The notes beneath the pieces are model-generated. The model ran no database searches. It had not been told where the DNA came from and worked only from the letters and a program-made list of their open reading frames with translations. This document shows, piece by piece, positions 1 to 64,000 of a stretch of DNA of 64,000 nucleotides; position 1 is the first letter of the stretch; each line of letters begins with the position of its first letter. Made by a program: the position numbers and the translations under genes. The DNA lies in the NCBI RefSeq assembly GCF_019649055.1, contig NW_026570260.1, forward strand, positions 930,001 through 994,000. The letters run 5' to 3'. This DNA is from Paramacrobiotus metropolitanus. Taxonomy: Eukaryota > Tardigrada > Eutardigrada > Parachela > Macrobiotidae.

Positions 1-227
1 TCGCCCCTCGCTTCCAAGGTGTCTCACTTAAAGTGAATAGCATTATTTTAGTTTACTAAATTGTACCGCCAACTTCTTGTACCGCCAACTTTTAAACTGT
101 AACTTCATCGAAAGGTCACTATAATAGAAGCGTGATACTGTTAATAGCCAAATAATTTTTAAAAAGAAATTCAGTCAAATATTTCTTGCTTCTGTATTAC
201 GCACGTACCTGGTTTCTTTCAACCCAG

Positions 228-3200
228 GTTTCATGCTGCCTTACGAACACAACTACGTCGCCAGCGCCACGGTATACTTTCCCTTCCATCTGCACTGCAC
301 CGGCTACGAATTCCACCTCCGCGAATGCACCATGGAAGACTCCGACGACAAACACTGCAACGCCGGCGTTCCCCTGCATTTCCGTTGCACGGACGGTAAT
401 CGGGATCCCAACACTGTTAAATTCTCAACCCTCGTCGCGATCAACTCGACCGTTACCACGAACTCCAGCCACAGCACCAATTCCACCTTCTCCACTAACT
501 CCACGCTTTCGTCTAACTCTACTCTTATCCCAGACTCTGTCCTCATAACCAACCCTTCCTCGATACCGCGGGCCTTCGAGGTCTTCGAAAGCAATTACGG
601 CCGGTGGGTGCCGGTTTCGCGGATGGGCTGGACGCCGACGGAGAACGAAATGGCCTGCCATTCCACTGGGAGGATGGACGTCTTCGGCGCCCACCGGATG
701 TACAGTTGCTTGGAGCACCATGACTATTACACCACCCGTGGCATTAATCCGGTGTCCGGACAGTACCAGATGATGATTGATGGGGTTAACTATCCGGTGG
801 TGTGCGATATGACTAAAACAGATCCCGGATGGTTGCTTTTGTTCAACAACACATTCAATTGGTTCTGGTCCGATGACGACGTGATGAGGCTGCATCCCTT
901 TAACTATACGACGTATCAGAGCTACTCCATTCTCGGATTGGCTGACCAGATTCTGAAGAGATTTCCAGGGAATAAATACGATATCCGGATTGATGTTAAC
1001 GGAAAAGGCGTGTTCAGCGACGGTGGGGGGATCTTTCGAATCCCCCGGACCGAGTCCCTGGTTTCAAGTGTCCCAAACCGTCCCATGGAAACCATCCAGG
1101 TAACACAAAATATTCCTTAATATTTCGATTATGTAACCGAAATTTGAAAGATTTCAGACAGCTTTCAAGAGCACCCAGAATCCGGTTTCACCCTAGAAAT
1201 TCCCCATCTTTCCAACTGGAGTCTGGGATTGTCTCTGTACCGCATGAGCGACAATCGCTGGGGTTCTGGACCCTACGGTAACCTCATTACCCGTAATCCA
1301 GATATTGAAAGCGTTAATGGATGGGTTCCCGGAGAACGTCGCGATCCCCGCTATACCAGCTTATGGATTCGGGAAGTCCATCATGATACTTCGTTGGATA
1401 ACTGCTCGTATCCGCTTTACTTGTTTGAAAGGCGGGACTTCTCCAGAAGACAGTTGTACGCTTCTTCTAGTCTCCGAGGCTCTGAGGCTCGGGAGAGCGT
1501 TCTCTGGGGCGCCGGTTGGATCCCGGGATCCCTTCCGGCGCCTCCTGGACAATGGATCCAGGTAGATTTGATCGGAGAGCACCTTATTTCCAAGCTGGTT
1601 ATTGCTGGCACCACACGGATGGTGGTGGTGAATGAGACGGCTGGGATCAACCGGACTGACCACTACTATGTCACAACATTTCAGCTGATGTACAAATCGG
1701 CGTGGGAGGAACCTTTCCAAACGATGAAAACAGTCTTCAAGGTAGATCGGGCGGATGGGATTCAGCGGACAGTGATCAAGCTAAAAAAACCGGTAAGGGG
1801 CCGGATCTTCCGGATTGTACCCGACGTGGTGGCGGTCAATGGAACACAGAGAATGGCGGGATTGCGGTGGGGATTATACGGCTGCGGTTTAAACGCGCAC
1901 CCGCTTTCCACGTGAGCGGAATATTAAGAGTTCATGATAATTTCATGATTGTTGTAATGGCTTTTTTGTTTGGTGCAGGTACGCCATGACTAAAACCCGC
2001 AGCCACGCCTATCGGGTGGCCGGCCGGACTAAGTACGGTACAGGCTACGCCGCTCTCCTTAACGAAGACGATTACCTGTCCCATGCCAACTGTACTTTTA
2101 CGTCAGTCGAACTGGACCTGACTGAGTATGTGCACATCGACGGGCTGGTGTTTGCCGGCAATCCCTACCGCCCAGTGCGGATCACCGGCATCAAGGCGTA
2201 CTACAGCGCCGATGGCAGCCGTGAAGCGTTGGATCACCATTTGCACCACGTCAACGGCACCGTCATCGCCGTGCAGGAGACAATCTTTGCAATGCTCAGC
2301 GAGAACGAGCCTCTATACACTGTGCATCCCGCCTTTGAGCCGGATGCACGGCTTTTGCGGCTGCAGTTCGACAAGAACTGTCCTTTCCGTTTCGAGGTCA
2401 TTGGCAAAAGGATCGAAGATTACTGTGAAGTGCAGTTAAATGTCGCAGCAGGCAGATTTAATGTCACTATGTCATCGCAAAAGGATCGGTCGTCCGAGTT
2501 CAACATAGACAAAGGTAACTTTTGATCAATACTCGTATACTGGCATAGGTCAATTGCTCTGTGTAAGCATTACGCGACGCGCAAGCGGCAGTCGGGTAAA
2601 AAAACATGACGTCACGGCGCGTAAGCAGGTAAACGATTTGATTGGCAACCCAGAATTCTGGGATGGGTTTTCAGCTTACCCGTCCGCGTAACCGTTGCGC
2701 TTCGACGTCGAAGCGCAACCGTTACCCAAACTACGAGTAACTCGTAACTCTCCTGCCCAGATCAACAAAATTTTTGTTTTTTGAACCAAAAGTGCATCCA
2801 GCGACCCAGATTCACACTTCTAAACTCAGAATCAACTTTTTTGACGTTTTACCGCATTAAAGCATCAAAAACAGATTTTTCAGTTCCACTTCAGTTTTTC
2901 CGTTGTTCAATAATTTCTTTCTTGGCACGGAAGCGTATTCGCCTTACGATTGGACGATATTTTTTTCGCTGAGTCATGGGCAGATTTTTACCCGTTTCTC
3001 CGTTACCCGACGCGCATCAGTTACCCAAATGCAACTGACCTATACCACTCTACGTAGTAATGCAAAACAAAATTTTAAATTACTGAACATTGTGTTAATA
3101 AACATTTGTTTATCTTAATTAGTTACCGTATTTCCAGGCACTTTATTGTCATACGGAATCCATGCCTATTTACGTATTCTTGATCTATTTTGCTATGCTA

Positions 3201-6200
3201 TGCTTTATTCAATTTTTAACTGCACTGGTTACTCGGCATTTTTTTTGCCTATGCACTGTAATTTTAAATTAATTTATTGCTCGAGTAAGAAATACATGTG
3301 CCAACTGCTAAGTGACTTCTTGCAGGATTTTCGGCATGGTTTCCCAAGACCAACAACTTAAATGAGACACTGACTGTTGACATGTTTATGCCGCATTCGA
3401 TAACGGCCATCGGTGTCCGTGGGGTTCTCCAGGATTGGTTGAAGAGTTTTGCTCTGTATCATGCACTGGCTAGAAACAACTGGACGTTATATCGCGAATA
3501 CAATGTGACGGACAACCCGATCGAGACACTGATGATACGACTGAACCCACCCATTGATCAGGCCCGCTTTATTCGAATTCAAAATTTACAAACCAAAGAT
3601 CGCATAGCGCTGCGACTGGAGCTCTTTGGCTGCACTATTCCGCCTTCTAGTATGTTGGGGTGAACAGTAAGGTTATTTCAATAAATTAAATTCCAAGTTC
3701 TACCGCGAAGCGTTCTATCCCAGCAATAACAACCAATTGAATCTAAAACCTATGAAGGACTTGTAAGTCAGTTTAGTTTCTGTGGTAGAGTCATCCCATT
3801 TTCCGGGCGTCAGTATTCTGCGAAAGACCTCTTTGGTATATGACAACGTTACCATCCCTGCGGGACAAGCAAAATCTAGACGTGCCTGCTACAACGCTAT
3901 GTCAGCCGCCCAGCACGGCGCTTTCCTGTACTACTCGGAATACGGTCGCTGCAGAGAAGCGCGCGCGCTCAACGACACCGCTGTTCTCGGCTTTCAGCGC
4001 GACGAGTTGTATGACTTACACTGGCCTGACAATGACGCGAATCCAGACTGGGGACCGCGGCCCTTGATCTCCCATGTCGAATGCCCGGAAACTGAGTCCC
4101 ATCTCAGTCAGTGCAAGCAAGTATAGTATATCGTTTTTTATAAAGCGTCGGCAATTGTCTGAGGATACGGGAGCCATTATCAGTTTACGGTCAACTTAAT
4201 GTAAAATGTTTATTTATAGACTGCCGCATATCACCGACGACCCGGCCAACCCGTCAGCTCCCATCATCCCGGAATGTGCAGTGTCCTGTGGACATCCGGG
4301 GCGTATCAGCTGTGCGCGAAAATTTGGATACAATTATTACTATTCAGAAGTGGTAAATGCGCCGGCGCAGAATGTCTCGTATCAGTGCCTGTACGACTAT
4401 TTGAACACACGGTCTCAATGGATTAATCTGACGTGCCAACGTAATGAAACATGGACACCATTTGCGGCGCAGTGTCCCAAGTACTGGAGTGACGACTTGA
4501 CCGGGAATCGGCCGCTGACATTTTCGTCCATCAGCAATATACACACAGCTATGGCTATGGCGTGGCCCAGTGGTAACGAATGGACAACGGCGTCGTTGAG
4601 TTGCCGTAGTACACGACGGACGACGTATCCGTACGTAACCGTGGATATGATTGCCGCCAATGATGTGTACGGTGTGACCATTGATTTCGGGATCGGTGAA
4701 GGTGAGAGGCTTCAAAACAGTTTTTCACAAAATATATATCTTTGGGCGGCGACAAAATTCACACTAATCGTTGCCAGTCAGCCGGCACAGTAGAGTGCGT
4801 CGTACTAAGCGTCTTTTGCCGTAATCATCGTCGCTTGCTGCCAGAATGTAGCTCTTCTCTTTTGTGTAGAGCTTCCGAATGCGAACCTTAACATCTACGT
4901 GACAAATACACTCAACCCAAAATACGCCCTCAACGATCTCTGCCATAGCCAGGTCCACGCCAAAAGCAATTTCCGCCGCTGGCTGAACATCGCCTGCCGC
5001 CACCCGGTCGTTGGGCGCTACATTACGGTGCAGATCCGCGAGAGCGAACCCGTCAATCTAGTTATTTGCTCCATTCAAGCACGTGGGACCTCATGTGGTC
5101 CATATGAAAACCTAGGGATGGGCGGACAGGGCCGAGTGGCCCAGGCTACAAAAGTCAAACAGAGCTCGGCGGAAGAATCTTCATCCCCAGCATTCCTAGC
5201 TATTGACGGTCATCACGTCGTCCCGGACGCAGATCCATACCGGAACAGCACGTGCTTCACAACCACTGATACGCCTGGTTTTATGACCATAGATCTCGGC
5301 AGTCAAGCGGCGGTGTATGGCGTGACTCTGTACGGAGCCGGAGACGGGAAGAATCTGAATATTACCGTTTCTCCCATTTTATCGGAGAAATCTGACTACG
5401 TGTAAGCAGGTTGCTTGAATACATGGACAACATAAAAAAGGTGAGGCTTTTGCAGATTCCAAAGCTGCTGGGACGGCACAAACGGAACAGCTAGCAATGA
5501 GACGGATGGCAGGGTGGTTATTCCTTGCACGGACGGTCCGGTATTTGGCCGCTACGTTACCGTCGGCAAGATTAACAAAGGCCAAGGGCTTACTGTCTGT
5601 GAGGTGAAAGTGTGGGCCCGAAATTGTTCTGAGCGCATTAACCGTGCCCTCTATAAACCGGTGCAGTATAGCAGTGAGGGTGAGAGCGGTGTGTCCCCGT
5701 CTTACGCCACCGATGAAGAGCCCCGCACCGCTTTCGCGACGGATCCCGAAGGCAACCCGTTCTTGATCGTTGACATGGTCGGTACGTATGTTCTCTCGCA
5801 TGTTGAGGTCGTCAACGGCCGGTACCCCTTAACGAATCTCAACGTTTCCACCTCCAGCACGGGCCACAAGTGGGACAACTTCTCCGTGGCGTCTCAGGTG
5901 GCTTCCTCTGTTAAACCAGACGAAACGGTTACGATGCGACTGTACCAAAACGCCAGCTGGGCGCGCTATGTTTGGGTTGAGATATACAATACCTCCAACC
6001 GCAACGTCCCGGTGGAGATTCGGGAGATTCGGGCTATCAGTTTTGGCTGTGGAAACAACCCACTGGAAAGGTCCACATACCGTAATCTGGTCCTGGCCTT
6101 GCCGGGCGTGACTGCAGCAGCCCCATTGAAGCCGCTGGCAGATGCCTTTGTCACTGTGGATGGGATGAAGGTACCGCGGCGAGAGATGTGTTATGAGACG

Positions 6201-6506
6201 CGCGGTGTGGAGGTCGTCCTGTGGAAAGCGGTTTTACCGAGCAATGCGACTGTGCGGAGGATATCCGTGTATGGGATCTTCCCACTGTCGTTGAAAGCGT
6301 TCGTGGACGAAACGTTGTGCGGTTCGATTTCCTCGCCGGACGGAAAGATGAGGGAGTTCTCCACGATTTGTGATTACGGAATGGCTGAAACGCCGATCGG
6401 TTTGGAAGGAAAGACTGTTGTAATACAAAGAATGGCGTCTGATTTTATCAGTACGGATTCTCTGCCTATCACGTTGTGTGAGGTAGAAGTGTGGGGCACA
6501 ACGTAG
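228..6506 (+). CDS. Secreted multidomain SRCR / F5-8C discoidin / fucolectin-like protein, 5' end outside window
   Basis: The first exon opens at an acceptor (AG at 226-227) inside the second half of a scavenger-receptor cysteine-rich domain, so the start and signal peptide lie to the left of the window. In order one sees: the SRCR remnant (to about 400), a Ser/Thr/Asn-rich linker, a fibrinogen-like start with a PVVCDM motif (about 750-830), F5/8-type C-like beta domains (about 1230-1900, 1986-2500, 3380-3650), a second SRCR-like segment (about 3790-4120), a cysteine-rich CCP-like segment (about 4260-4480), then fucolectin/tachylectin-like modules (4500-6506) marked by repeated GRYVTV...VCEVKVW motifs. 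The last exon ends in CEVEVWGTT and TAA/TAG context at 6506. Many NxT/S sites support secretion. Such modules bind glycans or phospholipid surfaces, so a role in adhesion or innate recognition is inferred. Exon borders are approximate; the junction near 1099/1158 is not settled. A MITE sits in the intron at 2541-3047. Confidence 0.7.
2541..3047. mobile_element. MITE-like element with terminal inverted repeats, copy 1
   Basis: This intronic block is homologous along its whole length to 57480-57967. Shared landmarks include GGGTTTTCAGCTTAC, CTACGAGTAACTCGTAACTCTCCTG and a distal CGTTACCCGACGCGCATC. The two ends are inverted copies of each other (AGGTCAATTG...GTAA at the left, its complement at 3021-3048). 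There is no coding capacity for a transposase, so it is a non-autonomous element. The interior keeps a palindromic centre. The element lies within an intron of the lectin-like gene and so should not change its protein. Confidence 0.65.
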
Positions 6507-6904
6507 TCTTTGATGTCTGTTCCGGTTATGTGCTCGGCCATCATGGCCGTAACCGAACTCAGAAGCATGATATCCGCACCGGACCGCACGATATGGCTGC
6601 CTTTAGCCCCTGATGTTGGCAGTTTGCTGTACATCCGTTAACTTACAGTAAGTTGTACTTTTTCATATTTGCATTTTTACAGCTTTGTCTGGGGTGGAGT
6701 TTAGCTTACAAGCATGTCATCAATGTCATGGCTGCTGCTACATGAACGGTTTTTCAATCAATCTGTTTTGCTGGACTAACACATACGCATGATATTTGAG
6801 GAATTTTGAGCATTAGGAACACGCCTTATGAGCGTGATTGGGGAAATAAAAAATTCTGTAGTTGTATGACTGTCGACCAAAGAGTCCAAGACTGCTTGAG
6901 CAAA

Positions 6905-6985
6905 AATGCAAGATGCGGGAGTCGCACCCACTTACACCTGTTAAAGCGAAAATCTAATGACTGCTAATCGATAGGCTAGATTGGT
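6905..6985 (-). pseudogene. tRNA-Glu-like relic
   Basis: Read on the minus strand, there is a T-arm-like string GGGTGCGACTCCCGC with a five-pair stem, preceded by a possible anticodon arm whose loop TTTTCGC would give anticodon TTC (Glu), and a D-arm-like TAGCC...TTAGCA. The acceptor ends do not pair. It looks like a decayed tRNA gene or the head of a tRNA-derived SINE rather than a working tRNA. Confidence 0.25.
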
Positions 6986-7034
6986 TCAACGTCCTCATAC
7001 TGTCTACACTTTTGCGAAAATGAGCCTAGATTGG

Positions 7035-7105
7035 GGCTCGAACGCGGAGTCTTTCGTTTACAGCCACAGATGCATGCCGGCTCGGCTATCTTGCATACGC
7101 TATCG
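7035..7105 (-). pseudogene. tRNA-like relic
   Basis: The minus strand carries TAGCCGAGCCGG, a perfect match to the eukaryotic tRNA A-box consensus, followed 30-odd bases later by CGTTCGAGCCC, close to the B box. T-stem and acceptor pairing are poor, so a pol III-type promoter remnant (tRNA pseudogene or SINE) is the safest reading. It lies about 50 bases from another relic in the same orientation. Confidence 0.25.
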
Positions 7106-7571
7106 GATTTTTTTGCCAACGTCGTTTGCTGTCGGATGTCACGTTCTCGCCAACACCGCAACCACCGCTTAATTGCTTTGTTTGCTTTATGTTTCTGCTG
7201 CATCGTCGGTAAAGTTGAGTGAACATTAAACTGCAAGTCTCACAGCCGGCATTTGATTGCACTAAAAAACGAGTATTACTACAGTACCAGTACCGTAATG
7301 ATTAGTATGTACAGTACCATCACTTCTACTAACATAACTTCTTACCAGTACACCTACCAATGACGCTACCAATAAGTACTGTACTTAATTAATTTGACCT
7401 GGTGGGGCGAAGTCGCTGTAAAACTTAACCCTATCCAAAAAACACGATTGCGTTGTTAGTTGTTATTGTTATTGAGTAAATAAGTATTTGATTGTGGTTT
7501 TATGCATCCGTAGACATTTCATTTGACGCTGCTCGAACGTCGAATGCTTCTGGTTGCCGGTTGGTGATACT

Positions 7572-7747
7572 GTACGAGGACCATTGGGTGCTGTGAACAT
7601 ACCCTGCACGATTAGGCTGCGATGAACAGCCGGCTAAAGTTAAGCCGTTTGCATTCAGACTGTGATATCAGTGGCGTTGCGAGCTACGGCTGTTCATCGT
7701 AGCCTAATCGTGCAGGGTATGTTCACAGCACCCAATGGTCCTCGTAC
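7572..7747. repeat. Long near-perfect hairpin (61-bp arms, 54-nt loop)
   Basis: Left arm 7572-7632 and right arm 7687-7747 are reverse complements with a single mismatch (GCTGC against GCTAC). The loop is 7633-7686. No coding frame uses it. It could be a fold-back transposon or a transcribed hairpin that is a Dicer substrate. Confidence 0.8.
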
Positions 7748-9116
7748 GCGTTAAGCGATAAGTAAGTACTGTACTGACTGAACCATAGGCGGACACGTCA
7801 TGCATCGATTTCGGCTAACCTTGCAGTCGGGAAGATTTAGCTGTTGAAGTAAGACAGGTTTTAGTACGAAGCAAAGCAATTTCACGTCGTTTCGTAGACT
7901 TTCTGGCTACTATGACACCAACATCTCCCCGTTCTACAAATACTTTGCTGCAGAGATGGCATTGCTCCGTATCGAATAACTACTTACAAGTCACAATAAG
8001 AAATTTAAGATACCAAGTATATTATAACAAATTAATTATTACTTAGATCGAAGAAGAATAATTGATGTTGAAGAAGAATAATTGAATAATCCCTAAGACA
8101 GCACTAAGCGATGCAGCAACTTCCATTGACAACGAGTCCAGACGGAACGAATTTCGTATGGCAGATTGACAGCAAAGCAATTTGACATCATTGTTGGTTC
8201 AACAAATATCATCCGCTACAAATCGATTCTAAGGGCAATTGCCTGTAGTGACGCCACAAGCATCCATCGGCATTGTCCAAATGCTGCTGTTCGCATGGAT
8301 GATGGGAGCACAGTCGTCTCAATTGTCCTCATCCATATCTTCCATGGCCGACAACCTGTACCATCGAGCGCAGCACTGTGGCCACGCTGCACAGTAAGTT
8401 GCCAGAAAGGGGGATTGCCCGCTAGCAGCTATTCATTCCAGTGTGTTTTATGACCGCGTTAGAGAATCTGAATTAAGTATTAATATAATTTGTAATCTCT
8501 TTGATAGAGTGTACGGGCATTGAATAGAACACGATTCTGCAAAAAAACAACAACAACAGTTTCAGTTTAATGCATGATAATGTATTTACTTGGCTGCGTA
8601 ACCTCAGCGTTTCGCCGTGTCTTTGCGGACGATCTAGCTAGCATTACGTCAACTGGCTTTCATTTCCATTTTGCAGGGCGCGTTTGTGTTCATGGAGAAA
8701 ATCCGATAGTTCTACTTCAGCCTGCGACAGCGAAAAACAGTACACCCAAAGACGAATCAGGTATCAGTATCACCTGTATAAGTGCCGTCAGTGTTATGCA
8801 GCAGTCCAATTTAAATATTCCAGTAATTTGGCAGAAGAGAAGTTCTCAAAGAATTTGTCACAATTGTTATGTGACCGTACCAAGCGATCCCAGTCGGCAG
8901 ACGTATCGCAACGTCAGAGCATATCAAAATCAGCAGACGTTACACAATGTGATTCAGTAAGGTACTTCAACAGAAAATCCATAAAAATTTATTTAGCATA
9001 CGAGTACCCAAATTCATGTCATACGTTCTTTTGTTTGAACCCGTTTATACCCTTGCCTCATAAAGATCACCGACGAGATCCACAGAATCTCGAAGGAGGA
9101 AAACCGCATCCTCCAG

Positions 9117-11986
9117 CAAATGCTATAATCCGCCAAAGATCACCTCGGACGTGGTTGGACAAGTACGCTACGCCCTTTTCCGGGAATTGGCAGATCTGTA
9201 CTCTCGTGGGAGCGCGGACGCGGCAACCCTAATTTTGGGTTTAAACAATGACCTTATTCGCCAGATCATCCACTCCGTTCTTCTCGCCAACGAGCCGATC
9301 AATAGCGCCGTCTCACGGTTAATTCGCGTGTTAAGAGAACGCGGTCCCCCGCGCCGCAACGTTGCCGGCACCAGCAGTGTAGGCGTCGTGCATGTGCGCT
9401 GCCCGAAACAGCACGACCAGCGCATCATCGGGATCTTTGCCCGCAAACTGGCTGGTTTTGCGGAGATGTTTACGGCGGAACGGGCTATCTCCCTCGCGTT
9501 GCTGCAGATTGAAACGGCTTTCAAGGAGGACACAAAGGCCGTGGATCTTGTTGTCGATTTCGGGAATTTTCCTTGTGAGGGGTGCGGCATGGAAGTAGTG
9601 AGGAAGCTGCTGGCGGAATTGGCGCAGTATAAAGGATTTTGCGAAAGGGTCTTCTTCGTAGAGTTCCCGGAGGAGTACAAAGGGCAGTGTGAAGAATGGA
9701 AAGCGCTGCCACGAGAGTTCCGACGGAAGGTGTGGTGTGTAACGGAAGAAAATCTTCAGTTGTGAGTAGAATTTTAAGGGCTCTGGTCTGGGCTGTGCCA
9801 TAACACTGTTTATTGCAGCGTTTTGCCGGACTATTACCAAAGATTAGCTCGAAATGAATGCATGACCGGGGAGCAATCCGCGGATAGCCGCAGTTGCGTG
9901 TCCAACACTATCGAGCGGCAGGCAGCAAAGGAAGCCCGCCGCAAAAGTGTCAAGAACTATTTTGAAACAACCGACCGTTATTTAGTCATCACACAGCTGA
10001 ACCGTACCGAACTATCCACTGTTTCCTTTACAGTTCGGAATATTAGTTCGGAAGCATTTCTTGTTTGTCACTTTGTTCCCAAGCGTCCAGCATACACGAT
10101 CCGCCCGTCCGCCGTTTTCTTATTGCCTTATCCCGCGGCTCAGGAATTTATTATTCGTACCCAGGATGAATCCCCGCAGATAGGCGACACGATCGCTTTG
10201 CACATTTACGTTCTTCATAGTCAGAGTGTCGGAAGAATAGCGAATGGATGCGATGCGACGGCTATCCGGCAGTTTATAGAACGAGAAAAAGGGGAGGTAT
10301 GCTTTCTTTCTTTAGCTTTTATTTTATTTAGCGCTGAGAACAATAGCTCCGTCGCATACAATTAAGTGCGATGGTCCAGTGGAACATGTATAACGTGGAG
10401 GGTACGTGGATGTGCATTGCGTACTGCCCCACATGCGTATGCTTTGAGTGAAGGCTAACAAATAAAAAAACTGGGTTTCTACAGAATCCCTCGTTATCGA
10501 GTGGGATATGGGAAGAGACTTTTGTTGTCTTAAACTGCAAGAGAACTGTGTACATTTTATTATGTCGCAACTGCACTGCACTGCACCGCTGACATTTTTT
10601 ACGCAATAGGTAATCTTGAAATGTACCTGTGACCTAATCGTTTCCAAAATCGAGGTGACAAACTCAATGCACAGCATGAACGACACCGACGCGCAGCTAT
10701 TTGATTCAAAACCTGTACCAGTGGACTCGACAGAATCTGTTGGTCGTCCTCAAGCTATATCCTCTGGCAGCAGTAGCGACAGTCACGTTACATGCCTTAA
10801 CAAAGATTTTGTCGACATCAGCGAAGCGGTTGAACAGTACAATTATGCGCGTGGAGACCGTTGGGCACAGCGGAAACCGAAAACCTATCGCCAACGCATG
10901 TCCAGATCTGTGAAAAGCGTGGCTGCCGCCGAGGTATCCCAGTGCCAGCTAACATCGCAGAGCTTAGAAGAATGTCAGCAAGACAGTGGGCACATTGTCG
11001 AAGAAGTTTCATGCGCCAATAATACATTCGAACCAGTGACCGGCAACGATGCTTGCCAGATGACGCGTGACACATGCGAACCAGCGGAAGTAGGCGATAA
11101 AATGCCCTGTGTAGTGACAAACAAAACGCTGAACGAAGCGTTACCGGAATGTTGCGAGAACGAGAGCCAGACGGATACGACACAAAAGCACTGTACGGAG
11201 GTCCAGTGCCCATCGGATATCTGGGACCGAACGGACGCTTGCTGTGATACTAGTCAGCCGTGCGAAATAGCTGCAACCCAGACCGCATTGGAGGACTGCT
11301 ACGAACTGGAAAACACTGAGTGTCACGGAGCTGTGGAAGAGGCTTCTCTTGCTGCAACCGAAGAACCCTGTGTTGGGCAAAGGGAACCTCCTGAATGCAC
11401 CGAAGAACTAACAGCCACAGCTCCCGAAGCGTGCCCTGAAGACGAATTTAGCCCATTAACAAACAACCTGGATGCTGAGCCTTTGCTGATGACGGACGCG
11501 CCGTTAGATTTCCTGTCGCCTCCGACTGAACCGCGATTAGCGCAACGTTTCGATCCCGTAGCGAGCGGTGCCGAAGGCGAAGCGTCAGCTCAGATCCCGG
11601 GTTTTGTCAAGTGGTTTGCAGTGCTAACTCTTTTACTGCTCTTGTATTTATTATACCGACAAAGAAAACTGACGCCGGTTACTGCGGCTGACGAACTGCG
11701 CGCTCCAGAGCTATGGAGTCTTCGGCCTTCCAAGCGCGGATTACGCGAAACCAAGCCGTCCATTACCGTAACGAAGCCCTGGCTGCAGTTCTGGCCGTTT
11801 CATTGTACAGATGGAGGCAAATGTTGGGGCGGATTTCTCAGTGGATCGTTTCCGCATGCGCAGCAATGCAGCGCCCTGCTGGAACCGGTGCGATCGTACT
11901 GCGCAGAAGGGCAGGATAAAGGGACACTGGCATATTGGGCGTGCCAGCTAGCCGCACAGGTTGATGGTGAGCAGTGCCGTAAATAA
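9117..11986 (+). CDS. MOSPD2-like CRAL-TRIO / MSP-domain membrane protein
   Basis: Three phase-consistent exons are seen: about 9117-9761, 9819-10296 and 10610-11986. Residues encoded at 9130-9800 match the MOSPD2 CRAL-TRIO region in order (N-terminal helices, a VVDFGNF strand, then VFFVEFPEEY). The second exon holds a major-sperm-protein fold (SFTVRNIS...FVPKRPAYTIRPS) and the join into exon three (IRQFIEREKGE then VILKCTCDL) follows the human MOSPD2 pattern. A long acidic, cysteine-rich linker comes next, then one membrane helix (FAVLTLLLLLYLLY, about 11610-11660). MOSPD2 is an ER protein whose MSP domain binds FFAT motifs at membrane contact sites; the same role is inferred. Unlike vertebrate MOSPD2, about 100 residues follow the helix, with six cysteines. 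No start ATG is in frame, so a 5' exon is missing from this model. Confidence 0.7.
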
Positions 11987-12317
11987 AGACGGACAGTTGT
12001 TTATGATCTAAATTTTAAGAATGTTACAGAGAAAAAATTACTGTTGTTGCGGATCAAATGCATCCGTGGCAAAACAATGAAGTTTGCAACAGCAAACACA
12101 AAGTTTAAAATGCAATATTAAAAATTATAGAAGTTGTGCTAAGATCCTATTGGTTGAAAACTAATATGAGTAAGCGCAACCGTAACCTCGCACCCAAAAA
12201 ATAAAAGAATGAATGATATTTCACAATCGAAAATGAAACGATATGAATACGATTGAAAATGTGAAAACTCGTGGCAAATAAAAACGGACATCCAAATAAA
12301 AACGTCTGCTATTTAAT

Positions 12318-15300
12318 TCACAGCGCCTCATGTTCGTCAAAATATTCAACCTGCCCTTTGCCCATTACCGCCGCCCGCTCGTCATGAAGGTCAAAATTTC
12401 CTAAAAAACAGACCTTTCACAGGCATAGGCGGATGCGTACTGGAAACACAATAGTTTGAACGTGAGAAAATATTCCTTAATCAATCAGCTAAATTAGCTT
12501 ACCTTCTTCGTCCGTCAACCAGAACGTTTCCATTTCTTCCTCATTCGTAATTGAAATAGGACTGACCGGTGATGGCACGAATAAGAAATGCCGGTAAGCA
12601 TCTAATAACGATTTCGTACTGGCCGCAACATGGATTTGCAATTCTAAAAAATATTGGTAAGTAATAAAATCAGGGACAAAGCAAAATGTAAGTCCGGCGT
12701 CGGATGCCGGAGGTGAAAATAAATACAACAGCGATACTTACTTCTCTAGTCTACCAATCTACTAAGAAACTCGACTACGGATGTCTTAAACTTACAGTAC
12801 TGGCTTTAATACTTTATTTATGTGTTATTATTCATTCAAGCTTTAATAATTACAGAAATGTTAAAAATAATATATATATAATAATAATTTAATTCAATCC
12901 ACTGACGATCACAAGTCTGCAGAAGCCTCTTGGCAATGATCAGGGTCAATCCGCAAATTCCAAATCTTGGAGCGGCCAAATTCAAGGTAGCCATTACCAC
13001 CGGACCTATATAATCAACGACTGTAATGTAGTCATACATGCTTCATAACCTTATCAATTTGGCTTCCATCAGAAACACACGGAAATTTGTATAAAAACTT
13101 ATCAAGAAAAAAAAACAAAAATTAACCAAAAATGCAAGATTGAGAACTCATATTAAAGACTTCTGCAATTTTGCTGACCCGATGTGAGCGCAATTCGAAG
13201 TTTGGCCTGCTCGTTTGGCCGATGCGGCACGATAAACCGGCGTATTTCTACCATGCTGAATAGCGCTAATCGGGCTAGTTCGCGTGCACCCTGCTTGGCA
13301 GACTCTCCAAATATCCCCGCTGTGACCTTCATGGCAAACAAAATTTAATATCAATAAGTTAAAAGTTTTTTCGGAGAAAATGTAGTATTGTCGATTTAAG
13401 CGTAGTATCATGTCTTTGTTTTCCAATAATTTTATAGTGAACCTATAATGCATGATTGTGGCAGCTTTTTGGGTAACTAGGCCATCTATTGTGTAAAACA
13501 AGTGAAAACGGTGAAGACAATTCAGCGCAAATCTGTGAAAGCGCTAATTACGGCTGGCAGTCATTGTACTCGAATATTGCACGTATCAACGTACCAATAC
13601 GGTTTCCCCATTGTGCTCCACCTTAAAGCAGTCGAAACCGGCAATAAGGCTGTCCAACATTCCGTAGAAATGGTCAAGAAGCTTCGTAATCTGTGCCGGC
13701 TGGCTTTCTACGCAAATAGTCTCGAAACCCATTAAGTCCGCGAGAAAGAGTGTAGCGTTGCGATGTATTGTCGGTTGGACGCGCTTGTTCAGCATTACTC
13801 GTTCCGCGACAGCACTAAAAAGACGTAACGTTATTCAACGTATTGCATGCCGGGCCGCTGGCTTAACACATTTTCCCAGAAACTGCAAAACCCTGCTATG
13901 GGGTGCGCTTTCGGTCGTAGGTGTGATACTGAATACATAGTATCCTTACCGAGGAAATACTTTCATAAAAGCTTCATCGCTCCTGATTTTTTGCTCCAGC
14001 AGCTCGTTGTCTTTCTCTTCCACGGCTGCTTGCAGTAAGTAACCAGACTCCTCCATCTGCTGCATAAACACATCCATAATGTTCGTCTGATCGCCCATAT
14101 TCCTGTTGCGGAAAACAATCATTACAGCTGGCTGAATTAAGCAACAAACGATAGCTGATGCCTGGAAAAATCGTTCACTGTATAATGTATTACTTTTTTT
14201 ATAATTAAGTTGCACAAAACACATGTATGTTTACATTGCTTTGCCAATGTTGCGAACCGCTGTTTTGATTTTCTCGAACGATGGTCGTTCAGCGATATTC
14301 TCCGACCAACATTTCGTGCATAACTCTATCATTCCTGGCGGCACATCCTGATCCGGGATTTTTGGTCTAAAGGGCACTCCGCTCAATGACATGCCCTTCC
14401 GCACTTCGTCAACTATTTCTGAAAATCGTTGAAAAAATCACAACAATTACCAGCAACTGCCACTGCGATGGCGGATGTGTTATGAATTTTTCGAAATCTT
14501 CAAACTCAGGGCAATAACAGCAAAAGTGGCATACACTACTTCCGCTACGTGAAGGTAACGGACCAAGCGCACGAACTACAACAAGGCTTAGACACTCATC
14601 GACTAACAGTGCGCTTCTTATTGGGACCGACGGAAGTGAGGTGTCGCCCAGAACAGTTTTGCCGGCAACAAACGGACAATACTCGTCCTACCATTAGGCG
14701 TCATGTTGAACATTGCGTACGGCTTAGAGCGCATTATGATTTCTTGCAGTATAATGCCGAAGCTGTAGACATCGCCTTCCTTCGTACAGCTGAAGTTCAG
14801 TGCTCCACTGGCGTCCGCTCGCAGCTTTTCAGGGCACGTCCACAACAGTGTCGCGGAAAATTCCGGGTCGCGTTTGGCCATCCAAAATTCAGACACTGTT
14901 GGAGTGAAAATGCTGGCTAAGCCGTAATCCGTAATTTTCAACACGAACCGGCTATCGATGAAACATGTTGACGATTTGAAGCGGGTATGCGCACCAATCG
15001 GTGAGGTGTGCAAATAAGCCATCCCTGAAAAAATACCTTTCGATTTTGCGGCTTCGATGCATTGGTTGTCGCAAATGCGATGTTGCTCGGACTCTCGGAA
15101 ATTATAGAACGAAAAAATAAGATTTCACCATTAACGATGTCCCGAATCCAGGATATTCGAATTGTCCAGTCCAGTTTTGTACCGCCATCGCCCTCGAACA
15201 TCAACTAAAACAAATAGCCACATTGAAAATCGTTGCGACCAAACTTCTATACGAAATGAGAACCGTACTCAGTTGTTTCTAGCTTTTGAACGAGAAATTG

Positions 15301-18300
15301 AAACTGGCGTCAGACAGTAGAGACCAACATGAATAGCACGTACATCAAGCGGTCCTTTGCCGCACATCTCGTACAAAATGCAGATATTATCGTCTTCTAC
15401 GCAGCCACCCAAGAAACGGGCAACGTTGTCATGATGTGTTTTGCGCACGACCCGCACTTCCAGAATAACCTGTCGACTGACCACCACGCGCTTGCGGCTG
15501 GTCCAGCGCAGGACGACCGGCATTTTGTTCCATGTGCCAAAATGGTCGCTCATGGCCGTGAATCGTTTGCGCATGGATGCCGTCAGAGCCATCGACTGTC
15601 CCATGGAGCCTTTGCAGGATGCGCCCATGGAGAAGCCCTGCATGGAGTGCCCATCTGTACAAGCAATCACCATCTGTTCCCATACCACAATGTCTCCTCA
15701 ACGAGCGCAATAGGACCGAATGCGTAATGTTCCTCAAAATTGGCGGTGAAATTCGAATAAAGTTTGAGTTTTTCTATTGAACAGTTATTATCAGTTGTTG
15801 TTTTTCTTCGATTACCGTCGTGTTCTTCCGATATGTGACTGACAGCATCATTCTTGCGTGTGCGATGGAATTTCAGATGCCGCAACGGCACGATCCATTC
15901 GTGATCGGATTTCGCTTGTTTGCGGGCCAAACGAATGAGATGTATGGCCAGAACCGAAAAGCCCAGTACTACCGGAATTACCACTCCCAGAGCCACTTCC
16001 AGTGTGGGAAATGGAGCTGTAGATCAGTCAACGACCAATCAGTATCCAAAAAACATACCCACATTCGATCGGGTGAAAGTGTTTTTAAAACAAAATCTGT
16101 ATTACTTGCACAAATTTCCGCTTTGCCGTCGTACCCGCACGTCGGGATATTTAGCGGTGGGGTTTTTGAACCGCCTGGCCACGGTATGGGCTCCATCAAT
16201 GGAAGGTAGGTGCGGTTCACTGGATCGAATTCGGCAACACACTACAACCAAGATTGTCATGGTACGTAGCAATTAATCGGTTGTGGAAGATGGGATCTAA
16301 ACTTTAAAAGTGCAAAATGTGGAAAGCATGATGAGCTATCGCTTCAAAAGTGACAAGTGTAGAAAAATGGTCTATACTTGGTAAGAATCGTTAACCATCG
16401 CATAAAGATCAAACTGGACGATTCGATCCCCGGCGTCATCGAAGCTGAGATTCCCACTAGCTCCTAGAAACAGGAATCAACATTAGTGCAACTGCATAAT
16501 TTTTTGTGGCTACTGCAAAATACGGCTAAATGTGAGACTGGGCCTCTTAAGTGCATAGACGTAGCTAATCGTCACCTCGAACGGTCGCGTTGGTCATAGA
16601 CTCAACCAAGCCATTGCAGAAATCGATTCCCACTTTAAGAACGGTGCCGTTGGGATAGCCGACCGGATTTGAATTTGTGTGCATACATGAGAGAACTTTT
16701 CCAGTGCCGTTGGCTGACTCCACAAGGGCTTTAGCAAAAATCATGATCGCGTCGTAGAAAGTGGCCACGAAGAAATTCATGGAGAACGTTCCATCGTACT
16801 TGACACGAGACACGTTAGCGGCTCGTTTAGCCAGATCCAAATACATCTCATTATTTTCAAAGGGTGCCATTGAGATTACAAACAGGGACGTGAACGCTAC
16901 TTTGGCAATTGCATCGTCGCTGTCATCTGTTACGGATCGTCACATCAACTATTATCACCATATTTTGTAATACAAATACCGAGAAATTTTCGTCGAAAAG
17001 TTGTTAACTCTGATCCAACTGTACCATTTTGCCAGACTGGTTTAGCCACATTGATGAATGTATCGCGCAGTGGATCAACAACCAGATAAAGATATTCCGC
17101 ATTTGTTAGATTGCTTTTCTGAGCGATAATCATGGTGTGGCGAACGTAAGTCGGGGACAGTAGAAGGGCGATAACTGCAAGGAAAAACTCAAAAACTGTC
17201 TTGTGGACCATAATGCGCAATACCGCCATAATGCGCTTACTACGTGACGTCAGACTGGCACGATTCAGGCAGTCCAGAACGATAGCGGCGTTGCGGTCGT
17301 TGTTGTTTGGTGTGTCGGGATACAAATCGCAAGCGATCTCCGTGATCTTTCCACCAGGTATGCCATCTCGATGTGGAGGAATGAATCCACGTACATCACC
17401 ACCCGCCACATTCAAGCGCAGAGCTAACATAAAAAGGCACATGACCCTTGGCTCACAGGTAAAAATGTGCAAAACAGGCACGTATTACTGTAGTGGCTCG
17501 CACATCTTGAACCACAGAGTTGGTGTACGGGAAAAACGTGCATCCAGTGTACACACTCTAACAGGGCCAAACGCACGATTCGCAGTTGGTGTGCATTGAT
17601 AAATTTCTGATGTTTCACAACATCTGGTCTGGAGAACCTTCTTGAATTTTAAAAAAATTAGAGCTCTAACAATTAATAACTATGTTTATGCTCAAAAGCA
17701 GCCATTAACTTAAGTCTTTGCCGTCAGCTCGAATTCTAGCGCTGATTTGTTGTGGTTTTTGGGGTGCTCCTGCAGTGTGAGGGGTACGTTCAGCGTCCAC
17801 ATGCTGCAGCTACAGAACAATTCGAGCTCTCAAATACAGATCTTTTCTTTCTAAGGTGAATTACAATTTTAATGAAAATGCTTAATTAATTGGACAGATT
17901 CAGAAGGAGTGTTCATGTTGAAGTCAAAATCAAGCATCATTTCGCCGCCGTGCATTTTGCCCGGTTAGAGTGTGTATATTGGATGCACTTTTTTCCCGTA
18001 CACGAACTCTGTGGTTCAAGATGTGCGAGCCACTACAGTAACAGTAAGCAGCAGCATAATCTTATATTTCCGTGACATGCCTGAGTTGACTCTTGCCACT
18101 CAACTGTCGAAGTGCGTTTGCGCTGTAGGATCGCTGGTGTTATACAAACCGGCAATGGATGTCCAGTTGTACGCTGCTGCCATGCCCTGGGTCAAGATAT
18201 GCCTGCAACAATGTAACATTCTCCTCTTTTTGCTTAATGTTGTTGCCCGTTTGCTCCTTATAAACAACATGTTTACAAAATTTTCATACAGTATCTTTGC

Positions 18301-19032
18301 ACAATGCTGCAAAGCACCAGCACCAGCGTATTTGTTTCTTTCTTCGCTGGATATGCTGTACTTTTCGGTTTAAGGCATTATCGAGTAGCCCCTGGACACT
18401 TACCACATGCTGTAAACATTGTAGCCGGTTCTCACAGTGAAATTTCGGTCCTGTGTGCTGTAAACCGACTCCGCCCTGCCTGTCATGAGAACCGACATAA
18501 TTTTCTGCGTCGCCATTGTCACCGATTGATAGTCGGACGCACATCCAGGCCCCAGCAGCATCTGCCCCACTACGTTATTTTGGGGATCGTAGTACCAATA
18601 CTGGGGATCCGGACCGTCTTGCACGAGTATTGGATTATTATTCAGCATTACATCAACAGCCTGAGCCACCGAGTACCACGTGGCCACCGAGTCACAGTGA
18701 TTGGCGTAAAGGCGATACCACGGTGTCAGAATTAAGCTGTAAGCGGCGGCCACGTCACTGATGGCCACATCGATGGCCGGAGCAATATTTCGAAAGTCAC
18801 TCAACTGGGTAGAATTTCCCAACAAAATAACTCCAAAGTCATAAGGAGCGCTCAAGTCAAGTTTGGGTCTATTGAGAACACACCAGGCAGGCGTAAAGGT
18901 CGAACAAAGCACAAAGCATACGTGGAAATATTTAATTTGTGCCGCAATAAGTCGAACAAGCCGAACTACTCTAACCGAAAGAGCCGTCATGCGGTGGTGC
19001 CATGCTGAGATTTCAATCATGTGGCGTCGCAT
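12318..19032 (-). CDS. Receptor guanylyl cyclase-like protein with degenerate cyclase domain
   Basis: Running right to left: ATG at 19032-19030 and a hydrophobic leader; an ANF-receptor ligand-binding domain over exons at about 18400-19032 (with LGPGCASDY), 18090-18202 (AYNWTSIAGLY), 16945-17430 and 16565-16870; a membrane helix with ARKQAK...EW (15870-15996); a kinase-homology domain (15600-14240; DYGLASI, WTCPEKLR, CWSENIAERPSF); a helical linker (about 13980-14090); and a cyclase domain (about 13850-12490). The last exon is 12318-12400, joined in phase after METFWLTDEE. In other animals such receptors make cGMP on ligand binding. Here the first metal aspartate (ADLMGF) and the guanine-binding Glu (KVE) are kept, but GDAY reads GET, RYC reads RFG and the VN of GDTVN reads LI. 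The protein may therefore signal without making cGMP. Some exon borders in the ligand domain are not resolved. Confidence 0.75.
17479..18045. repeat. Inverted duplication, about 85-bp arms, in receptor-cyclase gene
   Basis: The segment at about 17479-17565 is the reverse complement of about 17950-18043, with a few mismatches; both contain CTGTGGTTCAAGATGTGCGA in one orientation. The 390-base spacer (17566-17949) has no recognisable gene. Both arms fall in the non-coding part between ligand-domain exons of the minus-strand gene, so a transcript of that gene could fold here. Confidence 0.65.
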
Positions 19033-19093
19033 TGCTTTCGTTCCTTTAGGGATACTAAACTACTTGCTCGTATCACTGAGTCGTATGACGTAA

Positions 19094-21420
19094 TAATGTA
19101 AGTACTGTACCAATCTACAGAACAGTCCACGTAAGGCACTTCACATTGTATTTCACATGCTGTATTTCACAACAGCTTTGAAATACAGCATTTGACTCAA
19201 AATCAATATGAGTCTCCACGCTAGCACGCAGTAATATACTGTACCTGCCGTTACGCCGTATTCACCAAGCAGTAATGTATCTATCGATATAACCATCTGT
19301 TATAATTATAATATAACAAGGTATGCCTCGCGCTCCGCGCTCGGCAAAATCCTCTTGGACGGAAACTAATACTTGACCTCTACACGATTTTTTCTCGAAC
19401 CTGTGACCACAGGCTATTTTTTCACTTTTTCATTAAATGGTCCGTGCGATTCCGATTTTTTTCTACATTATTGCACTAATTCCTGCCTCCGTGGCAACAA
19501 TTTGTTTTACTCGTAAGAATGTACAGCGTACCAGTATCTAAAGAACGTCATTATATTAAGTAATTACTCTATTTTCTATACTTAAGAACCAGTCAAAATT
19601 TCTTCCGACCAACGCTTTCAAAACAAAATCAAAATTCAGAAGGCACACCTATGGAAAATAAGGAATTTTTCGAGACTAAGCTTGACTTAAACTGACCACG
19701 CGTTGATTTATCCATAGAAACCCAGGAAAAATACGCTTTGAACGGTAAGCTTGTATGAATACAAGGTAGCGGTCGCGCTAGCGCGCGACCAGTTGTGTTG
19801 GAGGTAATGGAGGTGCTAAAAACTTTGAACAGTTTTGCCTTCAGAAATTTATGGCTTTTAGAAATTTAGGTCTCTTAAAATGGTAAGGAAATGAGCGTTT
19901 TAACAGTTTCTGACTCTTCTTGGGACATGTGCCCCTGTCTTGGGAACAGCACCAGCATCGGCTAATTTAGATGAAATTCTCTCTATAACTAGGCCGCCTA
20001 TTTTTGCTGTCGGCTGAGGCTGTGTATTCAGCGAAAATTTTAATTTCATAGAAAAATTGTGAAATTTTTATACCGCCATTCTAAATAAAAAATTCCAAAG
20101 CAGCAAGAACTTAAAGTTAATTTCGAAATACCATTCACAACTTTTCTGGAACCTTGCGCTCTTCCACTTATTTTTCTAACTCCATAAAATTTTCGGCCAG
20201 CCCACCTTTAAAAACATTTTTAAATATTTAAAGCTGTTTTGAACATGTACAAATTTACGAAAATATACAGGTAGCACTAGCGACCGCGCTGCGCAGAACT
20301 AGCATTCTTAACCTCATTTAATATTAAAATAAATAAAAAAGTTGTAAGTTTTCTAGACTTGCGTATACAGTTATGTTAGATTTTACCGAACTATTTTTGG
20401 CATTAGTTTTCTGGCAGAATTCCGGAGATTTCAAATAGCGTGACCTTTGATTTGTTCATCAAAGAATTTTGTTCGTCGACGAATTTCTTTAAAATTTTTG
20501 TAAAAAAATTTCTTTCAAACGTGGAAGCGAAATATAGAGGTATTCGCTCCCAGCTTAGAAACTGGAGGTGTTTAAGATTTTAGAGTGCCAAAGCTCCAGT
20601 TCCAAATAAAAGATTCCAAAATTGACGAGTTAATGTTAAGGCAAAACATTACTTAAATAAATTAACACAAATCAAAGTTTCACAGATTCCTCGGACAAAA
20701 ATTTTTGAATTTCTTTCAGATGTGACCTTTGTTCGTCCACAAATTGCAAAAGAGAAAATTAACAATCTGCAAACTTTTAAGTACGAGATGGGTTGGCTGA
20801 AAAAAAAAGTTTCACCTGCGCGTGCAAACGTGCCAAGCTCCCAACAAAATTACTGTACGAGTACCGTTAGGTCGGTAAAATACGTGCACTAGCAGCTGTA
20901 ATACAGGAACACGCATGACTGGCTTCTATTTTTGCAACTTTTAGAACAAATTTTTGTAGAACGAAGCAGTTGCTAAGCTGATCATGCGATCCATATCTGT
21001 AAGAACCTTAAGTCATTCTACGGGAAATTTCTCTGTTCCCTTGGCAATTCTAATAATTTTATATTTGTTGGAGCAATGGTCCTTGAAAGGACTACGCTGT
21101 ATGTTTATGCAACAACAACAACAACAACAACGGGAAATTTCTAGAAGCTTTTGGAAAGTACTGCTTACGTACTGCGAAAACTTTAAAGATTTTTAGAAAC
21201 TGTTTGCAGGACTGAACATTTTTTAAAACTGCAAATGAATCTCTTCTGACACGTGTCGGAATTTTTAATAAAATTTGGAGCTAGAATGTATGAGTCTGAA
21301 ATTTGTTTTGGAATTACAAAAGTAAAAAGACGTAATAGTGTATAACTCTTAAGATAAGATAGAGATATGTATCTATCGTTATAACCATTAATTTTGCAGT
21401 ACTAAGCACTGCACCGTGAA
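19094..21420. other. AT-rich gene-free stretch
   Basis: No frame here is long or resembles a known domain. The sequence is AT-rich with scattered short simple repeats, including a CAA microsatellite at about 21112-21132. No RNA gene or terminal-repeat element was identified. Confidence 0.5.
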
Positions 21421-21429
21421 TCTTTCAAG

Positions 21430-21745
21430 TACTAGGAAAAATGCACGTTGGCGTCCATTTGGCAGACCGGAGCGTAGCAGCTTTTTCGGTCGTGCGAATG
21501 ATAACTTGTTTTTAACGTTACCAGGAGCACCCTTAACAATTACTTAATTAGTACTTTATTGTTAGTTTAAACTTAGAAATAATACCCGCCAACAACCCGT
21601 TTCGTAACGACCTTTCGTAACGACTTACCGTAACGAACAGAAATCAACGAAAGTAACGACTTACCGTAACGAACAGAAATCAACGAAAGTACTGTACTGT
21701 ATAGTCTTGAATATAGAGGATCTTCGCTACTCTCCGGTCGATTAA
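21430..21745 (-). mobile_element. Dispersed element, copy B
   Basis: Read on the minus strand this block matches 50436-50675 end to end. Both start with CGACCGGAG(C/A)GTAGCGAAG and end with TACGCTCCGGTCTGCCAA(...)CGCCAACGTGCATTTT-type sequence. The outer ends form short inverted repeats (ACCGGAGCGTAG at one end, its complement at the other). The middle carries two tandem 39-base units rich in CGTAACGA at 21606-21690, which the other copy lacks. A third, partial right end lies at about 21770-21815. Confidence 0.6.
21606..21690. repeat. Two tandem 39-base units (CGTAACGA-rich)
   Basis: The string GTAACGACTTACCGTAACGA followed by ACAGAAATCAACGAAA occurs twice in direct tandem with no mismatch visible. 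The duplication is internal to a dispersed element. Confidence 0.7.
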
Positions 21746-22496
21746 TACTAGCTAGTAGTAGCTACAAAAATTCACATTGGCGTGCATTTGGCAGATCGGA
21801 GCGTATTAAATTAACTTTTATCACATAGCTTTTAAAATTGCTGTATGTGTTTTCACATTTTCGCATTCGCAGAAAGTGACAATGTACATAATTATATGAG
21901 GAACGAAATCATATGATGTTCTTTTGTTCGTCGATGTTCTGCGTACGCGCTTACGCGTTAAAAAGGGTGTAAGCGCGTAAAGTTGTAAGCGCGTTAAAAG
22001 GTCTTGTTGCGCGCAAGATTTTAAGACGCTTACGACTGCTGCCATCTGAGAATCCGAAGAAAGTGCCGAGTCAGTTTTTTTATAAATGACTTTTGGTTAT
22101 TCGATTATGGCGCCATCCACCAACATATTCTTTTCTGCCTTCGCGTTATGGCTGCTTCTCTGTAAGTGGAGATAAACTTAGGTACTAAATAATCATATTA
22201 TCAACAAGTAACCTTGATATATCGAAGGGGACAGTATGTATAAAATATCTGTAGTACTAGTAAGTGTAATTAGTGGAATTCTCTATTTTTTGAATTCGTC
22301 AACGTATTTGGCTCGTGCCAGTTATCATATCCAGACTCCGGTACTTGCTAAAGTTGCGAACTTGGGTCAAATTTCCATTCTTCTTGCATTTTGTTGGCTT
22401 TACGACTCGGTCTATGACCTGGTATTTTCTTCGACGCATTTCGCAGAAGCCTCAAGCTGAATGAACATGCAGTAATTGCAGTTGTGCTCTGTAGCA

Positions 22497-22659
22497 TTGG
22501 ATTGGATTCAGAGGGACGCAGGAATCCGGGTATTGCGACACACGACACGCCCCCCTTTCTAGTAGTCTCTCTGTTACAGTTATCTGTGTGTGGTTGAATT
22601 GGTATAAATTGGGAAATGTTGAACGCTAACGTGTGTCACTTGCGTCGTAAAATTTTTTT
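22497..22659 (+). repeat. Dispersed repeat 'B', copy 1 (about 160 bp)
   Basis: This block, from GGATTGGATTCAGAGGGACG to CACTTGCGTCGTAAAATTTT, recurs almost without change at 24371-24534, about 1.9 kb downstream in the same orientation. The near identity suggests recent duplication or transposition. No coding content is evident. Confidence 0.75.
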
Positions 22660-23279
22660 TATGCCGGTATTTTGTATACCGACTATGTAGCAGTACTTCT
22701 GAATAGTAGTTTCGTGACCTTTAGCATTTACGCGCCATCATGATTTCGAGCGTCGTTTTGCTGACAACTTGCAGTTGTTTTTGAGGTATAACTTGCAATA
22801 ATTCGGTATGTCTGCATTTCTTTATGCTTGCATCGGGTGTGTATCGGCTGATTATGTCGGACCAGTTAGTAAGAAGAAGTTGGATCGCATGAATCGGCAA
22901 CACGTCAAACGCAGCATTGTTATGTGGAACGAAAAACTGCCTATAACCGGAAGATGGAAGCGAGACAGGCTTTGGATCACTGCATATATTTTGCTCAGCC
23001 TTGTGGACGCAGGTTTGTGGTTCATGCCAATTTGGCGGAATTCCGCTAAACCTTCGCATCCCGACGACGCGAATGTCAAACCCGCCCAGGAGTTTTTGTC
23101 TGCTGCCGACACATTTTCTTTACCACTGGATGATGCCACAATTATTGCCACTGCACGCATTTTTTCGGAATTGACTGCTCAAACCTTGCTGGGGAGATCG
23201 TCGCGCCACCTTTTACTCCGAAAGCCGGTAAACCGGTACCCCCTTTAAACATGACCTGTATGATGTTCTTGGAGAGTTA

Positions 23280-24240
23280 CTTCTGTCTGTTTCCTACCTG
23301 TTTTCCTACCTAAGTTTTCTTTTGACCCGGATTCATAGTCTTCGCTTAGTTGGCCTGTAATAACTGAGTCGCTACCGCTTTTGCTGCCATGACCTGTTTG
23401 CCTCCAACATTCCGGATCCTCGACCCTATTGTATTGTGCATCATTCGCTTGGCTTTGAACAGTTCTTCACTTGCGGAACTGTCCTTTTGCGGTTGACCTG
23501 TGGAAATCCCACATCTATTGGAAAATTACGTTTTCGTTTTGCCCTAATTCGTAGGATGCGATAGGAATTCCATTGCTTCCTGCTGTATGTATAAATTTTG
23601 CAGTGTGTGCTTTCCTACTGCATGATGTGAATTCCAACAAAGGATCACTTCATCTTCCAGTTTTGCACTACTATGTCACGTTCACCTTGTATAGCATCGT
23701 TTTCGTGGTTGCCATTATTTTGTCTTATTGTCGTTGCCATAGGATGCGACGGAATTCCGTCGCTACCTGTTTTGTGTACACGATTCTTCGATTGCGGACA
23801 TTTATTTTGTGAGCCGCGCAGTGCTTGGCGTGATTTCCGCCGGAGCAGCACTTTGATTATTAGCAGCATTCAGTGAACATTCAGCCGTGGATTTAGGTCA
23901 GTCTGTGGAATCCCCAGACAAACTGAAATCGTTCGTCTGCCTTGCCTTATTGCCGTCGGATGCACAGGACTTCTTTGCAACCGGCTTTATTATACTTTTC
24001 GTGCAAACTCTTGTACTTCGCTCGGTGGACTACCGCCCTAAGCCGTACTGATTTGCTATTGGTGTGGATAACTTAATTCGTAAATTACTTCGTGGATGCG
24101 CAGGGATGTGCGGAATCCCGCACCTCACTAGTCGCGCTCATGTAACTGTTCCCTTGAATCCAGGGAATCAGTCTTCATAACCGCTGCAACGGATCCTATT
24201 AACTGTCGTCATCATCACGCCGCATCGGATCATCTACTGT
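23280..24240. repeat. Degenerate array with GGATGCG...GGAATTCC motifs
   Basis: The motif GGATGCG followed by a GGAATTCC- or GGAATCCC-type palindrome recurs at about 23553, 23742, 23950 and 24095, separated by roughly 150-210 bases of diverged, pyrimidine-rich sequence. The copy at 23746-23763 is a perfect 18-base palindrome (GCGACGGAATTCCGTCGC). This looks like an old tandem or clustered repeat. Confidence 0.45.
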
Positions 24241-24276
24241 GTTTTTTTTTTCGTGTTTTCGTCTGGGTTTTTTTGG

Positions 24277-24652
24277 GCTTGGGGCCGGTTCCGGCCATGT
24301 TCGGCATAACTGCCCAAAGGAAGTAAATTCCGATCCCACCTTTGGTGTTCTCGCGTGGCGTGTAGGAGCAATGGATTGGATTCAGAGGGACGCAGGAATC
24401 CGGGTATTGCGACACACGACACGCCCCCCTTTCTAGTAGTCTCTCTGTTACAGTTATCTGTGTGTGGTTGAATTGGTATAAATTGGGAAATGTTGAACGC
24501 TAACGTGTGTCACTTGCGTCGTAAAATTTTTTCTGTTTTTGTTGTCTTTGTGATGGCTTGGGGCCGGTTCCGGCCATGTTCGGCATAACTGCCCAAAGGA
24601 AGTAAATTCCGATCCCACCTTTGGTGTTCTCGCGTGGCGTGTAGGAGCAATG
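24277..24652 (+). repeat. C-B-C repeat composite: direct repeats flanking a second copy of repeat B
   Basis: A 97-base block with GGGGCCGGTTCCGGCCATGT and ending GTAGGAGCAATG occurs at 24277-24373 and again at 24556-24652. Between them sits the second copy of repeat B (24371-24534). The arrangement resembles a small element with terminal direct repeats, or two overlapping duplications. Confidence 0.7.
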
Positions 24653-24911
24653 TTGCTAATTGCTCGCGTCACAAATTCTCAGCAATGAGCTGTTCTACCA
24701 ACTGCCCGGGAATGCGGCTTACGGGGTTGAGGGCATCGGTAAATGGTTTGTTACTGATGTCAAGTGCATGAGGATCAATGATCCAAATGCGAGAAACGTC
24801 GAAGCATTACTAATTTGGCAAAATTTCATAATTTTGTTTATGAAACAATAAAACTTAATCGTGATCCAATAATATTAATACAATACCTAAACATATCTGA
24901 AACACTTGCAA

Positions 24912-25322
24912 GATGCTGGTTCTGTATGTACACTAGCTGCGGTAGTCGCGAGCAATGAAAAATGCACGGCACAGCCGGAAACCGGACCATGCAGAGGACT
25001 AGGATACCGCTGGTATTTCGAGCCCAGCTCTGGACAATGCAAAAACTTTGTACGTCATATAAACTAGCGTTAGTTTTCGCTTAGTAATAGTCGCATAATA
25101 GTAATAGTAGTGAGGGTGGCGTGGTGTGAGCGGTTTTTTTAGCAGTGGCTCATTAGCCGTAGCCGATCTTTAATATTAATTAAGTAGGTGGTTCGAAAGC
25201 TTATTGTAATACTAGTAACGGAACCATGTGTGAACTTATTTTAGCCTTATGGAGGTTGTGAAGGAAACGCTAACAACTATGACAGCCAAATGGCATGCGA
25301 AGCAGAATGCAAGCCAAAATGA
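24912..25322 (+). CDS. Kunitz-domain protease inhibitor, two exons seen, start exon not located
   Basis: Exon one (about 24912-25049) and exon two (25245-25322) join in phase 0 across a 195-base GT..AG intron. Together they encode a complete Kunitz domain with the canonical cysteine spacing 8-15-7-12-3: CTAQPETGPC, then GQC, YGGC with EGNANNY, and MAC-EAEC, stopping three residues later. The P1 position just after the second cysteine is Arg, followed by Gly, as in trypsin-type inhibitors. Residues before the first cysteine (LAAVVASNE) look like the end of a signal peptide, but no in-frame ATG is present before a stop at 24888-24890, so the first exon lies upstream. Expected to be a secreted serine-protease inhibitor. 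Confidence 0.75.
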
Positions 25323-26002
25323 AACGAAATCGCAAAGAATCGGCCTTTTACAGCATGCAGTTTTGCTTGTAGCTCGGCGAATTCTGTGAAAATGGTTCGA
25401 TTGTGTTCATTTTATACACTTTGAATGGTATGTAAAGTTGAAACACGTAATCTAACGTGGCCCATCACAATACTGAGACTACTGCGTCGGTACCACGAGG
25501 TCCACGACTATGATCACGTGAGGCTGGCCACTTTGAGTGTGCGGTGAAACTACTTCCGGAAACGTTAACAATAATAATGCACTACTCACCGGTCAGTAGA
25601 GCGTACTACTTACTTGCTGTGAAGTTGGTCACAAAAATGTCTGTGTGACCGACTTCCGTATTCAGCGATCCTGCCATCTTGCCGCTTCATCTCAAGTGCA
25701 GCGCTCTTAGCAGCTAGCGACAAGTTTGGCGCTGGCGCCGACATTAACGTGTGCGCTCTTCAGTTAAGTTATCTCAAGTGAGTTAAGTTATCTATCACAC
25801 AATGCTAAAGTCGTCTATTCCGCAGTTGCGGACTGCTATGCCCTTTTATTGTGCGCTCTTTCCAGCGAAACAGCCAGAGATGTAGGTCGCCGAAAGTATG
25901 ACATTATTGTAACGATATGGATTACGCACAATAAAGGAGCCGCTATCGAAAGACAGGCTAAAAAAGTCAAAAACACGACAAGCACTAACTACTGAGATAA
26001 AA
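25323..26002. other. Intergenic, nothing recognised
   Basis: No frame, repeat pair or structured RNA could be supported between the Kunitz gene and the small minus-strand frame that follows. Confidence 0.4.
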
Positions 26003-26016
26003 TTATCTTTTGTCAA

Positions 26017-26262
26017 TCAGGATGGGGCAGGCGTGCCGGGAGCCGACTGTGACGGTCGACCGGGTGTCGCCGGTGGAAGTGACGGGCCACTGCCGAAGAT
26101 GGATGTGGGGTAGTTGCGGTAAATGCTGTACAACCAATAGGCATGAATAGCCACACCCAGAGAAATTAGTCCGCACTGCTTGATGTGCTGCAAGTCCAGC
26201 GTGTGGCACTGATGATGCTGGTGCAGCATCCTGAGGCACTGACCTTTGTCAACAATTACCAT
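26017..26262 (-). CDS. Small predicted membrane protein, unrecognised
   Basis: An 81-residue frame from ATG contains one hydrophobic segment (CGLISLGVAIHAYWLYSIY) between a His/Cys-rich N-terminus and a Pro/Ser-rich C-terminus. No family was recognised. It may be a whole small gene or the last exon of a larger one. Composition is more gene-like than the flanks, which is the only support. Confidence 0.3.
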   Translation of the reverse strand: MVIVDKGQCLRMLHQHHQCHTLDLQHIKQCGLISLGVAIHAYWLYSIYRNYPTSIFGSGPSLPPATPGRPSQSAPGTPAPS

Positions 26263-27151
26263 AAGCTCAACGGCTTAAGCCAGCTGCTTAATAATAGCAC
26301 AATATTTAGTAAATATAAAAAAATTGTCTTTATGAAAACATATTAATTGTACGTCTGTGATTACGTATGTTGTTATTCTACAATTAAGCTCAGTGATAAT
26401 AGCAGTTATGGATTGATTGTTCGATAAGAATTACGTACCGCATACCGATAGAACTACAGTGCTGTGCTTGTATACAACAGTAGTACTACTTAATTAAATA
26501 TAAATAATTTTGTGCAGGCTGTGTACAATTCGTTAAGTTTCCAAATTTTCCCAGGCGGCATTGATGTTTGCCGGATACTATTGCTATAGGAACGAGATAC
26601 GCTTCTCTCTCTTTTATTGACGTGGGTACTCTTTCTTTTATTTACGTAGGTTCTGTATATTCAGACGTACAAAAATTATACCGAACACATGATTAATTAA
26701 AAATATTTTCTCTCAACTGATATCAATTTATTGTTCTAATTATATTATTAGTATACTATTGTAAACATGGTTTTCACGACGGAAAGCGCATGCCATAAAG
26801 TTTACCACGTGGCCAACGGAAAAATTTGTCTGTATTGATGGTAACCAGCTGGGTGTTCTTCGCCCTGCGGTGCGCTGTTTGCCAACTGAAGTTAACGCAA
26901 ACCGTCTACTGCCCTGTATATCAATTCAAAAAATTCATAGATGACAGATTGACAGTCAATACATATTGCAAAATTTGTTTGCATTTAAAAGCAAACCTTG
27001 ACAAACATACCATCTTTTGCACGGGAGAGTGATCTAATTCGGCGTTACGGCCAACATGATTTTAAGCGACAGCTTGTGGAATTGCCTCATATGAAAATCG
27101 TGACAACATGATCTTAGGCAGGCAGGAGATTGTCGGGTGCCGTGCAGTGCG

Positions 27152-28168
27152 ATGACGTCACCTGTGATTGTCAATCGCCAGCACTTCAACCTCCGCACCG
27201 TTTCACAGTACTGTGTTGCCTACCGGGATTTCATTGGCTACTTCATCGGCGGATTGGCGGCATCGTTCGCTTTTGTGGGTGTTTGTCTAATGTCCGGTGA
27301 TTCCAAGATACGACAACAGCAACTAAGGATATCGCAGTACCAGAACGACGATTATATGGCCGATCTCAATGGGCTCAGGGTGCGCCATGACAGTGAGTAC
27401 ACAATTCATTTTCGTGTGACCTTTGTAGCAAACCTTTGGCTCATTGGATAGCCACTTGGTTGGGTCTTCGGCAGTCTGTCCAACTTAAAACAGCGTTGCA
27501 CACAGATGATCCGTGTTTCTGGCAGTATGCTCATGAGTCATAAGTCACAGACATCCTTTTTTGAGAAAACATCGTAGCGGCATGCTGTGACGCTTTTCTG
27601 GGCAGAGTACGCTTGGGTAGAGTAAGAACATTATGTGTATTAGCAGCAAAATAGTACAGTGATTACAGATTTAACGCAGTCTCTGCTACTTCGACCGGTT
27701 CCCTGTAAAGAGAGTATCCTCGACATACGCAGGCTCCACACCGAAATGGACACGATCCTCCATCTGGCGCTGCCCAGCTTTGCCCTGGCGGGTTCGCAGT
27801 GGGCGCGCCAGCACTACTTTGAAGACAGCGTGGCGCAACCGCTCATGTCGCTGTTCCTCATCTCCACTGCCGCCGGTGTTACCTGCCTCTTGATCGCCTT
27901 GATCTCCAGCGTGGACAATGCCTCCATTGCCGCCAGGAAATCGTATTTCCATATCCCCCGCAAACCCCCCGAACCCGCCAAGTCGTTCCCGGATCCGGCC
28001 AATCCACCGGCAGAGCGCATACCCCGCTGCTACAAATTGCAGGAGCTGGAAAGTGATCTGGAGTCAATAACGCGCCTGGAGCTGGATGATCAGGAGGGTG
28101 GCAATCACTACGTATATGGGCCGTGGAGGGTGTACTGTGAATCACGGGATGGGAATGAAATTAAATAA
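27152..28168 (+). CDS. Predicted two-pass membrane protein, two exons, unrecognised
   Basis: Exon one runs from ATG at 27152 to 27392 (donor GTGAGT) and exon two from 27669 to the stop at 28168; the split codon (A plus AT) is in phase. The protein, about 247 residues, has one hydrophobic stretch in exon one (GYFIGGLAASFAFVGVCLM) and one in exon two (LMSLFLISTAAGVTCLLIAL), then a Pro-rich and acidic tail. Exon two is GC-rich and clearly coding in character. No family could be named. The intron is 276 bases. Confidence 0.6.
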
Positions 28169-28573
28169 ATTTATTTTTGTTGTTTGTTACAACGTTGATT
28201 AACAGTTAGGGAGTTTTGTGTTGTTACTGGTGATTGTTTTGATGCTTTTGCCGAAAGCTTCGAAGCATAATAAAATACGTACATGGGAAATATTTTATAC
28301 TTGTATATAGTGATTAAGCCAGACGACCAGCAACATATACAGACTGTATATTATAGTATTTGAATACGTTCCAACAGTTTACTATTCAGGCTGATGTATT
28401 AGAATTTCGCATAGATAAACAAACAATTTAGCAAAACACCTTAAAAGAATGATAAAAGTAAGTACTTCGTACAGTATATCTTAATTCAGCAGCAGTGAAC
28501 ACCAACGAATTATCAGACAAACAAAATAACTATTCTGTAAATTGATAAAAAAAACTGCTAAAAACAGACAAAA
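28169..28573. other. AT-rich spacer between convergent genes
   Basis: This gap lies between the 3' ends of the plus-strand membrane-protein gene and the minus-strand peptidase gene. It is AT-rich, with AATAAA at 28163-28171 and AATAAAATA near 28269 that could be poly(A) signals for the plus-strand gene. Nothing else was seen. Confidence 0.4.
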
Positions 28574-31500
28574 TTACACGAACCACCCCGGCACGTCTCC
28601 ATTCTGCTGGTTAATAATACGCAGTTTCTTGATCAGCGGCTGAAAGAACTCCACCAACGGTGCGGCACTCATACGCCGTGACCCCGTAATCTTCTCCAGA
28701 GCGAACTGCCATGGTTTCGAAGAGCCCATAGACAGCATGTCGCTGCATCATGAGCAGCTGAGATATTCAGTTTTCAGTGAGCAAATATGAGAAATAATTA
28801 CCTGAATAGTTTGCCGGCATCTCTGGATTTGTTGATGTCACACTGGTACAAAGGACCGGTATGACCGGCTGCATGGCACAATGCTTTGTGGAACTGGAAT
28901 TGTAGAATGTAACTGATGAAATACCTGCAATCGCACACCATAACAATAAAACATATCTATCAACTGGCGTATTAGGCTGTGGGGCACATCAGACTCTGCT
29001 GTTACCTCATATATTCCGTATCGGATGCGATGTGATATTTTGCACCTGCGTCAAAGTCCCATTCGCTGCGGGGAACTGGGGAACCAGACCTTGATACTTG
29101 TAACTACATTGTTAGCAGTAAAGAAAGCATGTAAAAATCTGGAGAGTTCGACGGCAAGCTGAATTGTTTGCTCATACATATAGTTCCACCATCCGGCATT
29201 GAGCTGGTCGAAAGAAATCCGCCCGGCAAAAATGTCGTACCGGTAACTGTCCATCACGTAGGCAAACGGCAGGAAGACGATCTTATCCAGCGCCGTGGCA
29301 AACATGTAATTTAGGTCGCTTTCTGTAACACAGCGTACTGTTGTAGTCGAGCGGGTTTGCAAAAGCGGACGTTCGCGAAAGTTACCATCATCTTCCACGT
29401 TGTTTTTCAAAAGTCCAAGCCAGGCCAAATGCTTCGGAGTTTTTACGCTTAATGCTAGCGTGTCACCTACTGTATTAGCCCCAAATAATTCAGGGAAATG
29501 TTTTGCTCTTACGTTTTTTAACGATCGTTTACCGGCCTCATGGAAGCCTCGGTTGGCTCCGTCGCGATAGAACGACAGCTGATCGGCATACTGGAAAACA
29601 AGTACTGTAATGACACAGGTTTAAGGAACGTAGGGGAGGCGTGGTCAGCGCACCCGGACCGTCGGTCTCTTTGATCTTGAAAGGGGCCGACGTCTCGTGT
29701 GCGCTGCCCGGCCCCTGGAGCGTTCCTTAAACCTGTGTCATTACAGTATTGCCTGTTTTGGTAGTGTAATTTTGGATTAGCTTAATTTGCATCGCAATAA
29801 TTACCTGCAAATCGTACTGGATATGCCCCATCTCGCTGCAGAAAATAAAAACACTAGGCCACCCAAATTTAGACGAATGAAGATGTTGTATGTACTGGTG
29901 TATAGTAACGAGATCCTCCATGGTCACTTTGGTGCACATTTTAATCCTGTAAAAAAGCAAAAACTCTCTAGCCATTTTATTATCACTTTGATTTCTATTA
30001 TCGGTACCGAACATCGTTATCCTCTTTGAGATCCCACGCCGACGCATGGCAGACGACCTTTCGCCCGTCTTTGGGCTCTTCAAACATAGAGTACTTCCAA
30101 AATGTGTCCGGCATGGGAATCAACCCGAGATCTTTCTGGAACTCCTCGGAGAGCTCGAACATGCGGCGGATGGTGTAGTTCTGTAGGAGCATTTCTTCTG
30201 TCACATCCAGCAGCGGCTTGGAAGGATACAGCTGTGCAAAAGGCAAGACGGATAACCAGTCCTGTGAGAACATCTCCCCTGACAATGTAATCACAATTAA
30301 TATTCCAGTCCCAAGTACGCCGTGGTCGAAGGAAACGATTATATGGAATGAAATCTTTCATTTTTAACCGCTATTTTAGTGTGACCCCCTAGCTCACAGT
30401 CAAGTGACCTTTTCCGTATGATAGGTTACTCGAGTTCCGCCTTCAACAAAGCTGGGCGATCTGATTGAACGAAATTCTATTAATTAATTATATCGAATAA
30501 ATCGGTGTACCGGCTAGATGGGCCGGAATGGGTCCGTGCGGGTGAATATTCTGATCTGGAAACCGTCTCCTTAATACACCCCGTACATACGCGTGTACTT
30601 CCTCGTATAACGGCCGTATCGTATGCCACATGCTATCCAAGTCTTTGAGGAAAGTACTGTCGTTGTAGCCCATGGATTCTCGGGCGTACTCGGATCGCCA
30701 CATCTGTCCAGCGTCTCTGTAGCCTGCATGACGACAATAACTATGCACGCCACGTTACCAAAACGTGCAAACTCCGACTTGTGAGGGGAACAACGAGTAT
30801 TTAATCAGTCATAAACGAAGTAATGCCAGTTTCAGCTGGCCTAGACAGTCTGCTTTCTGGTACTGAGTTGAATCTCCACTTGTGCAGCAGTTAGCCACCC
30901 CAGAATTTACATTTGTATCAACGAAACAATCGGCCCCGTAAGGTTTATATCAAACCTGTCATTTTTGCAGCTTTATTCTTGAGTTCCACATAGCGGGTGA
31001 AATTGGCGCGGATAGCACGACCACTAACATCGCGCCACTTTGTCCACACGTATTTGCGCTTATCGAGATCCCACGAGTGTCGTAGATAATCCACAAGACC
31101 TGCAACAAGACGATAATGGCAAGGTAGCCACATTTTGCGAACCCAAGAATCACCGACTTGGCTCTACATTCAGTCGCATTGCTTGCGGGCACTCATCCCG
31201 CGGCAGCAGCGCGATCTCCTCCAGGTCCCCATTGGGGTTAAAGCAAATCCACGTCGTGGAATACACCGATTGCATATGGTTAATCAGCAGATGCAGTTCA
31301 TCCAGTTCGGACGACGGCAGCGCCGCATCACCCAGCAGACTCAAGCGCCGCTGAATTCCCTTGGCTTCTTCGTCGGTGCTGGAATTGAGGCGGAATTGGG
31401 AGACTGCGGCGCTGACAATATGCGCGAATTTTGCGCCATCTTGAGACGAACGGATCTGTAGTAATGAAATGTATGCTGAAAACAGTAAAATGAGAATGTG

Positions 31501-31747
31501 GCTGACCGTACCGTAGCGGCCTGGTTATGCTCGGTGATGTTGATGTTGTAGTCCCACTGGGTGAGGCCGCTGGCGTGGGCCAGTTTCAGAGCCGACGGAC
31601 TGTACGCTATGCGTAACCATTGGCGGAAGTAGCTCGAGTCGTTTAAACGGTTAGTGTCGGGTTGAAGAGTCCGGGAGATAGCCGCAAGGTCAAGAGGATG
31701 GTAAATGGCGGTAGAGTGAGTAGTTAGGAATACGACGATCAAAGATG
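28574..31747 (-). CDS. Angiotensin-converting-enzyme-like peptidase M2, with an apparent 1-base frameshift
   Basis: Twelve exons join in phase: 31512-31747, 31158-31455, 30956-31099, 30511-30723, 30008-30278, 29896-29946, 29805-29835, 29533-29590, 29178-29469, 29006-29103, 28802-28924 and 28574-28742. Together they give about 660 residues, a full single M2 domain. The zinc site HHEMGH is rebuilt across the 60-base intron at 29836-29895; the third ligand Glu is in FHEAVGD. Other family marks are [39 protein letters not shown] and [10 protein letters not shown]. The enzyme is expected to be a zinc dipeptidyl carboxypeptidase, secreted or membrane-bound. Exon 29006-29103 reads YQGLVP in one frame and PVPRSEWDF in the next, so one base is missing in the run at 29078-29081. 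The signal-peptide exon, upstream of 31747, was not found. Confidence 0.85.
29603..29748. repeat. Fold-back hairpin in an intron of the peptidase M2 gene
   Basis: The outer 28 bases (29603-29630 and 29721-29748) are perfect inverted copies, TACTGTAATGACACAGGTTT and onward. The interior pairs imperfectly, with a second stem around CGTCGG...CCGACG at about 29659-29692. The 146-base unit lies wholly within the intron 29591-29804. Confidence 0.75.
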
Positions 31748-32750
31748 CTGCAACACAGGATCAGCGGAATTAAATGCTCTTATGGAATCTGCTTGATTAG
31801 CTGCTAAAGCAGTTATGCAAATACTTATTCTTTACGCTAATAAATATTAGCATTTCCGCATTGTAGAGGCAGATTGCAGCCGTACAAAAGTTTCAATAAA
31901 GGAACAATTTTCAGAGGTTACACTGTAACCGAAAGATAAAACTTTACATAAAAAACAGCATAAAATCGCAAATTTCTCAAGAAAAGAACCAGCTGTGGTT
32001 CTTTATACATCTCCAGTATACACTAGTAGAAATTGTGCTACCAACTACAGTTCGAAATGTTTTATTTCAAGCAAGAAAAGCTTTACCAAAAACCGCAAAT
32101 TAAAACTAATCAGGTAAATTTGCATAATGCTATCAACGCTTTTAAAAGCGAAATATGCTAGTAATGTTATCATTACAGGTTAAAAGAAATAACTTGGCCC
32201 AACAACATCCACGATCAGGAAGATGAAAGATCATTCCAATCCCCTGACCTTTCGTGGGCGCAAGTGATCTGGTAAAACACTAGCGTAACGTGCGAAATAA
32301 GCGCATGAGTAATGAGTACGCAATAGAACAGCTTTTAGATGAACATGGACAAAATCGTCATATCGGCATTCGTATTGAGTAAAACGTGGTGATTTTGGGA
32401 ACTAGTACAAAACACCGTCGAGCAGAAACTATCCCGCACTGCAAACATGTAGCTACGCTTGTTGCTGGCCAACAATGCACTTTCACGCTGCATGATATTG
32501 TGCGCCGCAATTTTAACCTCTCTACTTTGTGGTCTCTAACAACAGTGTCGACGGTCTCTGGCTGACAGCATTAATTGACATCCGATTTAAGTACGCACAG
32601 GACCGACTTTACTGAAAATTACCCAACACTGAAGTCTATCAGCATCAGTCGCAGCAGAACTTGCCGATTCATTACTTCACGTACAAGACACTAAACGTCA
32701 AATTTCTGTATCGTTCTGGAGTTCCGCACACATTCAACTAGATGTTGTGT
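31748..32750. other. Upstream region of the peptidase M2 gene
   Basis: The missing signal-peptide exon of the peptidase gene should lie here on the minus strand, but no unambiguous short exon ending in the needed phase was found. The rest is AT-rich without recognisable features. Confidence 0.4.
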
Positions 32751-33152
32751 TTAACGTCGCCCACACCCCCCTTCGCCAGACTTGCGTGAACAGCTCCTTT
32801 GGTAGCTCTCCCTATCACTGGCAATCGAGCGCGTACTGCGCTGGCTTTTCGCGGCCGCTAGCCGGTTCTCCATGCGTGCCGGATCACGTCGCATCTCACC
32901 TACTTCTTGGCGATCTTGCACACCTGAAAAGCCAAGTGCTGCTGCACCGAAGACACACTGTTGCAGTGAAGATAACACCCTGACCTTTGCAAGCGGCATT
33001 CAGCGTCGTCGCTGCATCGGTGGCCATTTGATCGAAGGCCGTCGTGCTTGGACATTGTACATTGTGCAGTGATGTCTGCTGTAGATAGTGCATCGGCGGC
33101 TTAATGTCAATATTCAGGGTATCGTTGTCAAAGTATCCCGTTTCCAGTAAAC
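32751..33152 (-). CDS. Unrecognised protein, two phase-consistent exons (5' end missing)
   Basis: Exon 32985-33152 begins after an acceptor (CAACAG) and ends at a GT donor; exon 32751-32923 follows the acceptor TTTTCAG and runs to a stop. Phases agree (1 nt plus 2 nt) over a 61-base intron. The first exon is of ordinary composition; the second is Arg/Ser/Glu-rich (MRRDPARMENRLAAAKSQ). No family was recognised. An upstream exon with the start codon is needed. Confidence 0.4.
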
Positions 33153-33347
33153 CTGTTGGAACAATAGCAGATCTTTCATTTTGCAAGCACAAGCGCAGTA
33201 TAAACTTTTGGGATATTCTGCTATTGGTAGCGTAATATTTGATAAGCCAAATTAAGAGGGATCTAGAAATCTATTTTAAAATATCGTAATTCATTAAAGA
33301 TTTCAGAATTTTATTAGTTGATCTTTGAGCTGATCAAACTGTTGCCT

Positions 33348-33641
33348 TCAACTGGTCTTCTTCGTACCTTTACGACGGTCATGCATCTTGGTCCGCAGAT
33401 ACTCCATAATATACAAATATGGATCTTTGGGTTTCCCGTTTAGCAGTTCGCGGGTGATGTGTTTAAGCAGTGCTTGGAACCCCGGTGGGACTTTGAACAG
33501 CGCCTGTGCGCCACTCTTTGACTCACACTTAACTGGACACGGGCACGGCGGACAATTTGATGCACTGGCGGCCGGTACCACGCCCGCGACATTGGAAGCG
33601 CTGCCGCCCAATGGCAAGACGGTTCCCGAAGGAGTGGTCAT
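33348..33641 (-). CDS. Small RIIa (PKA-docking-type) domain protein
   Basis: A single-exon frame of 97 residues. The N-terminal half is low-complexity with a short Cys/Pro cluster (CPPCPCPVKC). Residues about 50-90 match the RII-alpha dimerisation/docking fold: VPPGFQALLKHITRELL, then KPKDPYLYIMEYLR, then a basic tail. In other animals this fold dimerises and binds amphipathic helices of AKAPs or radial-spoke and fibrous-sheath proteins in sperm tails and cilia. The Pro-x-Gly start, LL...LTREVL-like core and D-x-Y pattern are visible. Function here is inferred from the fold only. The ATG at 33641 follows a region without other in-frame Met, so this start is likely. Confidence 0.7.
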   Translation of the reverse strand: MTTPSGTVLPLGGSASNVAGVVPAASASNCPPCPCPVKCESKSGAQALFKVPPGFQALLKHITRELLNGKPKDPYLYIMEYLRTKMHDRRKGTKKTS

Positions 33642-33976
33642 CGGACCGATATTACGTGCTGATTCACAGTCTTACAGAAAACACGACCTGAGTAATACAA
33701 AACGGAGAAGTACAAAGATACCTACACTTTGGTATGTGGAATGGTGAGGGTTACTATAGAAAGGTCACTGGAGTTTGGCTGATCATGTCCTTGGGCTTTA
33801 TGTAACCCTTTTATATATGTATGCACATAACTGCCAGTTCAACGGCATTATCAAGATTGATTGCAACCGACAAGACTGATCTCATGGAGTAGGACAAAGA
33901 ACCTGCCCGTTGAACCGCGTACGTTCACCGGACAGTGACCATACAATCACACAACCCAACCAAATCCAAATCACAA

Positions 33977-36900
33977 TTATTTATCACCGGATTGCTCTTT
34001 CACCAGCAGCTTGATTTTTGTCAGCTCCAGCTCGTCGATTCCTGTAGCAAAGAATAAGTTTGTCAAGTCCGTCAATAAAAAGTCATCAGTACGCGAGTTT
34101 GCTGTAATCATCTTCACTCTTAACTTCGCTAAGGAACGTACGCTTAGAGGCGAGCTTATGTGGATCGTGCTTGATCACATCGCCGGACGCGGCCGCTGTC
34201 CGGTTCGGACTGGGATTTTTACTCGATCCTAAAAGAAGTCACATTATTTCATGCAAAGTGAATTTATTCGTTAACGGTCACCTGGACTATCAAGGTCCCG
34301 CGAACGCAGGGAAATGGAGGACGCAGTTTGGTAGATTTGTGTGGCGTCACCGCTAGATGGTCGACCGCGACCAAACAATCTCATTTTCTCAGCCAAGTCA
34401 AAGTACCACTTTTTCGGACCGGAAGCGTCCGACCTGTCCTCTGATTTCTCTTTCTCCTGCTCTTTTTCTTTGTCGGCTAAAAAAGAGCAAAATCAGGAAT
34501 TAGCTTGACGCTCATGCTGCACCGTGCATTTCGTGGATAAAAACTGAATCATATCTGCATACGAATATAGCGGTATTGCTTCAGATATCGTAGGCACTTA
34601 CGGACAACCCAATCCGTGAAGAATGACGACGAGGCCGAAGCGTCCTGCAGTGCCGCAAAGGCATCGTCCACCATGGTGGGAACGGGGGGCGACAAGGGCG
34701 TCGCTTTGTCTGAAGGCGTTTTGTCCGCATCTTTGACCAACTCCAGCTTCAGTTCAACTTTATCAGCTTTGGTACTGCGGACCAACTCCTCGGCGGCGGC
34801 TGTTAGGATGGCTGTGGTCTCTTTGGGGCTGGTCAGTGGACTGCATACCGGCTGCCTGTCGCGCTCTCCCTTTCTTATCGTTTGCTGTCTGAAAAACAAG
34901 CATCGTACAGGAGAAATTCGGAGCTACTAAAACACTTTTCGTGGTTAATTATAAGAATGGAGTAATTCCTAAATTATTGACACTATCAATTCAAAATTTA
35001 TTTGATCTTACTGCTATTTTTGTGGAAATCTGAGATTTTCGGCAATTTCTAAAAAAAATATAACCATCGTTGACCTACTTTATAATCTCCGTTGCATCGT
35101 GGCTAGTTTGCTCCAGCAGCGTCAAGCTGTCCACTAACCGTTTCCCGGCGTACGTTGCATCAAATACCGATTCCTTTCTACCGCCCATCGGCAGTTCCGG
35201 CTCGGTGACAGTCAGGTATTTGAGGATATTCTCAAAGGCCGTCCCGGGAATGGCTTCTAGACAGCGCGGGTCCCGCCGGCTGGAGAAGTCCGTCGAGCGC
35301 TTGGTCTTCGTAGAGACGTTATCGGCGTTCTCATCGTTGACTTCTACTTCTGGTTCTGCACCTGTCGCACTGGCACTACTGAGATCCGACGCTGATTGAT
35401 TCCACACTTGGTGTTTCTTAAGATCCTTTTGCCGCAGCCTGATAATCTCGCGCAGTTCGGGTTTAGGCGGGCCGGAGTACAGCCAATGTCGGCTGATGTG
35501 ACCTTCTTCATCAATAAAGACAAACTTCATGGCAACCTTCAGGTAGCGCCGCAGGATGGGGATGAGATCATCGGCAGTGCCATTAGAATCAGAGTTACTG
35601 CGAGGAACTAAAACAGACTCGAGTTACTGGGAATATCAGTAAGAACTTGTACAGGAAAGTGCAAAATAGGCACCTCGCGGACAGAAATACAGCATAAGCA
35701 CGTTAATATCCCGGCCGCTGTGTATGTAACCCTTAGCGGCGGTGGGGACGCGGCGCGTGCGACGGGGAATGCTCCAGTCCATTTCCGGGGGTATCTCAAA
35801 GCCGCTGCTTTCCATGCGTACTTTCCTGCAGTGAACAGGTCATTGTCAACTAATATATTATAAATAAACAAAGATAAAGGATAAAAACTCGTACAAATGG
35901 AGATCTGCGATTTCTTGTCGTAGTTCAGGATGTCCGTCCAGAATCTTGGCGTGCGAACTGATAAAAAGCAGTGTATCTGCCGGCATTGAGACAAATCGCA
36001 CGGTGTTCATAATCTGCGGGACCATTGTTTTCCGGCGTGGAAAATCAGCTTCCACCCAACGAACGGCAAAGTTGTACACGTTCACTTCGTCCTAAAACGA
36101 ATAAAATCTTTCAAAAATATACTCATAAAAAATATAATAAACGGCGAATATATGGGGAATGGGCTTCCTGAAAAAAAGTTAAAGACCTTTGTGCAAAGCT
36201 CTGGTTGTTCCAAGATAGGCACAATAAGATCCAGCGGCCATTTGACCATGATCTTATCGTTGCGGCACTCGTCGAAACAGACGATCAGTTTGCCCAGCGC
36301 CAGCGTCCACAGTGGATGGCTTTGTTTCTGCTGCTGCCGCAGCGATTCCACAGTGTGACACACCATCTTAGAGCTGGTTAAGCAGTTCAGTAATCTCAAG
36401 CAAACGTCAGTTATGACCGGTGCGCCGAAGAACTCCGCGGCTTTCTGCGACTCGAAGACGTTGGCAGCGGTGACCTGTAGCAAGTAATTTAATCACATCT
36501 GTGATCGTTAGCTTTAATTCTGAAGTCTTGACTGTGTATTTTTGTCGTACTGGTGTAACTGGCTGATGCGCTCAGTCAGATTGACGAGAGACAGGAGTGT
36601 TTATGTAGTCGTATCTCTTTTGTAATACTAAATTCATATGTGTTCAATTGACTGAATTAACTGCGCTGGATTTCAAAATACAGATAACTGTTAATAGTTG
36701 TGAACTTGTGGTCTACCGTAAACGATCCGTTGTAGACGAATTCGATGACAGTCCATAAGCCCATCATGGGAATCTGTTCCTTGCGCAGATCCAGCACCAT
36801 ATACCGACCGGCCCACTTGGTTGCCGTCTTCTTAACGCTGTTCCAGTTGGTCAGCTTCATGCCGAACAATGCGTCATGCACCAGTATGGGACCTTTCGTT

Positions 36901-38881
36901 GTCAGCAGGCAGCATGTCAAATTGGGACATTGCATGAAGAACTCGGTTAGAGAAAAATCCGCCATTCTACAACCAATCAACGATTCGGCATGATAAAACT
37001 TCGTCACGTTGGCGAAATGAATTTTTACGATACCGAAGCAGATTCCGCCGACCGGTCTTATATAAGACGCTACAGGCGCTTTGCAGCCGATCTCGGCATT
37101 TATTCTCCACTTCCACATCCAACCCGTTCTTGGCGACGGCACTCTTCGACGTCTGAGGATTGGGGTAACGAGACGGCATCACCGCCAGCGAAGCGTTAAG
37201 CTTGTCGACGTCCTCCCTCCAAACGGTGTTCTCCGACTGCGATCCCTTGGGGATCTCCACACTGTTCGTCACCGTCGACAATTTGCTGGGACACTTGACG
37301 ACCCGCGTGTTGGACAGGGCACCGCTCAGACTTTCCAGGGACATAGCGCGGTTGTTGTCGCTGGATTTCACCAGCTCCACTACAGATTTCTTGGAAGTGG
37401 AGCCACTGGCGACCACCGGGGTTTTCAGGGTATGGGAGGTCGATGGAGCAAGAATCACGTCGGATTTCTTAATTTGCTGAACAGATTACCAAGTTATACA
37501 ACTATTAGTTTAAATTAATTGCTTCTTTTATCTTACCGATTTGTCCGGGATGCTGGATCCGCTCGCCACCGGTGTCACCGGTGCTGCCGCTTTCTTAACC
37601 GATCCAACACTACTCGCTGCACTTGCCTTACGTTGTCGTGTGACCTCGGCAACCGGTACCGACCCAATTTTCGGCGCCAAAGTTGGGTGAGAGCCGGTGG
37701 TCGGCGCCATGACGACAGCACTGGTCGCCTGACTCAGTTTTCCAGGAGAATCAGGGGTAGCACTTGTCCGCTCGTTCTGGCACTTCAGGAAATGGGACAG
37801 GTGATCGAATACATTAGAGAGAGGACACCGCCGCCAGGATTCAGCCCAAGGCTCGGTACGAGCGTGGTCAAAAATCGTTTTGAGAAATTCCAGGTCGTAT
37901 TCTTTGGGGGAACCGTTGTGCTCTAGGACGTGCCAGAAGATGAAAGCGAATAGCTCTTCGCTGACGAGGATTTCGGTTTGTTTGTAGAATTCGGCGCAAA
38001 AGAACGAAATGAATGCGTCACAGCGACCTGCACAAAACATGGGAGAACTGTCAACTTATTTTTATACGGCTAACGCAAGATGAATTTTGTCAGCGCGTAA
38101 TAAGTATGTTTTCCAATACACCATCAAGCGCCCTTAAATAGAAATAAATAAGTTTTATGTATTTACATAACCGCTGCCGACAGCACAACGGGACTTCGTT
38201 GATCCACGACTTCACCAGTTTCAACGTCCTTCCAACAAACTCCAGCATATCGTACATACTGATGCCCGACGGCTGCGCCAACCGTTCTTCGCCATCCGAC
38301 CCACGCATTGACACCGACGACTGACTCTCCTGTGGTGTTGGCAATCGGCCCAAATTATCTCGTAGCTCGCGGAAGAACTTTGTGAAACGCTTGCTCTTGC
38401 GGCTACCATCCGCAGCTTTGCATTTCTGTTTTCGGTGCAGTTTGGCCCGCATTGTGGCGTCACAGATGGTGCTCTGACTATCTCCGGAGATGGAGTGGGC
38501 ATCTGCGTTCGATACGCATGGAGACATTGGGCACGGTGGATCCTGGATTCGCAGGAGAGATGCGGGGACGCCGGAATCGTCGTCGGAATAATGGTGTCGT
38601 TCGTGCAAGGTATCGCTGTCAAAGTTTACCGCCGAGACTTCTTTGAGTTGGCCGCTGGGATCTTGGACGTAGGAACGTGAGGTTATAGTGCTGACGGCTG
38701 ACGAGCAGGTTTCCTGGTTCTCGCTTTCGCTCTCCAGTTCGCTCTCGCTGCTAACGGCGGGCGTATCCACGTGTATCCGAGCATCGACGGGTCGCAGCGG
38801 CAGGCCCTCAGGCTCGGAATCGGACTGGGACAGGCTAAGAATTTTGGGATTTACAAGAGAGGGTGCGCTGGCCGCTGCCAT
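33977..38881 (-). CDS. BTB-BACK domain protein, 1240 residues, 12 exons
   Basis: Exons 38167-38881, 37537-38027, 37034-37476, 36717-36966, 36187-36474, 35895-36091, 35674-35825, 35079-35607, 34602-34888, 34282-34476, 34118-34228 and 33977-34041 join in phase to 3723 bases. The N-terminal third is Ser/Glu-rich with a basic KSKRFTKFF segment. A BTB fold starts at FFMQCPNLTCCLL and includes VIEFVYNGSF and VTAANVFESQKAAEFFG; a BACK-like part follows (DEVNVYNFAVRWVEADF...IMNTVRFVSM). No kelch repeats follow. The C-terminal half (about 36.0-34.0 kb) is unrecognised and charged. BTB-BACK proteins usually dimerise and often serve as cullin-3 adaptors; that role is only suggested. A further frame at 39113-39442 may be a 5' UTR exon or a separate gene. 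Confidence 0.7.
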
Positions 38882-39112
38882 TCCTAGTCACAAAAGCATA
38901 AATATTAATTCTTACGCTAAAAACGTAAGTCCCATGAAGACACGTCTAAAATCTTCCGAAAAATTAAAATCATATTTAGTCACGTTTAAATGCGCGTTCT
39001 GCGTAAGTAACGGTAAAGGTATAGTAACTAGCCAGAGAAACTTAAAACCTTTAGCAAATTGCTACCGGAGTAGCAAAACTATGTATTCGCGGGAAAATTT
39101 AGGTTGGTCCTT

Positions 39113-39442
39113 TTACGCTTTACCTAAAGTAGAGGTTGACCTCTTCCCTACACAGATATTTTTCAGGCTCTTAACCAGTCTTCTCCGACGCTTCGGCGTA
39201 GGACTGTTGGGATCACTATTGGACGCACTATCTACGGTAGTGGCGGGTGATGAGTGCACACTTGTTTTCTTGGGGGATTTTGCTTCGGCGCAACTGCTTA
39301 GTGAGTGTTGTACGGGAGATTTCTCGTTAGGTTCGGTATCCGACGACAAGATTTGGGAATTAGCGGATTGGGCGTGAACCGCACTGTCACCGGTGATTAC
39401 GGACATTCTGCTGTAGGGAGTAAGATAAGACGATTGGCTCAT
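39113..39442 (-). CDS. Ser-rich basic 109-residue frame, unrecognised
   Basis: An ATG-initiated frame rich in Ser/Pro/Thr ends in a basic stretch (PTPKRRRRLVKSLKN) that resembles a nuclear localisation signal. It lies directly upstream of the BTB-BACK gene on the same strand. Splicing into that gene's first coding exon in frame did not work at the donors examined, so it may be an independent small gene or an untranslated exon read by chance. Confidence 0.3.
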   Translation of the reverse strand: MSQSSYLTPYSRMSVITGDSAVHAQSANSQILSSDTEPNEKSPVQHSLSSCAEAKSPKKTSVHSSPATTVDSASNSDPNSPTPKRRRRLVKSLKNICVGKRSTSTLGKA

Positions 39443-39896
39443 TTACGACCGGCAAAGAAGTATCACAAACGTTGAAACAGCTACAGCGACAATAGGAGAA
39501 TGGCGACGGTGACGGCCGCTCTTGGCAACCAGTCATGATGAAAAAACGCATTGCTGTCGCGTCACGCTTCCGCAAATTTCTCCGATGAAATTATCGGTTT
39601 CTGTTCCTCAAAAACATCTTACTTACGCTATCATAAGCTATTTATTACGTTGCTGTTGCTACGTGTTACTGTGCCTGATTTTAACCAGTTTTATTTATTA
39701 CTGGAGAATCCAAAGAGTAACGGTTTAGTTTTTAATGGGGAGAGTGAGGAATTTTTTGATGGCACGTTCGTACTTTTGGCGTCATTCTTTGCAGTTTCAA
39801 ATGTGTAATATTTCACAGGATAAATACAAATAAAAACCAGCTACGTTTCTGTTATTATAGCAGCACGCAAGCACTACGACCGAACAATTCAGTCAG

Positions 39897-42800
39897 TTAA
39901 AATCGAGCTTGTTTTTTGAATGCCATCAGGGAACTCTTCCTGACAACCACTTTCCGCAGTCCGGGACCACTGGCAGTCACTACTGGCACACCGCCAGCGT
40001 TGCGTGACAGAAACAGTTTAATGGTATCCCGATAATCGTAACAGACTTTATTGACCATCTCCAGTCCGAAGGACCGGATGGCCTGCTGAATTAGCGCATC
40101 GACCGCCACAATCTCCGGTTTGGAGGAAGAATGCAGGTCCCCGTAATTGGTAATCCACACCAAGACGCTCTTGACAAACTGTAGGATTTGCACGGCCGCC
40201 GCTTGGCTTTTGGGCGGTTTGGGAAAAGCGTACTTCAGAGCCTCGGCATACCGACCGGTGACGAAAGCGAAAGCGTCCTTTTTGTTTTTCTTCATCATGA
40301 TAGTAATATTAGCGGCTAAGGGAGCCAACAGGGTTCCGGCGCGTTCAATCTAAGGAAAGCAATTGGTAACTTTCAAGGGGACCCCTAGCCGCATTTTGGT
40401 GGGTCTGGGAAAAGGGATTAGGATGGAAACGATGACCGGATATGTGTTATCCTTATTCGGACTGAGCGCAGAGAGGATTTAGCTACACAATGGTGTGGCG
40501 CAATCCTCTCTGGCCTGTGTCTAGAGTTAGACCGAGCTATTCACTGAACAAAGAAAAAATTTCGAAAGCAAAAATTGAACGACAAAGTTTCTTTGTTTTT
40601 GAATTTTGACGTAATCCACATTGCTGTACGTGTTATCAGCTAGAAAGCTTTTAGCATACCCAAATATGCTAATAAAAAACTTTAGTATCGGATCAACAAA
40701 ACGCAAAAAATACTTTTCGAAAACTGTTTTTTTGGGTTATTTGGAATATAAGATGTTGAACAGCAGTGGTGTTTCGGTATATAAGCTTTCTGGAAAATAA
40801 CTGATTTTAAGGTGTTAATTGTGCGTCCATACCGTGTACAGTTCTCAAGCTTTAATTTTCAAAGTCATGAATTTGGTGTTATTCAAAACTGCAACCAAAG
40901 AATGGGCTGTTCGGCAGACAGGCTGGTTATCGTGGCTGATCAACTGGCTTGGACATACTATCTGACCGCCTGCCTGCCTGCCGCAGGTGTATGTGGTCAT
41001 GGCCAGCCGGCTACAGCAATGAGTTTACTCGATGAGCGCTTACCCGGCTAAGGGCCGGCTTCGATTTTTAAAGTGCAACTTAAAGGAAGTTTTACCAACT
41101 GATTTTTGCAATACATCATCATAAAGACAAAAGAATTCTCTACAAGCAAGGGGATACAAAACTTGGCAAATTTATGAAAGCGGTCAAACTAAAAACGCAG
41201 CGGCTAGGGGTCCACTTAAGGAGACGGTTGACCCTTCACGCGAGATAACCTGTGTATTAATAACTAACCTGTGTATTAAGGATCTGGTTGAACACCTTCT
41301 TCGAATGGTCACATGTCCTTGCGTTCTGCATGTTACTGCACAGCGCCTCCAGGACCTGCGATGCCACTAAATGCAGTTTCCCCTCAACAAGCGGCATCAC
41401 CGTTTCCAGCGCCGCTACGGCTTCCGCCGCAACATGGCTATTCAAGCTGTACACTAACGGCAGGAACTGTGCAAACGCCGCCCCAATGGCGCTCTCTACC
41501 ACATGCGGGTAACAGCGAGTGAGTTGCACGAACTCTTCTACGGCCTGCACCACGTCCTTACTGTAGCGGGGACCTCTCTGCATACGGTCGAGTAGCACCT
41601 GCAAATCCATGCGCACTTCCTCTGTTTTCTTGCCTAAGGATGCTTCCGTCACCGATGGCGAGTCTGTCAAGTCACCGTGACCTCTGCGTTGGCCGTTGGT
41701 GTTCTTTGATCGGTTTTTCGCCTCGGGTTTAAGTTTTGCAGACGCTTTTGGAGGAGCAGATTCGAAAGACATTGGATCACAAGGCAGCTGTGTCGACATT
41801 CGTTTTTTTGTAATCAACCGTTTCTCTGGTTTGGATTTGGTGACGGTTGTGTTTAAAACTGGTTCGTTGCAGAGGAACGACTGATCAGTGGAAAGGTTAT
41901 CGAGTGTTCCGTTTTCAGTTTGGTCCACATGGTTCTGCATTCTGCCGTTGAGATTCCTCATTTCCTTTTCTGAATGTACGGGAACGTGAACCGGTAGGAT
42001 TTCTGAAACAGTGGCGACCTCGCTGGACTCAATGGGCGAACGATCAGTGGGTATGGAGTGACTTAGCGAATCCTTGCTAATTTGCTTCCTGGGAGCAGAA
42101 TGCTGAAATTCCGGTGTGATTTTTCTTACCGCAATTTTCTCTATCAAAACAAAATTAATCAGATATCCGGCGCAGGTCGTGCAGATATCAGATGCGCATT
42201 TTCTACCATCACAGCGATGAGACAGTTTTTCCGGCGATGACCTATCCGAGGCTGGTAAAGGAAACGGGCGCAAAGGCGCCGATGGCTTTGGTTCCTTTGC
42301 TTTCGTCTGGCCTTTTAAACCCGATTGAATAAAGACGTGCTGATTTAGCTTTTAAAATTTGATGTAAACAGAAAGCTCGCAAATCAGTTTCGTACTAGGT
42401 TTAGGCAGGCTTATGTTTTCAGTTTTTTTTTATTAAACGAATTCAGTTAATTATAAGTTACTAGTAAGTGTTTACCTTGCAAGGCATTCTTAGCCACGTA
42501 CAATATCGATGGCAGCGCCACATCGCTAGTGTTACTGCGCCTTAACAGTCGAGCGGTTTGCGCCGGGAAACTTGGCATTTTTAGCACGTGCTCAAGCGCC
42601 ATTTCATTCACTGTTTGAAGAAACCCAGTCAGAGATCTACTGCACTCTTGTGCTGGAATGAGCCGCTTACCATGGAATTCTTTTCCAGACCCCGCTGTTG
42701 TGCAGGCAACCGGCTCACCTTCCCCGTCGGAATCGTGCAGCGGCTTTTCTGCCCAATCGGTCAGTTTGTTGATACCGTGTGCCGGCTGGTTCAGCGGTTC

Positions 42801-44523
42801 ATGCTCATCGACAACAAATGTCGACAAGGACCCATTGGATGGATGCTTTATTTTCGGGACCGCAGCTTGCTTAGGACTGATGACCGATTCGGATTGCAGT
42901 GATTTCAGGAAATTCGGACTGCGATCTCCCGCGGCCAGCATGTGCAGGTCGTTGTGAACCTGAGCAGTGTCCTAAACCGATAACTTGCTCGTTAGTTCAT
43001 TGAGGGAAGCATATATTACAAAACTTTCAACATCGAGCGAAATTAATGTCGCACATAACCGAACGAAGCGGGAACGGCAAGGCTGACGAAACGTCGAACC
43101 GTCCAACGGCATTAAAATGTATAGGCAAATGCAGCGAATGGGATTGATGTCATACAGGCGCATACAGGAAGTTACTACCCGATCGTACGACATAGAGCTA
43201 GATCTTAGATAGTACCTTTTTTGTCCAGTAGGTCGCGTCGCGTACACAGTGACGCAGATATTGGTCGTCGGCTGCCTTCACCCATGCAACATCGCTAGTA
43301 ACTGCCTCCTCTGGATATGCGCTGCCGTCGTGTCGAATGTCTAAGAAGAAATACAAGATTTGTGTGTGGCTGTCAACTTCCGGCGCTTGCTCCCGCTTGA
43401 TCCGGCTTAATACGGCGTCGTATGCACGCCTCCCGTCGTCTGCATGTGACAAAGATAGCAGGCGGCGAATACTGCCGTTCAGTTCCACAATATCATCACA
43501 CCCGCTCTTGGCAAGATACAACGCTTTCAGACCTTCTAATCCTGCTCTGCGCAGCAAGCTTACCTAAAGAAGTGCAGTCACACTTACTAGTAATGGCCGC
43601 GAAAGTATTTTTTCAGATAAAATAAAATACGCGAAAAGCAATGGCTAAAATAAAATAACAAAATTCCTCTGACCTATGCGCACTAAAGAGTAAGAGAAGC
43701 TGTTCTTGCTCAGTTCTGCGGTAACGACTAGAGTAAGATCGCAAATTACGACGACTACGTATATGGTTTTAGTCCTTGGGAAAAAATAAATTAATCCATT
43801 AGCGATTAGCGATGCTGAAACTTGTTTTGATAAAGGTAAGACAGTCATAATCGTACCTTTGATACACAAATAAAAAAATTACACTATGCAAGAAGTTCTT
43901 ACCGAACTTAGCAGAGCATACTTAATGAAAAAGATGGCCGTCTGGTGCGCAGGGAAAGCGTGATGCGGCAGACACAACACCGCGCGTACCACACAGCGCA
44001 TTACTAGCTCCACAAAACACGGATTACTCCACAGAGCTTCCCCATCAGCACGTGTATTGCATAACTCAAACAGCTTTTCTGCTCCGTGCAAATGAATTAT
44101 AATACTGCATGTTATAAACACCGGTCGCAGTAGCTGTCCCGAAACTTCCTCCCCTCGCGCCTTGTACACCCGCCCGGTTAAACCCATCCAGGTGCGCCAA
44201 AAGGCTTCCTGGTAACTCCATCCCAAACTTTTTAGGCGATACAAGGCTAAATCAATGCAGTCAAAGAGTGCCCGCCATTCTTCGAGAAAGGTCACCGGTA
44301 AGGTAAGAAAAGTATGGAAGAGGGTGCGCACTGTATGCTGACAAGCATCCGGAAGCAGGCCTTGGAAGTGAACGACAGCGATCCACTGGATGAGTTTCTC
44401 CAGCCAGGATACATGGTTGGTGTCGGGTGGCTGGTGGTGCAGAGAATCTAGCAACCGCTCTAAAGTGTCGATGGTTTTTTGGGAGTTTCGTTGCAGGCGT
44501 TTGAGCTTTTCATCGCTGGCCAT
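39897..44523 (-). CDS. Large helical-repeat (HEAT-like) protein, 986 residues, 5 exons
   Basis: Exons 43903-44523, 43216-43563, 42476-42971, 41269-42311 and 39897-40349 join in phase to 2961 bases. The start ATG at 44523 precedes a charged helix (MASDEKLKRLQRNSQKTID). N- and C-terminal parts are rich in amphipathic helices of HEAT/ARM type, for example VVESAIGAAFAQFLPLVYSL and AVAALETVMPLV. The centre (about 42.9-41.8 kb) is a Ser/Pro/Lys-rich disordered linker. No named family was recognised. The long intron 40350-41268 contains a 42-base hairpin at 40470-40511. The donor of exon four lies in a small duplication (AACCTGTGTATTAA twice at 41247-41280), so an alternative nearby splice site is possible. 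Confidence 0.65.
40470..40511. repeat. 42-base hairpin in intron
   Basis: AGAGAGGATT at 40470-40479 pairs perfectly with AATCCTCTCT at 40502-40511, and the inner CTACAC/GTGTGG bases extend the stem imperfectly. It lies in the 0.9-kb intron of the HEAT-like gene. Confidence 0.5.
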
Positions 44524-45180
44524 GTGAAAGAAGGGAGAGTGCGGTAAAGGTGAGCAAACAGTGCTCCCAACATGACGTTTCTTCCGTGGATTTTTTCAGA
44601 TAAAAACATACAATTATTATTCGTTAAGCGCTCCAAAACTTTAACAAAACACTGCCTGTAATTTAAAATAATTAACAAACCACTGCCAGAAGACACTACC
44701 GGTAACGTCTGTAACGACTTACAAGCAGTCAGTTGCTCTAAATTACAGGCAGAACAAATGTAGAACACGTATGTCATAAGCATGCATAGCTGCGTGTGCG
44801 AATGTGCGGTGGATTTCCAATCTGAAAGTGGGTAGCCATTTTCATTCAAGTCTGCTCGGATACACGTTAAATTTTCCTTAGCAACAAATTTCGCGGTGAA
44901 GTGTTACTCCATTATCCCAGTACGCTTGTGAAAAACACAGTTGTTATACTTGTATATGTAGACTATATGGAAAGCGCGTAGGTTTGAGCCAAACTCAGCG
45001 TTAACTGTGAGTGTGTGCTGTGATCAAAAATTCCTGTGTAGATAGGATTAACTGGTACCGTGCCGTACAAGTTCCGATATAAACCATAAGAATGTTGCTG
45101 CATACCTGCGAGTCCCGAGAAATCTGAAATGGTAGTAGAGGTGCATCGTAAGCACTTATAGCGCACAATTCGTACTGACT
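44524..45180. other. Divergent intergenic region
   Basis: This gap separates the start codons of two divergently transcribed genes: the HEAT-like protein (minus) and the four-repeat channel (plus). Promoters of both presumably lie here. No TATA box or other motif could be assigned with confidence. Confidence 0.45.
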
Positions 45181-48100
45181 ATGGTGGAAGGCAAGAAGCA
45201 CCACCATCACGGCGTAGCGCACCGACCCCATGATGCCGCCACCTCCGACGACCCGGACCCGGTCAAACAGCGCCAGCGCCACTACTCGATGAAAGTGGTG
45301 ACGCATGTCGGATCCAAGGAGCACATCGAGTGGGGCTGGTCGGCGTACGAACAACGGCGGCGGCGCAGCCATCTCTTCCGTCTGTGGGACGGGTTCATCG
45401 CTGGTCTCGCTATCTTGCAGTTTACTTTAATCAGCACACAGGCTACCTTTGCGCCTTTCATGGACTCCCTGCTAGCCATAACGTACGTGCTGGATGTATG
45501 TAATGTCATCGATATCTGTGTCAGTGTGGTTAAGCGCTACAAGATGGACCAGCGGAACGTGGAACTGCGAAAGGGCAACTCCAAACTGGACGCCTATCTA
45601 TGGTCGTGGTTCATGGTGGATCTGCTGAGTGTGGCGCCCTTGGAGGCACTGTCTATCACTGTGTCCGAGCAGATGAAGATGCCGTTTCTAGCCTTCCTGC
45701 GGTGCAATCGCCTGCTGTGTGGATACAAGACATTTCGGGTGAGTCTAGAAACACCTGCATTTTTTAATTTGAACGGATAGTAGTCAGCAGACATTGAATG
45801 CCAACAAGCAAGCGCGGGCACAAAATCCTCTATTGATAGCTTTGCTAAAAGTGCTTAAGAGTGAGCGCCCTACTGTAGTAACAGGAATCCTTCAATTTTC
45901 CGCCTCGAGATTAAAAGGAAATAAAACATCAAGCATGGTCGACCAACTATGCCGTGTTATTGTGACGCGTTATCTTGTTGGTATAGTTTCTTAATGCGCT
46001 GGAGGCCGAAGTGGGCGCCTCATTCGTAACGATCCGCGCCGCCTATTACACCATTCTCTCGTGGTTGATGCTGCACATCACGGCCTGTATCTGGTTCCTG
46101 ATCCCCTGCCACGACTGGAGCGAAGTTCAAGACGGGATGCCCCTGTGCACGGCGCCATCATGGGTGTTCAGCGGCGCTGATCCGCTCAACGGAACCTCTT
46201 TGTACGGTCCGGAGAGCGCCCCCTCGCCCAATAAAAACATATACGCTGGCTGCTTCGATCACGGCCTTGGAGGACCGGAATCAGGATACGTGCGGCTGAA
46301 CGCCACGGTTGGGGAGAAATACTACTACTCCATCTATTGGGCGGTCATGACCACCACCAGCGTCGGGTATGCGGTACGTTGACCTTTTTCCGTAGCTAAT
46401 TTACAGTACTGTATATGCCGTACTCTTTGAAGTTTATCAGCAATGAGGTGTAATTGTTGCCATACAGGTTAGGTGAAGTGCACGCCATAACCTTTCCGGA
46501 AATGGTCTTCTCTGTTGTCGCTCAGTTGGCAGGGATGATTGTCTTATTTGGGATCATTCAGGGCGGGATTACGTCTATGTTGACCAACTTCGACACCATT
46601 CAGTTTCGCTATAAGCACCGGGTGGCGGCCATCACGCAGTACCTGCGCGATCAGAATCAGTCCACGGAGTTGGTACGGAATGTGACGGATTTTTACGATT
46701 ATCTGTGGAAGCGGAGTAAAGGCATGAGCAGTTCGGGCCTGTTTGATCAACTGCCGTTTGCACTGCGATCAGAAATTGCTATGGAATTAAGCGGGCGTAT
46801 CATTGATAAGTCACCTTTATTTCAGGTATTTACTGTTATTCCGCTACGGTTTATTTGTGCATATGTGCAGTGGCTGCGATATCGAGCACTCCGTAACAAG
46901 GAAAATCTATTTTTTGTTATGGGAAAGTGTTCTGTTACCTTGTTTTTCAACCTCTTAGAAGTTCTATTATCGTTTAGTTTTGTCACAGAGCAAGTTTTGC
47001 TATAGGAATTTCCTCTTCTCGTTTAACATATCCACGTTGCTCTACAGGATATCAGCGCGAGTTTTCTCCGAATGCTCAGCCTGAAGTTTCGCCCGATGTT
47101 GGCGCTACCCAAGGAGACAATCATGAAGAAAGGTGATTTAAGCGACCTAATGGTGTACATCCAGAATGGTGAACTGGAAGTGTTAAGCGATGACGAAACC
47201 GAAGTGCCGGTGATACTGTTCAAACCAGGCAAACTATTCGGCGAAATCAACCTGATCACCCGAATGCCCAGAAAATTCACCGTACGCGCTATTGCCCACT
47301 GCGACCTCGTAGTACTGCGAACGGAAGATCTAATGGACTGTTTACAATCATATCCTGATATTGCCGATGAATTGCGGGTGAGAATGATCTGAGCTATTCG
47401 GATTACTCATTACTGCACGTATTGTATACTTCGAAGTATCCTTGTTGTGGTGTTCGTTAACATTTTTCTTCAGCTGCTTTGACTGAATGATATAAAGTGT
47501 CAACTTTCAACAGCAAAGAGCGGAAGAGCGAACAGGCGTCGCGCAGCAGAAAGTGGAAGAAGGCTTACTGGCTCACACGGACAATCATGAAGCCGTCAAG
47601 CGCAAGAAACAGCAGAAAGAACTCGCCGCCAAGATGGAAGAACTGAAAGCCGAGATGGGCATCAATCTCCGGCCGTTGATGACGGCCCTTAACATCGACC
47701 GCCCCCAGGAAACGCTGAAGGTGTCCAACTCCATGGAGCTCTTCAAGATTCGCGACCCCATGGACGAGATGGTGGAGTACAATATGGGCTCATTCAGTCG
47801 GCGGCTAATCTCCCGTTATCACCGACTCAAAATTGCATTCTTCGAGCTGAGCATCGATCCCGATGGGCTGTTCTATTATTTTTGGCAGCGCATGATGCTG
47901 TTCCTGGTGCTGGTGACGTTTTTTCTCTATACGTACGTCGGGTTCTTCCAGAGCTACAATCAGCTGGTAACGACACCGGTCGGAATGGTGATTCTTGCCA
48001 TGAGCTACATCGTGGACATTGTGTTTATGGTGGATTATGGGTTCAAGTTTGTCACACAGATCGTGACAGCCAATGGAAAGATCACCGAGCATAAGGCCAT

Positions 48101-51100
48101 GGCGCGCGCTTATATGAATACCTGGGGTATGTACCAAAACGATGTTTACAGTGTTTTTGACGTCACGCTATGCCGTACAAGTCACTGGTCGGTATTCGGT
48201 AGGGTGCTACACGGACTTTCTGGCTGTTCTGCCGCTGGACGTTTTCGCCCCTATCGGCATCGCCAGCAACACCCAGTGGTCCTTGCTCAGTTATCTGAAA
48301 CTGAACCGCATCCTGCGTGTTCTGACCCTGCCGCGCTTCTTCGACCAGATGACAGCCAACCTCGACACTTCCACTGCCTCCGTCCGCATCGTAAAGTTCA
48401 TGCTGTATATCGCGCTGGCCACGCAGATCTGCACGGTGCTTCTTTTCCTCAGCGCTTGCTCACCGGAACGTTGCGCCGATGACCCCAAGTACAGTTGGCC
48501 GCCGGCCGTCCCGCCCAATATCAGCAACACTGACTCACCGGCGGATTACCGCTACACCTCCGCATTATACTTTGCCGTCACTATGATGACCACCATTGGG
48601 TACGGTGATCTGTATCCGCATTCGCTCATTGAACAGCTGGTGTGCAATGTCGTCATGATCGCCGGGGTGCTGATGTACGGTTACTGCCTGGCGGTGCTGA
48701 CGGCAACGATAGCCAACATGGATGCACCGCGGGTGGAATTTCAAGATCGCCTGTTCGCCATGATGAAATTCATGGAGTACAACAAACTGGCGCGTATTGT
48801 CCAGGATCGAGCCATTGATTCTGTGGCGCTGCTGTGGACCATGAGCAAAGGTGAAGAAATCCCGGGAGTGAAAAACATGTGTGAGGATATGCCGGAGCAC
48901 CTAACCGAAGAGATTCAGGTAAGCCATCCATAAGCTTAATTGGGTAAGATTGGGTTTGCTAACAGAAGTCACGATGCGTAGGTTGACGATCTTATCCATT
49001 TGGTGGCCGGTGTACCTATCTTCAAAAATATCGAAGAGCGGATTCTGAAGAACTTTGCGCCCGCGGTGCGCCGGTACCTCTTCCCGCCAGGTGAATACAT
49101 AATCCAAGCGGGTGACCTCATCGATGAGCTATTCGTCATCCGGCGGGGATTCTGCAGCATGTTCCACCCGGAGCAGCAAGGTGTGTGCATCGGCATCCTG
49201 CATCCGCGGATGTACTTTGGAGAGATTGGTTTCATCTTCAATCGCAATGAAATTATCAGCGTCAAGACAATCACGCACTGCGAAGTTCTGGCTATACCGC
49301 GACCGGCGTTTGACTACGTGGCGACCAGTGTGGAGTGGCTGCAGCATCAGATGAATCGCATTTCAGAGGTTGGTTTCAGACTTTAACGAGTGCCTCCTGG
49401 GTTTGATCACAAAAACACCATGGATATTTCGTATTACGTATTATTGCCGTTTATTTTTAGAAATCTCCATGAATTTTAGCATTTACAATTATCAAACCCT
49501 GCAGAAACAAAACTGTTTATTCCCAGGATGGCGATTATTATGAAAACCTCGTGGAAGCAGCCAAGCAAGCCAAACCCTACGCCAAGAAGCGAAAACAGCA
49601 GTCCCCGACCCGCCTGACCGACAGCGAGAAACGCAAACTGCATTTTCGCGAGGACCTTAACGCAGTACACGTGTCGCGATGGGCGGCGTATCTGACGCGA
49701 CTGCTGATGTCGTACACCGTGCCTATGGATGGGACTTTCCTCTTGGTGTGGGAGCGCATTCGGCTGGCCGAATGCCTTTTGCTCTTTGTCCTGTCCATGG
49801 TACAGACCGCATTCCAAATTGATGATTGGTAAATGCCAGCGTGACTACTTTGCGAGTACGTTACCAAAGATCACCCTTGTAGGTTCTATTTCGGCGTGCT
49901 GTACGCGCTGGATCTCTACGCGATCACTGATTTGTATTTGAAATTCCACATCCAGTACGCCAATGGTTAGTCGGTTGTGCCAGGCTATTACCGAAAGAAG
50001 TTGAATAAACAAAGATCGCCATATTTATTTAGATATGAACATTGTGGTGACGCATCCACTGATGACCGCGAAGCGTTACCTGAGTTCCACTTTTTTTATG
50101 GATTTCATAGCGTTATTTCCTTTTGAATTCTTCATGCTCCTGGTGCCGGATGGACTAAGTCGTGCGGAGATCCTGCACTGGGTTATGTACTGCCGATTAA
50201 ATCGCTGTCTGCAGATTTACCGCATCCCTCTGGCCTTCTCCTTCATGGAAGCCGACATAAAGGTGGACACGTCATCGTTACTCCTGAAGAAATACTGCAT
50301 TTATTTCATTGTTTTTATTACCTTCATCACTTGCATTCCGGTCACGCTGGAGTGTCTGCCCAATAAATGTGCAATAACGTCCGCGGGATGCTGTAAGTGT
50401 GAGAACAGCAATAGTAGCAATTGCTCGGTATCTACATAATCGACCGGAGCGTAGCGAAGGTCCTCTTAATTCAGCACCAATGCAAAAATATATCTGTGTC
50501 CGTTACGAAAGGTTGTTACGAAAGGTCATTACGAAAATGTTGCTGGCTGGAAGTGGAAATTATTGATTATGTTAATTGTAAGTTACAATTGATTATCATT
50601 TGCACAAGCGAAAAGCTGCATTCTGCGCTCCGGTCTGCCAATGCACGCCAACGTGCATTTTCCTAGTTTTATGATAATTCTGTTAATCCAGTCAACCGTG
50701 AAAATCAACCCTTAGAGTAGAACTGACTCACTCACTTAACTGAGTTTCAAATAGGAGTATAAACAAGACTTAGTATTCTGGATAACTCCCCTCCCGTGCT
50801 AATATAATATGTAGGATAAACGAATGAACATGTGTAGAAATACTCTGTACCTCCTACGAGTGAATACATAACCATGTTAAATGGAACTTTAATGAGATGA
50901 GCGGTCGCTGATGGTCGTCGCAGTTGATGGTCTGGTCGCTACAGTCGATGATCTGAACTGATTCCGACTAGTTACGGCTAAATCCTTATTGCCGGCTGCA
51001 CCAGCCGTTGCCGGAGCATGCACAGATTGACATACATTGTACAATACAGATCTAGATGTACGAGTACAACGCATGCAGTGACAATGAATGTACAATGCAT

Positions 51101-54100
51101 GATAATGCATGCTAAAAGTATGCTGATGTAAGGCTTGGTAGGTTTTACCAAGGTGTGCCAGAAATATCACCAACATTCAGGTTCACAGTATATTTTTATG
51201 AACCAACTGGCGTGTGCTTTAAGTGACTGGCATGGATGTTAAGAAATGGGACAAAAATTTAATACGTGTGCGAACACATTTCACTGCTTCTTACGAATAA
51301 TATTAATTTTCTGTTTGATGTCAACATGTTTTGCATTGTTTTACTCGAATGTTGACAGATTTCAAAATTCAGAACAAGACCCAGTCCGACCTGAACATTC
51401 AGCTGGACATCGATTTCCCCGACTACATCGACGATATTAGCACTGTAGGGCTCACACGCCGTCCTTGGACATCGCACTTTACCCGGCACAGCGACTTGTC
51501 ACGGGTCAAACGCCAAGCGGTCACGAGCCCGGCCCCAGACGCTGACGGTTACATTAACCTGGACACTTCACTCGTGTGCCTTGGCCAGTGTTTCTTGCAC
51601 AATGGCGGCATCGACGAGACTACCGACAACTGGACACGTTTTGTCGCTAGTTTTTACTGGGCGGTGACGACCACGACGAGCACCGGCTATGGTGACCTTT
51701 ACGCTACTAATCAATTGGAGCAGGTGGTGTTCCTTTTCTCCATGATTTCCGGGAATATATTTTACGGGTACATTGTGGCTAGCATTGCGGCGGCGCAGGC
51801 CAATAGTGATGCGCAACGTTCACGGTTTTTTGAGAGATTGGTGGCGGTCAAGCAGTATATGCTGCATGAACGGCTGGGAAAAAACCTACGAAAAAGAGTG
51901 GTCAAGTAAGATGAAAGACTGAGAAGATAGTGGGACTAATTAATTAAAAAATAGTTGAACAACAGCATGATTAACAATAGCAATAATGTATTGCAAGGTT
52001 GATAATAATAGCACTAACTGAAGTTTGTTTTTAATAAACTGATTCTTCCTGAACGGTTATTTCTGCGTTGTAGGTATTATGAATATTTGTGGATGAGGAC
52101 ACACGGCGTTGATCCGCAGACTCTGATCGTCGGCCTTCCGCCGTCCCTCACCGGGGAACTGGCACTGCAGCTGTACAAAAAGGTCATCGAGCAGATTCAG
52201 ATCTTTAAGAACACTCCCGCTGGGTTCAAAAAGATGTTGGCGGCCATAATCCGTCCGCTGTATATTATTGAAGGCGAGTATGTAATCCGCTGCGGCGACA
52301 TCGGTGCTGATCTGTTCTTCCTGTACCGCGGCACCATGGACCTCATTTATACCAACGGCGAGGTCTCCCCTGCCATTGTCCGCTCTGGCCGTATCCTGGG
52401 TGAGGTGGCCTTTCTTACCAATCAAAAAGCAAATACCAGCTACCGAGCACGTGAGAACAGCGACCTATACTTCATCACCAAGAACGACTTCGACATCGTC
52501 CTGGAGCACTTCCCAGAAGTCCGAGAACGCCTGATGGATGAGGCTAAGGAGAGCATGGAACGGGAAACAGAAAACCAGCTACTATTTGAAAAGCGGCCGC
52601 ATAAGAAGACCCTGCAGAATTCCCTGATCTACCGCCCACCCGAGACGGTACCACTCCGAGACCGCCTGGATAAGGCCGTCCGCCATATTTTCCGCCCAGA
52701 CGACAAATTTATTCGCTACTTTAGCAAATTCAGTATGATGGGGCTACGGACGGTTTCGGTGATGCTGATCTTATTCCAGCCGTCCTTTAACAGCTACGGC
52801 ATGGAGTTATACGCAGCCAACTACATTCTCGAAGTGGTATTCCTCTTCAACATCATTCTGACTCTAAAAACCGGGTTTCTGGATGAATTCGGCAACGAGG
52901 TGATGATCCCGGTGTCCATTCGGCAGCGATACTTGCGCAGCCGCAATGGCCTTCTCCTGGACTGTTTCGCCTGTTGTCCTTATGAAATCTTCGCGTTGAC
53001 GGCGCCCGGGGAGATCCAGCCTCAAATCTGGGGCTATCTACGGTTATTACGCATACCGGCGCGATTGTTGCGCATTCAAGAGTTCTTTAAGAACTGGTTG
53101 AGCGAACTGGACATTAACATGCTAACGGTGCGGTTAACGTTTTCCTTTACGCAATTGGCGCTGTGGTTGCACTTTTTTACGGGAGTCGCGTATTATATCG
53201 CTTGCCCGCACGGATACTGTAATCCGCAATCGTGGATTAAGAATACGCTGCTGGTGTATAACCATACGGCAGAACAAGCGTATGTGACGTCATTTTATTG
53301 GGTGGCCAACACAGCGACTAGTACCGGGTACGGCGACATCATTCCGCCCACTAATTTATCCAGGATTTTTTCCTGCATCGTCCAGGTGATTTTCGGCAAC
53401 AATATTTTCCCTAATTTCATTAACATTTTCCTATAAAGTTTTGCAGTCAGTTTGGCGATCTTTCCTATAATTTTATCGTTTTCGGTGTACTGTTGTAGAT
53501 TGTAGGAAAATGCCTGTTTGGTTTCATTATCGGCGATATTGCCTCGGCGCTAGCCAATGCTGAAATCAGTCGGCAGAACTTTGAGAGCCAGTTTCAAGCG
53601 ATAAAAACATATCTTCTGGATCAGCATGCCAGTAAACCCATCATCGATCGCGTACAGAACTACTTTAACTATCTATGGATAATCAGTCGTGGCATCAATG
53701 ACATTGCCTCTGTTCTCAGTGACGCTCCCTTCTGCCTGCGAACGGAAATTGGTTTCGCTGTACACAACCGCGACTTGCGACAAGTAGGTCTCATATCTAA
53801 GCAAAAGGCCTATAAAAGCAGTTGTACTCTAGCATCATAATTCGCTGTAGTGGATGCCTACGAACAGAAACATATTGCAGTTCATGCGCATATTCGGTTA
53901 GAGTTTGTTAAACTCCAGTGTGCTGACTAAATCGGGGTATGCTGGGGCTGATTTTTTTAAGCAACACCTTTGCAGTTGCCGCTGTTTCGTGATGCGTCGG
54001 ACGCCTTCATCCGTATGGTTAGCGCCCACCTACACCAAGTGCAGTTCGTCCCGGGAGATTTCATTATTCAACAGGGCGATCTGGTGCAGGAGATCTACTT

Positions 54101-54438
54101 CCTGCATCGCGGCGAGGCCGTCGAGGTGGAGACGGGAGTAGAGATTGGGGTCATCCGGCACGGCAGCCACATTAACTGGCAGGCGGTCCTGATCGACTGG
54201 CCGGCATCGCGAACGGTGCGTGCCACCGACAACTGTGAGGTTTACGTTCTGTCCCGTGCCGATCTGGAGAAGGTGCATTTATCGATAAGTCGGTTACTAT
54301 ATCATACAGAAATGTTTACCTTTAGTTGTACGTTGATAGGTGGTTCAGAAGTTCCAGATGGAAATGGCAAATGTCTGCACCACAACGAGGACACGATTAA
54401 GAGATTTGCTGGAGGAAGAGCATGCCGAGCTGGACTAA
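45181..54438 (+). CDS. Four-repeat cyclic-nucleotide-gated channel (CNGK / tetraKCNG type), 2202 residues
   Basis: Fifteen exons join in phase with no stop: 45181-45738, 45987-46366, 46468-46825, 47048-47377, 47514-48126, 48203-48918, 48982-49368, 49527-49828, 49883-49965, 50033-50392, 51359-51905, 52074-53385, 53499-53783, 53976-54272 and 54358-54438 (6609 bases). Four units each have six membrane segments, a pore, a C-linker and a cyclic-nucleotide-binding domain. Pores: repeat I TTTSVGLGEVHA, II MMTTIGYGDLYP, III TTTTSTGYGDLYA, IV TATSTGYGDIIP. Binding domains lie at about 47070-47370, 48990-49360, 52150-52520 and 53980-54270. Sea-urchin and fish sperm CNGK have this layout and are K+-selective, cGMP-gated channels acting as a pseudotetramer in the plasma membrane. 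Only repeat I keeps the FGE...R phosphate cassette intact. The start ATG precedes a His-rich, charged N-terminus. Confidence 0.9.
50436..50675 (+). mobile_element. Dispersed element, copy A, in intron 10 of the channel gene
   Basis: The block begins CGACCGGAGCGTAGCGAAGG and ends with CTCCGGTCTGCCAATGCACG...TTTTCCTAG, with short inverted ends. It matches 21430-21745 on the opposite strand along its length, including TTACGAAAGG(T)CGTTACGAAA-type core sequence. It lies in the 966-base intron 50393-51358, by far the longest in the gene. No coding capacity is seen. Confidence 0.65.
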
Positions 54439-55085
54439 TGTTGGATAAAGAGCTCGACTGAATGGTGGTGATAACACGTTTTGAATTTGGTTGGTTTGCA
54501 GGCGTTTGCAAAATGGTTGTATGATTTGATCCGGCGCGAGCAACGAACATGCGAAACTTGTTTTACTATATTCTTCAGTCTCGATCAAACAGTAATGGTA
54601 TTACTTAAAGTAGGTCGAGTTCATTTATTGTTAGCCTAAAATCTGAGTGAAATATTAATTATTGTCTTGGAAATAAGATTTGGTCGGCTTTCCGCTTACA
54701 AACAGCCGTGAAGAGGACGAATTAAACATTAATGCAAGGCGTGTGATCGTGTAAAAAGATCATAAAACACCAAACGCAGTTGGCCATGATTTTTGCCAGC
54801 ACATATTTAGCCGGACCACTGTAGTAAGCGATGAAAATTGACGGCCGACTTTGTTGAAACAGTCTGATCTCTGAAAGTAAGCCGAGGTTGCCGATGAAAA
54901 AACGTTGATCTCTGCTGTTTACTAACTGGGAGGCAAGGCTCCTTTACTCCATAAATCCCGCTCCTTATTCATCAAGGCGTGCGCTTGCAACTTTTTGCTG
55001 ATCTCGCATTTGAGGAGCTCTTCCCTCAAAACTGGCCGTCAGCCGGTTAGACGATGGTGCAATACAAGCTTAAGCAATCCGTTGT
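54439..55085. other. Intergenic between convergent genes, nothing recognised
   Basis: The 3' end of the channel gene faces the 3' end of the coiled-coil gene across this gap. No repeat pair, structured RNA or domain-bearing frame was found. Confidence 0.45.
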
Positions 55086-56721
55086 TTAATCCAGCATTCC
55101 CGATAACTGCACACTGGGCGGTACTTGTCCCGATTTCTTCCACAGCTCGATCTTCAAAGACGTCTGCAGCATCTGGATCTCCACGTTCATCTTGGAAATG
55201 TACACTTCCATCTCCAACTGGTGGATCTTGTGCTCCAGATATTTAACCTGGGCTTTCATGGCGGCACGCTTCTGATCACAGTCCGGTTTGGGCTGGATGA
55301 GGTTCTTCCGGGCGGCCGCCGGTATGGACGCGGTGGTGGAACAGCCTGGGCAGTTGCTGGTGCCTACCGGGACGGAGCACTTGACGCACGTCTTCCTGAT
55401 GCTGGCGAAGAAACCTGTATCGCCGCCCAGGGAGGTGCCCCCGGTGGTGGAACCCTTGTGGCCCGGCAATATGTCCGCAAAGGACCGACGTTTACGAAAT
55501 TTCGAGGCCAAGGTGTTCTTACTTTCGCGGTCCAGAGCGGCTTGCAGCCGGCTCTGCAGGGATTTAAAATAAGTTTCATTCTCCATCATTTCCATGGTCA
55601 ATTTGCTAGCAATCTGCAACAAAAATCAGTATAAACTGTTCTCAAATTTACTTTTAAAAAAATATTTTTGGGGAACTAATTCATTTCTGTAGTTAATGTA
55701 TTTTTTTAATACAATAGTCTATGTAATTGAACTTCTTATATTCCACAACGTAATTTATCACGGTCGATAAACGGTGCACCCTCCAAAAAGTCACCAACCT
55801 CTGTCGCGGAGTCTAGTTGCAACTTGAGATCGGCGTCCAACCGGTCCAGTATTTTTGCTTCCTCATCGTACAGCTGGCAGAGATACTTGTGCTCCCTGGC
55901 CGTGGCGTACGTCTGCTGGCGTTCCGCTTCGAATTTGTCGCGCAAGGTCACCGTCAACTCCGCGGTGGCCGTTTTGAAAGTAGTGATACGTTCCCGCAGT
56001 TCAAAAATCTCCGCCTTCAGTATGGGGAAATCCTTGATGTACTGCTTGGTCTGTTCGTTGATTTCCCGTGTAATGCGGGCTTTGCGTGATACACCTTTCA
56101 GTGAGGCGGCGAAGGTGAGAAAGCCCGCTTTAAGAACCAACTGTTCAGCGTATAGATCGATGAGCGCGCCTTTGAGCCGATTGATACGGTTCTCCCCCTC
56201 CATGAACTGCATGGCCGTCTCTTTCTGGCGACGATCGGCCAACTGGGCCCGCGCCCGGTCGGCTTGCAGCGCCATCTCACTGGAGCGTTCTTTTAATTTC
56301 TCGATGATGTCCTCGACGTCAGTTAGGCTAGACTAGCGGAAATACAAGTTAGACATGGGAATCAGTTAAATCACTCATCAACAAACCAACGAAAACAAGA
56401 TCCCAAGAAAAAAACTGATTTTGTACGTGTCTAGGTTCAGTCGGTCAAAAGTTAACACAATGGATTTGTGCACATGCATGTGGAGAGTGTGCCACGAACC
56501 TTCATTTGCTCTATTTCTTGCACGAGAACGGCGCTCTCGCCGTCGATGCGGGCCATCTCATCGTCCATCTCCCGCAGATGCGTGATGACCCCCAACCGCT
56601 CCTTGAGGGCCTTCTCGAGTTCGCACTCCAGGTCCTTGTAGTACACTTCCAGCTGCATAAGACCGGCCCCCTGACAGTCGTCCATCAGCGACGAGAGGTC
56701 GCCGCAATACCTTCCGCTCAT
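55086..56721 (-). CDS. Coiled-coil protein with embedded CxxC pairs, 427 residues, 3 exons
   Basis: Exons 56500-56721, 55799-56332 and 55086-55613 join at phase 0. The protein is nearly all heptad-like helix: an acidic N-terminus (LECELEKALKERLGVITHL), a central coil (INEQTKQYIKDFPILKAEIF, ELRERITTFKTATAELTVTL) and a C-terminal coil (YLEHKIHQLEMEVYISKM). Between the last two lies a basic stretch (FRKRRSFADILPG) and a cysteine pair motif, CVKC then CPGC eight residues later, which could bind zinc. The donor of exon two is GTTGGT, a weak but otherwise used form (also in the channel gene). No family was recognised; a cytoskeletal or ciliary structural role would fit coiled coils but is speculation. 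Confidence 0.6.
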
Positions 56722-57479
56722 CCTTCACACGGAAACGGGTTGGGTTGGTTCAGGAATTCCAGTAACGATGAGTCTAGCTACGCTGTCTACCCATAAGGAA
56801 CTGCATGCATTCGTGTTGAAACTGGAGTGCGTAGCGCACAGCTTCGCAAAAAAATCATTAAAAATCGGTAATCGGTAATCGGTAAAAAATCATTAAAAAT
56901 CGGTAAAATCATTAAAAATCGGATCCATAAAAGACCAGCTCCAATTAAAAAGAGCAGCGTTTACAAAGTAACGAATGCCATCATCCAGATGTTTTGTCAG
57001 CTGTTTCTGCTTGCCAAATAAGCAGCAATATTAGCGGAACGGGGGTTCACGTTGTTACTAAGCCATTCATAAACCAGAAAAACGCTTTTGCCTAATTATA
57101 TCATTTGTTTTTATTTATTACGCCAAAATCGCAGCCACATGACAATTTCAGCGAACAAGTAGTAGTAGCGTAGCAACAAATTTTTGGTTAAACGGAGGGA
57201 TTACTAATAAAATTCTATAGATTTTGTATCCACATTTTGGTGATTAATTCGTTAAATCTTAATAATATCAAGGAAAAGATCTATATTACAATTTACAACG
57301 GAAAACCCCGTACGATCTGGTCAGAACAAACCAAAAAATTAACCGAAAAACTGCTAACGCCATTCGATTAAGCGTCTCGAAACTGTGTTACACGCTTTTT
57401 GTTTGGTAATTATCCGCTCCAGCTCCTGTGCACAGACGCTGGTGCCGGTAGAGCTGAAAGCACAAGGTGCAATGAATAA
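56722..57479. other. Intergenic with short AATCGGTAA repeats
   Basis: At 56855-56925 the strings AATCGGTAATCGGTA and AAAATCATTAAAAATCGGTA repeat several times, a small imperfect tandem array. Otherwise AT-rich with no gene. Confidence 0.45.
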
Positions 57480-57967
57480 TGGTGGAGGTCAATTACATTT
57501 GGGTAACGTTGCGCGCCGGGTAACGGGAAACGCGTAAAAAATGTGACGTAACAGCGCGTAAACAAGTAAACATTCTGATTCGCAGTTACAAAATCTGAGG
57601 TGGGTTTTCAGCTTACTTGTCCGCGTAAGCGTTAACCATTACCCAAACTACGAGTAACTCGTAACTCTCCTGCACAGATCGACAAAATTTGTGTGTGTTT
57701 GGAGTTTGGAACAAAAGTAAAACCAACGACCCAAAGTCACATTACAAAACTCATAATTAACTTCTTTGACGTAATGCCACATTTACCACATTACAACATT
57801 AAAATGAGTTTTTCAGTTCCACTTCGGTGTTCAATTTCTTTCTTGGCACGGAGCGTACTCGACTTACGATTGGACGATAATTTTGTCGCTGAGTCATGGA
57901 TAGTTTTTTACGCGTTTCTTCGTTACCCGACGCGCATCGGTTACCCAAATGTAATTGACCTCTACCA
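57480..57967. mobile_element. MITE with long terminal inverted repeats, copy 2
   Basis: The terminal repeats, 57480-57542 and 57905-57967, are about 63 bases each and pair with few mismatches; outermost bases are TGG(T)(G/A)GAGGTCAATTACA at the left. The element is 488 bases, has no transposase and matches 2541-3047 throughout. Copy 2 has the better preserved ends. Confidence 0.75.
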
Positions 57968-58139
57968 ATAAAAGCTAATTTTATAATATTAATAATCACA
58001 ATTAATACAAAAAGGGCTGTTCACAATGGAAATAACCATACATAGAAAAAAATTGATAATTACATGGATTGCAAAGTATTACCGCTGCCACGTACATCGA
58101 CTCAAAGAACAGTTCATTATTATATATACAAAGCCAACT

Positions 58140-59400
58140 GAGCCGTTTCTTCGGCCAACACCTCCTCCTACACCGTTCGTCACCAATTTTTACACGATAG
58201 CTAAAAAAATCCCTAAAATCATGTAGTTTGCGGCAACGACTTTCGTTTTTCAATCTTTTCGTCCTCCGATTTACGAAACGGCTCCAAAACGAATTTTGCT
58301 GATTGGTCGATCATTAGAAAGTAACAGAGGATTGGCGGAAATGCGTAAGGGACCATCCATAAATTACGTAACGCCAGCAGGGGGAGGGGGGAGTCTTTGA
58401 AACGTTACCATTTATGACAAAGGAGAAGGGGGGGGCCTTAAAAAATTTGTTACGTTCTGTTACAATTATGACGTCACAATGGTATAGCTTATGGACGGGT
58501 TTTGATTTTATTACGTGACGCTTAGGGGAGGGGGATCTCAGTTTTGTTAGCATTGGTGACAGAGGGGAGAGGAGTATTCAAAACCGTGAATTTTGGCGTT
58601 ACGTAATTTATGGATGGCCCCTAATTTTCGAACCTAAACCGCTGACACAAGGCATACGTACGAACATATGCATATTGTTAAGCCACATACTCAGTTTGTC
58701 CACTCGGCCACTCGGCTGGTTCATTTTACGGGAATGCAAATTTTATCGTTAAAAAAATACACTCCTCCTACACCGTTCGCCACCCATTTTTTCACGACAG
58801 CTCCAAAATTCTTTAAAATCATGTAGTTTGCGTCAACGACTTTCGTTTTTAAATAACTTCGTCCTCCGATTCACGAAACGCGTTCGAAACGAATTTCGCT
58901 GATTGGCTTACCTTTAGAAATTAAAATTGGATTGGCGGAAATGCGAATCGTTTCGAACGAAAACCGCTGACTAACAGCATGCGGTACAACGACAATTATG
59001 AGCCGAAGAGCACTGTACCGTTAATATTGTGGATAAAGTGGAGATACAAAAATACGGAAAGGCATAACGTAAAATGGACTGATTAATGTAACAGTAATTA
59101 ACGTGGTTGGTAGCCTGGTTCTGTACATGCATATGTTTTTATAATTACTATTATTTATATACAGAGCTAACTTCGCCGTTTTTCTTTAGTTTCCTCCTAT
59201 CTATTCGGCGCTGATTTTCCCACGATAGCTTGAAAAACGCTTAATTCATGTTATCTGTCCTTATGATTTTGGTTTTTCGATCTTCTCGTAATTCGAATTA
59301 CAAAGCATTACCAAAACGAATTTCGCTGATTGGCTTAACATAAAGTAACCAATAGATGATTGGCGCAAATGTATAACTTTTCGAACAAAAATGCAAACAC
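58140..59400. repeat. Three diverged copies of a roughly 200-base repeat
   Basis: A block with CCTCCTACACCGTTCG, CACGATAGCT, ATCATGTAGTTTGCG and CGAATTTCGCTGATTGGCTT occurs at about 58145-58345 (plus 58622 onward), 58765-58975 and 59185-59385, decreasing in similarity. Each ends in ATTGGCGGAAATGCG-type sequence, then TTTCGAAC. The spacing is about 420-620 bases, the first enlarged by an inserted MITE. Confidence 0.65.
58349..58621. mobile_element. 273-base MITE inserted in a repeat copy, TAA target duplication
   Basis: Terminal inverted repeats GGG(A/G)CCATCCATAAATTA...CGTAACGCC (27 bases, one mismatch) lie at 58349-58375 and 58595-58621. TAA flanks both sides (58346-58348, 58622-58624). The interior is G-rich (GGGGGAGGGGGG-type runs) and non-coding. 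The neighbouring repeat copy at about 58945 shows the uninterrupted site. Confidence 0.8.
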
Positions 59401-59574
59401 GTACATATTATTATGTGAGCGGCATTTTACATTGGCGGAAAGAAGAAAAGGATAACTGTACCTTAACGGGCAAGGTACATACAAAAACTAACATAAGTAC
59501 GTATTAACAAAAAGTAGGGAAGACGGTGAGAACAATGAATGTCCCAGTGATGCGCAAATTCCCGACTGGAAGAT

Positions 59575-60450
59575 ATAATTTCCGATGGTATTCTTGCCGG
59601 TGAGACAGAGGGGAAGGATTTTCGCCGGTCAGATAGAAGTACAGGGATTTTCGCCTGTTAGAACAGAGGGGTAGGAATTTTTGCCGCTTAATTAGAAGTA
59701 CAGGAATTTTGCCGGTTAGATAGAACTATAGGATTTTCGTTGGTTAGATTGGAGCTCAGGGATTTTAGCCGGAGATCGAAGTACAGAAATTTTCGCCGGT
59801 CAGATACAAGTACAGGGATTTTCGCCAGTCAGATAGAAGTACAGAGATTTCGCCGGTTAATTAGAAGTACAGGAATTTTCGCCGGTTAGGTAGAAGTACA
59901 GGGATTTTCGTCCGTCAGATAGAACTACAGGATTTTCACCGGCCAAATAGGAGTACAGGATTTTCGCTGGTCAGATAGAAGTACAAGGATTTTCTCCTGC
60001 TAGAACAGAGGGGTTGGAATTTTCGCCGGTTAAATAGAAGTAGAGGGATTTTCGACGGTCAGATAGAACTACAGGATTTTCGCCGGTTAGATTGGAGTTC
60101 AGGGATTTTAGCCGGAGATAGAAGTACAGAAATTTTCGCCGGTTAATTAGAAGTACAGGGATTTCGCCGGTTAGGTAGAAGTACAGAGATTTTCGTCCGT
60201 CAGATAGAACTACAGGATTTTCGCCGGTTAGATAGGAGTACAGGATTTTCGCAGGTCGGATAGAGGTACAGGGATTTTCGCCTGTTAGAACAGAGGGGTA
60301 GAGATTTTCGCCGGTTAGATAGAAGTACAGGGATTTTCGCCTGCTAGAACAGAGGGGTAGAGATTTTCGCCTGTTAGAACAGAGGGGTAGGGATTTTCGC
60401 CGGCAGACACAGGGGCAGGGATTTTTAGGTTAGACGGAGGTGGAATGATT
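59575..60450. repeat. Minisatellite, about 28-base unit, about 30 copies
   Basis: The unit GATTTTCGCCGGTTAGATAG plus AAGTACAG repeats with substitutions and small indels across about 870 bases. A higher-order variant with TTAGAACAGAGGGGTAG recurs about every 300 bases. No coding frame spans it. Confidence 0.85.
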
Positions 60451-60742
60451 TTGGCCGATTATTCAAAAAAAGGAATTTTTTGTCAGATGGACGAGGAGGT
60501 GTTTGGCTGATATATTATTATTAACATTTTTGGCTGATATGTTATTTGGCTCAACCTTCTTTGCTGACGACGATTTTACCGATGGCACCTCAATAAATTG
60601 AAGTATATGTATATACGTTCCGTTTTTTTTTGCTGGTCGCCTTTTAGTCGGTTTTTTACATAAGAATACATTGGCGAAACAGAAAATCACGCAGTAAATC
60701 ACTTCACTACGTAATACACTTCGTCCAACCGCTTACCGATGA

Positions 60743-60768
60743 ACGTTCCGTTAATTATAACGGAACGT
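60743..60768. repeat. 26-base palindromic hairpin
   Basis: ACGTTCCGTT and AACGGAACGT flank AATTAT, a perfect short inverted repeat between two tandem arrays. It could be a terminator-like or fold-back relic; nothing more can be said. Confidence 0.5.
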
Positions 60769-60984
60769 GTGTACATATACCGTTTGTATAATCCAAAACA
60801 AACCACTTTTCCGATCCAATTAAATTCCGCTTCCTAAATCTTTATAAAACTACCACATCACTTTCTTCAGTTCTAAAAATTCTCAACCGAGGCCGGAGGC
60901 CGAGGTTGAGCTTGTAAAAATAAAACTGCTTCGTAAACAACTATCGTTCCTAAGAAAACGGGTATTAATTTGGACACTACGGTC

Positions 60985-61505
60985 ACGGGGGTACGGTCAC
61001 TGGGGTTCGGATCACGAGTTACCGAACTAACACTACTGTTTATTGTACAAATATAGTGATCAAATTACTAGCCCGATAGATGGGTGAGTAACCGCACTAC
61101 CACTACTCTCCAGTGCACAGAGCTCGCCAGGTGAGCGAGTAACCAAACAAGTGGTGACGAAGGAGTAAGTAACTTAGCTACGTACCACTACTGGAATTGC
61201 ACATAATGAGTAACCGAAGTACCACTATTTCGTTTGCAGAGGACGGTAGGAGAGCGGGTGACCGCCCTACTGGAAATAATTATTGCGCACCGCTCGCTAT
61301 GTGGGTACGTAACAAAACGAGCGGTGGTGAGTAACTTAAGTACCACTACTGCTCACTGCAGAAAATGAGTGACCAGTTTCCATTACTGTCCAATGCGCAG
61401 AGCCGACTGCGAGAGTGAGTAACCAAACTACCGTCATTTTCTTGAGCGAAAATCGTGATAAGTGGTAAAGAACAGAAGTAACACCACTGTGTAGTGCATA
61501 CAGTG
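60985..61505. repeat. Degenerate satellite, GAGTAACC-headed units of about 50-70 bases
   Basis: Units begin GAGTAACC (or GAGTGACC, GGTGACC) and carry ACTACCACTACT then a GTGCA(C/G)AG string. About eight to ten units of unequal length can be aligned by eye. No gene overlaps. Confidence 0.65.
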
Positions 61506-62127
61506 ATCGCAAATAGTGCACACAGTAAGACTAAATTAATCAAAATCATTTGAGAAACCGACCGCAGACCACAAGAAACGCGGAGGCAAAGCCGAAGCCG
61601 TTTCTTGTATTACAATAATTCTGTACAATACATCTGCCAAACGGGACCCGTATCTACTATCTATCAGGTTGTTCATGTTGTTGTTGCATAAATATAGTTG
61701 TTGCTGCATAAAATAATACGCAGAGTAGTCCTTACAAACACCACTGCTTCAGACAAATGAAAATTAGTATCGTCAAGGTAAGAAAACATGTTATCATTTT
61801 AATGGGACGAAATAAACGGTTACAAACGCCTTATGCTTTTCCCATAGCGAACGCTTTAAATACTCGTACATCGAGCTCATGGCCTCATGCTTACATCGGT
61901 TTCGCCACTTCGATTACTAGTTAGCTGTCACTCAGCACTCCGCTCTCGAAGCAGTAGTTATCATATTTACATACCCGCGACTCTGGTACAAAAAGCACAT
62001 CCAGAGACGGTCAGCGGTAGTACAATGAATAAGCACTTACACCGGTGCCTCACGCAGGGTTTCAGTGCATTCCTGCCTCCAAGATCCCGGCTGAACTCAG
62101 ATATTGTCCAAGTGTCCCTTCATCGAA
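61506..62127. other. Intergenic, nothing recognised
   Basis: A frame at 61887-62162 on the plus strand has no domain and overlaps the true minus-strand gene end, so it was not called. No other feature was seen. Confidence 0.4.
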
Positions 62128-63832
62128 TCACACTCTCATTTGTACTGAATAAGTTGGAATGATATCCGTCAATCGGACACAGGGACGTTTGTCCATAGGC
62201 GGCAAGCAATACGTTCCAGCGTTCCGTTGAAAAAATCTTTCGTCGTCCCATGCCATGCCCTCTGTGCTAACAGCCGGGCGTAGGAAAAAATCCATCCCTT
62301 TGCGGCTCACAGTTTCGTCCCGGTCTTTCCGCGCTGACGCAAACTGCGGGAGTTCTTTTTCGCAGCGGACTACGGGAGACGAAATTATCCTACAATGTGG
62401 AAACTACCGAAGATGTTCGGGGTGATATTCAACGATCATCTCGCGTTTTCAATGTCAAAAATAAGTTCAGCAGCCGCTTACGCAGATTACCTGGTTCTGG
62501 AAGCATCGCCCGCAGGTTGCAGCACAGGATGAACGACGTCATTCTGTTTTTGACTGTGGTTTGTAAAAGACATGTGACCAGGTGGGCGCTGCTTTTCCGG
62601 CATTAACGACTTTGTCTTTGTTACGGCGCTCGTAATCAGCGCCGTCACCTTCCCTTCAAACTCTCCATGTTGTTCTTTCCCTGGATTCTTTGTTTTGACC
62701 TTCTCCGAGACAGATGTGTATGTGGACAGCATAGTAGAGCGGCTCTTCGTCATCATCATGTTTTGCAGATTGCGCGAGCCGGTATCCACCGAGCTCTGTG
62801 TTTTCCGGGCAGCCAACGTCCGTTCTTTGGAACCGCTTTTTGGTTTCGGTGGTCGGTACTGGAATTACAACACCAACCAAGGAAATACCGCTTCTGTACA
62901 TAAAAAACAGAGCAGTGCACTGGCAGACCTTCATACGACGTTTCAGAAGGTCGAGCTTGGGATCCGCGGCTGGATTATGACGAGAGATCTGTGAATGATG
63001 TCGTTCGCAGAATGGAACGTGCCGTTCGTAGGCTTCGGTGCGGAAGGAGCGCTCGCAGCCCGAACACCGTCGCAGACCTGAAACTCCTATTTGCTCAACA
63101 TGCGCTTTACAGTGGCAGACTCTGCGGGTTTTATTATGTACTTTGGTCTTGCATTTTGTAGCATACGCGATTTATGTGTAAACTGTCCTATGAATCGAAC
63201 TAACCAATGTGTACCAAATTCCGCCGCAGTTGATTATACCTTTCTGCTGCTCTAGAAACAGGTCCGCTCCCTATAACAGTGGCAGAACATCGGCAATTGA
63301 TGAGGAAACTGTCGAAGCTTGCACATCTTACCGCATTGCCAGTACGAACCATGTGACCTTTAGGTTTTGCAGGCACAAGTGGTGGACTGGCTACTTTAGG
63401 CGCTGGAGTTGGCTTATTGACCAGCGCCTCGTGAATGATGGTTTGTACAGCGCTCTCTTGTGCCACGTGGGACAAACGCTGGACGATAGCTTTGAAAGCT
63501 TCACGTCTCGGCTTTTGACTAAGCCGCTCACATATTGGCTTGTGCCGTTCCTGGAAGTATCACAACAATATTATTATTATTATAATAATATTATTATTAT
63601 TATTGATTACTGCTGTGCACGCGAATATATAGGTGCGTGCTAACAAATCTTCGTTATAACATGGTTAGTGGCAAATCCTTACGAGATTTTCTGCAGAAAA
63701 GCTGCGTCCACAGTTGCCACACGGAACTGGAACTTCTTTAGATTCTTCGCTGTTGATCTCGAACGGTTTCTTGGGAGAAACAACAGCGCGATCATCATAC
63801 CCGTGCGATCCACTGGATTGTAGAGGATGCAT
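62128..63832 (-). CDS. ZC2HC-type double zinc-finger protein
   Basis: ATG at 63832. Exons: 63683-63832, 63332-63550 (3' end uncertain), 62929-63077, 62491-62858 and 62128-62389. The first finger is built across intron one: CGNCGRSFSAENL joined to ERHKPIC, giving C-x2-C-x12-H-x4-C. The second is CSGCERSFRTEAYERHVPFC, the same spacing, in exon three. This pair is typical of ZC2HC1-family proteins. The rest is basic and disordered, ending in a segment with MDFFLRPAVSTEG. Exon two can end at 63332 (with a doubtful micro-exon) or a few bases further at a GTGCAA donor, which reaches exon three in phase. The total is about 380 residues. The molecular role of the family is poorly defined; zinc binding is the only firm inference. 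Confidence 0.7.
63565..63605. repeat. ATT/TTA microsatellite in intron 1 of the zinc-finger gene
   Basis: Roughly 40 bases of TAT/ATT triplets arranged as inverted halves (TATTATTATTATTAT then ATAATAATATTATTA), able to fold on itself. It sits just outside exon two of the minus-strand gene. Confidence 0.8.
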
Positions 63833-64000
63833 TCTTTCTCAAAATCCGATAATCCTCTTAGTGTAGCGCAAAGATACTGGTTGCAATCCGTACGATGCTT
63901 TCCTTACTGGACTAAAAAGTACTTACTTTTGTAAAATTTAACTAGCCACCAAAGCGAAACTTCTGAGCATGACAGAAACAACAAGTCGACGTACTTTTAA

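Follow-up and report, generated by a model that had tools for sequence, protein, structure and literature searches.

A duplicated four-repeat CNGK-type channel gene in the tardigrade Paramacrobiotus metropolitanus with an altered cyclic-nucleotide site in its third repeat

Gene structure and domain organization

The window, a 64,000-nucleotide stretch of P. metropolitanus DNA, carries a channel gene (hereafter copy A) that was rebuilt from the sequence and runs on the + strand from an ATG at 45181 to a stop codon ending at 54438. Its 15 exons are separated by 14 introns of 54–966 bp, all of them GT-AG and with phases that agree, and the joined coding sequence of 6627 nt translates into 2208 residues with no internal stop and no frameshift. 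A sequence-only reading of the same DNA had proposed fifteen exons in one uninterrupted frame, with agreeing phases and a length divisible by three; all of this was re-derived here, and the single frame stands while its count of 2202 residues does not. The exons, with the repeats numbered R1 to R4 and the basis of each boundary in brackets, are as follows:

Exon 1, 45181..45738, + strand: N-terminus and R1 S1–S4 (alignment to the paralog; intron common to both)
Exon 2, 45987..46366, + strand: R1 S5, turret and pore helix (phase-2 intron the same in the paralog); its donor cuts the codon of the first filter Gly, as GG/G in copy A and GG/T in the paralog
Exon 3, 46468..46825, + strand: R1 filter (GLGE), S6 and C-linker (the alternative splice sites tried lead to stops)
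Exon 4, 47048..47377, + strand: CNBD1 (joined frame, Pfam)
Exon 5, 47514..48126, + strand: R1–R2 linker, R2 S1–S2 and start of S3 (joined frame)
Exon 6, 48203..48918, + strand: R2 S3–S6 and C-linker, filter GYGD (joined frame)
Exon 7, 48982..49368, + strand: CNBD2 (joined frame, Pfam)
Exon 8, 49527..49828, + strand: R2–R3 linker and R3 S1 (joined frame)
Exon 9, 49883..49965, + strand: R3 S2 (joined frame)
Exon 10, 50033..50392, + strand: R3 S3–S5 (joined frame)
Exon 11, 51359..51905, + strand: R3 turret (start least certain), filter GYGD and S6 (joined frame, alignment to the paralog)
Exon 12, 52074..53385, + strand: end of R3 C-linker, CNBD3, linker, and R4 from S1 through the pore to where S6 starts (no intron inside)
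Exon 13, 53499..53783, + strand: R4 S6 and C-linker (joined frame)
Exon 14, 53976..54272, + strand: CNBD4 (joined frame, Pfam)
Exon 15, 54340..54438, + strand: C-terminus and stop (start backed by VVSKY.. in the paralog)

Pfam Ion_trans and cNMP_binding both score above cut-off in 4/4 repeats, which bears out the four S1–S6/pore/CNBD units described earlier. For R1 and R3, the two repeats searched, the structure matches are SthK, CNG, KCNH, plant K+ and HCN channels, with SthK as the top solved-structure match for both. Because CNBD3 and the membrane part of R4 up to the pore lie in the single exon 12, at least R3 and R4 belong to one chain; the R1–R2 and R2–R3 joins depend on predicted splicing. 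The intron at the R1–R2 junction (after residue 542) is present in the paralog too, and the one at the R2–R3 junction (after residue 1114) is not. The R3 turret is the least certain part of the model, as it combines an outsized 966-bp intron with 55 residues that have no counterpart in the paralog; these extra residues include RVKR, presumably a furin-like motif. AlphaFold2 applied to CNBD3, among the four CNBD exons of the window, gave a mean pLDDT of 58, too low for use. As predicted from genomic sequence, copy A is confirmed as one gene for a four-repeat 6TM-pore-CNBD chain, and the predicted gene has the layout that defines CNGK (tetraKCNG) channels, namely one chain with four 6TM repeats that each carry a CNBD.

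A second four-repeat gene on another contig

A cNMP_binding profile search of the animal's own assembly (169.8 Mb, 533 contigs) returned 39 matches, four of them in the window gene and another four in a row on contig C39. The latter belong to copy B (locus L001, minus strand, C39:384500–394400), a complete four-repeat gene of 11 exons and 2150 residues, and the existence of this complete second gene excludes chance as the origin of the copy A frame. The copies share 57.8% identity over 2137 aligned residues, and five of the 14 introns of copy A coincide in exact position and phase with one of the 10 in copy B. A sixth pair, both phase 1 and following the same aligned Cys, is left uncounted; an alignment gap starts there.

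Both copies are under coding constraint, the differences between them at codon positions 1, 2 and 3 being 0.35, 0.23 and 0.61, respectively. Divergence by codon position was used in place of dN/dS because dS is saturated (−1) for the whole gene, R1, R3 and R4 (2.5 for R2), with dN at 0.31–0.43. In the repeat tree described below, same-number repeats of A and B pair at 100/100; every repeat of A thus has its partner in the same-number repeat of B, so the gene was duplicated as a whole. The earlier proposal of a complete pseudotetrameric CNGK-type channel in a non-deuterostome is upheld, the host being a tardigrade, and the genome, then called that of a compact invertebrate, is an invertebrate one but at 170 Mb only moderately compact. 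In agreement with this host, primers published for a TPS-TPP gene of Paramacrobiotus sp. TYO (PMC8277472), a strain that PMC11191345 assigns to P. metropolitanus, match the assembly: their gene-specific parts of 19 and 18 bases have a single hit each, in convergent orientation and 3.7 kb apart on contig C84, compared with about 0.001 and 0.005 hits expected by chance and none for reversed-pattern controls.

Selectivity filters

The filters of copy A are located at:

46350..46477, + strand: R1 filter TTTSVGLGE, split by intron 46367–46467
48586..48609, + strand: R2 filter MTTIGYGD
51673..51696, + strand: R3 filter TTSTGYGD
53314..53337, + strand: R4 filter ATSTGYGD

Three of the four filters are GYGD (R2–R4) and that of R1 is GLGE, in both copies alike. 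The first Gly codon of the R1 filter is interrupted in each copy by an intron of identical phase. An alternative exon 2 donor at 46373, with which the R1 filter would read GYA, runs into a stop with acceptor 46468 as well as with 46473; it was rejected on account of these stops, and the paralog independently reads GLGE. The pattern G(Y/L)G(D/E) occurs in 8/8 CNGK repeats of the two copies versus 0/6 of the animal's own CNG pores compared. GLG filters are present in some two-pore K+ channels. Taken together with the channel family, three GYGD filters and one GLGE suggest a K+-selective pore.

The CNGK family filter is described in PMC4749565 as GYG or GFG. The same paper attributes the Na+ block of sea-urchin CNGK to a Thr found in three of its four repeats and absent from freshwater CNGKs, at a Thr/Val site that we take to be the position just before GYG. 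At this position copy A carries V, I, T and T in R1 to R4, and copy B carries T, A, V and A, so that Thr precedes GYG or GLG in 2/4 and 1/4 tardigrade repeats compared with 3/4 in the sea urchin.

Cyclic-nucleotide cassettes

The phosphate-binding cassettes of the four CNBDs in copy A are:

47231..47290, + strand: CNBD1, FGE and Arg retained; the following two residues are K and F, versus T and A
49213..49269, + strand: CNBD2, FGE retained; Arg replaced by Glu
52393..52449, + strand: CNBD3, GE retained; Arg replaced by Ala (Ser in the paralog)
54168..54224, + strand: CNBD4, without GE (INWQ) and with Ala in place of Arg; the paralog likewise has NWQ and Ala

The cassette Arg, which we take to contact the phosphate of the nucleotide, is found in 9/9 reference CNBDs versus 2/8 CNGK repeats, the two being R1 of each copy. 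The references comprise seven of the animal's own CNG-like loci, its own HCN and SthK, the CNG loci having been named by eye from their ORFs. The residues that follow the Arg in R1 are K and F/Y in the two copies, versus T and A in SthK. The loss of Arg in R2–R4 and the GLGE of R1, both common to the paralog, give substance to the "own sequence peculiarities" noted before.

A conserved CNBD Arg is called crucial for binding in the Discussion of PMC4749565; we take it to be this cassette column, although the paper does not spell this out. Loss of the Arg would be expected to lower nucleotide binding and need not abolish it. Since CNBD3 carries Ala (A) or Ser (B) where a competent site would have the phosphate-binding Arg, we do not class the channel as a sea-urchin-type, cGMP-gated CNGK. 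Only CNBD1 combines FGE with Arg, and its neighbouring residues are altered, so gating through repeat 1 and nucleotide-independent gating, for instance by pH, are both possible.

Phylogenetic analysis of the repeats

The tree was built from 16 pore-to-CNBD segments, which include the eight CNGK repeats, six rows from the animal's own CNG genes, SthK and HCN. The L003 row is truncated, and the HCN row, a rough join, sits on a long branch. Gene B of L002 (frame breaks in its CNBD), L008 (pore unjoined) and the KCNH-like L019 (represented without a CNBD) were kept out of the tree; L008 was used in the cassette comparison only.

A 100/98 branch splits the eight CNGK repeats from the six own CNG rows. 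The deeper branches have bootstrap values of 56–78: R2 groups with R3 (70/85), R1 joins the SthK and CNG side of the tree (56/71), and all of these groupings are weak. The per-repeat phylogeny called for by the earlier reading separates the repeats from the animal's own CNG channels, and in these 16 rows, which include no CNGK from other animals, their placement relative to SthK and HCN has weak support. CNGK repeats are reported to group R1 nearest R3 and R2 nearest R4 (PMC7576140), a pairing that the 16-row tree does not recover because its deep branches are weak and R2 falls with R3. Orthology to CNGK is assigned by architecture and literature rather than by direct comparison with CNGK sequences.

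Partner genes in the same genome

Two loci resemble the sperm Na+/H+ exchanger sNHE (SLC9C). L014 has, in order on a single strand, NHE exons, an S4-bearing Ion_trans exon (30.7 bits) and a CNBD trace of 20.1 bits, which is under the 27.5 cut-off; sperm NHE accounts for the best 8 of its 12 PDB matches (4e-47, each in two stretches), followed by NHE7 (2e-13). NHE, voltage sensor and CNBD, the three parts of sNHE, are therefore all found in L014, with their assignment to one gene following from order and match alone. L018 is a second sNHE-like VSD-linker, for which the best 8 of 49 matches are sperm NHE, at 4e-23 versus 1e-8 for the next family.

CatSper beta is recognized by CATSPERB_C at 108.6 bits and by 2/2 PDB matches to CatSper beta (1.3e-16). 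Three 6TM genes, L028, L026 and L029, have as their best CatSper matches CatSper1, CatSper2 and CatSper3, respectively, among the best 60 of 148, 121 and 154 matches. For L028 the top match by summed score is Cav3.1, and summed Cav and Nav scores exceed that of CatSper because several domains add up; in one stretch CatSper1 reaches 145.8 bits, whereas no single domain of Cav3.1, the one channel that this comparison covers, exceeds 62. L026 scores 143.4 bits with CatSper2 and L029 103.7 bits with CatSper3, the single-domain comparison covering L028 alone. The listed Ion_trans matches include no other in the vicinity of any of the three. A CatSper1-like identity is well supported for L028, and L026 and L029 are weaker candidates for CatSper-alpha subunits; CatSper4 was not found in this non-exhaustive search. 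Among the 22 Ion_trans loci fetched (L017–L038), a T-x-D-x-W pore was seen by eye in these same three, L018 is the second sNHE-like locus described above, and the other 18 resemble, by eye only, Kv, polycystin, RyR, IP3R, Slo, KCNH or NALCN.

Several further genes related to cyclic nucleotides were found. The window itself holds a receptor-cyclase-like gene with kinase-homology and cyclase exons, and the genome gave 212 cyclase-domain matches from 849 candidates, of which 150 were scored, with adenylyl and guanylyl types not separated. An HCN N-terminal exon lies on contig C24 (HCN N-domain match), and eight CNG-like genes, again recognized by eye from ORFs, were fetched from seven loci. A lipocalin profile, used as a tardigrade marker, gave three matches, and the best ORF (L009) resembles a fatty-acid-binding protein by eye.

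Comparison with known channels

In sea-urchin sperm, cGMP opens CNGK via the third CNBD and the resulting hyperpolarization activates sNHE; alkalization and a subsequent depolarization then open CatSper (PMC4749565). The tardigrade gene resembles sea-urchin CNGK (Sp-tetraKCNG; Arbacia, Strongylocentrotus) in being one chain of four 6TM-pore-CNBD repeats with mostly GYGD filters, and its genome resembles the sea-urchin system in containing sNHE- and CatSper-like partner genes. Compared with the published description, it differs in the GLGE of R1, in having two paralogs and in its ecdysozoan host, and CNBD3, the only functional cGMP site in the sea urchin, lacks the Arg.

pH, rather than cyclic nucleotides, gates zebrafish CNGK (PMC4749565), so a CNGK can lack cGMP control. 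The tardigrade channel shares with it the four repeats, the loss of a conserved Arg in repeat 2 (Ala in zebrafish, Glu in the tardigrade) and, probably, the missing cGMP control through repeat 3. However, the tardigrade has also lost the Arg in R3 and R4, whereas the R1 and R4 CNBDs of zebrafish are described as showing no obvious abnormality. The 42-residue C-linker insert of zebrafish has no tardigrade counterpart, the R3 pore-to-CNBD segment aligning with that of SthK at 256 residues each, and CatSper-like genes are present in the tardigrade, unlike in teleosts, which lack CatSper (PMC4749565).

Single-repeat CNG channels (CNGA/CNGB), including the animal's own, share the 6TM, C-linker and CNBD order; in contrast to CNGK, the own CNG genes have one repeat, no GYG in 6/6 pores compared, the Arg in 7/7 CNBDs compared and a clade separate from the CNGK repeats. 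SthK, a bacterial cyclic-nucleotide-gated K+ channel, shares the K+ filter and CNBD with the tardigrade CNGK but is a tetramer of separate chains with the cassette Arg intact.

Proposed function and alternative explanations

Copy A is, in our view, probably a divergent CNGK (tetraKCNG) K+ channel that serves sperm hyperpolarization and has been duplicated whole, with the sea-urchin gate at CNBD3 most likely gone. The four repeats of the single chain would surround one K+ pore in a pseudotetrameric fold, and the whole-gene duplication, in this animal's lineage, gave copy A in the window and copy B on C39. Opening of the channel would hyperpolarize the sperm and thereby act on a voltage-gated sNHE and, through it, on CatSper, as in the sea urchin; the sperm role is suggested by the partner genes in the same genome. 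Judging from the residues, the gate formed by one cGMP on CNBD3 has most likely been lost. Cyclic nucleotide may quite conceivably act via CNBD1 only, and more speculatively pH or some other ligand could gate the channel, as it does in zebrafish. Tentatively, the whole sea-urchin-style sperm cascade (cyclase, CNGK, sNHE, CatSper), which is not known from fly or worm, may have been kept with its first switch rewired: in this reading the two CNGK paralogs have lost the sea-urchin cGMP site, combine FGE with Arg in the R1 cassette only and share the GLGE filter of that repeat.

Gating could instead have stayed as in the sea urchin, with cGMP from a receptor guanylyl cyclase opening the channel via CNBD3 despite the missing Arg. 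The receptor-cyclase-like gene in the window, the 212 cyclase-domain matches and the GE retained in CNBD3 fit this, but Ala or Ser stands where 9/9 reference CNBDs carry Arg, a residue that, if ours is the column meant, PMC4749565 considers crucial, and we regard such gating as unlikely. Instead of acting in sperm, the channel might also work in the soma, in sensory neurons or in the response to osmotic stress or desiccation. Of the animals surveyed in PMC9803222, tardigrades carry the largest numbers of CNGA and CNGB genes, an expansion that makes a somatic role possible, and in Hypsibius desiccation up-regulates a CNG gene (PMC5531438). However, the CNGKs studied in sea urchin and zebrafish (PMC4749565) and in Ciona (PMC8835908) are sperm or testis channels, and the sNHE- and CatSper-like genes speak against a soma-only role, which we likewise judge improbable.

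It is hardly credible that at least two neighbouring genes, or one in partial decay, have been taken for a single gene: the predicted R1–R2 and R2–R3 splices, the R2–R3 intron that is not in the paralog and the outsized 966-bp intron would allow it, but R3 and R4 meet in one exon, the four-repeat paralog is colinear with five common introns, and 6627 nt without stop or frameshift diverge in a codon-structured way. It is also rather doubtful that GLGE in R1 and the varied residues before GYG make the pore weakly selective or non-conducting, with the protein acting in some other manner. GLGE does occur in both paralogs of a family described with GYG or GFG (PMC4749565), but three of the four filters are GYGD. 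GLG filters are, as noted, known from some two-pore K+ channels, which also argues against a failed pore.

The kind of channel is known, namely CNGK; what appears to be new is the combination of GLGE in R1 with a seemingly broken CNBD3 site, common to two paralogs. CNGK is not known from fly or worm. The Figure 1 legend of PMC4749565 lists CNGKs from fishes, sea urchin, acorn worm, amphioxus, tunicate, sea anemone, sponge and choanoflagellate, and no protostome. Most of the chemotactic groups named in PMC6660944 (tunicates, echinoderms, molluscs, cnidarians) keep CNGK, tardigrades not being mentioned in its main text, and PMC7576140 places CNGK in metazoans and choanoflagellates, its main text mentioning neither tardigrades nor Ecdysozoa. 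Among the matches listed in the open-licence literature, none reports an ecdysozoan CNGK or a tardigrade CatSper, and the sole match for both "CatSper" and "tardigrad" concerns TRP channels; annotations lie outside this scope and we claim no priority.

A CNGK accompanied by sNHE- and CatSper-like genes in a tardigrade would extend the pathway to Ecdysozoa, and its absence elsewhere would then reflect later loss. The two copies also amount to a natural experiment on gating, in which the architecture is the same, the R3 Arg is replaced (Ala, Ser) and the R1 Arg is kept. The available text of PMC11191345 on sex-biased genes does not name CNGK; it reports that male-biased genes of P. metropolitanus are enriched in cyclic-nucleotide biosynthesis and monatomic ion transport. 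As sex-separated RNA-seq of this species is published there, the sperm hypothesis is directly testable.

Genomic grouping of sperm-channel-like genes

A single 1.19-Mb contig of the assembly (C39) carries genes resembling sNHE, CatSper1 and CatSper2 together with the second complete four-repeat CNGK gene (copy B):

C39 254.5-264.4 kb, sNHE-like gene (L014)
C39 290.6-291.9 kb, CatSper1-like gene (L028)
C39 384.5-394.4 kb, CNGK copy B (L001)
C39 901.9-903.2 kb, CatSper2-like gene (L026)

Male-biased regions are described in PMC11191345, and C39 could be one of them.

The CNGK gene of the window (copy A) has a long extracellular turret in its third repeat that contains a furin-like RVKR motif (51499-51522, + strand), which is absent from copy B; the exon start near this motif is uncertain. 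Elsewhere, a CNG-like gene on the minus strand (the first at C26:188500-196000) has a CNBD broken across two reading frames, reflecting either assembly error or decay. At C30:1259800-1262300, two nearly identical exons, NALCN-like by eye and spaced about 1 kb apart, represent either a recent tandem exon duplication or an assembly artefact.

Cyclase genes

A receptor-guanylyl-cyclase-like gene, separated from the CNGK gene by about 26 kb, has Pfam matches in two exons:

12489-19059, minus strand, locus of the gene
14621-15124, minus strand, kinase-homology exon (47 bits)
13586-13834, minus strand, cyclase exon (32 bits)

Five further ORFs scanned within 12489-19059, including the expected receptor-domain positions, gave no Pfam match. 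By eye, the second metal-site region of the cyclase reads GETV, and the enzyme may therefore be altered. Genome-wide, a profile search for the adenylate/guanylate cyclase family (849 candidates, 150 scored) returned 212 matches, tallied per exon piece, which suggests that this family is very large in P. metropolitanus. The window also holds, at 29054-29620 on the minus strand, an exon of an angiotensin-converting enzyme (Peptidase_M2; Pfam, 97.6 bits).
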